A stretch of 43,859 nt of DNA. Source: Alloprevotella sp. GTDB lineage: Bacteria; Bacteroidota; Bacteroidia; Bacteroidales; Bacteroidaceae. A program made the translations under genes and the position numbers. Shown here piece after piece: positions 1 through 43,859 of this stretch. Position 1 is the stretch's first letter. The number at the start of each line of letters is the position of its first letter. The stretch is from contig JAFUTC010000003.1 of the NCBI GenBank assembly GCA_017471505.1, positions 1-43,859 on the forward strand. The letters are read 5' to 3'. A model generated the notes under the pieces. The model made no database searches, had not been told where the DNA came from, and saw only the letters and a list, made by a program, of their open reading frames with translations.

Positions 1-209
1 AATTTGCCAATAATCAGCCGGTCACCTATGAAGTCGTAGAAATGAGTGACATGCTTCTCGAACTGGTCAGCACCATCCACATCATCGTAGTAGGTATAGT
101 CGCCGATGATGATACGCGGGTTCTTCACCACGTTCTTGATAAAGCAGAGGCTTGGAATCTTCGGATTCGGAAAAGCCTCATTGGGGTTGGGTCTATTATT
201 GATTTCCAT
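1..209 (-). CDS. Vat/CatB-type O-acetyltransferase, N-terminal part (partial)
   Basis: Reading the minus strand from an ATG at 209 gives about 69 residues that run off the window edge. They contain NPNEAFPNPKIPSLCFIKN, then NPRIIIGDYTYYDD and FIGDRLIIGK. This matches the N-terminus of hexapeptide-repeat xenobiotic acetyltransferases (Vat streptogramin and CatB chloramphenicol types), which use acetyl-CoA to acetylate small hydroxylated compounds in the cytoplasm. The catalytic His and most of the left-handed beta-helix lie outside the window, so resistance cannot be claimed; many Bacteroidales chromosomal members have unknown substrates. An in-frame stop lies five codons upstream of the ATG, which fixes the start. 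A possible small ORF ends 27 bp upstream. Confidence 0.8.
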   Translation of the reverse strand, partial: MEINNRPNPNEAFPNPKIPSLCFIKNVVKNPRIIIGDYTYYDDVDGADQFEKHVTHFYDFIGDRLIIGK

Positions 210-236
210 AAATTCCGATTTATCTCACCAGCCTAC

Positions 237-422
237 TCATTCCTTGCAATAATTCTCGCGATGGATATTAACGACCATTGGATCCTCCTGGGTCGACTCC
301 TCCTGGTACAATTCGACCAGTTCTTCAAAACCATGTTCCTGTTTGAATTCCAGTTCTTCGGGGAGGCTTGGCGAGTTCCAATACGGCAAAGGTACTGAAT
401 TAGTTGGAATGCCAAACTTCAT
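237..422 (-). CDS. possible small protein upstream of the acetyltransferase
   Basis: A 61-codon minus-strand ORF starts with ATG and has a protein-like composition: a proline-rich N-terminal third, then an acidic helix-like segment rich in Glu with few rare residues. It ends 27 bp before the acetyltransferase start and in the same direction, so the two could share a transcript. I recognise no family, signal peptide or membrane segment. It may be a real small protein or chance; the only support is composition and position. Confidence 0.3.
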   Translation of the reverse strand: MKFGIPTNSVPLPYWNSPSLPEELEFKQEHGFEELVELYQEESTQEDPMVVNIHRENYCKE

Positions 423-690
423 TTAAATCAATTTGAGCCAAACATTACCTGCCTGGCGACCACACGAATTCTAATACCAACTTGCACACAAATTGTAACA
501 TTGAGTAAACATTTTACAATATTAATCAAACATTTGTCCAAAATTTTTACGATTTTCTTTACCAAAAGACAATTTAAGGGTCGTAAAATTTTCGAAACAA
601 CTGAGACACACCCGAACTTTGCTATTGAATCATACAACCACACAAATAGTTATAAGAATCAGGTCATTCAACAACAGGTTAGTTCCAAAA

Positions 691-3600
691 ATGAGACGTA
701 ATTGGTTATTAATTTTATTATGTGCGATTCTTTCAGTTCCATTTAAAGGCTTCGCACAAAACGATGTCAGTTCCAAATTCTCGCCCTCCACTCTAATGTT
801 CCTTGATGAGCGCGACGGAAAGGTCGAACTCCCAAAGACACGCGAACGCAAATCGCTGGCAATTAGCACACCCGGATTTGGTGTCACTGCCGACAAGACC
901 GAAGAAGTGATCTTGCGTAGAAAAGTGGCTGAAGTAGCAAACGTGAACGGCACGAAGGTCGTATCTGCCTTCATAACAATTAGCGACGGAAACTTCAGCA
1001 CCTTAAAAAGTCTGGGTGTGGATATCCAAAACGAATTCAAGAATCTATGCACCGCAGCCATACCGGTGGACAAAATCGAGGCAATTGCGGCATTGGACAA
1101 TGTGGTAACCATTGAAGTAGCAGAAGTTTTAGAGCCATACACCGACCAGTCGAGGGTCAAGACCCGCACCTATGACGCCATTAATAATACCGCCGTGGCA
1201 CAAGCCCTTGGCATCACCAAAGGCTACACGGGAAAAGGAGTCATCCTTGGTGTGATTGATAGCGGTATTGACTTCCGCCATATTGCCTTCAAGGACATAA
1301 ACGGAAACAGCCGCATCGTGCGAGCCTACACCCTAAAGAATACAAGCGGTACGCTAAACACTTTCTCCACAAAGGCCACTATTGACACACTCACCTGGGA
1401 CCAAGGAGAAGGTAGTCACGGCACGCACACCAGTTCCACGGCTGGCGGTTCCAGCGTTATTATTGACGGCGCAAATGTTACCGTCACAGACGATCATGCG
1501 GCAGCAACATATGGTGGAATGGCACCCGAAGCCGACCTGGTGCTTTGTGGTCTGAGCGCACTTTACAATACAGCTATCGCCAATGCTATCAAAGCCATTT
1601 GCGACTATGCCGATGCGCAAGGAAAGCCTTGCGTCATCAGTCTGAGTCTTGGTTCTCAAAACGGACCGCACGATGGTAGCGGAGCTATTGCCAACATTAT
1701 TCAGCAATATGCCGGAGACAATCACATCATCGTCTACGCAGCCAGTAACGATGCCCAACGCGCAGACTATTTTGTTGAGGCAGGAACATCGGCCGGAGGT
1801 GGCATGTACGCCTCGGCTACGGCAACAAGTGCAAAGCCCTTTCTGGCAAACATACAGCACAGTTTTACGGACGCCACCGGTAATGTTCAGTTGGTTTACC
1901 CTACAATCTATGCCTGTGCACGAACGGCGAACGTGCCACTTTCCATGAAATTCACCGTGGTAAATACCAAGACCGGATCCGTGGTCTACTCGAGTAGCGC
2001 ATATTCACTTAATTCCACTACCACGACCAACACCACCTTGTCTATTACCAGCAATACCGGGTTGGGAAAATATTTCTACACAAGTTCCTCCTATGCCAAT
2101 TTGTACTCGTCTTCAGACGGCGGAAAGATTCGAATCATTGGAGGGCGCGAAGCCTACAGCAACAAATACTATTATGCCATCTACTGCCCGCTGATGGTAT
2201 CGCGCAGTTACGCCCTAAACGAGGAGACGAACGTATATGAAAGCAAATATGCGTTCTGCATATCCATCTATCCAACAGCCTCGGGCACTTCAACGACCAT
2301 CGATGCATGGGAAACGCAAGCATGTTGGTTCGGCAAAGACCTGACTCTTGCATCAAGCGCCAGCTATAACCTTGCAGAAGGTAGCGATGCCTGCTCTGTC
2401 AGCGACGATGCTTGCCATGCAGATGTCATATCTGTTGGTGCTTATATTTCTAAGAATTCCGTTCAAAGCTACAAGGGTGAGACAGTAGATGTAAGCGGTT
2501 CTTTCCCTGAAATTGGCAACCATGCCTATTTCTCCAGTTGGCAAGGACGCGGTAACGGTCCTCTTGGCACACCTCTGCCTACAATCAGTGCGCCAGGCGC
2601 AACCATCGTGGCTGCTGTCAATAAATACGCCACCGACTACATGAACGATGAGAACTACGACTATGGCAACGCTCGAGTAAACACCAGTACGACCTACCCC
2701 TACGGTAATATGGAAGGAACCAGTATGGCCACCCCGTGCGTAAGCGGTATTATTGCCTTATGGCTACAGGCCGCACTCGAAGCTGGTAAGACTTGCAACC
2801 CCGCTTATATTAAAGAAGTGCTGGCAGCCACACAAATCGAAGACGATTACACAAGGGGCGTTATCGGAGACGGTGCAAAAACCTTTGGTGAACACGGCAA
2901 AATTGATGCGCTCGCTGGTATTCAATATATATTAGGCACCACTGGCGGACCGACATTAACGGCCACGCCGGAATCTATTACATTCAAAGGCTATACAGGC
3001 CTGAGTTATGAGAAAACAATATCGATCAAAGGCGTCAGCCTAGAAGATGGTGTAACCATCACCCTGGACGACCCAGCCGGAATTTACAGCATTGACAAGA
3101 CAAGCCTCACCTTGTCGGAAGCGGAGGAAAGTGCCGACATCACCATAACCTATGCTCCCACAGATGCTGGAAACAGCACAGCCACATTGACGTTGTCAAG
3201 CACCAATGCCGACAATGCCGTCGTAAACCTGTCCGGCACCGCAGAATTGGCCACGCCCACGATAGAAGCCGCGCCTTTAGAATTGTCTTTCTCAACCAAT
3301 CTCAACGAAGGAAGCACAAAGACGTTCAAAGTGACAGGCCGTTTCCTCGAAAGCGATGTCATTGCCACGCTTACCGATGCCGACGGAGTGTTTGAAATAT
3401 CGGAAACCCGCTTGCATCAATCGGATGTGGAAGATGACGGCGTAGAGGTAACGGTCACATTCCTTGCTTCGACGGAAGGTGCCTATAGCGGAAGCATACG
3501 CCTCACGAGCAGCGGTGCCGAGAATGTGGTGGTCAATCTATCGGGTAACGCCACCGACGGAGGCAAGGCTACGGATAGTTATCTTAACCTCAACAAACAC

Positions 3601-4368
3601 GCATCCATAGATGACACAGAATGGGAATCCACGAATATCGACAAACTATACCTATACACGGAATATCCCGACGATGAGGTGGCTTGGCTTACCATGACAT
3701 CCTATGCGTCGGCTCTGAACATAACCGTAAACACGCAAGGTTGGATTGAACGCGACGGCACAACCGTCATCTCGGCTTCGTGGAGTGCTTCCGACATATT
3801 TTTAGGTAGCAGCAGCTATTTCTCTGGCACACAAACCAACCGAGCCAAAGGACGCTCTGCTACGACTGGTACGACAGACCAATCGTCCAGTTACTATATA
3901 ACCAACTGTACGGCGGTCAAAGTATTGGGTCGCAACACAAGTGGAGCTAATTCGACCTATCCAGCATACATCCGTGTCTATGAATGTTCGAAAAATCTCG
4001 ACGGAACCTTGTCGGCGAAACCAGTTGTTGAACCAATCTTCAATTTCCGACAAACCTTTGCCGTGGCAACTACCCCTGCCGCATCTGACCAAAACGGTAC
4101 GGCCAATGCTAACTTCACCCTTTCCGTGGACGGACTGGACAAGGAAAAGATTTACAAGGTAGTCATCGGTTCCGCACGAAGTGCCTTCTATGAAGTCGGT
4201 TTCCAGATGCCGCTCAGTCCGGTTACCGGAATTGATGAGATATCAACCGACCCGAAAAATGATTCGGAAGCATGGTTCACACTGAAAGGTCAGCGCCTAC
4301 AAGGAACCCCCACCCAACAGGGACTATATGTGCATAACGGAAGAGTGATCCTCGTGGCAAAACCATAG
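691..4368 (+). CDS. secreted S8 (subtilisin-like) serine protease, multidomain
   Basis: This is a 1225-residue exported protease. I place the start at 691 because MRRNWLLILLCAIL...FAQ is a good signal peptide; the ORF could extend to 619 but the extra residues are not signal-like. The catalytic triad is visible: Asp190 in GVIDSG, His243 in SHGTHT and Ser678 in GTSMATP. The roughly 430 residues between His and Ser are far longer than in a minimal subtilisin and indicate an inserted jelly-roll-like domain, known in Bacteroidetes subtilases. Two similar beta-sandwich repeats follow (about residues 755-845 and 850-935), then a Thr/Ser-rich region. The last 30 residues (TLKGQRLQGTPTQQGLYV..., ending in a short basic strand) resemble a T9SS-type sorting tail, suggesting surface display or secretion. 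A strong terminator follows the gene. Confidence 0.9.
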   Translation: MRRNWLLILLCAILSVPFKGFAQNDVSSKFSPSTLMFLDERDGKVELPKTRERKSLAISTPGFGVTADKTEEVILRRKVAEVANVNGTKVVSAFITISDGNFSTLKSLGVDIQNEFKNLCTAAIPVDKIEAIAALDNVVTIEVAEVLEPYTDQSRVKTRTYDAINNTAVAQALGITKGYTGKGVILGVIDSGIDFRHIAFKDINGNSRIVRAYTLKNTSGTLNTFSTKATIDTLTWDQGEGSHGTHTSSTAGGSSVIIDGANVTVTDDHAAATYGGMAPEADLVLCGLSALYNTAIANAIKAICDYADAQGKPCVISLSLGSQNGPHDGSGAIANIIQQYAGDNHIIVYAASNDAQRADYFVEAGTSAGGGMYASATATSAKPFLANIQHSFTDATGNVQLVYPTIYACARTANVPLSMKFTVVNTKTGSVVYSSSAYSLNSTTTTNTTLSITSNTGLGKYFYTSSSYANLYSSSDGGKIRIIGGREAYSNKYYYAIYCPLMVSRSYALNEETNVYESKYAFCISIYPTASGTSTTIDAWETQACWFGKDLTLASSASYNLAEGSDACSVSDDACHADVISVGAYISKNSVQSYKGETVDVSGSFPEIGNHAYFSSWQGRGNGPLGTPLPTISAPGATIVAAVNKYATDYMNDENYDYGNARVNTSTTYPYGNMEGTSMATPCVSGIIALWLQAALEAGKTCNPAYIKEVLAATQIEDDYTRGVIGDGAKTFGEHGKIDALAGIQYILGTTGGPTLTATPESITFKGYTGLSYEKTISIKGVSLEDGVTITLDDPAGIYSIDKTSLTLSEAEESADITITYAPTDAGNSTATLTLSSTNADNAVVNLSGTAELATPTIEAAPLELSFSTNLNEGSTKTFKVTGRFLESDVIATLTDADGVFEISETRLHQSDVEDDGVEVTVTFLASTEGAYSGSIRLTSSGAENVVVNLSGNATDGGKATDSYLNLNKHASIDDTEWESTNIDKLYLYTEYPDDEVAWLTMTSYASALNITVNTQGWIERDGTTVISASWSASDIFLGSSSYFSGTQTNRAKGRSATTGTTDQSSSYYITNCTAVKVLGRNTSGANSTYPAYIRVYECSKNLDGTLSAKPVVEPIFNFRQTFAVATTPAASDQNGTANANFTLSVDGLDKEKIYKVVIGSARSAFYEVGFQMPLSPVTGIDEISTDPKNDSEAWFTLKGQRLQGTPTQQGLYVHNGRVILVAKP

Positions 4369-4397
4369 CACATTATCATCATAACAATTTCGCAGCA

Positions 4398-4430
4398 GAA
4401 AGGACGCTTCTTCGTGAGCGTCCTTTCCTT
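4398..4430 (+). terminator. rho-independent terminator after the subtilase
   Basis: A perfect 11-bp stem (GAAAGGACGCT at 4398-4408 with its complement at 4416-4426) closes a 7-nt loop. It lies 30 bp after the protease stop and a short T-rich tail follows. Confidence 0.8.
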
Positions 4431-4523
4431 ATAAGGTGTACACATCCTTTTGTAATTAATATTGTTTTGATACATATCGCGCAAAAAATCTTTTAAATAG
4501 ATTTCATATCCAACTATTATTTC

Positions 4524-4531
4524 TAATTTTG
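4524..4531 (+). promoter_or_regulatory. -7 box (TAATTTTG) upstream of glnN
   Basis: TAATTTTG fits the Bacteroidetes sigma-ABfr -7 consensus TAnnTTTG. No TTTG -33 box stands at the expected distance. The predicted leader to the glnN ATG would be about 115 nt, long enough for regulation, but I see no clear structured element in it. Confidence 0.45.
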
Positions 4532-4652
4532 TCAAGCATGAAACAAATGATGTAAATATGGTCTGCGCGTTCTCGTGTGCACGAGTGGTTCGCAGTCCTT
4601 TTTTATTTACCTCCATCTGCATCGCTTCTACACCAAATACAATATCAAGGTT

Positions 4653-6842
4653 ATGTCTAACATTAGATTTCGTGCCGTTGAAACTGCCGCACACAAAAAG
4701 GCACTACACGTCGCCACCCCCGCAAGTCATCCTTCAGACTATTTTGCCTGCAAAGTTTTTAATCGGCAAAAGATGCAGCAATATCTTCCCGACGAAGTAT
4801 TCAAAAAAATGGTCAGCGTCATTGACAACGGTGCACAGTTGGACCGCACCATTGCCGACGCCGTAGCTTCAGGCATGAAACAATGGGCCTTGGAACTTGG
4901 TGCCACCCACTACACTCATTGGTTCCAACCTCTAAACGAAGGCACCGCCGAAAAACACGACGCATTCATTGAATTTGACGGCAACGGCGGCGTCATAGAA
5001 GAGTTCAGTGGAAAACTTCTCATCCAGCAAGAACCCGATGCCAGTTCGTTTCCTTCGGGCGGCATACGCAACACGTTCGAAGCACGCGGCTATTCGGCAT
5101 GGGACCCCACATCTCCCGTTTTTATCATTGACGACACACTTTGTATTCCTACGATTTTCATTTCATACACAGGTGAGTCGCTCGACTACAAGGCTCCGCT
5201 ACTTAAATCACTGCATGCGCTTGACCTGGCGGCTACTAGTGTGTGCCGCTTGTTCGATAGCAAAGTAACGAAGGTTACATGCAACCTGGGCTGGGAACAA
5301 GAGTACTTCCTTGTAGACGAAGACCTCTATTTTGCTCGCCCGGATTTACTTCTGACTGGCCGTACGCTGATGGGACACGATTCGGCTAAAAACCAGCAAA
5401 TGGACGACCATTATTTCGGTATCATTCCCGAACGCGTCAAGGCCTTTATGAAAGACCTCGAAATACATGCCCTCGAACTTGGCATCCCATGCAAGACACA
5501 CCACAACGAGGTTGCCCCCAACCAGTTTGAACTTGCTCCCATCTTCGAAGACACCAACCTGGCGGTCGACCATAACATGTTGCTCATGTCACTCATGAAA
5601 CGCGTAGCCAAAACCCACGGTTTCCGCGTACTTCTCCACGAGAAACCTTTCGACGGCATAAACGGGTCAGGCAAACACAACAACTGGAGTTTGTCGACGA
5701 ATACGGGAACGCTCCTGCATAGCCCAGGAAAATCAAACAAAGAAAACTTGCGCTTTGTCGTTTTCATAGTGGAAACGCTTATGGCTGTCTATCGTCACAA
5801 CGGCTTGCTGAAGGCCAGTGTGATGAGTGCTACTAACGCACGCCGATTAGGTGGTCACGAAGCCCCGCCCGCCATCATTTCGAGTTTCCTCGGCAAGCAA
5901 TTATCTACGCTACTCGACCAGATTGAAACCACCAACAGCGATGATGCTTTCCTTGTCAAGGCTAAACGTGTTCGGAAAATAGACATCCCGGAAATTCCCG
6001 AACTCCTGATTGACAACACCGACCGCAACCGTACCTCTCCCTTTGCCTTTACAGGAAACCGGTTTGAGTTCCGTGCCGTAGGTTCTGAGGCAAACTGTGC
6101 CTCGGCTATGATTGCGCTCAACACAGCCGTTGCCGAAGCCCTGTCAAACTTTAAGAAACGCGTCGACGACCTTGTTGCCAATGGAACACAGCCGATGAAT
6201 GCTGTCATCCAAATAGTTCGCGACGACATTAAGACTTGCAAACCCATCCGATTCGAGGGCAACGGCTATACGCAAGAATGGGTAAAAGAAGCCAAACAAC
6301 GCGGCCTCGACACCCAAACATCTTGTCCAGAGATATTCAAGCATTATCTCACGCCGCAAAGCGTTGCGTTGTTTGAAGGAATGGGCGTGATGAACCGAAA
6401 AGAACTTGCCGCCCGAAACGAAGTAAAGTGGGAAACTTACACCAAACGCGTACAGATTGAAGCGCGAGTGATGGGCGACCTCTCTCTTAATCATATCATT
6501 CCCGTTGCCACGCAGTATCAGAGCGCGCTACTGAGCAATGTGCAGAAAATGCAAAGTATCTTCTCCGTTGAAAAAGCAAAGCAACTCAACGAACGCAACC
6601 TGCTACTCATTGAGGAAATTGCCGAGCGCACCTCACTTATTGAACGAGGCGTGGAAGAACTGGTCGCCGCCCGAAAAGTAGCCAACAAAATAGACAGCGA
6701 ATACGAAAAGGCACGAGCCTATAACCAGACGGTCGTACCCAAGATGGATGAAATCCGCAAGCAAATAGACAAACTCGAACTTATCGTAGACGACTCCAGT
6801 TGGCCACTACCGAAGTACCGCGAACTACTGTTCATAAAATAA
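4653..6842 (+). CDS. glnN: glutamine synthetase type III
   Basis: This 729-residue cytoplasmic enzyme makes glutamine from glutamate, ammonia and ATP. It is the large GSIII class typical of Bacteroidales and cyanobacteria, not the 450-residue GSI. The start at MSNIRFRAVE matches family members; the ORF is open to 4575 but that extension is not conserved in style. Diagnostic stretches include THYTHWFQPL with TAEKHD near residue 100, HHNEVAPNQFELAP with FEDTNLAVDHN near 290, and HEKPFDGINGSGKHNNWS near 330 (ATP/metal site). The C-terminal 150 residues are a long helical region, normal for GSIII. It is a single-gene unit with its own promoter motif, and a bidirectional terminator separates it from the convergent ATPase. 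Confidence 0.96.
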   Translation: MSNIRFRAVETAAHKKALHVATPASHPSDYFACKVFNRQKMQQYLPDEVFKKMVSVIDNGAQLDRTIADAVASGMKQWALELGATHYTHWFQPLNEGTAEKHDAFIEFDGNGGVIEEFSGKLLIQQEPDASSFPSGGIRNTFEARGYSAWDPTSPVFIIDDTLCIPTIFISYTGESLDYKAPLLKSLHALDLAATSVCRLFDSKVTKVTCNLGWEQEYFLVDEDLYFARPDLLLTGRTLMGHDSAKNQQMDDHYFGIIPERVKAFMKDLEIHALELGIPCKTHHNEVAPNQFELAPIFEDTNLAVDHNMLLMSLMKRVAKTHGFRVLLHEKPFDGINGSGKHNNWSLSTNTGTLLHSPGKSNKENLRFVVFIVETLMAVYRHNGLLKASVMSATNARRLGGHEAPPAIISSFLGKQLSTLLDQIETTNSDDAFLVKAKRVRKIDIPEIPELLIDNTDRNRTSPFAFTGNRFEFRAVGSEANCASAMIALNTAVAEALSNFKKRVDDLVANGTQPMNAVIQIVRDDIKTCKPIRFEGNGYTQEWVKEAKQRGLDTQTSCPEIFKHYLTPQSVALFEGMGVMNRKELAARNEVKWETYTKRVQIEARVMGDLSLNHIIPVATQYQSALLSNVQKMQSIFSVEKAKQLNERNLLLIEEIAERTSLIERGVEELVAARKVANKIDSEYEKARAYNQTVVPKMDEIRKQIDKLELIVDDSSWPLPKYRELLFIK

Positions 6843-6888
6843 GCGGACACATCGAACGTATCGAGAACCTCGTCTTATCTATTCAACC

Positions 6889-6926
6889 AAAAATTCCCCA
6901 GAGAGATACTCATGGGGGATTTTTTT
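6889..6926. terminator. bidirectional terminator between glnN and the Ca2+ ATPase
   Basis: The arms AAAAATTCCCC (6889-6899) and GGGGATTTTTT (from 6915) pair with a single T-T mismatch around a 15-nt loop. An A-tract lies on one side and a T-tract on the other, so the hairpin can terminate both convergent transcripts. Confidence 0.75.
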
Positions 6927-6954
6927 AACAGTATATGCAGCCACGCTTCTGCCG

Positions 6955-9729
6955 TTACTTGCCGGCACGCATCTCAACTGTTTCTCGAGAAAGGAACAGG
7001 CTGTGCAAACCTCGCATAGTCTCACCCACCCAAAGCACAAGACTGGTAAGCAGGACTATCGTCACCCAATCGGTTAGGGCAAGCGGAACCACCGAGAATA
7101 AAGAACCGCCAAAATTCACAATAATAACCTGTCCAACAAAGATGATGACACCAATCAGCCACAGCCCCTTGCAATGGCGCAGCCTAAGTGCAGACTGATG
7201 CGACATAAATGCACGCGCATTGAAAAGATTCCAAAATTGCAGCATGACAAATAACGTGAAGAAAAGACTCAACTCATAGGGAGAAAGTCCATTATAGATG
7301 CCCAGTGTCGGACATAGTAAATCACCCATGGAGCAAATGTCTGCGTGGTGCATGATATAAAGCACACCCAAAAGCAACAGGGTGAATACGATTCCCACCG
7401 ACAAAATAAACGTCCACATCGGAGAAGTAATGATAAACGCACGACTGTCACGTGGCAAATCGGACATCACTGTTCTTGAAGGGGGTAACGAGGCCAAGGC
7501 AACAGCCGCAAACGTGTCCATGATTAGGTTTACCCACAGCATCTGCGTGACCGTAAGTGGCGACTCTGTTCCCGTGAATGCTCCCATAAGCACTACCAGA
7601 CATGCCACCACATTGACCGTCAGTTGGAATAGTAAGAAACGCTGTATATTACGATAGAGAGAACGGCCCCATAGCACGGCGCGGCCAATCGATGCAAAAG
7701 AATCGTCAAGAATAGTGATGTCGCTTGCTTCCTTTGCCACACTGGTTCCCGAGCCCATCGAGAGTCCCACTTGGGCCAACTTGAGGGCCGGGGCGTCATT
7801 GGTTCCGTCGCCCGTGACTGCTACAACCTCGCTCTTCTGCTGTAAAAGACGGACAAGGCGCTGTTTATCGAGCGGTTTGGCACGGGCAACAACCACGATG
7901 TCTGACAATCTGCTCAATAAATCCTCATCCGACATTGTTTCCATTTCGGCACCTGTCAACAATTGGTTCTCATCGCTTGCGTCGTCCTTCCACACCCCCA
8001 CTTGGCGGGCCACTTCTTTCGCCGTGTCCTTATTGTCACCAGTGACGATTATCACACGAATACCGGCATTCAAACACTCCGCCACTGCTTCCGGTACTTC
8101 CTGCCGAACAGAATCTTCAATACCTACGCATCCCAAGAACACCAATTGCGAAGTCTGCACCTCGCCATTAACTATCGGCGACTCGTTGTCCGCAAGTGTC
8201 TTAAACGCAAAGCCAAGAGTGCGTTTTGCTTGTTTTTGATAATCCAATAAAGTAGCCACTACCTTGTCCGGGTTCTCCTCATTTGCCAGATTATCGCACA
8301 TGCCCAGCAGAATTTCGGGGGCTCCTTTAATATATAGGTAGCGCATCCCCGATTCGTGGCGAACAACTACGGCCGAGTATTTATTCTCCGGCGAGAAGAT
8401 TAGTTCCTCTTCCACCTGGACGGACTGCTTTCTGCCATCATACTCAACCCCCATATCATGTAGCCAAAGCAATAGCGCTCCCTCTGTAGGACTACCCACC
8501 ACTTGCAGACGACCTTTCGAGTCGTCAAGGGCCGAAGCATTATTCACGGCAATGCTTTCTTCCACGATTTGCCTCCACCCTTCCTCGGGGACGCCATCCG
8601 TTTGTGGCACAAAGAAACGACTGTCGGTCACACGCATCTGATTCTGGGTCAGCGTGCCAGTCTTATCGGTACAAATCACCGTCGTGGCACCCATAGTCTC
8701 ACAAGCATGGAGTTTTCGCACCAGATTGTTGGAGCGAAACATCTTACGCATACTAAACGCAAGACTCATCGTCACCGCCATCGGCAATCCTTCAGGAACA
8801 GACACCACAATAAGCGTCACGGCTATCATCACGGTAAGCAGTAGGTAGTCAAACAATGCAGTCCACTCCCAACTGCCGCCTTCTAAAGTCCACATCATCA
8901 GTCTGCCGACAACAACAAGAAGTGCAATGCCATAACTCCAATAGGTGATATAGCGACTCAATCGGTCGAGTTGGTTAGCCAAGGGTGTTTTTTCTGTACC
9001 ATTGATTTGCGCGGCCACAAAAACGTGTCCCTGTTCCGTGGCATCACCCACGGCATAGACACGAGCTACCCCTTGGCCGGCAACCACCTTTGTCCCACGC
9101 ATCACACAGTCGGACGGAAAGACCGTATCCGTCGTCGCCCCTGCCACATCAATCGTCTTATGGCACACGGGCTCACCTGTCAACGACGACTCATCGACTT
9201 CCAAACTATTCGACGCCAGTAAGCGAGCATCGGCAGCCACCTCACACCCCAAGTTCAAAACCAACACATCGCCAACAACGACGTCTCGGCGGGCCACACT
9301 TGTCATGCCGCCATTTCGTACTACCGTCACCTGTTCGTCATCGTCCACATGGCGCAATAGTTGGAACTCTTGATTGGCACGATATTCAAAATAAAATGCC
9401 ACACAAGTCGCAAGGAGAATAGCAATAAGAATGCCTATCGGTTCAAGAAACACATCAAAATTCCGAGTAGCCACACCCAACCATCCAAAATACTCACTGG
9501 CAGCAATGATAATAGAAAGTATCGCGGCAATCTCAAGAATGAAAATCAGCGACTCCCCATCGGAGCCTCCTTTTATACAATGGCCAAATGGACCTAAAAA
9601 TCTTTCTAAAAAAACTTTCCAGGTGGCTCTCGGCTTTATGGGGGTCAGCACGTTCGTACCATGCTGCTGACGACTTTGTCGAACCTCCTCATCGGAAAGT
9701 CCTTGGTATTTTCTTGCAAAATCTGACAT
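6955..9729 (-). CDS. calcium-transporting P-type ATPase, PMCA-like (type IIB)
   Basis: This 924-residue inner-membrane ion pump couples ATP hydrolysis to cation export, most likely Ca2+. The phosphorylated Asp355 is in CTDKTGTLTQNQ, the actuator loop reads SSLTGEPV, and the hinge reads TGDGTNDAPALK. The M4 ion-site motif VPEGLPMAV and the M6 motif VNLIMDTFAAVALASLPP are those of PMCA-type pumps rather than SERCA or Na/K pumps. The N-terminal cation-ATPase domain begins FARKYQGLSDEEV. I chose MSDFARK at 9729 over the upstream in-frame ATG at 9759 because the former matches family N-termini and a -7 box lies at 9735-9742. It is transcribed convergently with glnN and divergently from the DUF3737 gene. 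Confidence 0.93.
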   Translation of the reverse strand: MSDFARKYQGLSDEEVRQSRQQHGTNVLTPIKPRATWKVFLERFLGPFGHCIKGGSDGESLIFILEIAAILSIIIAASEYFGWLGVATRNFDVFLEPIGILIAILLATCVAFYFEYRANQEFQLLRHVDDDEQVTVVRNGGMTSVARRDVVVGDVLVLNLGCEVAADARLLASNSLEVDESSLTGEPVCHKTIDVAGATTDTVFPSDCVMRGTKVVAGQGVARVYAVGDATEQGHVFVAAQINGTEKTPLANQLDRLSRYITYWSYGIALLVVVGRLMMWTLEGGSWEWTALFDYLLLTVMIAVTLIVVSVPEGLPMAVTMSLAFSMRKMFRSNNLVRKLHACETMGATTVICTDKTGTLTQNQMRVTDSRFFVPQTDGVPEEGWRQIVEESIAVNNASALDDSKGRLQVVGSPTEGALLLWLHDMGVEYDGRKQSVQVEEELIFSPENKYSAVVVRHESGMRYLYIKGAPEILLGMCDNLANEENPDKVVATLLDYQKQAKRTLGFAFKTLADNESPIVNGEVQTSQLVFLGCVGIEDSVRQEVPEAVAECLNAGIRVIIVTGDNKDTAKEVARQVGVWKDDASDENQLLTGAEMETMSDEDLLSRLSDIVVVARAKPLDKQRLVRLLQQKSEVVAVTGDGTNDAPALKLAQVGLSMGSGTSVAKEASDITILDDSFASIGRAVLWGRSLYRNIQRFLLFQLTVNVVACLVVLMGAFTGTESPLTVTQMLWVNLIMDTFAAVALASLPPSRTVMSDLPRDSRAFIITSPMWTFILSVGIVFTLLLLGVLYIMHHADICSMGDLLCPTLGIYNGLSPYELSLFFTLFVMLQFWNLFNARAFMSHQSALRLRHCKGLWLIGVIIFVGQVIIVNFGGSLFSVVPLALTDWVTIVLLTSLVLWVGETMRGLHSLFLSRETVEMRAGK

Positions 9730-9734
9730 CGTTA

Positions 9735-9742
9735 CAAAGATA
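9735..9742 (-). promoter_or_regulatory. -7 box (TATCTTTG) immediately upstream of the Ca2+ ATPase
   Basis: On the minus strand TATCTTTG matches TAnnTTTG and ends 5 nt before the preferred ATG at 9729. If used, the mRNA would be leaderless or nearly so. The nearest upstream TTTG is 14 nt away, shorter than the usual 19-20, so support is moderate. Confidence 0.4.
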
Positions 9743-9840
9743 ATACGAGTTGACAGCAAAAGTGCAGACTATAAATGCTAAAATTCTATAATAATACACG
9801 ATGCTAATGCTTTCTATACCAAAAGACAACTTGAATTGAC

Positions 9841-9848
9841 TAAATTTG
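9841..9848 (+). promoter_or_regulatory. -7 box (TAAATTTG) upstream of the DUF3737 gene
   Basis: TAAATTTG matches the Bacteroidetes -7 consensus, 65 bp before the ATG at 9914, in the divergent intergenic region. No clean -33 TTTG is present at the expected spacing. Confidence 0.45.
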
Positions 9849-9913
9849 CACCACATTACTCACACGACCTGATTCTAACAACCAATTTTAGGTTGTAATA
9901 AAGCATACGGTAT

Positions 9914-10765
9914 ATGAAACTCATCAAAGATAAGCAGTTCGGTGGCGAACGTCCACTATTCGGTATTAAAGATACACGCCTTGAAAATGTAACCATTACG
10001 GAAGGTGAATCGGGCATAAAATGCTGCGAAAACATCGAAGCCGACCGGTGTCGATTCATAGGAAAATATCCCTGGTGGCATGTGGACAATTCGCTTCTGA
10101 CTAATTGTTTCTTTGAAACAGGCAGTCGAAGTGCCATTTGGTATAGTAACAACATGACAATGAAAGACTGTATCATTGACGCCCCCAAATTGTTCCGCGA
10201 AATGGATGGTCTTACTCTTGAAAACGTCAAATTTAACGATGCCGACGAGACATTCTGGCGAGTGAAAAACCTTCGCGTCAAGAATGTGGAATTACACGAA
10301 GGCACCTATCCATTCTTTTTCTGCGAAAACGTATACGTTGAAGAACTCAAAGCAGAATCGAAATATCTGTTCCAGTACTGCAAGGATGTAGAAGTTCACC
10401 ACGCCCACATTGTCACAAAAGACTCTTTCTGGGAATGTGAGAATGTAACCATCTACGACAGTGTGCTGGATGGTGAATACCTGGCTTGGCACAGCGACAA
10501 TGTACGGCTCGTGCGTTGCCACATTGCCGGAGAGCAACCCCTGTGTTATGTGAAAAACTTGGTGCTCGAGGATTGTACGTTCGACGCAGCCTGCGACCGC
10601 ATTTTTGAAGACTCTGATGTAGATGCTCGCATCATCGGCTCACTCACCCACATAAAGAACCCAAGGTCCGGACGTATTGAAGTGGACCGCATCGGTAGCA
10701 TTACGATTGACGAACACATCAAGCAACCGGCAAACTGCCAGATTGTGGAACGATTGAGCCAGTAG
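9914..10765 (+). CDS. DUF3737 family right-handed beta-helix protein
   Basis: This 283-residue cytoplasmic protein has no signal peptide. It starts MKLIKDKQFGGERPLFGIKD and consists of about twelve rungs of roughly 20 residues with alternating short strands, such as LENVTITEG, VKNVELHEG, VEVHHAHIV and VTIYDSVLDG. Paired Cys and aromatic residues recur at rung corners (KCCENI, FFCEN, FWECEN). This is the pattern of the DUF3737 pectate-lyase-fold proteins found widely in gut Bacteroidetes and Firmicutes. No function is established for the family, and I see no carbohydrate-active catalytic residues I could defend. It is a single-gene unit with its own -7 box and a strong terminator shared with the convergent J-domain gene. 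Confidence 0.88.
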   Translation: MKLIKDKQFGGERPLFGIKDTRLENVTITEGESGIKCCENIEADRCRFIGKYPWWHVDNSLLTNCFFETGSRSAIWYSNNMTMKDCIIDAPKLFREMDGLTLENVKFNDADETFWRVKNLRVKNVELHEGTYPFFFCENVYVEELKAESKYLFQYCKDVEVHHAHIVTKDSFWECENVTIYDSVLDGEYLAWHSDNVRLVRCHIAGEQPLCYVKNLVLEDCTFDAACDRIFEDSDVDARIIGSLTHIKNPRSGRIEVDRIGSITIDEHIKQPANCQIVERLSQ

Positions 10766-10801
10766 AAAGCAAACAATCTACTACTTCAAGTAGACCAAGT
10801 T

Positions 10802-10852
10802 AACAATATGGGAATGAGTCACTTGTGTGTTGACTTATTCCCACATTGTTTT
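10802..10852. terminator. bidirectional hairpin terminator
   Basis: A 20-bp stem (10802-10821 with 10831-10850) has one A-C mismatch and one G-T wobble around a 9-nt loop and ends in TTTT. It sits between convergent genes ending at 10765 and 10875 and probably serves both. Confidence 0.75.
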
Positions 10853-10874
10853 ACAATGAAACGAAATTCCATTT

Positions 10875-11669
10875 CTACTTGAGTCCACATGCTGCCCAGA
10901 TTTTTTCTTTCGCCTCATTGATTTGTTGAAATTTCTTTTCTGCCGCTTTACGCACATCCTCGCCAAGCGAAGCCACCCGATCAGGGTGATGCTGCAAAGC
11001 CAGTTTGCGATATGCGGCTTTCACCTCCGCATCGGTAGCGTCCGCCGACACTCCTAACACGGCATAGGCGTCGTCTAATGTTTTGCCACCGAGACCGAGC
11101 ATTTGGTTGAGTGTCTCCGAAGGAAGCCCCAGCCAACCAGACAGTCGTTGCAGCGCAGCCTTCTCGTCGTTGTCAACATGTCCATCTGCCTTGGCCACCT
11201 CCACCAGAAACGAAAACAAGGTGAGCAACTGCGATTGGGTCATATTATTGCTTATCTGCAAGCAACTGTCCACAATATGCTGGTCGTAGCCCAACGGGTC
11301 CTTTTTGGCTATTTCAAACAATCCAAGTAGAATCTTGTTTCCTTGCTCCTTTGCCCCCTCTCCGAACTGGTTTCTCAAATAGCGGCGCACATACTCCATC
11401 TCGCTGTGCATCACCTTTTGGTCGGCAAATATGACATAGGATGTAAGCACCAAAAAGGAAAACAAGAAACTATTGCGTTGAGGTTCATCGTAATGGGTCG
11501 TACCCGTGCGTCGATAGGTAGTGCGGGTTGACGATTGACTGTAATGGTTCACGTCAGACGATTCCACAAACCCATCGATAACCGACCCGATAAAGTATCC
11601 CAATAAACCTCCCAGCGGTCCGCCTGCCATAAAGCCCAATACGCCACCAATCCATCTAATGCTTGCCAT
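10875..11669 (-). CDS. TerB/DjlA-like protein with C-terminal J domain
   Basis: A 264-residue DnaJ-family co-chaperone of the DjlA type. Residues 5-33 are a glycine-zipper membrane segment (GGVLGFMAGGPLGGLLGYFIG). A low-complexity linker of Ser, Thr and Arg follows. A TerB-like helical domain spans about 50-185 (LSFLVLTSYVIFADQKVMHSEMEYVR and VEVAKADGHVDNDEKAAL show the paired acidic loops). The J domain is at 200-264 with the HPD motif in LALQHHPDRV, needed to stimulate DnaK ATPase. It probably anchors DnaK at the inner membrane; the client is unknown. The gene is alone on the minus strand with a -7 box 45 bp upstream. Confidence 0.9.
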   Translation of the reverse strand: MASIRWIGGVLGFMAGGPLGGLLGYFIGSVIDGFVESSDVNHYSQSSTRTTYRRTGTTHYDEPQRNSFLFSFLVLTSYVIFADQKVMHSEMEYVRRYLRNQFGEGAKEQGNKILLGLFEIAKKDPLGYDQHIVDSCLQISNNMTQSQLLTLFSFLVEVAKADGHVDNDEKAALQRLSGWLGLPSETLNQMLGLGGKTLDDAYAVLGVSADATDAEVKAAYRKLALQHHPDRVASLGEDVRKAAEKKFQQINEAKEKIWAACGLK

Positions 11670-11713
11670 GTGTTTTATGCTTATTGAAAGATCAACCTAA
11701 ATGAATGTATTCG

Positions 11714-11721
11714 CAAATTTA
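11714..11721 (-). promoter_or_regulatory. -7 box (TAAATTTG) for the J-domain gene
   Basis: The minus-strand TAAATTTG lies 45 bp upstream of the ATG at 11669 in the divergent region shared with the phosphohexomutase gene. No TTTG is seen at the -33 position. Confidence 0.5.
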
Positions 11722-11771
11722 AAAGAATTCGTATGGTTTGTCATTTTACGAGGCAAAAGAATTATGGATTT

Positions 11772-11803
11772 TTTGAAAATATAAAAATAGAAACCTAATT
11801 TTG
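11772..11803 (+). promoter_or_regulatory. complete Bacteroidetes promoter for the phosphohexomutase gene
   Basis: TTTG (11772-11775), a 20-nt spacer and TAATTTTG (11796-11803) match both consensus boxes. The expected transcript start near 11810 gives a 5' leader of about 23 nt before the ATG at 11833. Confidence 0.7.
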
Positions 11804-11832
11804 CATTACATATAACCGAAACATTTTAAACT

Positions 11833-13590
11833 ATGACTGAACAACAACTACTCATCTCACAATGTGAGCAAAAAGCCAACGAGTGGATCAACTCTCCTCT
11901 CTACGACGAAGAAACAAAAAAGGAAGTAAAGCGTCTGCTTGACAATCCCGACAAGACAGACCTCATCGAAGCTTTCTATCGCTCGCTGGAGTTTGGAACG
12001 GGTGGACTGCGCGGCATCATGGGAGCAGGCACAAACCGCATGAACATCTACACGGTAGGTGCAGCGACTCAGGGCCTTTCCAACTACCTGCGCAAGGTAT
12101 ATGGCGACAAGCCCGTCAGCGTGGTTGTAGGCTACGACTGCCGCAACAACAGCGAACTCTTCGCCAAGAAAAGTGCCGACATCTTCTCGGCTAATGGCAT
12201 CAAAGTATATCTGTTCGACGATATGCGCCCGACCCCCGAAATGTCGTTTGCCATCCGTCACTTCGGATGTCAGAGCGGCATCATCTTGACAGCTAGCCAC
12301 AACCCGAAGGAATACAACGGCTATAAGGCTTACTGGGCAGACGGCGCACAGGTGCTTGCCCCCAACGACACTGGCATCATTGCAGAAGTTGAAAAAGTCA
12401 AAGTCGAAGATATCAAGTTTGACGGCAACCCCGAGTTAATCGAAGTCATCGGTAAGGAAATCGACGATTTGTACTTGTCCAAGGTGAATACCATCTCGAT
12501 TGACCCCGCTGTCATAAACCGCCAGAAAGACTTGAAGATTGTCTACACGCCGTTGCACGGTACCGGCATGAAACTCATACCGCAGAGTTTGAAACTCTGG
12601 GGCTTCGAGTGCGTAATGACCGTTCCCGAGCAAATGGTGAAAGACGGTAACTTTCCGACCGTCAAGAGTCCGAACCCTGAAAACGGCGAAGCACTGGAAA
12701 TGGCCATCAATCTGGCTAAGAAAGAAAATGCCGACATCGTCATGGCCAGCGACCCGGATGCCGACCGCGTAGGTATGGCTTGCAAGAACGACAAGGGCGA
12801 ATGGGTTCTGATTAACGGAAACCAGACTTGCATGCTCTTCCTGTACTATATCATCAAGAACCGCATTGCACAAGGCAAGATGAAAGGCAACGAGTTTGTC
12901 GTGAAGACCATCGTCACCAATGAAACCATTAAAGACATGGCGTTGCGCAACCACGTCAAATTCTTCGACTGCTACACCGGCTTCAAGTGGATTGCCCGCG
13001 AGATTAGGGTGAACGAAGACGAAGGCGACTTGCAGTACATTGGTGGCGGCGAAGAAAGCTACGGATTTATGGCGGCCGACTTTGTGAGAGACAAGGATGC
13101 TGTGAGCGCATGTTCGCTGCTGGCCGAAATCTGTGCCTGGGCCAAAGATCAGGGCAAGACACTCTACGATGTACTGATGGACCTGTATGCTGAATACGGA
13201 TTCTCCTACAACAAGACGATCAACGTAGTCCGTCCGGGCAAGACCGGAGCCGAACTCATTGCGGCTATGATGGAGAACTTCCGCAACAACCGTCCGCAGC
13301 AACTTGCAGGCAGCAACGTTGTACTTACCAAAGACTTCCAACTGCTCAAGGCCTATCAGCAAGACGGTACAGAGACCGCGCTCGACATGCCTGCCACGAG
13401 CAACGTACTTCAGTGGTACACTGAGGATGGCACAAAGGTAAGTGTTCGCCCAAGCGGCACCGAACCGAAAATCAAGTTCTACATTGAAGTGAAAGGTAAC
13501 CTCAAGAACGCTGCCGACTACGACGCCGCATGTGCATTGGCCGAAAAGAAAGTGGCCATGGTCGAACACGATTTGAACATTCAAGAATAG
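11833..13590 (+). CDS. phospho-sugar mutase (phosphoglucomutase/phosphomannomutase, alpha-D-phosphohexomutase)
   Basis: This 585-residue cytoplasmic enzyme interconverts hexose 1- and 6-phosphates through a phosphoserine. The active-site loop is TASHNPKEYNGYK with Ser155. The Mg2+ loop is DPDADRVG, the sugar-binding loop is GGGEESYGF, and the phosphate-binding loop near the C-terminus is RPSGTEPKIKFY. FGTGGLRGIMGAGTNRMN near the N-terminus is typical of the long PgmB/phosphopentomutase-like subgroup (about 580 residues). Substrate preference between glucose, mannose and pentose phosphates cannot be read from sequence alone. It has its own promoter and terminator and stands as a single-gene unit. 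Confidence 0.93.
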   Translation: MTEQQLLISQCEQKANEWINSPLYDEETKKEVKRLLDNPDKTDLIEAFYRSLEFGTGGLRGIMGAGTNRMNIYTVGAATQGLSNYLRKVYGDKPVSVVVGYDCRNNSELFAKKSADIFSANGIKVYLFDDMRPTPEMSFAIRHFGCQSGIILTASHNPKEYNGYKAYWADGAQVLAPNDTGIIAEVEKVKVEDIKFDGNPELIEVIGKEIDDLYLSKVNTISIDPAVINRQKDLKIVYTPLHGTGMKLIPQSLKLWGFECVMTVPEQMVKDGNFPTVKSPNPENGEALEMAINLAKKENADIVMASDPDADRVGMACKNDKGEWVLINGNQTCMLFLYYIIKNRIAQGKMKGNEFVVKTIVTNETIKDMALRNHVKFFDCYTGFKWIAREIRVNEDEGDLQYIGGGEESYGFMAADFVRDKDAVSACSLLAEICAWAKDQGKTLYDVLMDLYAEYGFSYNKTINVVRPGKTGAELIAAMMENFRNNRPQQLAGSNVVLTKDFQLLKAYQQDGTETALDMPATSNVLQWYTEDGTKVSVRPSGTEPKIKFYIEVKGNLKNAADYDAACALAEKKVAMVEHDLNIQE

Positions 13591-13646
13591 TTACCCTCCC
13601 ACCTCACGTTTGAACCGATTGTTCTAACAAACAATAGCAAACGACA

Positions 13647-13692
13647 GAGCCGGAAGGGAACCTTACAAAAACCCTTCCGGCTCTCACTTTTT
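13647..13692 (+). terminator. rho-independent terminator after the phosphohexomutase gene
   Basis: GAGCCGGAAGGG (13647-13658) pairs perfectly with CCCTTCCGGCTC (13672-13683) over a 13-nt loop, followed by a T-rich tract. It lies only 24 bp before the relA ATG, so relA is either transcribed from within this short gap or by read-through. Confidence 0.85.
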
Positions 13693-13715
13693 CCTTCCAA
13701 CCACAACGAGGCTTT

Positions 13716-15965
13716 ATGAACGTCCAACCTTCTCCCATCGCAACCCTGTCCGCCAACGAACGGCAATCCGTCAGCGGTCTCGTGAAAGCCCTGTACCGGA
13801 AATCTTCTTTCGGACTTTCACGCACACTCCTGCAACAGTTGCAGGAAGTAGCCTCGCATTGTTGGAAATCCAACCATACCCCACACGATGCATTTGGGTT
13901 GTTGAAGATTGATACGGCCCTCCGATCCCTTTGCTTGGCGAACGAAGAAATCGGTATAACCTGCACGGCCGCCGCCATCGCCTATGCGCTGCGGAACGTG
14001 GGATGGTCGGGGCAAAAAGAGCTTGAATCGGCTACTGTGATAAGTCCACAGGTACGCGAAGCATTCCAATGCTTCGAACGGGCAGAGTCATTTTTGTCCA
14101 ACAGCACGAAAATCATCAATTCCGATAGTTTCCGCAATCTCTTCGTAGCCGAATGTGGCGACATGCGGGTAATGTTACTGCTACTGGCGGAAACGGTGTG
14201 CAAGATGCGCCAGTTGCGCGACACTCCCCGACTTGAGGCACGCCAGTTGATAGCCCAGCGCGCGGCAGTATTGTTTGCGCCATTGGCCCACAAACTCGGA
14301 CTCTACGCCATCAAGAGCGAACTCGAGGACTTGTCGCTCAAATACCTGGAGTCTGAGGCCTACTACCACATCAAGAACAAGTTATCTGCCACGAAACAGG
14401 CCCGCGACGCCTATATTGAGGCCTTCATCGCCCCGTTACAACGCAAGATGGACGCCGAGCACATCAGTTGCCACATAAAAGGACGCACCAAGAGCATCCA
14501 CTCCATTTGGCAAAAGATGAAAAAGCAAAAGTGCGAGTTCGAGGGCGTATACGACTTGTTTGCCATACGCATCATCATCGATTCGCCCAACGTTCCCGCA
14601 AAGGACTTGCGCAAGAAAGAGGTTTCCTTGTGCTGGAATGTCTATTCGCTGGTTACTTCCGACTACGAAACCAACCCCAAGCGCCTTCGCGACTGGCTTT
14701 CCGTGCCCAAAAGCAACGGCTACGAGAGTCTGCACATCACGCTCCTCGGACCGGAGAACAAATGGGTGGAAGTACAGATACGCACATCGCGCATGGACGA
14801 CATTGCCGAACACGGACTGGCCGCACACTGGCGATACAAAGGCATCAAGTCGGCCAGCGGAAATGTGGACAACTGGCTTTCATCCATACGCGGCGCACTA
14901 GAAGCCGGCGACGAGCAACAACTGCAACATCAGTTCTCGGCCGGATTCAAAGACAACCACGTGTATGTCTTTAGTCCCAAAGGCGACCTCTACCAGTTGT
15001 GCGCCGGAGCCACGGTTCTCGATTTTGCCTATCATATCCATTCCAATGTGGGCAACCATTGCATTGGGGCACGCATCAATGGCCGCAACATCCCCATCCG
15101 ACAGCAACTGCAAAACGGCCAGCGCGTGGAAATCGTCACCTCTAACGCACAGGAGCCGCGCACGGAGTGGCTGCAGATTGTAGCCTCGTCCAGGGCAAAG
15201 GCCAAGATAAAGGCGGCACTCGGCAAGCGCCAGGAGGCCGCATCACGATTGGTTCACGAAGAACTCGACCGTAAATTTAAGCGGCGCAAACTGGAATGGA
15301 ACGACGGATTGTGGAACCAGATGGTACGACGGCTCGGATACAAGGAAATCGGCGACCTCTACAAAGACATTGCCGAAGGAAAGACCGATCTGAACAAAGT
15401 CATCGAAACCTACGAAAGCGACTTGCAGAAAGAGCATCAGCCGCTCGACCACCAACCTCTTCGCAAAGCCGATGAATATGCACTCAACGACCATTTCGAG
15501 CCAATTGCCGGCGTGAGCGACGATGTGGTCATCATCGACAAGAATGTGAAAGGCCTCGATTTCCGGGCTGCCCGCTGCTGCAACCCTGTCTATGGCGACA
15601 AGGTCTTCGGCTTCGTCACGGTCAACGGAGGCATCACCATCCATCGCATGTCTTGCCCGAATGCCCCCTCATTGCGCGCACGATTTCCCTATCGCATCGT
15701 CCGCGCACAATGGGCCGGCAAGGGATTAGGCAAGTATCCCGTAACCCTGCGTGTAGTGGGAAAAGACGATTTAGGCATCGTGAACAACATCACCTCCATC
15801 ATCTCGAAAGAGGAACATGTTCTTCTGCGGTCTGTCAACATTGAGTCGCACGATGGCCTGTTCAGCGGACTCCTCACCATTATGATTGACGACACGCAAC
15901 TGCTCACACGCATCGTCAAAAAACTGCAAACTGTAAAAGGTATTAAGTCCGTCAGCCGCACATAA
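13716..15965 (+). CDS. relA: RelA-type (p)ppGpp synthetase (long RSH) with degenerate hydrolase domain
   Basis: A 749-residue long RSH protein of the stringent response that transfers pyrophosphate from ATP to GTP or GDP. Domains in order are: pseudo-hydrolase (about 20-190); synthetase (about 240-375, YDLFAIRIII, GYESLHITL and VEVQIRTSRMDDIAEHG, all conserved); TGS (about 410-475, YVFSPKGDLYQLCAGATVLDF); helical and zinc-finger-like regions with RAARCCNPVYGD; and a C-terminal ACT domain. In the N-terminal domain the HD motif ALLHDVVEDT is replaced by IAYALRNVGW, and ADRLHNMRTL by AETVCKMRQL. The metal ligands for ppGpp hydrolysis are therefore missing. This argues for a RelA-like synthase with a separate SpoT-like enzyme elsewhere. 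A terminator of the preceding gene lies just upstream. Confidence 0.93.
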   Translation: MNVQPSPIATLSANERQSVSGLVKALYRKSSFGLSRTLLQQLQEVASHCWKSNHTPHDAFGLLKIDTALRSLCLANEEIGITCTAAAIAYALRNVGWSGQKELESATVISPQVREAFQCFERAESFLSNSTKIINSDSFRNLFVAECGDMRVMLLLLAETVCKMRQLRDTPRLEARQLIAQRAAVLFAPLAHKLGLYAIKSELEDLSLKYLESEAYYHIKNKLSATKQARDAYIEAFIAPLQRKMDAEHISCHIKGRTKSIHSIWQKMKKQKCEFEGVYDLFAIRIIIDSPNVPAKDLRKKEVSLCWNVYSLVTSDYETNPKRLRDWLSVPKSNGYESLHITLLGPENKWVEVQIRTSRMDDIAEHGLAAHWRYKGIKSASGNVDNWLSSIRGALEAGDEQQLQHQFSAGFKDNHVYVFSPKGDLYQLCAGATVLDFAYHIHSNVGNHCIGARINGRNIPIRQQLQNGQRVEIVTSNAQEPRTEWLQIVASSRAKAKIKAALGKRQEAASRLVHEELDRKFKRRKLEWNDGLWNQMVRRLGYKEIGDLYKDIAEGKTDLNKVIETYESDLQKEHQPLDHQPLRKADEYALNDHFEPIAGVSDDVVIIDKNVKGLDFRAARCCNPVYGDKVFGFVTVNGGITIHRMSCPNAPSLRARFPYRIVRAQWAGKGLGKYPVTLRVVGKDDLGIVNNITSIISKEEHVLLRSVNIESHDGLFSGLLTIMIDDTQLLTRIVKKLQTVKGIKSVSRT

Positions 15966-15977
15966 AGGCGTACCAGA

Positions 15978-16169
15978 CTATTTCAACTTTTCGCGAAAGG
16001 CGCTCATTAGGGCGTCTTTCGTTTTTTCATCTGTCTGAAACGCCTCCGACGACAATAGTTCGCGAAAAGCCTGAATGGCACGCATACGCATTTGAGCCGT
16101 ACCGGCTTCGTGCCCACTTTTGTAGGAATTAACAGGGAGATGCGAACGATTGAAATTTCCGTCGGCCAT
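15978..16169 (-). CDS. small conserved Bacteroidales protein (63 aa)
   Basis: Starting at MADGNFNRSHLPVNSY, this 63-residue protein is basic in the middle (GTAQMRMRAIQAF) and helical at the C-terminus. The ORF is open to 16316, but the 49 extra residues are Cys-rich and unlike a normal N-terminus, so I use 16169. I recall similar MADGNFNR-type short proteins as a conserved Bacteroidales group without an assigned role; this is memory of the family, not a search. It has no signal or membrane segment. It is convergent with relA (13 bp between the genes) and divergent from guaB. Confidence 0.65.
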   Translation of the reverse strand: MADGNFNRSHLPVNSYKSGHEAGTAQMRMRAIQAFRELLSSEAFQTDEKTKDALMSAFREKLK

Positions 16170-16308
16170 AGTGCAGTCTGATAAGTTTTTACCCTGCAAA
16201 ATTGGGCGAAAATTCACACAAAACCAATTCGCCGGGCAAATAATCCCTTCTGACACCGCTCCGACTTGCGCAAGGCAATAGGCAAATTCACAAAAGCGAC
16301 CCGGAATA

Positions 16309-16340
16309 TTTGTCATTCTATAATGGAATTTGTATATTTG
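16309..16340 (+). promoter_or_regulatory. complete Bacteroidetes promoter for the guaB operon
   Basis: TTTG (16309-16312), a 20-nt spacer and TATATTTG (16333-16340) match both consensus elements. A start near 16347 leaves an 80-nt leader before guaB. This is the only strong promoter I see before the seven-gene plus-strand run to 26283. Confidence 0.7.
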
Positions 16341-16351
16341 CTATTTAATAG

Positions 16352-17911
<1,560 letters not shown>

Positions 17912-17966
17912 GCGCAGCCCTCACCCCGACATTCCAAACGAACAAACACATAAACACACAAATAAG

Positions 17967-19418
17967 ATGAAAGCATCCCACTTTCGCAGAGGCACACTTG
18001 CACTGAGTCTTTTCCTGGTAAGCAGCGTCATGCTCTTCGCCCAGAAAAACGACCCCGTAGTGATGACCATTAACGGACACCCCACCACTTGGTCGGAATT
18101 CTACTACAGTTATGCCAAGAACGGCGACCAAAACGAAATCATCGACCGAAAGACCATCGACGAATACATCCCGATGTATGTGGACTATCGTCTCAAGGTT
18201 GAAGCGGCCGAAGAAGCCCGCTTGGACACGCTGAAGTCCTTCCAGGATGAATACCGGCTCTATCGCGACCTCCAACTGACGCCCTATTTGGTCGACTCCG
18301 CCTATATCGACTCGGTGGCCATGGCTACCTATCAATCGACGATGGCACAGTTTCAGGGCAAGGAACTACGCCGTCCGGCCCACATCTTCATCGCACTGAA
18401 ACAGAATTCGTCGCTTGCCAAGCAACAACAGGCGAAAGCGCTCATCGACTCGCTCTATACGGAGTTGACAAAAGGTGCCGATTTCGCACAACTGGCTGCG
18501 CTCTACACCAACGACGAGCCTACGGTCAAGTCGGGTGGCGAACTGCCGTGGATTGGTCCGGGAATGGCGTTGCCGAAGTTTGAAGAAGCACTCTACAGCC
18601 TGGAAGTAGGTCAGTTCTGCAAGCCCATCCTCACCGAGGCCGGCTATCACATCATCAAACTACTGGAGAAACGCGACTTCGGCGGCTACGACGAACAGCG
18701 CCCCTATATCATCGAATCGCTCAAGAGCCGCGGCATCGAAGAGGTCTCTGCCGAGCACCGAATCAGCCAGATCATAGCCCAGTCGAACTCGCTGAGCGAC
18801 CGCGAGGCCGTCATCGACAGCGTATTGCAGGCACACCTCGACAATCTCCCCCTTCGCTATCTGGTCAAGGAATACCACGACGGACTGCTGATGTTCGAAG
18901 TGAGCCAGCGCAACGTATGGGAGCAGGCTCTCAACGACTCGGTGGCACTCGCCAAGCAGTATGCCACCCACAAGAAGAAGTATGCATGGGCCGAGCCGCG
19001 CTTCAAGGGGTATGTGTATCACTACCAGAAGAAATCGGACAACAAGAAGATTGCCAAACTGCTCAAGAAATACGGCGACGGCAACTGGCGCAAATACATC
19101 CACAACACGTTCAATGCCGATAGCGTAACGGTGAACGTGTCGGGCCCGTTCATGTGCAAGAAGGGAGAAAACCCCTATGTAGACCAGTATGCCTTCCGCT
19201 CCGGCGAAGCCAAGAAGCGTTCGCGCTTTGCCTACCACAACGTAGTCGGCAAGATTCTCAAACAGCCCGAAAGCTATAAGGATGTCAAGTCGGAAGTAGT
19301 AGCCGACCTTCAGGAACAACTTTTTGACAATTGGATGGACTCGCTCCGCAAGAAATACACCGTCCGTGTCAATGAAGACCTCATTAAGAAACTCTACAAA
19401 CAAGAACAATCGAAATGA
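17967..19418 (+). CDS. exported parvulin-type peptidylprolyl isomerase (SurA-like), first copy
   Basis: A 483-residue periplasmic foldase. The ORF is open upstream into guaB, but MKASHFRRGTLALSLFLVSSVMLFAQ at 17967 is a clear signal peptide and the stretch before it is guaB read in another frame. One recognisable rotamase (PpiC/parvulin) domain lies at about 135-240: RRPAHIFIALKQ, KGADFAQLAALYTNDE, SGGELPWIGPGMALPKFEEALYSL and AGYHIIKLLEK. The N-terminal part (VVMTINGHPTTWSEF, then a helical region) is the SurA_N-like chaperone domain. The C-terminal half is helical, basic and without a second clear isomerase motif. It overlaps the next foldase gene by 4 nt (ATGA), so the two are translationally coupled and likely act together on outer-membrane proteins. 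Confidence 0.88.
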   Translation: MKASHFRRGTLALSLFLVSSVMLFAQKNDPVVMTINGHPTTWSEFYYSYAKNGDQNEIIDRKTIDEYIPMYVDYRLKVEAAEEARLDTLKSFQDEYRLYRDLQLTPYLVDSAYIDSVAMATYQSTMAQFQGKELRRPAHIFIALKQNSSLAKQQQAKALIDSLYTELTKGADFAQLAALYTNDEPTVKSGGELPWIGPGMALPKFEEALYSLEVGQFCKPILTEAGYHIIKLLEKRDFGGYDEQRPYIIESLKSRGIEEVSAEHRISQIIAQSNSLSDREAVIDSVLQAHLDNLPLRYLVKEYHDGLLMFEVSQRNVWEQALNDSVALAKQYATHKKKYAWAEPRFKGYVYHYQKKSDNKKIAKLLKKYGDGNWRKYIHNTFNADSVTVNVSGPFMCKKGENPYVDQYAFRSGEAKKRSRFAYHNVVGKILKQPESYKDVKSEVVADLQEQLFDNWMDSLRKKYTVRVNEDLIKKLYKQEQSK

Positions 19419-20776
19419 AATACCGCCTACTAACGCTCCTGCTTTGCCTCAGCGCATCGCTATGTGCCGTGGCACAGAACGGTAGCAATGTCATCGACGA
19501 GATTGTGTGGGTGGTCGGCGACGACCCCATACTGCTTTCCGACATTGAAGAAATGCGAATCGGACAAGAGGAAAGCGGCGAAGTGGTGAACAACCCCTAC
19601 TGCACCATTCCCGAGCAACTTGCCGTACAGAAACTCTTTCTCCACCAGGCCGACCTCGACAGTATCGAGGCATCCGAGGCGGAGGTGAACCGCGAGGTTG
19701 ACTACATGCTCGAAAATGCCATACAAAACTTCTATGGCTCTCGCGAGAACCTGGAGGCCGTAACCCACAAAACTTACGCCCAACTGCGCGACATGCGCAA
19801 ACGCATGGTGCGCGACCAGAACCGCATCGAGCAACTGCAACGCAAGTTGGTGGAAAACGTGAAAGTAACCCCCGCCGAAGTGCGCGAGTACTTCAAGTCG
19901 GTCCCCACCGACAGCCTGCCCTACATTGCCAAGCAGGTAGAGGTCGAAATCATCACGCGCGAACCGCAGGTGCCGCGCCAGGAGGTGGAACGCATCGAGG
20001 CACAGCTCCGCGAGTGGGCCCGTAGCGTCAATGCCGGCGAGTCGGCGTTTGCCACCTTGGCACGTTTCTACTCCGAGGATGCCGGTTCGGCCCGAAACGG
20101 TGGCGAACTGGGCTACAAGGGCCGTGGCGAGTTGGTGCCCGAGTTTGCGAATGTCGCATTCAGCCTCAACGACCCCAAGAAGGTCTCGAAGATTGTCAAG
20201 TCGGAATATGGCTACCACATCATCCAACTCATCGACAAGCGAGGCGACAAGGTAAACTGCCGGCACATTCTTATCAAGCCGCAGATTGCCGATAGCGTGC
20301 TCCGCGTGCAGTTAAACCGACTCGACTCGGTGGCTTCTGAAATCCGCTCTGGTAAGTTCACCTTCGAAGATGCCGCCACGTTCATCTCCGACGACAAAGA
20401 CACGAAAAACAACCACGGTCTTATGAACAACTACAACGAGCGCACCGGCGTATCGACGGCTCGTTTCGAGATGAAGGACCTCAACCAGGACATTGCCAAG
20501 GTGGTTGACACGCTTGAGGTCGGACAAATCTCCCAGCCGTTCGTGTTCACCAACCGCAAGGGTCAGCAGGTCTGCGCCATCATCAAGTTGAAGGAGCGCA
20601 TCGACGGTCACCGCGCCACCACGACCGAAGACTTCCAGATTCTCCGACAGGTGGTTCATCAGAAACGATGCCAGGAGCGCATCGACCAATGGGTGGCCAA
20701 GAAAGCCGAGACTACTTACGTGCGCATCTCACCCAACTGGCGGAACTGCGACTTCAAGTATAAGTGGCAACAATAA
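19415..20776 (+). CDS. exported parvulin-type peptidylprolyl isomerase (SurA-like), second copy
   Basis: A 453-residue periplasmic chaperone and isomerase. Residues 1-21 are a signal peptide ending CAVAQ. A SurA_N domain follows (NVIDEIVWVVGDDPILLSDIEE). Then come two parvulin-type domains: about 175-280 (EVEIITREPQ, ESAFATLARFYSED, GGELGYKGRGELVPEFANVAF, GYHIIQLIDKRG) and about 285-400 (CRHILIKPQ, FTFEDAATFISDD, LEVGQISQPFVF). This is the layout of SurA, which escorts beta-barrel proteins to the BAM complex. The start overlaps the previous stop, and the stop abuts the next gene directly. Confidence 0.92.
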   Translation: MKYRLLTLLLCLSASLCAVAQNGSNVIDEIVWVVGDDPILLSDIEEMRIGQEESGEVVNNPYCTIPEQLAVQKLFLHQADLDSIEASEAEVNREVDYMLENAIQNFYGSRENLEAVTHKTYAQLRDMRKRMVRDQNRIEQLQRKLVENVKVTPAEVREYFKSVPTDSLPYIAKQVEVEIITREPQVPRQEVERIEAQLREWARSVNAGESAFATLARFYSEDAGSARNGGELGYKGRGELVPEFANVAFSLNDPKKVSKIVKSEYGYHIIQLIDKRGDKVNCRHILIKPQIADSVLRVQLNRLDSVASEIRSGKFTFEDAATFISDDKDTKNNHGLMNNYNERTGVSTARFEMKDLNQDIAKVVDTLEVGQISQPFVFTNRKGQQVCAIIKLKERIDGHRATTTEDFQILRQVVHQKRCQERIDQWVAKKAETTYVRISPNWRNCDFKYKWQQ

Positions 20777-22471
20777 TTGCATTCCGCATTGAGACGCGTC
20801 CTCCACATACCTTCCCCGGTCCTGCTTGTAGCCGTCGCCGTGTCACTGATACTGGCCTCGGTCATCGACGCGTGGGCCATACGCCCGCCGAAGAAGCCTA
20901 CGGGGCGTGTCTATCTGATTCACGCAGATAGGCTCACCTACAACGAGTACGAGAATCCCGGAGCACAGCGCCTGGCCGGAAACGTACACTTCCGTCACGA
21001 CGGAATGGACATGTATGCCGACAGCGCCGTGTTCTTTCAGGAGTCAAACTCGCTCGAGGCATTCGGAAAGGTACGCGCACGTCAGGGCGACACACTCTCA
21101 TTGCGGGGCGACTACTTGTTCTACAACGGTGGCACAGGCATTGCCGAGATGCGCCGCAACGTAGAGATGCGTCATCGCGGACAGACGCTACTGACCGACA
21201 GTCTCAACTACGACCGCCTCTATGGCATCGGCTACTACTTCGACGGAGGCATACTGAAAGACGGCGACACGCAACTGATGTCCGATTGGGGCGAATACCA
21301 CGTCTCTACGCGAGAGGCACAGTTCAATTACAATGTCAACCTCACCAGTCCGCGCTTTCGGCTGGTCACCGACACGATGCGCTACAACGCACAGACCAAA
21401 TGGTCGGAGGTACTCGGACCGTCGAACATCTTCCACGGCACCGACGTGGTCTATACGGAGCACGGATTCTACAACACCGCTCTCGAAACCTACCGACTGA
21501 TGAACGCGCACCAGCGCACAAAGGTCTACCGCGGCATTACGCTCAAGGGCGACAGCATTACCGATTTTGCCTCGCGCCTGGAAGCCGACTCGCTGGTCAA
21601 GGACGGCGACTGGATGAAGGCATTCGGCGACGTCGTCTATTATGACAAGGAACATAAGAGCATGCTCCTCTGCGACTTCGGCCAGTATAACGACAGCATA
21701 GGTCAGGCCATGGCCACGGGCCATACGCTGATGAAAGAGTTCTCGAACGAGAAGGACACGCTCTTCGCACATGCCGACACCCTGCGCCTTTTCACCTACG
21801 ACGCCTATACCGATTCGCTCAAAACGGCCAAGTCCGACAGTGTCTATCGCATCGTTTACGGCTACTACCATGCACGCGCCTATCGGTCGGACTTGCAGGT
21901 GGTCAGCGACTCCCTTCTCTTTCACGCGCGCGATAAGCAACTTCACCTCTACCGCGACCCAATCGTCTGGAACGACAACAATCAGATTCTGGGCGAGGAG
22001 ATTCGCGTGTTCCTCAACGATTCCACCGTGGACAGCATCCACGTCAACCGGCAGGCACTCTTGGTGCAGCAGGCCGATTCCACACTCTTCAACCAGGTTG
22101 CAGGCAAGCAAATGCGTGCCTATTTCTTGGACGGAGAGATGCAACGCAGCGAAGCCGAGGGCAACGTATGCGTAGTCTACTATCCCGTAGAGAAAGACAG
22201 CAGCATCGTCAACATGACCTATGCCGAGACGGCGTTGCTGAAAATGTTCCTTAAGGAGAAAAAGATGCAGCGCATCTGGTCGCCGGCAGCCACGGGAACG
22301 TTCTACCCGATTTCTATGGCTCCGCCCGAAAAGACCCGCGTCACCAACTTTGCCTGGTTCGACTACATTCGCCCGAGAGACAAGTACGACCTCTTCGAGT
22401 GGCGACCGAAAAACAAGAAGGATGCTCTCAAGGCACAGCCCAAGCGCGTAGCCCCGGTGCAGCACCTTTAG
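20777..22471 (+). CDS. OstA-like protein (LptA/LptD N-terminal family), non-ATG start
   Basis: An envelope protein of about 560 residues. An N-terminal hydrophobic segment (VLLVAVAVSLILASVIDAWA) serves as signal or anchor, followed by repeated beta-jelly-roll strands of the OstA/LptA type: RVYLIHADRLTYNEYENPG, QRLAGNVHFRHDGMDMYADSAVF, FGKVRARQGDTLSLRGDYLFYNGG. This fits a role in bridging lipopolysaccharide across the periplasm. There is no ATG before residue 70, so a TTG start is needed: TTG at 20777 immediately after the previous stop, or TTG at 20789 giving MRRVLHIPSPVLL. I list the longer form; the second is about as likely. The neighbouring SurA-like and OmpA genes support an outer-membrane biogenesis role. 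Confidence 0.85.
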   Translation: MHSALRRVLHIPSPVLLVAVAVSLILASVIDAWAIRPPKKPTGRVYLIHADRLTYNEYENPGAQRLAGNVHFRHDGMDMYADSAVFFQESNSLEAFGKVRARQGDTLSLRGDYLFYNGGTGIAEMRRNVEMRHRGQTLLTDSLNYDRLYGIGYYFDGGILKDGDTQLMSDWGEYHVSTREAQFNYNVNLTSPRFRLVTDTMRYNAQTKWSEVLGPSNIFHGTDVVYTEHGFYNTALETYRLMNAHQRTKVYRGITLKGDSITDFASRLEADSLVKDGDWMKAFGDVVYYDKEHKSMLLCDFGQYNDSIGQAMATGHTLMKEFSNEKDTLFAHADTLRLFTYDAYTDSLKTAKSDSVYRIVYGYYHARAYRSDLQVVSDSLLFHARDKQLHLYRDPIVWNDNNQILGEEIRVFLNDSTVDSIHVNRQALLVQQADSTLFNQVAGKQMRAYFLDGEMQRSEAEGNVCVVYYPVEKDSSIVNMTYAETALLKMFLKEKKMQRIWSPAATGTFYPISMAPPEKTRVTNFAWFDYIRPRDKYDLFEWRPKNKKDALKAQPKRVAPVQHL

Positions 22472-22499
22472 TGTCTCTCCCCTAACCCCGTCTATCCAC

Positions 22500-24323
22500 A
22501 TGGCCGATGTAATTCATCTTCTCCCCGATAGTGTTGCCAACCAGATAGCAGCCGGCGAAGTCATCCAACGCCCGTCGTCCGTCGTCAAGGAACTGATGGA
22601 GAATGCCATCGATGCCGGCGCCGACCGCATACAGGTGGTCATCGAGGATGCCGGCAAGTCGCTCGTCCAAGTTATCGACAACGGCTGCGGCATGAGCGAA
22701 ACGGATGCTCGCCTGGCCTTTGAGCGCCATGCCACCTCGAAAATCAGTCAGGCCACCGACCTCTTTGCACTCACCACCATGGGATTTCGCGGCGAGGCGC
22801 TCCCGTCCATCTGCGCCGTGGCACAAGTCGAACTGCGCACCCGTCGCAAGAACGACGACCTCGGCACCTTGCTCCGGCTCGAAGGCAGCCGCGTGGTCAA
22901 GCAAGAGCCCGTTGCCTGCCCGGCAGGCTCGAATTTCGTGGTGCGCAACTTGTTTTTCAACATTCCGGCACGCCGGCGCTTTCTCAAGTCCGACACCACG
23001 GAACTCACCAATATCGTGCAGGAGTTTGAACGCGTGGCACTGGCCAATCCGGCCGTGCAGTTCGAACTCGTCTCCGACCAATCGGTCATTCTCAAACTCA
23101 ATGCCGGCAATTTCCGTCAGCGCGTTGCCGGACTCTTCGGTTCGAAACTCTGCGACAAGTTGGTTCCAGTCGAGGTCGATACCGACATCGTGCGCATCAG
23201 CGGTCTGGTTGGCACACCCGACAGTGCCCGCAAGCGAGGGGCCAAGCAGTTTTTTCTGGTCAACCATCGTTTCATGCGCCACGCCTATTTCGCCAAGGCG
23301 GTGCAGGCGGCTTTCGAGCGCTTGCTGCCCGAAGGCGAGCAGGTTCCCTTCTTCCTCAACTTCGAGGTCGATCCAGCACGCATCGATGTCAACATCCATC
23401 CGTCAAAAGCCGAGATTAAGTTTCAGGACGAACCCAACATTTGGCAGATTCTCCTGGCAGCCGTGCGCGAAGCCTTAGGCACGTTCAACGCCGTACCTAC
23501 TATCGACTTCAACACAGCCGACCGTCCCGACATTCCCCTCTTCAATCCGTCGGCAAGTCCTGCACAGCTCACCGTCACGCTTACGAAAGGCTACTCTCCC
23601 TTTACGCCCTCCGGCGGCGCCACGCCTGCGGGCCGTACCAGCAGCCTTGGGACCGACGAATGGCTCTCGTCGGTCAGCCACGCCGATGCTCCTGAGGGCG
23701 AACAGCTCTTCCCGTCCATGTCGGTCGACCTGTCGGCCCGCTCGACGCAAGCATCCGACACTTCGGAGGTCATGCAAATCCTCGGCCGCTTCATAGTGAC
23801 CTATGTCAAGTCGGGCCTGATGCTCATCGACCAGCACCGCGCACACATCCGCATCCTCTACGACCTTTTCTGCAAGCGCATGCAACAAGGCGAACGCCTT
23901 TCGCAACGGCTACTCTTCCCGTGCAAGGTCGAACTGTCCACTACCGAGGTGGTGGCGCTCAACGAGTTGTCGGCCGATTTGAAGCAGTCGGGCTTCGACA
24001 TCTTGCCTGCCGCCGAGTCAGGCCTCTATGAGGTGGTGGCCATACCGCCTGAGATGAGCGGCACCGATACCATCGAACTCATCCACGACCTGCTGGCACC
24101 CGTTTCCGACGAAGTTCCGGCCACACTTGTGCCGCCTTCGGTCCATCGCCTCGCACTTTCGCTCGCACGGCGCGGTGCCATCCCCGCAGGCCAGCAACTT
24201 TCGCCCACAGAGATGAACACACTCATGCAGCAACTCTTTGCCGGTTCCATGCCCAACTATACGCCCGACGGATTGCCTATCGTTGCCATTCTGTCCGACG
24301 AACAAATCGACGAATTGTTCTAA
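22500..24323 (+). CDS. mutL: DNA mismatch repair protein MutL
   Basis: A 607-residue GHKL ATPase that couples MutS mismatch recognition to downstream repair. The N-terminus MADVIHLLPDSVANQIAAGEVIQRPSSVVKEL... has motif I (LMENAIDAGA), motif II (IDNGCGM), motif III (TMGFRGEALPS) and, near residue 300, the transducer motif DVNIHPSKAEIKF. A Ser/Pro-rich linker spans about 340-420. The C-terminal dimerisation domain begins near 425. Its metal-site motif reads LIDQHRAHIRILYD where endonuclease-type MutL has DQHAxxExxxxE, so the endonuclease residues look incomplete. It sits in the envelope operon, 28 bp after the OstA-like gene and 28 bp before the OmpA gene. Confidence 0.95.
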   Translation: MADVIHLLPDSVANQIAAGEVIQRPSSVVKELMENAIDAGADRIQVVIEDAGKSLVQVIDNGCGMSETDARLAFERHATSKISQATDLFALTTMGFRGEALPSICAVAQVELRTRRKNDDLGTLLRLEGSRVVKQEPVACPAGSNFVVRNLFFNIPARRRFLKSDTTELTNIVQEFERVALANPAVQFELVSDQSVILKLNAGNFRQRVAGLFGSKLCDKLVPVEVDTDIVRISGLVGTPDSARKRGAKQFFLVNHRFMRHAYFAKAVQAAFERLLPEGEQVPFFLNFEVDPARIDVNIHPSKAEIKFQDEPNIWQILLAAVREALGTFNAVPTIDFNTADRPDIPLFNPSASPAQLTVTLTKGYSPFTPSGGATPAGRTSSLGTDEWLSSVSHADAPEGEQLFPSMSVDLSARSTQASDTSEVMQILGRFIVTYVKSGLMLIDQHRAHIRILYDLFCKRMQQGERLSQRLLFPCKVELSTTEVVALNELSADLKQSGFDILPAAESGLYEVVAIPPEMSGTDTIELIHDLLAPVSDEVPATLVPPSVHRLALSLARRGAIPAGQQLSPTEMNTLMQQLFAGSMPNYTPDGLPIVAILSDEQIDELF

Positions 24324-24351
24324 CCGTTCCGTTCCACCAATCCTTTTCGCT

Positions 24352-25518
24352 ATGAAAAAGACACTCCTCATCGTGCTGTCAGCCGTCTTGGCGTTTCAGT
24401 TGTCAGCCCAAAACCTCAATCCCATAAAAAGCCGCTCGGTAGCCACCAACACGTTCTGGGCCAACTGGTTCATAAGTGCCGGCGGACAGTACAACGCGGC
24501 CTACACCTCGCAGGAAGTGTCCGAGGTCAAGTTCAACCCGTTCCGCCCCACACGCGGAGAGTTTGGCTTCCACGTGGCCATCGGCAAGTGGTTTACGCCG
24601 TCCATCGGTCTGCGTACGCAATGGGAAGGCTTGTGGAACAAAAACGTGGTCAATCCGAACTTCCGGCCCAGCTACACCTACTTCAACCTCCACGAAGACC
24701 TCCTGCTCAACCTTTCCAACTTGTTTTGCGGCTACAACCCGAGGCGTGTTTGGAACTTCATACCTTGGGCGGGCATCGGCTTTATGCGCAACATGACCTA
24801 CAACATCAACGAGATGTCCTACAATATGGGACTGACCAACCAATTCCGCCTCACCGACCGCCTCTATGCCTATTTCGACCTGCACGTCACGGCCGTACGC
24901 GGACGCTTCGATGCGGCACGCCATGCGCTGCCCGATGCGTGGGAATCGCATAAGACCGGGGCCTTGCGCCACTGGGACAAGCAGTTGGGCATCGCAGTGG
25001 GACTGACATTCCAACTGGGAAAAAACCGCTGGGATGCCGTGCCCGACGTCGAAGCCATTACGGCCATGAACGAGGAGCAGATTGAGGCGCTCAATGCCAC
25101 GATTGCCGAACTGCAGGAGGAACTGGACAACCGACAGGCCAATTCCGCCGAGTCGGAAGGGACTCCGGCACCCGCCGAGGTCCGCACCGACACGGTATGG
25201 ATGGCTCCGCCGCTCTCGGTGTTCTTTGAACTGGGCGAGGCCCGACTCGAACGAGGCAAAGACCTCGTGGCCCTGAAGGAACTGGCCGATTTCGCCAATC
25301 AGCACCACGCCACGCTCGTGGTCACCGGCTATGCCGACAGCCAGACAGGCGATGCTTCGCTCAACCTCCAACTGTCACAGCAACGCGCAGCAGCCGTGGC
25401 CGATGAATTAGAAAAGATGGGCATCGACCGCAGCCGTATCGTGTCGATTGCCGCCGGCGGTGTGGACACGCTCTCGCCGTTCTTCTACAACCGCCGCGCT
25501 ACGGTGCAACTCAAATAA
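24352..25518 (+). CDS. OmpA-family outer-membrane protein
   Basis: A 388-residue outer-membrane protein. I start at MKKTLLIVLSAVLAFQLSAQ (24352), a standard signal peptide, not at the upstream in-frame ATG inside mutL. Residues 30-220 are an aromatic-rich beta-barrel-like domain (NTFWANWFISAGGQYNAAYTS, YFNLHEDLLLNLSN, YFDLHVTAVRGRF). A short coiled coil follows (AMNEEQIEALNATIAELQEEL, about 235-260). The C-terminal OmpA peptidoglycan-binding domain is about 285-388 (LVVTGYADSQTGDASLN, LSQQRAAAVADELEKMG, NRRATVQL). It likely tethers the outer membrane to peptidoglycan. Confidence 0.93.
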   Translation: MKKTLLIVLSAVLAFQLSAQNLNPIKSRSVATNTFWANWFISAGGQYNAAYTSQEVSEVKFNPFRPTRGEFGFHVAIGKWFTPSIGLRTQWEGLWNKNVVNPNFRPSYTYFNLHEDLLLNLSNLFCGYNPRRVWNFIPWAGIGFMRNMTYNINEMSYNMGLTNQFRLTDRLYAYFDLHVTAVRGRFDAARHALPDAWESHKTGALRHWDKQLGIAVGLTFQLGKNRWDAVPDVEAITAMNEEQIEALNATIAELQEELDNRQANSAESEGTPAPAEVRTDTVWMAPPLSVFFELGEARLERGKDLVALKELADFANQHHATLVVTGYADSQTGDASLNLQLSQQRAAAVADELEKMGIDRSRIVSIAAGGVDTLSPFFYNRRATVQLK

Positions 25519-25563
25519 CCGGTCGCGCACACTCACGTCTCACCTCTTCTCCCCCATACCGCT

Positions 25564-26283
25564 ATGAAAATTGCAATTGTCACAGGTGCTTCGAAAGGCA
25601 TTGGCCGTGCCGTGGCCGAGATGTTGCTCCGCGAAGGCTACCAGGTCGTAGGAACCTATGCCCACGATGCGGAGGCCGCCCAAGAGGCCGCTGCCGCACT
25701 GACCGCGATTAGTCCGAATTTTGAAATGGTCCGTGCCGACCAGTCCGACAAAGCATCCATGCGTGCCTTTGCCCAGTCCATGCGCCAGCGTCAGCATGTC
25801 GATTGCATCGTGTGCAATGCGGGCGCCACGCTGCGTAAGGACTGGCTCCAAATGGACGATGCCGAATGGGAGCAGGTGCTTCAGGTCAACCTCAACAGCA
25901 CGGTTTTTCTCTTACGCGACCTGTTCGACGTCATTCCTTCGGGCTCGCGCATCGTGCTCATAGGTTCGGCCATGGCCACGCATCCGCACGCCGTGTCGCT
26001 GGCCTATGGGGTGTCGAAGGCTGCCGTACATGCCCTGGCCAAAAACCTGGTGAAGTGCTTCGACGGCACAGAGACCACCGTCAATGCCATAGCCCCGGGA
26101 TTCGTCGACACGGAGTGGCAGAAGAACAAGCCGCAGGACATTCGCCAGAACATCTGCCGCAAGACGGCACTCCACCGTTTCGCCGCTCCCTCGGAGGTGG
26201 CCGCAGCGGTGCAGTTCTGCCTGCGCAATCCGTTTGTCAATGGCACCGTCGTCGAGGTCGATGGCGGCTACTCCTACCAATAG
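25564..26283 (+). CDS. SDR-family oxidoreductase (FabG-like)
   Basis: A 239-residue classical short-chain dehydrogenase with a Rossmann fold. The cofactor loop is TGASKGIGRAV (residues 7-17), then CNAGAT near 83, the catalytic Ser in IGSAMATHP near 137 and the YxxxK pair in AYGVSKAAVHALA near 150. The C-terminus GTVVEVDGGYSYQ is the usual end of FabG-like enzymes. The substrate cannot be deduced; a 3-oxoacyl-ACP or sugar reductase is possible. It closes the operon that begins with guaB, 45 bp after the OmpA gene. Confidence 0.88.
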   Translation: MKIAIVTGASKGIGRAVAEMLLREGYQVVGTYAHDAEAAQEAAAALTAISPNFEMVRADQSDKASMRAFAQSMRQRQHVDCIVCNAGATLRKDWLQMDDAEWEQVLQVNLNSTVFLLRDLFDVIPSGSRIVLIGSAMATHPHAVSLAYGVSKAAVHALAKNLVKCFDGTETTVNAIAPGFVDTEWQKNKPQDIRQNICRKTALHRFAAPSEVAAAVQFCLRNPFVNGTVVEVDGGYSYQ

Positions 26284-26319
26284 CCTGCCCGCCAGGTCAG
26301 TATTTCGGGCGGAAAATTC

Positions 26320-26424
26320 CATAATCGGACCCGCAAATTGCATAATCGGATTTTCAGATTCCATAATTGAATTTTGAAATTGGATTATGCAATTTTTCGT
26401 TTCCATAATCCAATTTTCGCGCCA
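26320..26424. repeat. five-unit array with exact 21-bp period
   Basis: The heptamer CATAATC starts at 26320, 26341 and 26404, CATAATT at 26362, and the exact reverse complement GATTATG at 26383. All five are spaced exactly 21 bp, with AT-rich linkers sharing an AATTTT core. Twenty-one bp is two helical turns, so every unit faces the same side of the helix. The array lies in the 317-bp gap before the phosphoethanolamine transferase gene, about 180 bp upstream of its ATG. Confidence 0.8.
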
Positions 26425-26534
26425 CCCTATCCCGCTCACTTCCAAGCCGTTCCAACCGACTCGTTTCACAATGGGAGCGGACGGAGCCCTATGCAGATTG
26501 TTCCATTTTTCGGATTTTCACATTTTTTACGAAA

Positions 26535-26553
26535 ACCTTATCTTTGATAAGGT
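26535..26553 (+). promoter_or_regulatory. perfect palindrome overlapping a -7 box (possible operator)
   Basis: ACCTTATC, a TTT centre and GATAAGGT form a perfect 8-bp inverted repeat. The sequence TATCTTTG inside it (26539-26546) matches the -7 consensus. A repressor bound here would cover that promoter. It could alternatively fold as a short hairpin in a transcript from further upstream. Confidence 0.5.
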
Positions 26554-26571
26554 AATTCAGTCAGTTTGTCG

Positions 26572-26579
26572 TAACTTTG
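26572..26579 (+). promoter_or_regulatory. second -7 box (TAACTTTG) for the phosphoethanolamine transferase gene
   Basis: TAACTTTG is a good -7 match 21 bp before the ATG at 26601. The TTTG in the palindrome (26543-26546) is 25 nt upstream, longer than usual for a -33 partner. Confidence 0.45.
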
Positions 26580-26600
26580 TGGCTTGTAAACCGAATACGT

Positions 26601-28289
26601 ATGAAACTATTCCGCATATTCTTGTCGCCGCGCTGGCTGTTCCTCTGGACGCTTGTCGTACTGATGGTGCCCAACGTGTGGCTTTGCTTTTCCGAACAAA
26701 TGCCCTTGTGGGCCGCACTGACCAACATATTGCTACCGCTCTCTTTCTATGCCATCGTCCTCTCCCTCGGACGCTCCACCGGAAAGATGGTTTGGTGGCT
26801 TTTCTTGTTTATTTTCTTCGCGGCGTTTCAGGTGGTGCTGCTCTTCCTATTCGGCAACTCCATCATCGGCGTGGACATGTTCCTCAACCTTACGACGACG
26901 AATCCGGCCGAGGCGCTCGAAGTGCTTACCAACCTGCTTTGGGGCATCCTGACCATCGTGGCGCTCTACGTGCCGGTGCTGGTGGCTTCGATCATACAGA
27001 TTCGCAAGAAGATTGTCATCGCCCGCCCCTTCCGCATCAAGGCCCGCCTGCTGGCCATTGTCGGCGTACTGCTGGGCATAGGTTGCCTGGTTGGTGCCTA
27101 TAAGACGACGCCCAACTACAAGGTGCGCAACGAACTCTACCCCTTGAACGTGTGCTACAACGTATGGCTTACGGGCAAGCACCTCGTGGCCGAGCATCGC
27201 TACGACAGTGCCGTGGCCGAGTTTGCCTTCCAGGCCAAGCCGACGCACGATGCCGACGAACCGGAAATCTATGTGCTGGTCATCGGCGAAACGGCCCGCG
27301 CCGACCACTTCGGACTCTACGGCTACGAACGCCCCACTACGCCGATGTTGCAGAACGACACCGCCCGACTGATTTGGTTTACCGACGCCATAGCCCAGTC
27401 GAACACCACGCACAAGAGTGTGCCCACCCTGCTCTCCGCAGCCACGGCACAGGACTATAGCCGCCTCTATCGCGAACGTAGCATCGTCACGGCATTCAAG
27501 GAAGCCGGTTTCCACACGGTCTATCTGTCGAACCAACGCCGCAATCACTCGTTCATCGACCGCTTTGGCGAAGAGGCCGACGAGGTGCTTTTCCTCAAGG
27601 ACGATGGCAACACCTACCACTACGACTCGGAACTGCTCAGCCACACCAATCTGCTATTCAACTCGGACCATCGCAAACTCTTCGTGGTGCTCCATCTCTA
27701 CGGCTCGCACTTTAACTACCGCGAACGCTACCCGGACACCGCTGCGAAATTCCTTCCCGACGACGCCAGCGAGGCAGTAGCCAGCAACCGCGAGAGCCTG
27801 GTCAACGCATACGACAATACGATTCTCGGCACCGATGCCGTACTGAACACGCTCTTCCATCAACTCAACAACACGAATAAGGTGGCCGTGGCGCTCTATA
27901 CCTCCGACCACGGCGAGAACCTTTTCGACGACGAGCGCCACCTGTTCCTGCACGCCTCGCCCCGTCCGTCGTACTACGACCTCCATGTGCCGTTCATCAT
28001 CTATACGTCGATGCCCTACGAGCAGGCACATCCGCAGCAGCAGGCACGTATTGAGGCCGTGCGCCATGAGCCCGTCTCCACCAATGCCGCTGTCTTCCAC
28101 ACCATGCTCGAACTGGCCGGCGTGCAGACGCCTGCTTTCACCGACACGCTCTCGCTGGCCAATCCGGCCTATAAGTGCACGCGGCGCTACTACCTCAGCG
28201 ACCACTGCGCACCTATACCCATTCCCCAACTGAAACTCTCCGACGGCGACCGACAGCAGTTCCGCAGCCACGGACTGCTCTTCAAATAG
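26601..28289 (+). CDS. phosphoethanolamine transferase (EptA/CptA family)
   Basis: A 562-residue inner-membrane enzyme that moves phosphoethanolamine from phosphatidylethanolamine to lipid A or other envelope glycans. The start at 26601 (MKLFRIFLSPRWLFL) is preferred over an upstream in-frame TTG. Five hydrophobic segments fill residues 10-175. The periplasmic sulfatase-fold domain begins near 225: VLVIGETARADHFGLYGYER (metal ligand Glu), SNTTHKSVPTL with the likely nucleophile Thr270, and LYTSDHGENLFDD followed by HLFLHASPRP. In Gram-negatives such enzymes reduce surface negative charge and can raise polymyxin tolerance; that outcome is inferred here. Upstream lie the 21-bp array and a palindrome, so the gene is probably regulated. 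Confidence 0.9.
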   Translation: MKLFRIFLSPRWLFLWTLVVLMVPNVWLCFSEQMPLWAALTNILLPLSFYAIVLSLGRSTGKMVWWLFLFIFFAAFQVVLLFLFGNSIIGVDMFLNLTTTNPAEALEVLTNLLWGILTIVALYVPVLVASIIQIRKKIVIARPFRIKARLLAIVGVLLGIGCLVGAYKTTPNYKVRNELYPLNVCYNVWLTGKHLVAEHRYDSAVAEFAFQAKPTHDADEPEIYVLVIGETARADHFGLYGYERPTTPMLQNDTARLIWFTDAIAQSNTTHKSVPTLLSAATAQDYSRLYRERSIVTAFKEAGFHTVYLSNQRRNHSFIDRFGEEADEVLFLKDDGNTYHYDSELLSHTNLLFNSDHRKLFVVLHLYGSHFNYRERYPDTAAKFLPDDASEAVASNRESLVNAYDNTILGTDAVLNTLFHQLNNTNKVAVALYTSDHGENLFDDERHLFLHASPRPSYYDLHVPFIIYTSMPYEQAHPQQQARIEAVRHEPVSTNAAVFHTMLELAGVQTPAFTDTLSLANPAYKCTRRYYLSDHCAPIPIPQLKLSDGDRQQFRSHGLLFK

Positions 28290-28329
28290 TCCGCCACACT
28301 ACCGGCTGCCACTCAACGACAAGCCTCCA

Positions 28330-29001
28330 ATGGTAAAAACCCTTATTTTCGACATGGGCGGCGTACTGGTCACGCTCGACCACGGAGAAGCCGTCCGCCG
28401 CTTCCGCGAAATCGGACTGCGCGAGGCGGCCTCCCTGCTCGACACCTATACGCAGGTCGGTCCCTTCGGTGCGCTCGAAGAAGGCAAGATTACCGTCGAC
28501 GAATTCATGGCAGAAATGAGCCGCCTGGCCGGTCGCACCCTCACCTACGACGAGTGCGCCTACGGGTGGCTCGGATATACGAAGGACGCGCCCCAGCGAA
28601 ACTACGACCTGCTCACGCGCCTGCGCCAGAAAGGCTATCGCCTCATCCTACTCTCTAACATGAACCCGTTCGTCAACGCCTGGCTCGAAAACGCCTATAC
28701 GCTGCCGGACCCGTTCAACCGCGAAACGCCCGAGGGACTCTGGCGACCGTCGTTCCCGCCCAATCGGCCGCTGTCGTCCTATTTTGATGGCTGCTACCGC
28801 AGTTATGAAATGCACCTGATGAAACCCGACGACCGCGTCATGCAACTGATTTTGGAACGCGAGGCTATCGACCCCGCCACCACCTTGCTTATCGACGACG
28901 GACCGCGCAACGTGGAAATGGGCCGACGCTTTGGCCTGCAGACGCTCCAGCCCATCAACGGCACCGACTGGACCGCCGACGTCGAACGCCTCTGCCTCTA
29001 A
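28330..29001 (+). CDS. HAD-superfamily hydrolase (subfamily IA)
   Basis: A 223-residue phosphatase-like protein. Motif I is FDMGGVLVTLD, motif II is LILLSNMN, and the acidic motif IV is LLIDDGPRNVEMGRRFGLQ. The cap region at about 20-85 is the helical type found in subfamily IA enzymes such as YihX (glucose-1-phosphate phosphatase). An unusual insert near 130-150 (ETPEGLWRPSFPPNRPLSSYF) lengthens the core. The substrate is unknown. It is 40 bp after the phosphoethanolamine transferase gene and likely cotranscribed. Confidence 0.85.
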   Translation: MVKTLIFDMGGVLVTLDHGEAVRRFREIGLREAASLLDTYTQVGPFGALEEGKITVDEFMAEMSRLAGRTLTYDECAYGWLGYTKDAPQRNYDLLTRLRQKGYRLILLSNMNPFVNAWLENAYTLPDPFNRETPEGLWRPSFPPNRPLSSYFDGCYRSYEMHLMKPDDRVMQLILEREAIDPATTLLIDDGPRNVEMGRRFGLQTLQPINGTDWTADVERLCL

Positions 29002-29049
29002 CCCGTCGTTGCCACAGCCGCACGCATTGCCCCGACAGACTCACACCCC

Positions 29050-30834
29050 ATGAACAGACGACTGCGCACCACCCTCAAAGTCTTCGCCATCGTCATCGCG
29101 GTGGTAGCGGCGCTGCTCATAGGTGCCACCCTGCTTCTCAACTCACACCGCGTGCAGCAGAAACTGTTGCACAAGGCCACCACGATGCTTTCCGAACGAC
29201 TGGGTACTGCCGTCAGCGCCGACAGCATACACGTGAGCCTGTTCGGACCTACTGCCGCGCTCTACGGACTGCGCGTGGACGACCAGCAGGGGCAGCCGCT
29301 CCTCTATCTGGGAGAAGCCAAGGCCGACCTCGCCATCCACAGCCTGCTCAAACGCTCCGCCACCGTCAAGCAACTCGAGGTCAACCACCTGAAAGCAATG
29401 CTCGTGAAGCCCGACAGCAATGCCGCGGCCAACTATCAGTTTCTTATCGACTCGCTCCGTAAGGCCACCATGCCGGAGGCCAAGGCCGCGAAACCGGCCC
29501 ATAAGGGCGAACCCCTGCACATCGAACTGAACCAGGTGCGCCTCACCGATGCGAGCCTCACCTATAAGTTCATCACACGCGACCATACGGGCTCCATCGG
29601 ACGGCTCGACATCCGCCACAAGGACGACGGCTTTGCCGTTCGGGCGGACAGTGTGCGCTTCAAGACCGACAACCATCGCCCACGAAAGAATACGGGCAAG
29701 CCAAAGCGCGGCTGGTTCGACGCCGGACACCTCGACTTCACCGCCTCGCTGCAAGGCACGCTGCTGTCGTGGCAGGCAGACAGCCTGGCCTTTGTGCTTG
29801 ACAACGCCACGGTGACCGATTCGATAGCCGGCTTCCATGTCAAAGACCTCCGACTGAAGGGGCACGGCAATAGGCAGCACCTGTACCTCAGCAATATATC
29901 TCTCGTGCAGGGCGCCACGTCCATAAACGTGGCCGACGCCACCTTTACGCTACCCAGCAAGAAGCAGGGACGCATGTTCCGCTTCCAGACCGGCGACATC
30001 ACCGCCCACGTCGTGCTGAAAGACATCGCACGCCTGTTCGCCCCAGTGGCGCTGAAAAACTTCCGCCTGCCCCTCGACCTGAAGGCCCGGATGACCGGAG
30101 AAGGCAAGATTCTGCGCATCCCCTCGGCGCGGGTAACCACGTCCGACAAGAAGTTCTCCGTGTCGGCGTCGGGACGTATCGACATCGGCAAGAAGCGCAA
30201 GACCGTGGTCAACTTCGACGTGCACCGCATGCAGGCCAGGCAGGGCTCGACCGAGAAGATTATCAGCCAGTTCCCCGTCAAGCGCTTGATGATGGACCAA
30301 CTGCACATGCTGGGCGACATTGGCTACAAAGGCCACTTCACTATACGCTGGCGCAACGAGGCGTTTCGGGGTCGGCTCACCACGGCCGCAGGTCCCGTCG
30401 ACTTCCAGTTTACCATCGACGGACTCAATAAGTGGCTGACCGGAAAGGTTGATGCCCAGGAGTTCCGCCTCGGCGAAGTGATGAAACTGAAGAAGGTGGG
30501 CCCCATCTCGTGTCAGGCCGCTTTCAAGGTCGACATATCGAAGCAACGCACGGCAAAGGTGCGCCGTTCCAGCGGCGGCACGCTTCCCATCGGTTCACTG
30601 TCGGCCACCATCGACGACAGCAGTTATCAGGGCATACACTTCCGCAACGTGGATGCAACCGTCGACTGCGACGGCACAAATGCCGAAGGAAAGATTCTGA
30701 AGCGCGGCAAGCGCATCGACCTCTCTACCCTGTTCACTTACACCCAAATCAACCACAAAGGCCACCTGAAACTTTCGCATCCACATATCGGATTTCATAA
30801 GAAACGCACCTCTAAAAAGGAACAAGAACCATGA
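29050..30834 (+). CDS. AsmA-like envelope protein
   Basis: A 594-residue protein with an N-terminal membrane anchor (VFAIVIAVVAALLIGATLLL, about 11-30). It continues into the AsmA/TamB-like chorein pattern: HRVQQKLLHKATTMLSERLG, then VSADSIHVSLFGPTAALYGLRV and beta-rich repeats to the end. AsmA-family proteins are periplasmic, anchored in the inner membrane and linked to lipid transport and outer-membrane assembly. The C-terminus is Lys-rich. It overlaps the next gene by 4 nt (ATGA). Confidence 0.75.
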   Translation: MNRRLRTTLKVFAIVIAVVAALLIGATLLLNSHRVQQKLLHKATTMLSERLGTAVSADSIHVSLFGPTAALYGLRVDDQQGQPLLYLGEAKADLAIHSLLKRSATVKQLEVNHLKAMLVKPDSNAAANYQFLIDSLRKATMPEAKAAKPAHKGEPLHIELNQVRLTDASLTYKFITRDHTGSIGRLDIRHKDDGFAVRADSVRFKTDNHRPRKNTGKPKRGWFDAGHLDFTASLQGTLLSWQADSLAFVLDNATVTDSIAGFHVKDLRLKGHGNRQHLYLSNISLVQGATSINVADATFTLPSKKQGRMFRFQTGDITAHVVLKDIARLFAPVALKNFRLPLDLKARMTGEGKILRIPSARVTTSDKKFSVSASGRIDIGKKRKTVVNFDVHRMQARQGSTEKIISQFPVKRLMMDQLHMLGDIGYKGHFTIRWRNEAFRGRLTTAAGPVDFQFTIDGLNKWLTGKVDAQEFRLGEVMKLKKVGPISCQAAFKVDISKQRTAKVRRSSGGTLPIGSLSATIDDSSYQGIHFRNVDATVDCDGTNAEGKILKRGKRIDLSTLFTYTQINHKGHLKLSHPHIGFHKKRTSKKEQEP

Positions 30835-31439
30835 GACGCCTGCTACTGACCGCCGCCTGCCTACTGACAGCCCTATGCCTTCCGGCACAACGCGTGGAGC
30901 GCTTTGTCGGACAACTACTGACGGAATACCCGCAAGCCCGCTTACTCGACATCTACAAGTCGTGCTTCCAGGATTTCATGGGAGCGGAACATCTGGTGGG
31001 CAACAAGGAACAAGCCCGACGCTACTTGCACGACGAACTGACTACCACGTCCCCCGACAGCCTGCTGCCGTGGCGCTACGAATACTGTGGTCCCAACCGC
31101 CACCACGTGCGCATCAGTCTGCGGGCTATATCGGAAGGACAAATCTCCGAAGACGAACTGCTCGAAGCCTTTGTGGAGAGCGCCAATGCAAGGAGAAACC
31201 CGTCGGTAGAAAAGTGGAAGAAACGCTGGAATAAAATATTGCAAACTATTGAAAAGCAAAACATTATCATTCCACACTTCGACGACGACATAGCATTCAT
31301 CAATCGCGTATTAGCCAGCGGAAACTACGCCATCAGCCACTCGCCCGACTACCGCACAGCCTACCGCCCGCACTACCGCATAGTGTCCCGCCGCCTGTTC
31401 AATAAGCGCTTCAAGTCCCGCCTCAATCCCGGCAAATAG
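30831..31439 (+). CDS. exported protein of unknown function
   Basis: A 202-residue protein with a signal peptide (MRRLLLTAACLLTALCLPAQ). The mature part is helical and basic towards the C-terminus (YRPHYRIVSRRLFNKRF). Notable stretches are KSCFQDFMGAEHLVGNKEQ and YCGPNRHHVRISLRAI, which look conserved in style, but I cannot name the family. The ATGA overlap with the AsmA-like gene shows coupling and suggests a shared envelope role. A strong terminator follows 19 bp after the stop. Confidence 0.75.
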   Translation: MRRLLLTAACLLTALCLPAQRVERFVGQLLTEYPQARLLDIYKSCFQDFMGAEHLVGNKEQARRYLHDELTTTSPDSLLPWRYEYCGPNRHHVRISLRAISEGQISEDELLEAFVESANARRNPSVEKWKKRWNKILQTIEKQNIIIPHFDDDIAFINRVLASGNYAISHSPDYRTAYRPHYRIVSRRLFNKRFKSRLNPGK

Positions 31440-31457
31440 CGCCACATCATACCTCCC

Positions 31458-31487
31458 AAGAACCGCCCTCCCTCGGCGGTTCTTTTT
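31458..31487 (+). terminator. rho-independent terminator ending the envelope operon
   Basis: AAGAACCGCC (31458-31467) pairs perfectly with GGCGGTTCTT (31475-31484) over a 7-nt loop and continues into a T run. Confidence 0.85.
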
Positions 31488-31572
31488 ATGCCGACCGCCC
31501 ATTCTCATACGCACAACTTTTCACACAAAAACATCCCCACTCTTTCCCATTACATAATCCAATCTTTTTCGT

Positions 31573-31580
31573 TACCTTTG
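31573..31580 (+). promoter_or_regulatory. -7 box (TACCTTTG) for the helicase-Nudix pair
   Basis: TACCTTTG fits TAnnTTTG, 57 bp before the helicase ATG. A CATAATCC motif at 31553-31560, resembling a unit of the 21-bp array at 26.3 kb, stands where a -33 box would be. Confidence 0.5.
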
Positions 31581-31637
31581 AAAACTTAACAAAACTCTTG
31601 AAGACAAAACTATTTTTATAATCTGTAAGTATAATAC

Positions 31638-34600
31638 ATGAAACTTGTTGAAGGTGTATACGAGTCGCTTATAAGCACTGCTATTGCAGAAAAGTTAAAA
31701 CAACACTTTCCTGAAAGTCGTTATCATGTGGAAAAAGAAACCATAGATAGTGCTGAATCACACACAATGCTCGCGCAGTATTTGGCTGAAATTGTTTCCG
31801 TAGTTTTAAAGGAATACTTTCACGACAAAAAAGAAGCGACAACTATCAGCAATCAGGTAACATGTGTAAACAAAATCCTTCATTTTATTGAAAATGAATG
31901 GAATGTTACTGCTCTTGAAAACAATATGCTTACTAAGGAAGATGAAACAAGATTTCTTAGGGCGATTTATAGTAAAACAGGATATACTGATGAGCAAATT
32001 AAACATAAAGCCCACATTCACCCTGAATCAGGTTACCGAGTAAGTAATCTATTTACTGGAACTAATGGTCTCTCCATAGATGAAGAGATTAAAAAGGACA
32101 TCCAAACTGCAGACAGTATAGATCTTGTTGTATCATTTATCAAGTTTACCGGGCTTAGAATTCTTTATGATGAATTAAAAAAGTTTGTTTCAAAGAAAGA
32201 TACAAAGTTGCGTATCCTCACAACAACATACATGGGGGCAACCGATGTTAAGGCTGTAAAAACCTTGATGGATTTAAAAGAACTTGGCGACGTAGAAATT
32301 AAAGCCTCTTTTAACACAAACGATGAACGTCTGCACGCGAAAGCTTACATTTTTAAGCGTGAGAACGGATTTGACACAGCCTATATTGGATCTTCAAACA
32401 TCTCGCGTTCAGCTTTAACCAAAGGATTAGAATGGAATCTACGAGTAACAAACATAGAGAATCCTCATATAATCCGTTCTACACAGGCTACATTTGATTC
32501 ATATTGGAACAGCGCTGCTTTTGAACCCATAGAAACCATAGATGATCTCCAACGCTTTTCTCAATCCATAGATGAAGCCCGAAATAGAACTTCGAATATA
32601 GATGGCCCAGAGATTATTACTCGATTTGTTCGCAAAACTCATCAAGTTAAAGTATTAGAAAAACTACAATACGAAAGAGAACAACGTAATAACTATAAAA
32701 ACCTAATAATTGCCGCAACTGGTACAGGCAAGACTGCGATATCTGCATTTGACTTTAAGGACTTTAATAAGAAATTTAAGAAAGAAAATGGCCGAGAAGC
32801 ACGCCTACTGTTTGTCGTTCACCGTGAGAAAATTCTTAAACAAGCGCGAAGCACCTATCGCTCTGTAATGGTTGATGGAAACTTCGGTGAGATTTGGACA
32901 GGCAACATTAAGCCTTCGAGTAATAGCAATCTTGATCATTTATTCATTACCATTCAGACTCTCAATAATCACATTGATGAACTTAGAGATTTTGGAGAAG
33001 ATTATTATGATTACATCGTTCTTGATGAAGTACACCATAGCCAAGCAGATTCCTACCGTAAATTATTCAGTGTATTTCGTCCCAAAATCTTAATCGGTTT
33101 GACAGCAACACCTGAGCGTATGGATGGTAAAGCCATTACTCCCGATTTCAATGACAGATTTTCAGCTGAGATACGCTTGCAGGAAGCGCTTAACCAACAA
33201 TTACTTTCTCCTTTTGCATACTTTTGTGTTACTGATGACACTGTTGATTTAAGTCTATTAGCAATTAGCGCTGACGGCAAATATGATATTAAGCAACTCG
33301 AATCAAAGTATGTAGGAAATGTAGAACGCTTTGGTAAAATCCAAGATGCTATCAATCGATACCTTACCGACCCCAAAGGATGTAAGGCCGTATGTTTTTG
33401 CTGTTCAATTGCTCATGCTGAATGGATGGCAACAATGTTTAACAATAACGGATATAGGGCCGCTTCCGTAACCTCCAAAAATAGCAGCGAATTGGACAAC
33501 TATTCAGAGCAGTTAGTCCAAGGGAAAATAAATTATTTATGTGTAGCGGATATTCTTAATGAAGGTATTGACATTCCTGAAATTGACACTGTATTCTTTC
33601 TTCGGCCAACAGAATCGCTTACTGTATTCCTTCAACAGTTGGGTCGTGGACTCCGTTTGGCCGATGGAAAAACTGAGCTAACAGTACTTGACTTTGTGGC
33701 GCAAGCCAACAATAAATATAATTATGAAAGTCGCTTCCGTGCTTTAATTGGTCCATCTAACACGACGGTAAAACAGCAAGTCGAAAACGGGTTTACTTTA
33801 CTGCCTCGTGGTTGTAGCATAAACATGGAATTACAAGCACAGCAATATATCCTAAATAATATTAGTAGATGTATTTTCAATTTGCGTCGTTTACGTCGTG
33901 AAGTTGAACATTTCGAACATGAAACAGGACAAGCTTTAACCTTAAGGAATTTCATTGAAAATTTTTCAATAGACTGGAGACTTATATACAAAACTGCAGG
34001 ATCGTGGACCGAATTAAAAAACCAAGCAGGAATCAATGTAAACGGTTATAACAGGACAGCAGAGGTGATAAACATAGAAAGAGGTCTTACCCGATTATTT
34101 CACACAAACTCTACAGATTATTTGTCGTTCATAAATAAACTTATTGAAAAAGACTTTCAGTTGTTTGTTACGAACAAACGTGAGGCTATTTTTAAGAAGC
34201 AGTTCTATTACACCATCTGCTACGATAAGTTGTCCGTATACAATACTAAATATGGGCACAATTTCACTTCTGAAGAGGATGCTATTATTGCATTGAATAA
34301 CTTCCCATACCTTAAACAAGAATTACAAACATGTGTTGAACTTCGTCTTTCTCAACTATACCAAACCACAAGGTGGGTATCAGTAGGTGATACGGATATC
34401 GAATTATACGGCTGTTATTCCGCTGACGAAATTCATGTAATGTTTGAAGGAGATATTCGTCGTGGTAACATTCTTGGCACACAATATTTGCAGGAGCAAA
34501 AAATTGCACTCGTATTTGTCTCAACAAATAAATCAGATAAAGATTATTCACCATCCACGCTATACCAAGACTATGCTATAAGTGAACATCAATTTCATTG

Positions 34601-34850
34601 GCAATCAAAACACGATGTTCGAATACAAAGCAATGACGGCCAACGTATCATTCACCAGCAAGAGAATGGGTGGAAATTTTTGCTATTTGTAAGAGACCGC
34701 AAACGAGATGAATTTGGCCTTACCAATGCTTATTTCTTTCTTGGAGAAATGGAATATAACGACTCTCATGGCGAATGTCCTATAAATGTCATTTGGAACA
34801 TGAAGAATAATATACCGGGCAATATCTTAGAATTAACGATGGCTATATAA
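31638..34850 (+). CDS. PLD-nuclease / SF2 helicase / DUF3427 fusion protein
   Basis: A 1070-residue three-part protein. Residues 150-310 form a phospholipase-D-like nuclease domain with a single HKD motif: His233 in HAKAYIF and GSSNISRS from Gly251. The SF2 helicase core has Walker A GTGKT (Lys365), the DEVH box (Asp463-His466), motif III GLTATP, and motif VI QQLGRGLR with Arg670 and Arg673. The C-terminal 350 residues match the DUF3427 layout (TKRE-type basic blocks, then WVSVGDTDIELYG...). This architecture occurs in scattered, horizontally moved copies and suggests restriction or repair of foreign or damaged nucleic acid; no activity is proven here. Base composition is clearly more AT-rich than the genes on both sides. 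The Nudix gene starts 11 bp downstream. Confidence 0.88.
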   Translation: MKLVEGVYESLISTAIAEKLKQHFPESRYHVEKETIDSAESHTMLAQYLAEIVSVVLKEYFHDKKEATTISNQVTCVNKILHFIENEWNVTALENNMLTKEDETRFLRAIYSKTGYTDEQIKHKAHIHPESGYRVSNLFTGTNGLSIDEEIKKDIQTADSIDLVVSFIKFTGLRILYDELKKFVSKKDTKLRILTTTYMGATDVKAVKTLMDLKELGDVEIKASFNTNDERLHAKAYIFKRENGFDTAYIGSSNISRSALTKGLEWNLRVTNIENPHIIRSTQATFDSYWNSAAFEPIETIDDLQRFSQSIDEARNRTSNIDGPEIITRFVRKTHQVKVLEKLQYEREQRNNYKNLIIAATGTGKTAISAFDFKDFNKKFKKENGREARLLFVVHREKILKQARSTYRSVMVDGNFGEIWTGNIKPSSNSNLDHLFITIQTLNNHIDELRDFGEDYYDYIVLDEVHHSQADSYRKLFSVFRPKILIGLTATPERMDGKAITPDFNDRFSAEIRLQEALNQQLLSPFAYFCVTDDTVDLSLLAISADGKYDIKQLESKYVGNVERFGKIQDAINRYLTDPKGCKAVCFCCSIAHAEWMATMFNNNGYRAASVTSKNSSELDNYSEQLVQGKINYLCVADILNEGIDIPEIDTVFFLRPTESLTVFLQQLGRGLRLADGKTELTVLDFVAQANNKYNYESRFRALIGPSNTTVKQQVENGFTLLPRGCSINMELQAQQYILNNISRCIFNLRRLRREVEHFEHETGQALTLRNFIENFSIDWRLIYKTAGSWTELKNQAGINVNGYNRTAEVINIERGLTRLFHTNSTDYLSFINKLIEKDFQLFVTNKREAIFKKQFYYTICYDKLSVYNTKYGHNFTSEEDAIIALNNFPYLKQELQTCVELRLSQLYQTTRWVSVGDTDIELYGCYSADEIHVMFEGDIRRGNILGTQYLQEQKIALVFVSTNKSDKDYSPSTLYQDYAISEHQFHWQSKHDVRIQSNDGQRIIHQQENGWKFLLFVRDRKRDEFGLTNAYFFLGEMEYNDSHGECPINVIWNMKNNIPGNILELTMAI

Positions 34851-34861
34851 TTAACATATAG

Positions 34862-35251
34862 ATGAAACATATAGAAGTGGTGGCAGCCATTATTTGCCAC
34901 AACAAAAAATTCTTTGCCACACAGCGGGGCTATGGTCCCATGAAGGATGGCTGGGAATTCCCAGGTGGAAAGATTGAGAATGGAGAAAGCCCTGAAAATG
35001 CTCTAAAAAGGGAAATACGAGAGGAACTCTCTACTGAAATTGAAGTAGAAAAACTGTTTTGTTCCATTGAACATGACTATCCCGATTTTCTTTTGACTAT
35101 GCATTGTTATATATGCAAGGTTAAGAGTGGAAATTTAGAATTGAAAGAACACGAAGCAGCTCGATGGCTAAATAAAAACGAATTGGGAAAAGTTCATTGG
35201 TTACCCGCAGATTGGAAAGTTGTAGAGAAATTACAACTTATCGATAAATAA
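34862..35251 (+). CDS. Nudix hydrolase, MutT-like
   Basis: A 129-residue Nudix protein. The box reads GGKIENGESPENALKREI then REELSTEIE, satisfying Gx5Ex7REUxEExGU except that the final Gly is replaced. The N-terminus IEVVAAIICHNKKFFATQRGYG and the ending KVHWLPADWKVVEKL are those of the 8-oxo-dGTP or (deoxy)nucleoside triphosphate pyrophosphohydrolase group. It could clean oxidised nucleotides or act on a signal nucleotide. The 11-bp gap to the helicase and the same AT-rich composition show that it belongs to that module. Confidence 0.9.
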   Translation: MKHIEVVAAIICHNKKFFATQRGYGPMKDGWEFPGGKIENGESPENALKREIREELSTEIEVEKLFCSIEHDYPDFLLTMHCYICKVKSGNLELKEHEAARWLNKNELGKVHWLPADWKVVEKLQLIDK

Positions 35252-35354
35252 GTCAATCAACTGCTATTCGAATAGTATTTAACAACCCGTTTAATAGGCA
35301 AAAGCTCTCTCGACGTGCCGCTCCGGAACGGAAAAAGTTCAGAGGCGACACGTT

Positions 35355-35384
35355 TTTGCTTTACACAAACAATCGCTAACTTTG
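35355..35384 (+). promoter_or_regulatory. promoter for the ABC transporter gene
   Basis: TTTG (35355-35358), an 18-nt spacer and TAACTTTG (35377-35384) fit the Bacteroidetes consensus, with a 39-nt leader to the ATG at 35424. A 12-bp palindrome (CTATTCGAATAG, 35264-35275) lies upstream, just after the Nudix stop. Confidence 0.6.
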
Positions 35385-35423
35385 TGCTAACTGTTTGCAT
35401 CACACCTAAGTAAGACTGTTTAT

Positions 35424-37238
35424 ATGGCTGAACAAAATACGCAACCACGCATGACACTGGCACGACTGTTCCGAAACATCTGGCCCTTCGTCAAGGGATA
35501 CAGGGGATTAGTGGTGCTCACGCTGATTCTAACCTTCACGGGCTCGCTCATGGCACAGGTAAACGCCGTCGTACTGGACCGCGCCGTCGATGCCATCAAT
35601 GCGCTCATACAAACGGACTTCGCCTGGAGCAAAGCAGCAAAGATTCTTGTCACCATAAGTGCCATTCTGCTCGGAAAGGAGGTGCTGGCCGCACTCGTGA
35701 CCTTCGGACAACGGTTCTTCGGCGAACGGATGCGCATACTGGTCAGCCGCGACCTTTCCCTGGCGGTCATCAACCGGATGCTATCGTTCCGAATGGCGTT
35801 CTTCAGCCACACGGACAACGAGCCGGGCAAACTGCAAACGCGCGTGGACCGTGGCATCATGAGCCTGAGCAATACGGTGAAGAACTTCTTCATCGACATC
35901 CTGCCCCTATTCACCAGCGCCATCCTGGCACTGGTGCTGATGTTCGCGGCAAACGTATATGTCGGACTGGTGGCACTTTGCATCGTCCCGATATACTTCC
36001 TCATCACCTACTGGCAGGCAAAGCGACTGGGCGGCTGGCGCCGGGGTATATTCCAGAATCATCAGTCCATCAGCAACGGCATCATGAACATCATCGAGAG
36101 CATTGCTGTGATTAAGTCGTTCAACCGCGAACAGATTGAAGGCGACAAGCAGGCCAACCTCCAACGCGCACTGACCGAAAACCAGATGCAGACGCGCAAG
36201 CTGAGCTTTCTCTTCGACGGACTGAAGAGTTTCACGGAGCAGATTGGCACCGTGCTCATCATCATCCTCACGGCCTATCTCGTGCTGACCGACTACCCGG
36301 GCATGACCATCGGTAAAATCATGTACCACGTCATGCTCTTCTCCAACGTCAGCGCACCCATCCGCCAACTGCATCGCATCTATGACGACATGAACGACGC
36401 GCTAATCTATGCCGAGGGATTCTTCGGCATATTGCACGCCGACAACGAGGTGGAAGACACCGGCAAGCATCATCCCGAACAGGTGGAAGGCACATTCGAA
36501 ATGTCTGGCATTGACTTCACCTATAGCAATGGAACTAAGGCACTTACCGACGTAAACCTGCGCATAGAGAAAGGCAAGATTACGGCCCTCGTCGGACTGA
36601 GCGGAGCCGGCAAGAGCACCATCGTCAACCTGCTCGACAAATTCTACCATCCCAACTGCGGCACCATCACGCTCGACGGCATCGAACTGGCCGACTGGGA
36701 CACGCAATGGCTGCGCGAAAACGTGGGACTCGTACTGCAGAAGAACCATATCTTCAGCGGTACCATAGAGGAGAACATTCGCTACGGCAACCCCAACGCA
36801 ACACACGACGAAGTGGTGAAAGCCGCCAAGCAGGCCTACATATACGACCAAATCATGCAACTGCCTGAGCAGTTCAACTCGCAGGCGCTCCAACTAAGTG
36901 GCGGACAGCAGCAGCGCATTGCCATCGCACGCATGTTCCTGAAGAACCCGCCCATCATCTTCCTCGACGAACCCACCGCCAGTCTCGACGCCGTTGCCAC
37001 CGAACAAATCAAGGCAAGCATCGACGCCATCAAGCGCGACCGCACAGTCATCATCATCTCCCACAACATCGGACAGATTATCGACGCAGACACCATCTAC
37101 GTGCTGCAGCAAGGCCACGTGGTGCAGAGCGGCTCGCCCGAGGAAGTCTATCGCCAAGGCGGACTCTACAAAGACATCTTCGACGCCAGCGCACGCAGCA
37201 TGAACGTGGATAAGATTGCCGACACCCTCGGCGCATAG
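35424..37238 (+). CDS. ABC exporter, fused permease and ATPase
   Basis: A 604-residue half-transporter (MsbA/MDR type) that works as a dimer in the inner membrane. Residues 30-330 hold six membrane segments (first VLTLILTFTGSLMAQVNAV). The ATPase domain has Walker A GLSGAGKST near 393, a Q-loop in VGLVLQKNHIFSG, signature LSGGQQQRIAIAR, Walker B IIFLDEPTASLD and the H-loop ISHN. The cargo is unknown; lipid or peptide export is possible. Higher GC than the preceding module marks the return to the chromosomal background. Confidence 0.93.
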   Translation: MAEQNTQPRMTLARLFRNIWPFVKGYRGLVVLTLILTFTGSLMAQVNAVVLDRAVDAINALIQTDFAWSKAAKILVTISAILLGKEVLAALVTFGQRFFGERMRILVSRDLSLAVINRMLSFRMAFFSHTDNEPGKLQTRVDRGIMSLSNTVKNFFIDILPLFTSAILALVLMFAANVYVGLVALCIVPIYFLITYWQAKRLGGWRRGIFQNHQSISNGIMNIIESIAVIKSFNREQIEGDKQANLQRALTENQMQTRKLSFLFDGLKSFTEQIGTVLIIILTAYLVLTDYPGMTIGKIMYHVMLFSNVSAPIRQLHRIYDDMNDALIYAEGFFGILHADNEVEDTGKHHPEQVEGTFEMSGIDFTYSNGTKALTDVNLRIEKGKITALVGLSGAGKSTIVNLLDKFYHPNCGTITLDGIELADWDTQWLRENVGLVLQKNHIFSGTIEENIRYGNPNATHDEVVKAAKQAYIYDQIMQLPEQFNSQALQLSGGQQQRIAIARMFLKNPPIIFLDEPTASLDAVATEQIKASIDAIKRDRTVIIISHNIGQIIDADTIYVLQQGHVVQSGSPEEVYRQGGLYKDIFDASARSMNVDKIADTLGA

Positions 37239-37290
37239 ACCGCCTTGCCCTCTCCCTTTTCACATCCCGAAACAACAAACGCTACCATCC

Positions 37291-37599
37291 ATGCAAAAAC
37301 ACCGCGTAAGAATCACCGCCGTGCGCCAGACTGAATACCCCGACCTGATGGCGAAATACGAAAATCCGATTGAACATACCTGCGACGTCAGAATCGGACA
37401 GCAATGGATATCCGAAGACGGCAAGCGACCGGAAGGCATGTGTCCCGCGGCATGGGAGTCGATGCGCGAGTTCGTAGAGACACTGGCACGGGGCGAAGGC
37501 AACTTCTACGACGGCTGGATGAAGAATCCCATGAGCGCCATGATTAGTTGCAACGACGGCTTCCGCCCCGTCAGTTTCTATATCGAACTAATTCCGTAG
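37291..37599 (+). CDS. TIGR04076 family protein
   Basis: A 102-residue cytoplasmic protein beginning MQKHRVRITAVRQTEYPDL. The ORF is open to 37216, but the extra Pro-rich residues come from the intergenic region. It carries RPEGMCPAAWESMREFVETL, an ISCNDG segment and a RPVSFYIELIP ending, the arrangement of the TIGR04076 family. No activity is established for that family; the conserved Cys residues may bind metal. It is 52 bp after the ABC exporter and probably the last gene of that unit. The first copy of a short imperfect repeat begins right after its stop. Confidence 0.75.
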   Translation: MQKHRVRITAVRQTEYPDLMAKYENPIEHTCDVRIGQQWISEDGKRPEGMCPAAWESMREFVETLARGEGNFYDGWMKNPMSAMISCNDGFRPVSFYIELIP

Positions 37600-37612
37600 G
37601 ATACGAAGCGAG

Positions 37613-37722
37613 AAAGTGTTTTGTGACCGTTGGTGTTATTTGCACTTTTTATTGTCGCCCCAGCCTACGCCACACTGCTACGTGACGGGCTGACGAAGCA
37701 ACAAAGTGTCATGACCATTGGT
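37613..37722. repeat. imperfect direct repeat pair at the left border of the phage mosaic
   Basis: A segment beginning AAAGTGTTTTGTGACC (37613-37634) recurs as AAAGTGTCATGACC (37703-37722); both end in TTGGT and both are preceded by GAAGC. The two copies are 90 bp apart, between the TIGR04076 gene and the long repeated element. They could be a duplicated insertion target or a protein-binding site. No coding region is visible in the interval. Confidence 0.5.
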
Positions 37723-37736
37723 TGGATTTTGGGGCT

Positions 37737-37955
37737 GGCGGAGGGGTGTTTGGTTGTACGGGTGTTAGAATGGTGTTTAAGTGCGTTGTAGAGAGGCTCG
37801 GCCGTTGGTCGGGCTGTTTGTTTGGGTGTACAAAAAATGTCCGTTTCGTTTTTGGGTGTTTTTGGGTTGGATGTAGAGTTGGATGTAGATTTTGTGTACA
37901 AAAAAAGGGGGTTAAAAGGGGGGATAATGCCTTAAAAAAGGTTAAAAAGGGCGTT
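37737..37955 (+). repeat. about 220-bp non-coding repeated element, copy A
   Basis: This segment is closely similar to 40277-40503 in the same orientation. Long identical blocks include GTGTTAGAATGGTGTTTAAG and GTCGGGCTGTTTGTTTGG. Inside are short internal repeats: GTTGGATGTAGA twice in tandem and GTACAAAAAA twice. It lacks a transposase and terminal inverted repeats. Open minus-strand frames exist in both copies but differ by many amino acid changes and indels, which argues against coding. Confidence 0.8.
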
Positions 37956-38053
37956 TTTTGGGGGTTTTCAAACCCTTTATTGCAGGTGTTGTGATGTCTT
38001 GTGCGGTCTTTACTGATGGGGTTTTTGGGCGTTTTTTCGGCGAAAAAGCCTGC

Positions 38054-38085
38054 AAAAAAAAGCCCGTCGGCTGTATGCCGGCGGG
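38054..38085 (-). terminator. terminator for the first DUF6150-like gene
   Basis: On the minus strand CCCGCCGGC pairs with GCCGACGGG over a 5-nt loop and is followed by eight T residues (plus-strand A run 38054-38061). It lies about 90 bp past the stop at 38176. Confidence 0.75.
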
Positions 38086-38175
38086 GTGTGTTGTACGTTA
38101 TGAGTGTTGTTTATTGGATAAAGTTACTGATATGAGAGCAATTCACAACCAACCGACAACCAACTGACCACGATT

Positions 38176-38523
38176 TCACTCGTCAACTCCTGCGACTCCT
38201 GGGAAACGGGTGAAACGAATCTTGAAATCTGCAGCGCCTTCCACGAAACAGACTGAGAAGTTGCCTCCATGTTCAACGATGTGCCATTCGCCGGGCTTTG
38301 TACAGCATCCGGGGGTCAAACGAACCTTCAGGTCTTCGCCACAGCGCACCACGCGAACCTTAAAGTCTGCGTGGCCGTATTCCTTAATTGTGACGTTTCC
38401 CATGAGTTTCTTGCCCCTATAGATGCCTTCGGTGCTGATGGGGTTGCTGTTGCTGGAGCCGGAAAGCAGGCACACGCAAGCGAGGATTAAAGAGCCTTTT
38501 AAGAGGTATTTAAGTGCTTTCAT
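38176..38523 (-). CDS. small exported DUF6150-like protein, paralog 1
   Basis: A 115-residue protein. Residues 1-28 are a hydrophobic signal sequence (LKGSLILACVCLLSG) ending SNSNPIS. The mature part follows the pattern of my recalled DUF6150 family: short strands with alternating Ala-Asp turns (ADFKVRVVRC, DLKVRLTP), a central GEWHIVEHGG, then NFSVCFVEGAADFKIRFTRF and a terminal GVAG. It shares the start region and these motifs with proteins at 39860-40213 and 42979-43383, and the mature motifs with a truncated copy at 40502. No function is known; location in or across the envelope is inferred. A dedicated promoter lies 4 nt before the ATG and a terminator lies downstream, so it is a self-contained cargo unit inside phage remnants. 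Confidence 0.75.
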   Translation of the reverse strand: MKALKYLLKGSLILACVCLLSGSSNSNPISTEGIYRGKKLMGNVTIKEYGHADFKVRVVRCGEDLKVRLTPGCCTKPGEWHIVEHGGNFSVCFVEGAADFKIRFTRFPGVAGVDE

Positions 38524-38527
38524 GTCT

Positions 38528-38557
38528 CAAACGTACGTACAAATTTCAGAACGCAAA
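38528..38557 (-). promoter_or_regulatory. leaderless-type promoter of DUF6150-like paralog 1
   Basis: On the minus strand TTTG (plus 38554-38557), an 18-nt spacer and TACGTTTG (plus 38528-38535) are followed by only 4 nt (AGAC) before the ATG. Two other paralogs share this layout. Confidence 0.65.
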
Positions 38558-38582
38558 AATAAATTGCGTTTTTTTACCTTGT

Positions 38583-39275
38583 TCAGAAGGCCAGTTTCTG
38601 TGTGGCCGTGAACTTGGTAGCGGTTTTTGCGGCACTGAGCAGGAAGATGCCTGCGGAATTGGTGCGCAGCACTTTTGCGAGGCCGGTGCTGCCAATGGAG
38701 AGCAGTTGGTAGTGCCAGGTGTCGGTTCCTCCGTTCTGCGGGAAGTCGGCGAGCCACTCTCGCACGGTGTTCTCGGCGTTGTGGATGTCGTCGAGAATGG
38801 CCTGCTCTATGGTGACGTAGGAGGTGCAGTCGCTGATGTAGCGTCGGGTGGGGTCGGTGGGCTGCGGTTCGGGCTTGCTTTCGAGTGCCGCGATGCGCTT
38901 GTCGAGGTAGAGACTGTCGCGTAGTCGTGCGGCAGACTCTTCGGCGAGGTCGCTGGCGGAGGCGCAGTTGCCGAGCGTGACGGTGTGGGCGTCGATTTGC
39001 TCCTGGAGGCCGGCGTCGGCTGCCTGGCGTGTGGTGGTCTCGCTGGTGATGCTGTCGGTGAGCGTTGTCACGGCCTGGGTGGCCTGCGTGTCGAGGTCGG
39101 AGAGGTTCTGTTCGAGCGTGTCGGCCCGCGTCTGGAGTTCTGCCTGGTAGGATTCGAGGTTGTCGATGTCGGCTTCGGCTTGTGCGATACGCGCGATGAG
39201 GCTGGTGAGGTCTCCTCCTTGCGAGGGGTCGAGGGCGTCGATAGCCTCTCTCAGTGCCTCAATTTGGGTGAGCAT
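38583..39275 (-). CDS. phage structural protein, coiled-coil (tail-fibre or stalk like)
   Basis: A 230-residue protein with no signal peptide. Residues 1-150 are heptad-rich helices (ALREAIDALDPSQGG, IAQAEADIDNLESYQAEL, ALESKPEPQPTDPTRR marking the end). The C-terminal 50 residues are a beta-type segment (WHYQLLSIGSTGLAKVL, AGIFLLSAAKTATKF). Such coiled-coil plus small globular tip proteins are common as trimeric phage fibres or stalks. The start overlaps the end of the gp36-like gene by 17 nt, and the upstream region of this frame is open, so it may be a truncated or fused product. It belongs to a minus-strand phage cluster that ends at the DUF6150-like paralog 1 promoter. Confidence 0.6.
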   Translation of the reverse strand: MLTQIEALREAIDALDPSQGGDLTSLIARIAQAEADIDNLESYQAELQTRADTLEQNLSDLDTQATQAVTTLTDSITSETTTRQAADAGLQEQIDAHTVTLGNCASASDLAEESAARLRDSLYLDKRIAALESKPEPQPTDPTRRYISDCTSYVTIEQAILDDIHNAENTVREWLADFPQNGGTDTWHYQLLSIGSTGLAKVLRTNSAGIFLLSAAKTATKFTATQKLAF

Positions 39276-39576
39276 GTCGTCCTGCCTCGTGGCGGGTCGC
39301 CATGTCCAGGCTGCAGGCTGCTCGTCGCCCCATCTTCTGCGGCATTCGGTGAATCATGAGGTAGAGCGTGATGTTGACGGCGACTTGTACGAGCAGGGCG
39401 TTTCGGTCGTTGCCTGTCCGCTCGAACTCTGCGTTGATGTCGTAGCGGTGTCGCGTGTAGGAGGCGATTGTCTCGAGGGCGCTTGCCTCGGCCTGTGCTC
39501 GGTATTCGTCGGCCTCGAGTTGCTTGAACTCGAACTCGGTGCACACGGCTTGGTAGTCGGACTTTTCGATATACAT
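39259..39576 (-). CDS. phage gp36-like protein (DUF1320 type), C-terminus probably altered
   Basis: A 105-residue protein. The middle section (IASYTRHRYDINAEFERTG, RNALLVQVAVNITLYLMIHR) matches the Mu gp36-like family, a head or neck-region protein with RYD and a helical LYLxxHR-like end. The expected last 20-30 residues of the family are missing; instead the frame reads RRAACSLDMATRHEAGRH and stops. A frame change or deletion near 39330 would explain this. It starts 4 bp after the upstream 72-residue gene and overlaps the next gene. Confidence 0.55.
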   Translation of the reverse strand: MYIEKSDYQAVCTEFEFKQLEADEYRAQAEASALETIASYTRHRYDINAEFERTGNDRNALLVQVAVNITLYLMIHRMPQKMGRRAACSLDMATRHEAGRHAHPN

Positions 39577-39580
39577 AGGG

Positions 39581-39799
39581 TTATAGTTTGTTGGTCTTTT
39601 CGTCGATGATTATCTGCAGTATCTTCATGCAGAGCGGCGTGAGGTTCTCGTGCTGCATGTGTACCCAGGCGTAGCGGTAGTGGGCTTCCGGTGTGATGGT
39701 GAGCGCGACTTGGCTGTGTGCTTCGCGGCAGATGCGCCGAATGCGTCGTGCCGTGTCCATGGTTACGCGGTAGTGCAGGTCGATGGGAAGGCAGGTCAT
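39581..39799 (-). CDS. small phage-associated protein of unknown function
   Basis: A 72-residue basic protein starting MTCLPIDLHYRVTMDTARR. The ORF continues upstream to 39877, but that part overlaps the divergent DUF6150-like gene and is unlike an N-terminus. It contains RIRRICREAHSQVAL and a helical tail (CMKILQIIIDEKTN). It is the first gene of the minus-strand phage cluster, with the gp36-like gene 4 bp behind it. I do not recognise the family. Confidence 0.5.
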   Translation of the reverse strand: MTCLPIDLHYRVTMDTARRIRRICREAHSQVALTITPEAHYRYAWVHMQHENLTPLCMKILQIIIDEKTNKL

Positions 39800-39824
39800 T
39801 ATATATATATTTTCGGGTTGGTTG

Positions 39825-39855
39825 TTTGGTTTACTAACTGATTTGGCTATGTTTG
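39825..39855 (+). promoter_or_regulatory. leaderless-type promoter of DUF6150-like paralog 2
   Basis: TTTG (39825-39828), a 19-nt spacer and TATGTTTG (39848-39855) are followed by 4 nt (AAGC) and the ATG at 39860. Confidence 0.65.
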
Positions 39856-39859
39856 AAGC

Positions 39860-40213
39860 ATGAAATCGGTTAAACACCTCTTAAAGGTCTCTTTTATTCT
39901 TGTTTGCGTGGTGCTGCTGTGCGGTTCCCACCGTAGCAACCCCATCCGTCCTGACGGCACCTATAAGGGGCAGAAACTTATGGGCAGAGTCCATATCAGT
40001 GGTGGCGGTGCGACCTTTCGCGTATATGTTGCCTCTAAGCGCGACGCCGACCTGCATGTGAAGTTTTTGCCCAGTCGTACGGCGCGGCGTGTGGGTGAAT
40101 GGGAGATTGTGCCGTATGGTCGCCGCGATTTTAGCGTTGAGTTTGTCAACTCGCGTGCACGTGCCGATTTTACTATTTATATAGTTGACGATAACCCAGG
40201 CGTCAATCAGTAA
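39860..40213 (+). CDS. small exported DUF6150-like protein, paralog 2
   Basis: A 117-residue protein with an N-terminal hydrophobic signal (HLLKVSFILVCVVLLCG) and a mature domain like paralog 1: GTYKGQKLMGRVHIS, DADLHVKFLP, GEWEIVPYGR, DFSVEFVNSRARADFTIYIV. The first 50 nt are nearly identical in style to paralogs 1 and 4, including GGTTAAACACCTCTTAAAGG. Its stop overlaps, tail to tail, the stop region of a phage gene fragment on the minus strand. It lies between two phage remnants and carries its own promoter. No function is known. Confidence 0.75.
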   Translation: MKSVKHLLKVSFILVCVVLLCGSHRSNPIRPDGTYKGQKLMGRVHISGGGATFRVYVASKRDADLHVKFLPSRTARRVGEWEIVPYGRRDFSVEFVNSRARADFTIYIVDDNPGVNQ

Positions 40214-40290
40214 GTCACACTAATCAAATTGTATCGCTGGTCTTCCTTTGCCTTCAGTGTGACGGTCTGATAGTTGGCGGCGGTGTTCTG
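40207..40290 (-). pseudogene. C-terminal scrap of a phage protein
   Basis: The minus strand reads NQNTAANYQTVTLKAKED, then QRYNLISVTY, and stops at 40207, the appearance of a natural protein end. The frame is closed by a TAA just upstream, where repeat element B begins, so the rest of the gene has been lost. The identity is not known; the setting suggests a phage structural gene. Confidence 0.45.
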
Positions 40291-40503
40291 GTTGCACGGG
40301 TGTTAGAATGGTGTTTAAGTGCGTTGTAGAGAGGCTCGACCGTTGGTCGGGCTGTTTGTTTGGGTGTACAAAAAATGTCCGTCTCGTTTTTTGGTAGTTT
40401 TGGGTTGGATGGACGGTTGGATGTACGCTTTGGGTACAAAAAAATGGGGTCAAAATGGGGTCTAATGCCTTAAAAAGTGTTAAAAATGGCGGTTTTTAGG
40501 GGG
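40277..40503 (+). repeat. about 220-bp non-coding repeated element, copy B
   Basis: This is the second copy of the element at 37737-37955, in the same orientation, with scattered substitutions and small indels. It begins GGCGGCGGTGTTCTGGTTG and ends near TTTTTAGGGGG. The phage scrap on its left and the truncated DUF6150-like copy on its right are both cut at its edges. Confidence 0.8.
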
Positions 40504-40765
40504 AAGGGTCAAAGTAGTCAACCATGGTGGCACTGATGTGTTCCGCGTAAAGATTGTCCGCTATACCGACGAGGCTGATTTACTGGTCCATCCAGTCCGC
40601 TTTGCCTCAAGAAAACGCCTCGGCGAGTGGGAAATGTTCAGCGACAGCGACAATGCCGACTTTAAGGTCATGTTTGTCAACTATAAGTCCGACTTCAACA
40701 TCCGAATCGTGGGCACTTATTTCGTTTACCCCGATGGAAGCTGTGCGATGTTTGGTGGCAGATAG
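40502..40765 (+). pseudogene. 5'-truncated DUF6150-like gene, paralog 3
   Basis: The frame reads GRVKVVNHGGTDVFRVKIVR, EADLLVHPVRF, GEWEMFSDSDNADFKVMFVN and DFNIRIVG, aligning with paralogs 1, 2 and 4 from just after their LMG motif. The signal peptide and promoter are absent, and the reading frame begins at the edge of repeat element B. A GTG at 40538 could start a shorter cytoplasmic form, but there is no upstream promoter match. The C-terminus ends with a short tail (YPDGSCAMFGGR) not found in paralogs 1 and 2. Confidence 0.7.
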
Positions 40766-40777
40766 TTGGCATCACAT

Positions 40778-40826
40778 ACGCAAAAGGGCTGGCGGGCATT
40801 TAGGCGTCCCGTCAGCCCTTTTGCGT
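40778..40826. terminator. long bidirectional hairpin terminator
   Basis: Arms of 19 nt (40778-40796 and 40808-40826) starting ACGCAAAAGGGCTGG pair with one wobble around an 11-nt loop. It sits between convergent genes (truncated paralog 3 and the 74-residue membrane protein). Its length is unusual for a terminator. Confidence 0.7.
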
Positions 40827-40839
40827 TGAAACGAAGGCT

Positions 40840-41064
40840 TTAATGGCGGCTAAGCCAGTCGGTGAAGTCGCGGTCGAGGGCCTCGTTGAGTTTTCTGCGC
40901 AACTCGCGTTGCTCACGTTGCTCTCGCTCTTCGGGTGTTTCAGGCTTTCCAGGAAAAAAGATGGAGCGGATTATTACCCAGACAATCGACAGAATAAATC
41001 CTCCAAAAACCACCCATTCCAAGACGTCTACCCAAACTAAGGATTCTAAAAGAATAAGTTTCAT
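40840..41064 (-). CDS. small single-pass membrane protein
   Basis: A 74-residue protein starting MKLILLESLVWVDVLEW. The ORF is open to 41133, but the extra N-terminal residues overlap the divergent tape-measure gene and its promoter region. One membrane segment spans about 15-38 (VVFGGFILSIVWVIIRSIFF), followed by a charged helix with repeated EREQREQRELRR. It is possibly a phage moron, superinfection-exclusion or immunity-type protein; that is a guess from size and setting. It has its own full promoter and ends at the long hairpin. Confidence 0.55.
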   Translation of the reverse strand: MKLILLESLVWVDVLEWVVFGGFILSIVWVIIRSIFFPGKPETPEEREQREQRELRRKLNEALDRDFTDWLSRH

Positions 41065-41099
41065 GCTAAAAACCCGTTTGAAAATGATTCGACTGGAAG

Positions 41100-41130
41100 C
41101 AAACCTATAAAAATCGACCGATATGGCAAA
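41100..41130 (-). promoter_or_regulatory. promoter of the 74-residue membrane protein gene
   Basis: On the minus strand TTTG (plus 41127-41130), a 19-nt spacer and TAGGTTTG (plus 41100-41107) match both boxes. The leader to the ATG at 41064 would be about 28 nt. The -33 box overlaps the first codons of the divergent tape-measure gene. Confidence 0.6.
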
Positions 41131-42268
41131 CACATTTGACTATAAATTTAATCTGACCGGTAATTTCAGCGGTCAGATACAGCAGATGACGCAGGCGACG
41201 GACACCTTTGGCGTCGCCGTGCGGAAAACCACATCGGACATCTCCGGGATGACCAAGTCTGCCGGGGACATTGCGAATTTTGCCAGCCGTATCAGCGCGA
41301 ACCTGCAGCAGTTGTCGTCGTCGTACGTGGACCTGAATGCGAACATGAAGGACCTGTCGGCGATAGGCGGTGTGGTGGGCGACGACCTGAAGCAGATTGA
41401 GCAGTATGCGCGTGAGAGTGCAAAGACGTTCGGTTCGTCGGCGACGGACGCGGTGACGGGCTACAAGTTGCTGTTAAGCCAGTTGTCGCCGGAGTTGGCC
41501 AAGGCTCCTGAAGCGCTGAAGGCCATGGGCGAGAGCATTCAGATAACGAGCAAGTTGATGGGCGGCGACGGCGTGGCCGCTGCAGAGGTGCTGACGACGG
41601 CCATGAACCAGTACGGCGTGATTCTGGACGACCCCATTGCGGCGAGCGCCGAGATGGCCCGCATGATGAACGTGATGGCTGCGGCCGGCCAAGCCGGCTC
41701 GGCCGAGTTGCCCGCCATCAAGGTGGCGCTGGAGCAGTGCGGTATGGCCGCGAAGGCTGCAGGCGTGAGTTTCGAGGAGACGAACGCCGCCATCCAGGTG
41801 CTCGACAAGGCCGGCAAGAAAGGCAGTGAGGGCGGCGTAGCGTTGCGCAACGTGATGGATACGCTTGCCAAGGGGCGTTTTCTGCCGAAGGTGACTCAGG
41901 CGGAACTGAAGGCTTTCTATGCCGCCAAGGATTCTGCTGACAATATCGTCACTGGTATTGTGGCGCAGATTGTCCGTGTAGAGAACATGCACCTCACCGC
42001 CCATCTGGACGAGGGCAGCGTGGCTCAGGTTCAGGAGACAAACCGCAAGGCAATAGAACAAGAGAGTGATGTCCTTGCCCAACATATGAAAAAGCTGAAA
42101 GCCATGTTCAACGACCAGTCAGAAGATTTGGCAGATATTGTTCGCAGAGGCGAAGGTGTGTGGATGTCTCTACGTGTGTTCTACATCATCGCACCGATAG
42201 CCCTGTTCGCCATATTCGCTTGGGTGATATACATATCCTTCTGGGTGTACTTCCACTGGATAGCGTGA
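41123..42268 (+). CDS. chimeric protein: phage tape-measure N-terminus joined to an unrelated membrane tail
   Basis: A 381-residue product. Residues 1-256 match the start of a phage tail tape-measure protein: FDYKFNLTGNFSGQIQQM, then the PhageMin_Tail core (AKTFGSSATDAVTGYKLLLSQL, TTAMNQYGVILDDP, GGVALRNVMDTLAKGRFLPK). A real tape-measure protein would continue for hundreds of residues. Here, after GRFLPK, the sequence switches to VTQAELKAFYAAKDSADN, a charged helical region and a C-terminal membrane segment (YIIAPIALFAIFAWVIYISF). The frame is kept across the junction near 41890. The function of the chimera, if expressed, is unknown; a non-functional deletion product is the simplest view. 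Confidence 0.75.
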   Translation: MANTFDYKFNLTGNFSGQIQQMTQATDTFGVAVRKTTSDISGMTKSAGDIANFASRISANLQQLSSSYVDLNANMKDLSAIGGVVGDDLKQIEQYARESAKTFGSSATDAVTGYKLLLSQLSPELAKAPEALKAMGESIQITSKLMGGDGVAAAEVLTTAMNQYGVILDDPIAASAEMARMMNVMAAAGQAGSAELPAIKVALEQCGMAAKAAGVSFEETNAAIQVLDKAGKKGSEGGVALRNVMDTLAKGRFLPKVTQAELKAFYAAKDSADNIVTGIVAQIVRVENMHLTAHLDEGSVAQVQETNRKAIEQESDVLAQHMKKLKAMFNDQSEDLADIVRRGEGVWMSLRVFYIIAPIALFAIFAWVIYISFWVYFHWIA

Positions 42269-42284
42269 AAGAATCTAACGACAA

Positions 42285-42692
42285 TCACACCTTTATAATT
42301 GGTTCAAACCTCGGCTTGTCAACTATAACTCCCTTTGACGTAATATTCAGTGTGATAAAATCGAACCACGTTTCAAGGAAGCCGTTGAACTCTCTCATTG
42401 AAATCTCGTCAGGATAATCCTCTTGGGTATATTCCCATTTCAGATCAATAACATCGGTGAAATGGAAATCAAGAAAGACTTCAACCTTCTTTCGGTCATA
42501 CTCGATGCCTACACAGCAAGGAGGGTTGATTGTTACGTCAAGCCGCCTCTTCTCGCTATACCAATGAATCTCAGTCACTTTCGAGAAGTGAAACTGCCAT
42601 TTATCGTCTTCTTCAAGGAAAACTTCTATGTTTTCGATGCCTGTAACAAACTTTACGGCATCGTCAGTTATCATATTGGCTGATTTGCGCAT
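42285..42692 (-). CDS. small cytoplasmic protein, possibly immunity-like
   Basis: A 135-residue acidic protein (MRKSANMITDDAVKFVTG...) without signal or membrane segments. The middle part (WQFHFSKVTEIHWYSEKRRLDVTI, written here in parts: FHFSKVTEIHW and RRLDVTINPP) recalls small immunity proteins of the Imm50 kind, but the family's FHDAE motif is not present, so the link is weak. It starts 8 bp after the end of a minus-strand gene fragment, as in effector-immunity pairs. Lower GC than its phage surroundings suggests separate origin. The start could also be the second Met (MITDD). Confidence 0.5.
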   Translation of the reverse strand: MRKSANMITDDAVKFVTGIENIEVFLEEDDKWQFHFSKVTEIHWYSEKRRLDVTINPPCCVGIEYDRKKVEVFLDFHFTDVIDLKWEYTQEDYPDEISMREFNGFLETWFDFITLNITSKGVIVDKPRFEPIIKV

Positions 42693-42700
42693 GTCCTAAA

Positions 42701-42890
42701 TTACATGTTGATGTACTTCACTGGATTCTGGCTCTTTCCATAGAAAGCAGAAACATCTTTACCGATGTATTTGGTACGCTCATCTTCAACTCCAAGAAGC
42801 TCGCACCGTCCAATGTGCTTTGGGTCTTCAGTATATTTCCAATCCACAGGGTTATAGACTTCTTCCACAATGCCATTAACGATGGCGAGC
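42701..42890 (-). pseudogene. C-terminal fragment of an unidentified gene
   Basis: The minus strand reads NGIVEEVYNPVDWKYTED, PKHIGRCELLG and YGKSQNPVKYINM, then stops 8 bp before the 135-residue ORF. It looks like a genuine protein end but has no start codon. The frame stays open further upstream, where it turns hydrophobic and runs opposite to a phage gene fragment on the plus strand, so I place the junction near 42885. A toxin or nuclease tail is possible given the small ORF that follows; I cannot name it. Confidence 0.45.
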
Positions 42891-42982
42891 GGATGGGCGT
42901 TTACCAGATAAAGAAGAACGAAATCAGTTTCGGCAGCGACGGCTACCGGCAGAAGATAGAACTGGGACGAAGGGTAGACTAA
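42887..42982 (+). pseudogene. C-terminal fragment of a phage tail protein
   Basis: The plus strand reads ERMGVYQIKKNEISFGSD then GYRQKIELGRRVD and stops at 42982. This resembles the end of a tail or baseplate protein that would lie between tape measure and baseplate genes in a contractile phage. It fits the order tape-measure start (41123) then baseplate-like start (43420). Its stop overlaps, tail to tail, the stop of DUF6150-like paralog 4. Confidence 0.45.
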
Positions 42983-43383
42983 TAGTACGACACACCCATC
43001 ACACCGGCGTCGTGCCAGTTGTCCACCGCATACACATTGAAATCTTTGTCAATATGGAGGAACTCGTATTCGAAACTCCCCATGAGATAGACACAAAAGT
43101 CGGCATCTTCGCGATGGCGCACGATGGTCCAGTGGCCTGGCCTGCGACGCACGCCGGACTCTACGAAATAGACATAGAGGTCGGCATCGTCGGGAAGGGT
43201 GCAGCAATAGGCCTTGAAGGCAGAATCGTCGTATGGGTCTTGCGAGATATAGACATTGCCCTTCAAGCAAACACCCTTATAGCGCCCCTGGTCGTCGATG
43301 GGGTTGGCGCTGCGGGAACTGCAGAGGAGCACCGCGCAAACAAGAATTAAAGAGCCTTTTAAGAAGGGTTTAAGCGTTATCAT
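42979..43383 (-). CDS. small exported DUF6150-like protein, paralog 4
   Basis: A 134-residue protein, the longest intact family member here. The signal region (FLKGSLILVCAVLLCSS) and the motif NPIDDQGRYKGVCLKGNVYIS align with paralogs 1 and 2. The mature part carries DADLYVYFVES, GHWTIVRHRE, DADFCVYLMG and DFNVYAVD, and has an extra strand pair near residue 105. The DNA around the start (TTTGAAACATG, then CTTCTTAAAAGGCTCTTTAA) is almost the same as in paralog 1, so the copies diverged from a common cassette. It is tail to tail with a phage gene fragment and divergent from the baseplate-like gene. Confidence 0.75.
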   Translation of the reverse strand: MITLKPFLKGSLILVCAVLLCSSRSANPIDDQGRYKGVCLKGNVYISQDPYDDSAFKAYCCTLPDDADLYVYFVESGVRRRPGHWTIVRHREDADFCVYLMGSFEYEFLHIDKDFNVYAVDNWHDAGVMGVSYY

Positions 43384-43387
43384 GTTT

Positions 43388-43418
43388 CAAACCTACAAAT
43401 AAAAACCAGAAAACCAAA
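43388..43418 (-). promoter_or_regulatory. leaderless-type promoter of DUF6150-like paralog 4
   Basis: On the minus strand TTTG (plus 43415-43418), a 19-nt spacer and TAGGTTTG (plus 43388-43395) precede the ATG by 4 nt (AAAC). Confidence 0.65.
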
Positions 43419-43419
43419 T

Positions 43420-43692
43420 ATGAGCCGAATAAAAAATCTGATTCAGGAAATGAGCGGAGACCCTGCAGCACTTTGCTCGCAGATATGCCTCGTGGAACGG
43501 GTGGACAAGGAGAACCGTACGGCCGACCTTCAGCCGATAGACGGGAACGCTCCCCTGCTTGACTCGAACCTTCAGGCCGACCAGGGCGGGACGAAGGGTG
43601 TGGTGCTGATGCCTCGGGTGGGTTCGTATGTGGTGGCGGTGCGAAGAGTTCGGGATAAATTGGATTTTGGTTGGAGTAAAGTTGGGTTTTGA
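43420..43692 (+). CDS. phage baseplate-like protein, truncated
   Basis: A 90-residue ORF. The first 72 residues (MSRIKNLIQEMSGDPAALCS, VERVDKENRTADLQPIDGN, GGTKGVVLMPRVGSYVVAV) look like the N-terminal OB-type domain of a phage baseplate or spike-hub assembly protein. After VGSYVVAV the sequence turns to RRVRDKLDFGWSKVGF and stops, where family members continue. The gene is therefore cut near 43640, about 100 bp before the rRNA operon terminator. It marks the right end of the recognisable phage material. Confidence 0.6.
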   Translation: MSRIKNLIQEMSGDPAALCSQICLVERVDKENRTADLQPIDGNAPLLDSNLQADQGGTKGVVLMPRVGSYVVAVRRVRDKLDFGWSKVGF

Positions 43693-43745
43693 ATGTATAA
43701 GTTGGTAATGTAGTGGCTCGCCGCGTGCCAGTGCGGCGCAGGCGC

Positions 43746-43786
43746 AAAAAAAAGATTCTCCCGAGCCTTGCGGCCCAGGAGAATCT
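43746..43786 (-). terminator. rRNA operon terminator
   Basis: On the minus strand AGATTCTCCTGGGCC pairs with GGCTCGGGAGAATCT (two wobbles) over a 4-nt loop and is followed by eight T residues. It lies directly downstream of the 5S rRNA end. Confidence 0.9.
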
Positions 43787-43794
43787 CCTTACAA

Positions 43795-43859
43795 TGAGGC
43801 GGCGACCTACTCTCCCACCCGGCGGGGCAGTACCATCGGCGCGACCGGGCTTAACTTCT
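43795..43859 (-). rRNA. rrf: 5S ribosomal RNA, 3' part (partial)
   Basis: The minus strand reads AGAAGTTAAGCCCGG, CGCCGATGGTACTGC and GGGAGAGTAGGTCGCCGCC, the conserved 3' half of Bacteroidales 5S rRNA. The 5' half lies beyond the window edge. Its orientation shows that the rRNA operon is transcribed towards the phage mosaic. Confidence 0.93.

Follow-up and report, generated by a model that had tools for sequence, protein, structure and literature searches.

Morons are genes that lie between two genes adjacent in related phages, carry their own promoter and terminator, are expressed in the lysogen and change the host. The bor and lom genes of phage lambda, commonly counted among them, combine their own promoter and an insertion between genes that adjoin in related phages with an exported product. 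The locus described here resembles them in these traits and differs in its protein family, in its antisense placement at the baseplate hub and in the several copies that apparently outlived the prophage.

A second point of comparison is a protein fold. The Ureaplasma protein Q9PR55 has the most complex knot known in a protein. Its crystal structure paper is said to report protease resistance, which would suit an exported, long-lived protein. Q9PR55 (UU089.1; PDB 8IWA, 8IWB, 8JRM) has 89 residues and a 7_1 knot that was first predicted and then solved; published passages on it mention neither a biological role nor a link to phages. A homolog with a 5_1 knot is described in a passage of PMC9278004. 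Literature searches for DUF6150, for "septknot" and for "knotted protein" together with "prophage" returned no paper.

The window, by which the whole analysed stretch is meant, is one complete contig of 43,859 bases from a 1.44-Mb assembly (77% complete), whose gene content and promoter type point to the Bacteroidales. Up to about 37.2 kb its ORFs appear by eye to be ordinary chromosome. The remainder of the contig holds four members of one protein family, P0001 to P0004, within 5.2 kb (38176-43383) and on both strands (Table 1). A preliminary description of this DNA had listed three intact ORFs and one truncated ORF here, and all four are present. It had also placed each beside fragments of phage structural genes. 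This is firm for P0004, next to a hub C-terminus and a spike-like ORF, and looser for P0001, P0002 and P0003. Hub, spike, tape-measure and head-tail-adaptor-like fragments can be recognized, whereas the ORF directly upstream of P0001 has only weak matches. Neither this coiled-coil-like ORF nor the adaptor-like ORF has a relative among the loci searched, and the last 101 residues of the tape-measure ORF match nothing among the ORFs searched. Across the genus (58 genomes, 19 of them at least 90% complete), none of the 57 apart from that of the window matches the family at E 0.01, which suggests that the window genes were imported. We consider it likely that all four are morons, lysogenic-conversion genes complete in themselves and of a kind that contractile-tailed prophages carry antisense within the baseplate operon, and that they have outlived a prophage of this type here.

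Table 1. Features of the last part of the window, with the family genes and the phage remnants.
Feature	Position	Strand	Match or remark
214-bp repeat, copy 1	37751..37964	+	
Hairpin plus T run, terminator-like, downstream of P0001	~38052..38092	-	from sequence and fold
P0001, intact family member, 115 aa, exported by the look of its N-terminus	38176..38523	-	
P0001 promoter, Bacteroides type, TTTG-N18-TAnnTTTG	38528..38557	-	ends 4 nt before ATG
Coiled-coil-like ORF upstream of P0001, putative phage origin	38583..39275	-	weak matches
Head-tail-adaptor-like ORF	39259..39576	-	phrog_195, E 2e-10
P0002 promoter, TTTG-N19-TAnnTTTG	39825..39855	+	ends 4 nt before ATG
P0002, intact family member, 117 aa	39860..40213	+	phrog_6462, 9.5e-13
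214-bp repeat, copy 2	40289..40502	+	
P0003, truncated family member lacking 5' end and promoter	~40505..40765	+	
Strong hairpin stretch after P0003	40765..40830	+	-38.3 kcal/mol for the stretch
Tape-measure N-terminal part (~280 aa), then unrelated tail	41123..42268	+	PF10145, 4.6e-26
Baseplate hub gene, C-terminal remnant, phrog_4930 type	42875..42976 (34 codons; feature to 42981)	+	E 4.8e-7, profile 284-317 of 318
P0004, intact family member, 134 aa, antisense in hub/spike seam	42979..43383	-	DUF6150, 5.1e-5, below cut-off
P0004 promoter, TTTG-N19-TAnnTTTG	43388..43418	-	ends 4 nt before ATG
Spike-like baseplate gene fragment, 90 aa, presumably gp45-like	43420..43692	+	1.9e-16 to the ORF after the hub in L166 (best relative)

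The four proteins are homologous over more than their signal regions. P0001 and P0002 align with 49% identity over 107 columns (E 2e-25) and P0002 and P0004 with 41% over 122 columns (E 5e-23), while a profile built without any window protein detects P0001 at 1.8e-22, P0002 at 6.9e-18, P0003 at 1.8e-8 and P0004 at 9.4e-8. These pairwise alignments and independent profile matches rule out a chance similarity of signal peptides. The G-x-W motif and the V strands proposed earlier are likewise seen in the proteins, the strands as V/I. The N-termini of the intact window proteins look like signal peptides by eye, and their export is putative.

The label "DUF6150-like" given in the preliminary description proved marginal. 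Against a gathering cut-off of 27 bits, PF19647 (DUF6150) gives sub-threshold scores of 13.7 bits for P0002, 17.4 for P0003 and 23.6 for P0004, and P0001 has no match; an identity as simply DUF6150 is rejected by these scores. The phage-borne members L117 and L152 match PF19647, like P0004, under the cut-off, whereas 7 of the 9 other family members scanned, like P0001, do not. PHROG 6462, a family of unknown function, is matched by P0001 (1.6e-17) and P0002 (9.5e-13) over nearly the whole profile and more weakly by P0003 (5.8e-5) and P0004 (0.027). PADLOC models of anti-phage defence return no family for the four proteins up to E 0.1. HHalign links L117, L152 and the second gene of L083 to the main family (probability 98.5) and to P0001, P0002 and P0004, the window trio (95.4).

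Q9PR55, a knotted protein of solved structure, is a better affiliation for the family than DUF6150. The family profile has sequence homology to Q9PR55, which the window proteins reach only through the family; PF19647 has no match to a 62-residue stretch of Q9PR55. Homology and structure prediction together support the same fold as that of Q9PR55 for the mature domain, with about six short strand-loop units. Compared with Q9PR55, the window proteins have diverged loops and an additional signal-like region, and their knotting is putative.

Each of the three intact window genes carries a bipartite promoter pattern that ends exactly 4 nt ahead of the ATG, so that their transcripts would be nearly leaderless. 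The pattern corresponds to the sigma-ABfr consensus, TTTG-N18/19-TAnnTTTG, as given in a passage of PMC7366714. It occurs 8 times in the window against 0.44 expected, and none of 100 shuffles contained as many matches. Among 13 other phage-borne members, both boxes are found in 1, the -7 box alone in 7 and neither in 5. Downstream of P0002 there is a weaker fold without a T run. Judged by its anatomy, the gene is a moron that has outlasted its prophage in the window.

P0001, P0002 and P0004 form one clade (100/98) with a prophage-borne sister, and the conserved block of the three genes starts at the promoter, with about 35 nt ahead of each ATG also homologous. The two copies of the 214-bp repeat are 89% identical and have no match in any other of the 58 genomes of the genus; the homology of P0003 begins at the edge of copy 2, just after 40502. 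The common clade, the shared upstream stretch and the repeat as a mark of rearrangement would all follow if the window copies had arisen by duplication and inversion within one decayed locus, P0004 being the only true phage moron. The paralogs have nevertheless diverged widely, with 39-50% amino acid identity and dS above 1 (dN/dS 0.38-0.55, looser than between phage copies), and we regard this account as quite possible while leaning somewhat against it. The earlier suggestion that the genes were copied or exchanged between prophages is compatible with the trio clade and its prophage-borne sister, which fit copying within the locus and repeated import alike.

The case for the preferred reading, that the genes are morons of a lost prophage, is most direct for P0004. 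It lies antisense between the last 34 codons of the hub and the spike-like fragment, that is, in the hub/spike seam, and the hub remnant is the sole hub match in the genome. The hub, spike and tape-measure fragments each find their best match in the same phage locus, L166. L166 and L168 have no family gene there, and their hub gene shares 4 nt with the gene that follows, so that P0004, alone among the three intact window genes, can be seen to be inserted between genes adjacent in related phages. In the hub tree the L166 and L168 hubs fall together with the L079 hub (100/99), and in the family tree the L079 family gene is sister to the window trio (97/97).

The same arrangement recurs in other phages. 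A hub search found matches in 49 of 393 genomes, and 49 loci, drawn from the hub-search regions, eight family loci and a viral contig from IMG/VR (L119), were compared. In 12 of the 49 a family gene adjoins the baseplate hub (phrog_4930) or a stub of it; six gene-carrying hubs went into the hub profile (A4), so this proportion is not a natural frequency. The gene is antisense in all 12 loci, for all 13 genes in them and in 10 of 10 cases where the hub is intact; every hub-adjacent case seen thus has one orientation. Two seams are occupied. In eight loci (L021, L079, L101, L106, L107, L119, L150 and L151) the gene precedes the hub and follows a DUF6046 baseplate gene, and in L117 and L152 it lies between the hub and the spike-like next gene. 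In L083, family genes flank a broken hub on both sides, and in L105 the gene adjoins a 74-aa hub stub, which falls below the threshold of the 49-locus hub comparison. Several of these loci show an overlap of 4 to 19 nt between the family gene, at its 3' end, and the tail gene upstream. In the 37 gene-less hub loci the seams are mostly tight, at 25 nt or less before the hub in 30 and after it in 27. In the hub tree (47 rows) the presence of the gene changes 5 times, all 5 forced by supported branches, and among the hubs compared the gene is apparently gained or lost at least 5 times. Together with the 6 label changes in the family tree described below, this points to repeated entry into, or loss from, the hub seam.

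Beyond the phages the picture differs. The first 46 family loci fetched, chosen from longer hit lists, comprise 8 with tested phage genes near the family gene and 38 without; these phage genes were called solely from similarity to proteins of L021 and of the window (E 1e-4), which means that other phage types would be missed. Three phage-linked hits outside the 46 (L150, L151 and L152) were fetched with the hub loci. The neighbours of the 38 loci amount to 131 ORFs (at most two per side, none above 900 aa), of which 115 were scanned; those of the near-duplicates L094 and L104 and nine long ORFs were left out. The scan gave housekeeping families. Among the best 25 of 167 Pfam families none occurs in more than three ORFs, and the best 25 of 67 PHROGs include no structural phage family. 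In the family tree, which omits L087, L088 and L097 (double domains) as well as L019, L022, L116, L151 and P0003, the label switches between phage and non-phage 6 times, with no fewer than 3 of these switches forced; its bootstrap had not settled. The idea that this is a phage family is accordingly rejected on the 38 of 46 loci. Repeated association with phage remnants, which the preliminary description had regarded as informative for this family, fails for the family as a whole: in the loci fetched, homologs stand mostly apart from tested phage genes, except on the branch of the window. Its proposal of moron cargo holds for the phage-borne members, which occupy antisense baseplate seams in 12 of 12 loci, are missing from 37 mostly tight hub loci and have their own promoter in the window; it does not extend to a family that is not mainly phage-associated.

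The loci outside phages could also mean that the proteins are envelope proteins of bacterial chromosomes picked up by phages by chance, of no use to the phage and antisense only because that is the least harmful way to insert. The absence of a recurrent partner among the neighbours and the changing label in the tree would fit. So would L155 and L160, where another exported-looking ORF lies antisense in the hub/spike seam; the two ORFs are 49% identical to each other and score 1.5 and 4.0 bits with the family profile. Such a history seems rather unlikely, considering that the same two seams are used repeatedly, that three genes are intact within a decayed prophage, and that dN is low between the phage copies L106 and L119 (dN 0.080 against a dS of 1.87, which is near saturation), a ratio that speaks for purifying selection. 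The ORFs of L155 and L160 also suggest that the hub/spike seam takes exported cargo in general, and mark it as a place to search for lysogenic-conversion genes.

A structural or assembly role, for example as a chaperone of hub or spike, would suit a gene adjoining one of these in 12 phage loci, and is very improbable for a gene that runs antisense to the hub there, has its own promoter in the window and a signal-like N-terminus, is absent from 37 hub loci whose operons are otherwise alike and has many relatives without phage genes. Equally hard to credit is that the gene works as an antisense RNA, holding down the late tail genes in the lysogen, and that its protein is secondary: the invariant orientation and the overlapping 3' ends would suit it, but dN between L106 and L119 is low against dS and most family loci fetched lie outside phages.

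If the genes are morons, the product would probably be an envelope protein of the lysogen, perhaps acting in superinfection exclusion. The gene's own promoter would drive its transcription in the lysogen, in which the late genes are silent. Once exported, the protein would form a very stable and possibly knotted domain, either periplasmic or on the envelope, and its row of loops may bind an envelope structure. Our guess is that the benefit falls to the envelope of the lysogen, first of all by shutting out related phages, an effect that would account for the gene's linkage to the hub. A more far-reaching version, which we offer as speculative and on balance improbable, is that, in this bacterial order, prophages with contractile tails reserve an antisense hub slot for exported envelope proteins and have repeatedly loaded it with torus-knotted proteins. 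The knotted moron would mask or occupy the envelope site needed by the matching hub and spike, exclusion specificity would travel with the hub, and the relics in the window would be domesticated exclusion genes. If so, these would supply a biological role for what we take to be the most complex protein knot. Relatives of the 7_1 knot as phage cargo in a repeatedly used antisense place in any case raise a testable question, namely of what use the exported fold is to the lysogen.

The loops themselves carry a further signal. Across 50 sequences, identity among the six loops of the same protein is 57%; shuffling loops between proteins lowers it to 30%, and none of 500 shuffles reached the observed value. 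The codons of identical loop residues agree at 0.51 against a background of 0.46 (1608 pairs); since this is barely above background, the sameness seems to be kept mainly at the protein level, and recent homogenization of the DNA is rejected as its main cause. High loop identity with a slight codon excess suggests a repeated binding face under selection. The window proteins have lost most of this sameness. Alignment A5 leaves out L087, L088, L097, L019, L022, L116, L151, P0003 and the second gene of L083, as well as L094, L104, L105, L117, L152, L190 and L197, and contains P0001 twice (mature and whole). In L151 the family gene is shortened, an indication that the repeats are able to recombine nonetheless.

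The downstream copy of the 214-bp direct repeat (40289-40502) ends where homology begins in P0003, the family member that lacks its 5′ end and promoter. No further copy of the repeat was found elsewhere in searches that included 58 genomes of the genus.

Two family genes come from one genome, and the one at locus L151 (3386-3637) is shortened relative to the one at L107 (3466-3831), with approximately 38 central residues missing between two repeat units, as if by recombination between these repeats. Members outside phage loci at L087, L088 and L097 carry two tandem family domains per protein.

The baseplate block that includes the family gene is oriented opposite to the flanking tail genes in both L107 (2278-5385) and L151 (2200-5222), as if inverted. 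L101 and L106 each carry tube-like genes and baseplate genes, with no tape-measure gene where it usually lies.

The seam ORFs of hub loci L155 and L160 score 1.5 and 4.0 bits, respectively, against the family profile and are not clearly members of the family. In the window, the small ORF near the tape-measure fragment is perhaps another moron. A match to the Bacteroides-type promoter pattern, TTTG-N19-TAnnTTTG, lies upstream of it (41130-41100), and searches of Pfam and PHROG with this ORF returned no match in either.

Selected features of the window and of the compared loci
Feature	Position	Strand	Remarks
Direct repeat, 214 bp	37751-37964 and 40289-40502		89% identity between copies
Small ORF, membrane-protein-like	40840-41064	-	Antisense to tape-measure fragment
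Exported-looking ORFs, related pair	L155:5235-5570 and L160:5186-5545		Antisense between hub and spike
ORF, 135 aa	42285-42692		Adjoins MT838449-like fragment
Low-GC gene	31638-34850		PADLOC type IV restriction enzyme model match, E 4e-172

The fragment at 42703-42886 shares 76.6% identity with MT838449. This record, from feces and 5.2 kb long, is named Bacteriophage sp., and its ORFs resemble, by eye, those of a mobilizable element. By eye, the contig end (43798-43859) resembles a partial 5S rRNA gene in minus-strand orientation, and Rfam gave no match there at its cut-off. The type IV restriction enzyme-like gene sits approximately 3 kb upstream of the family-gene region.
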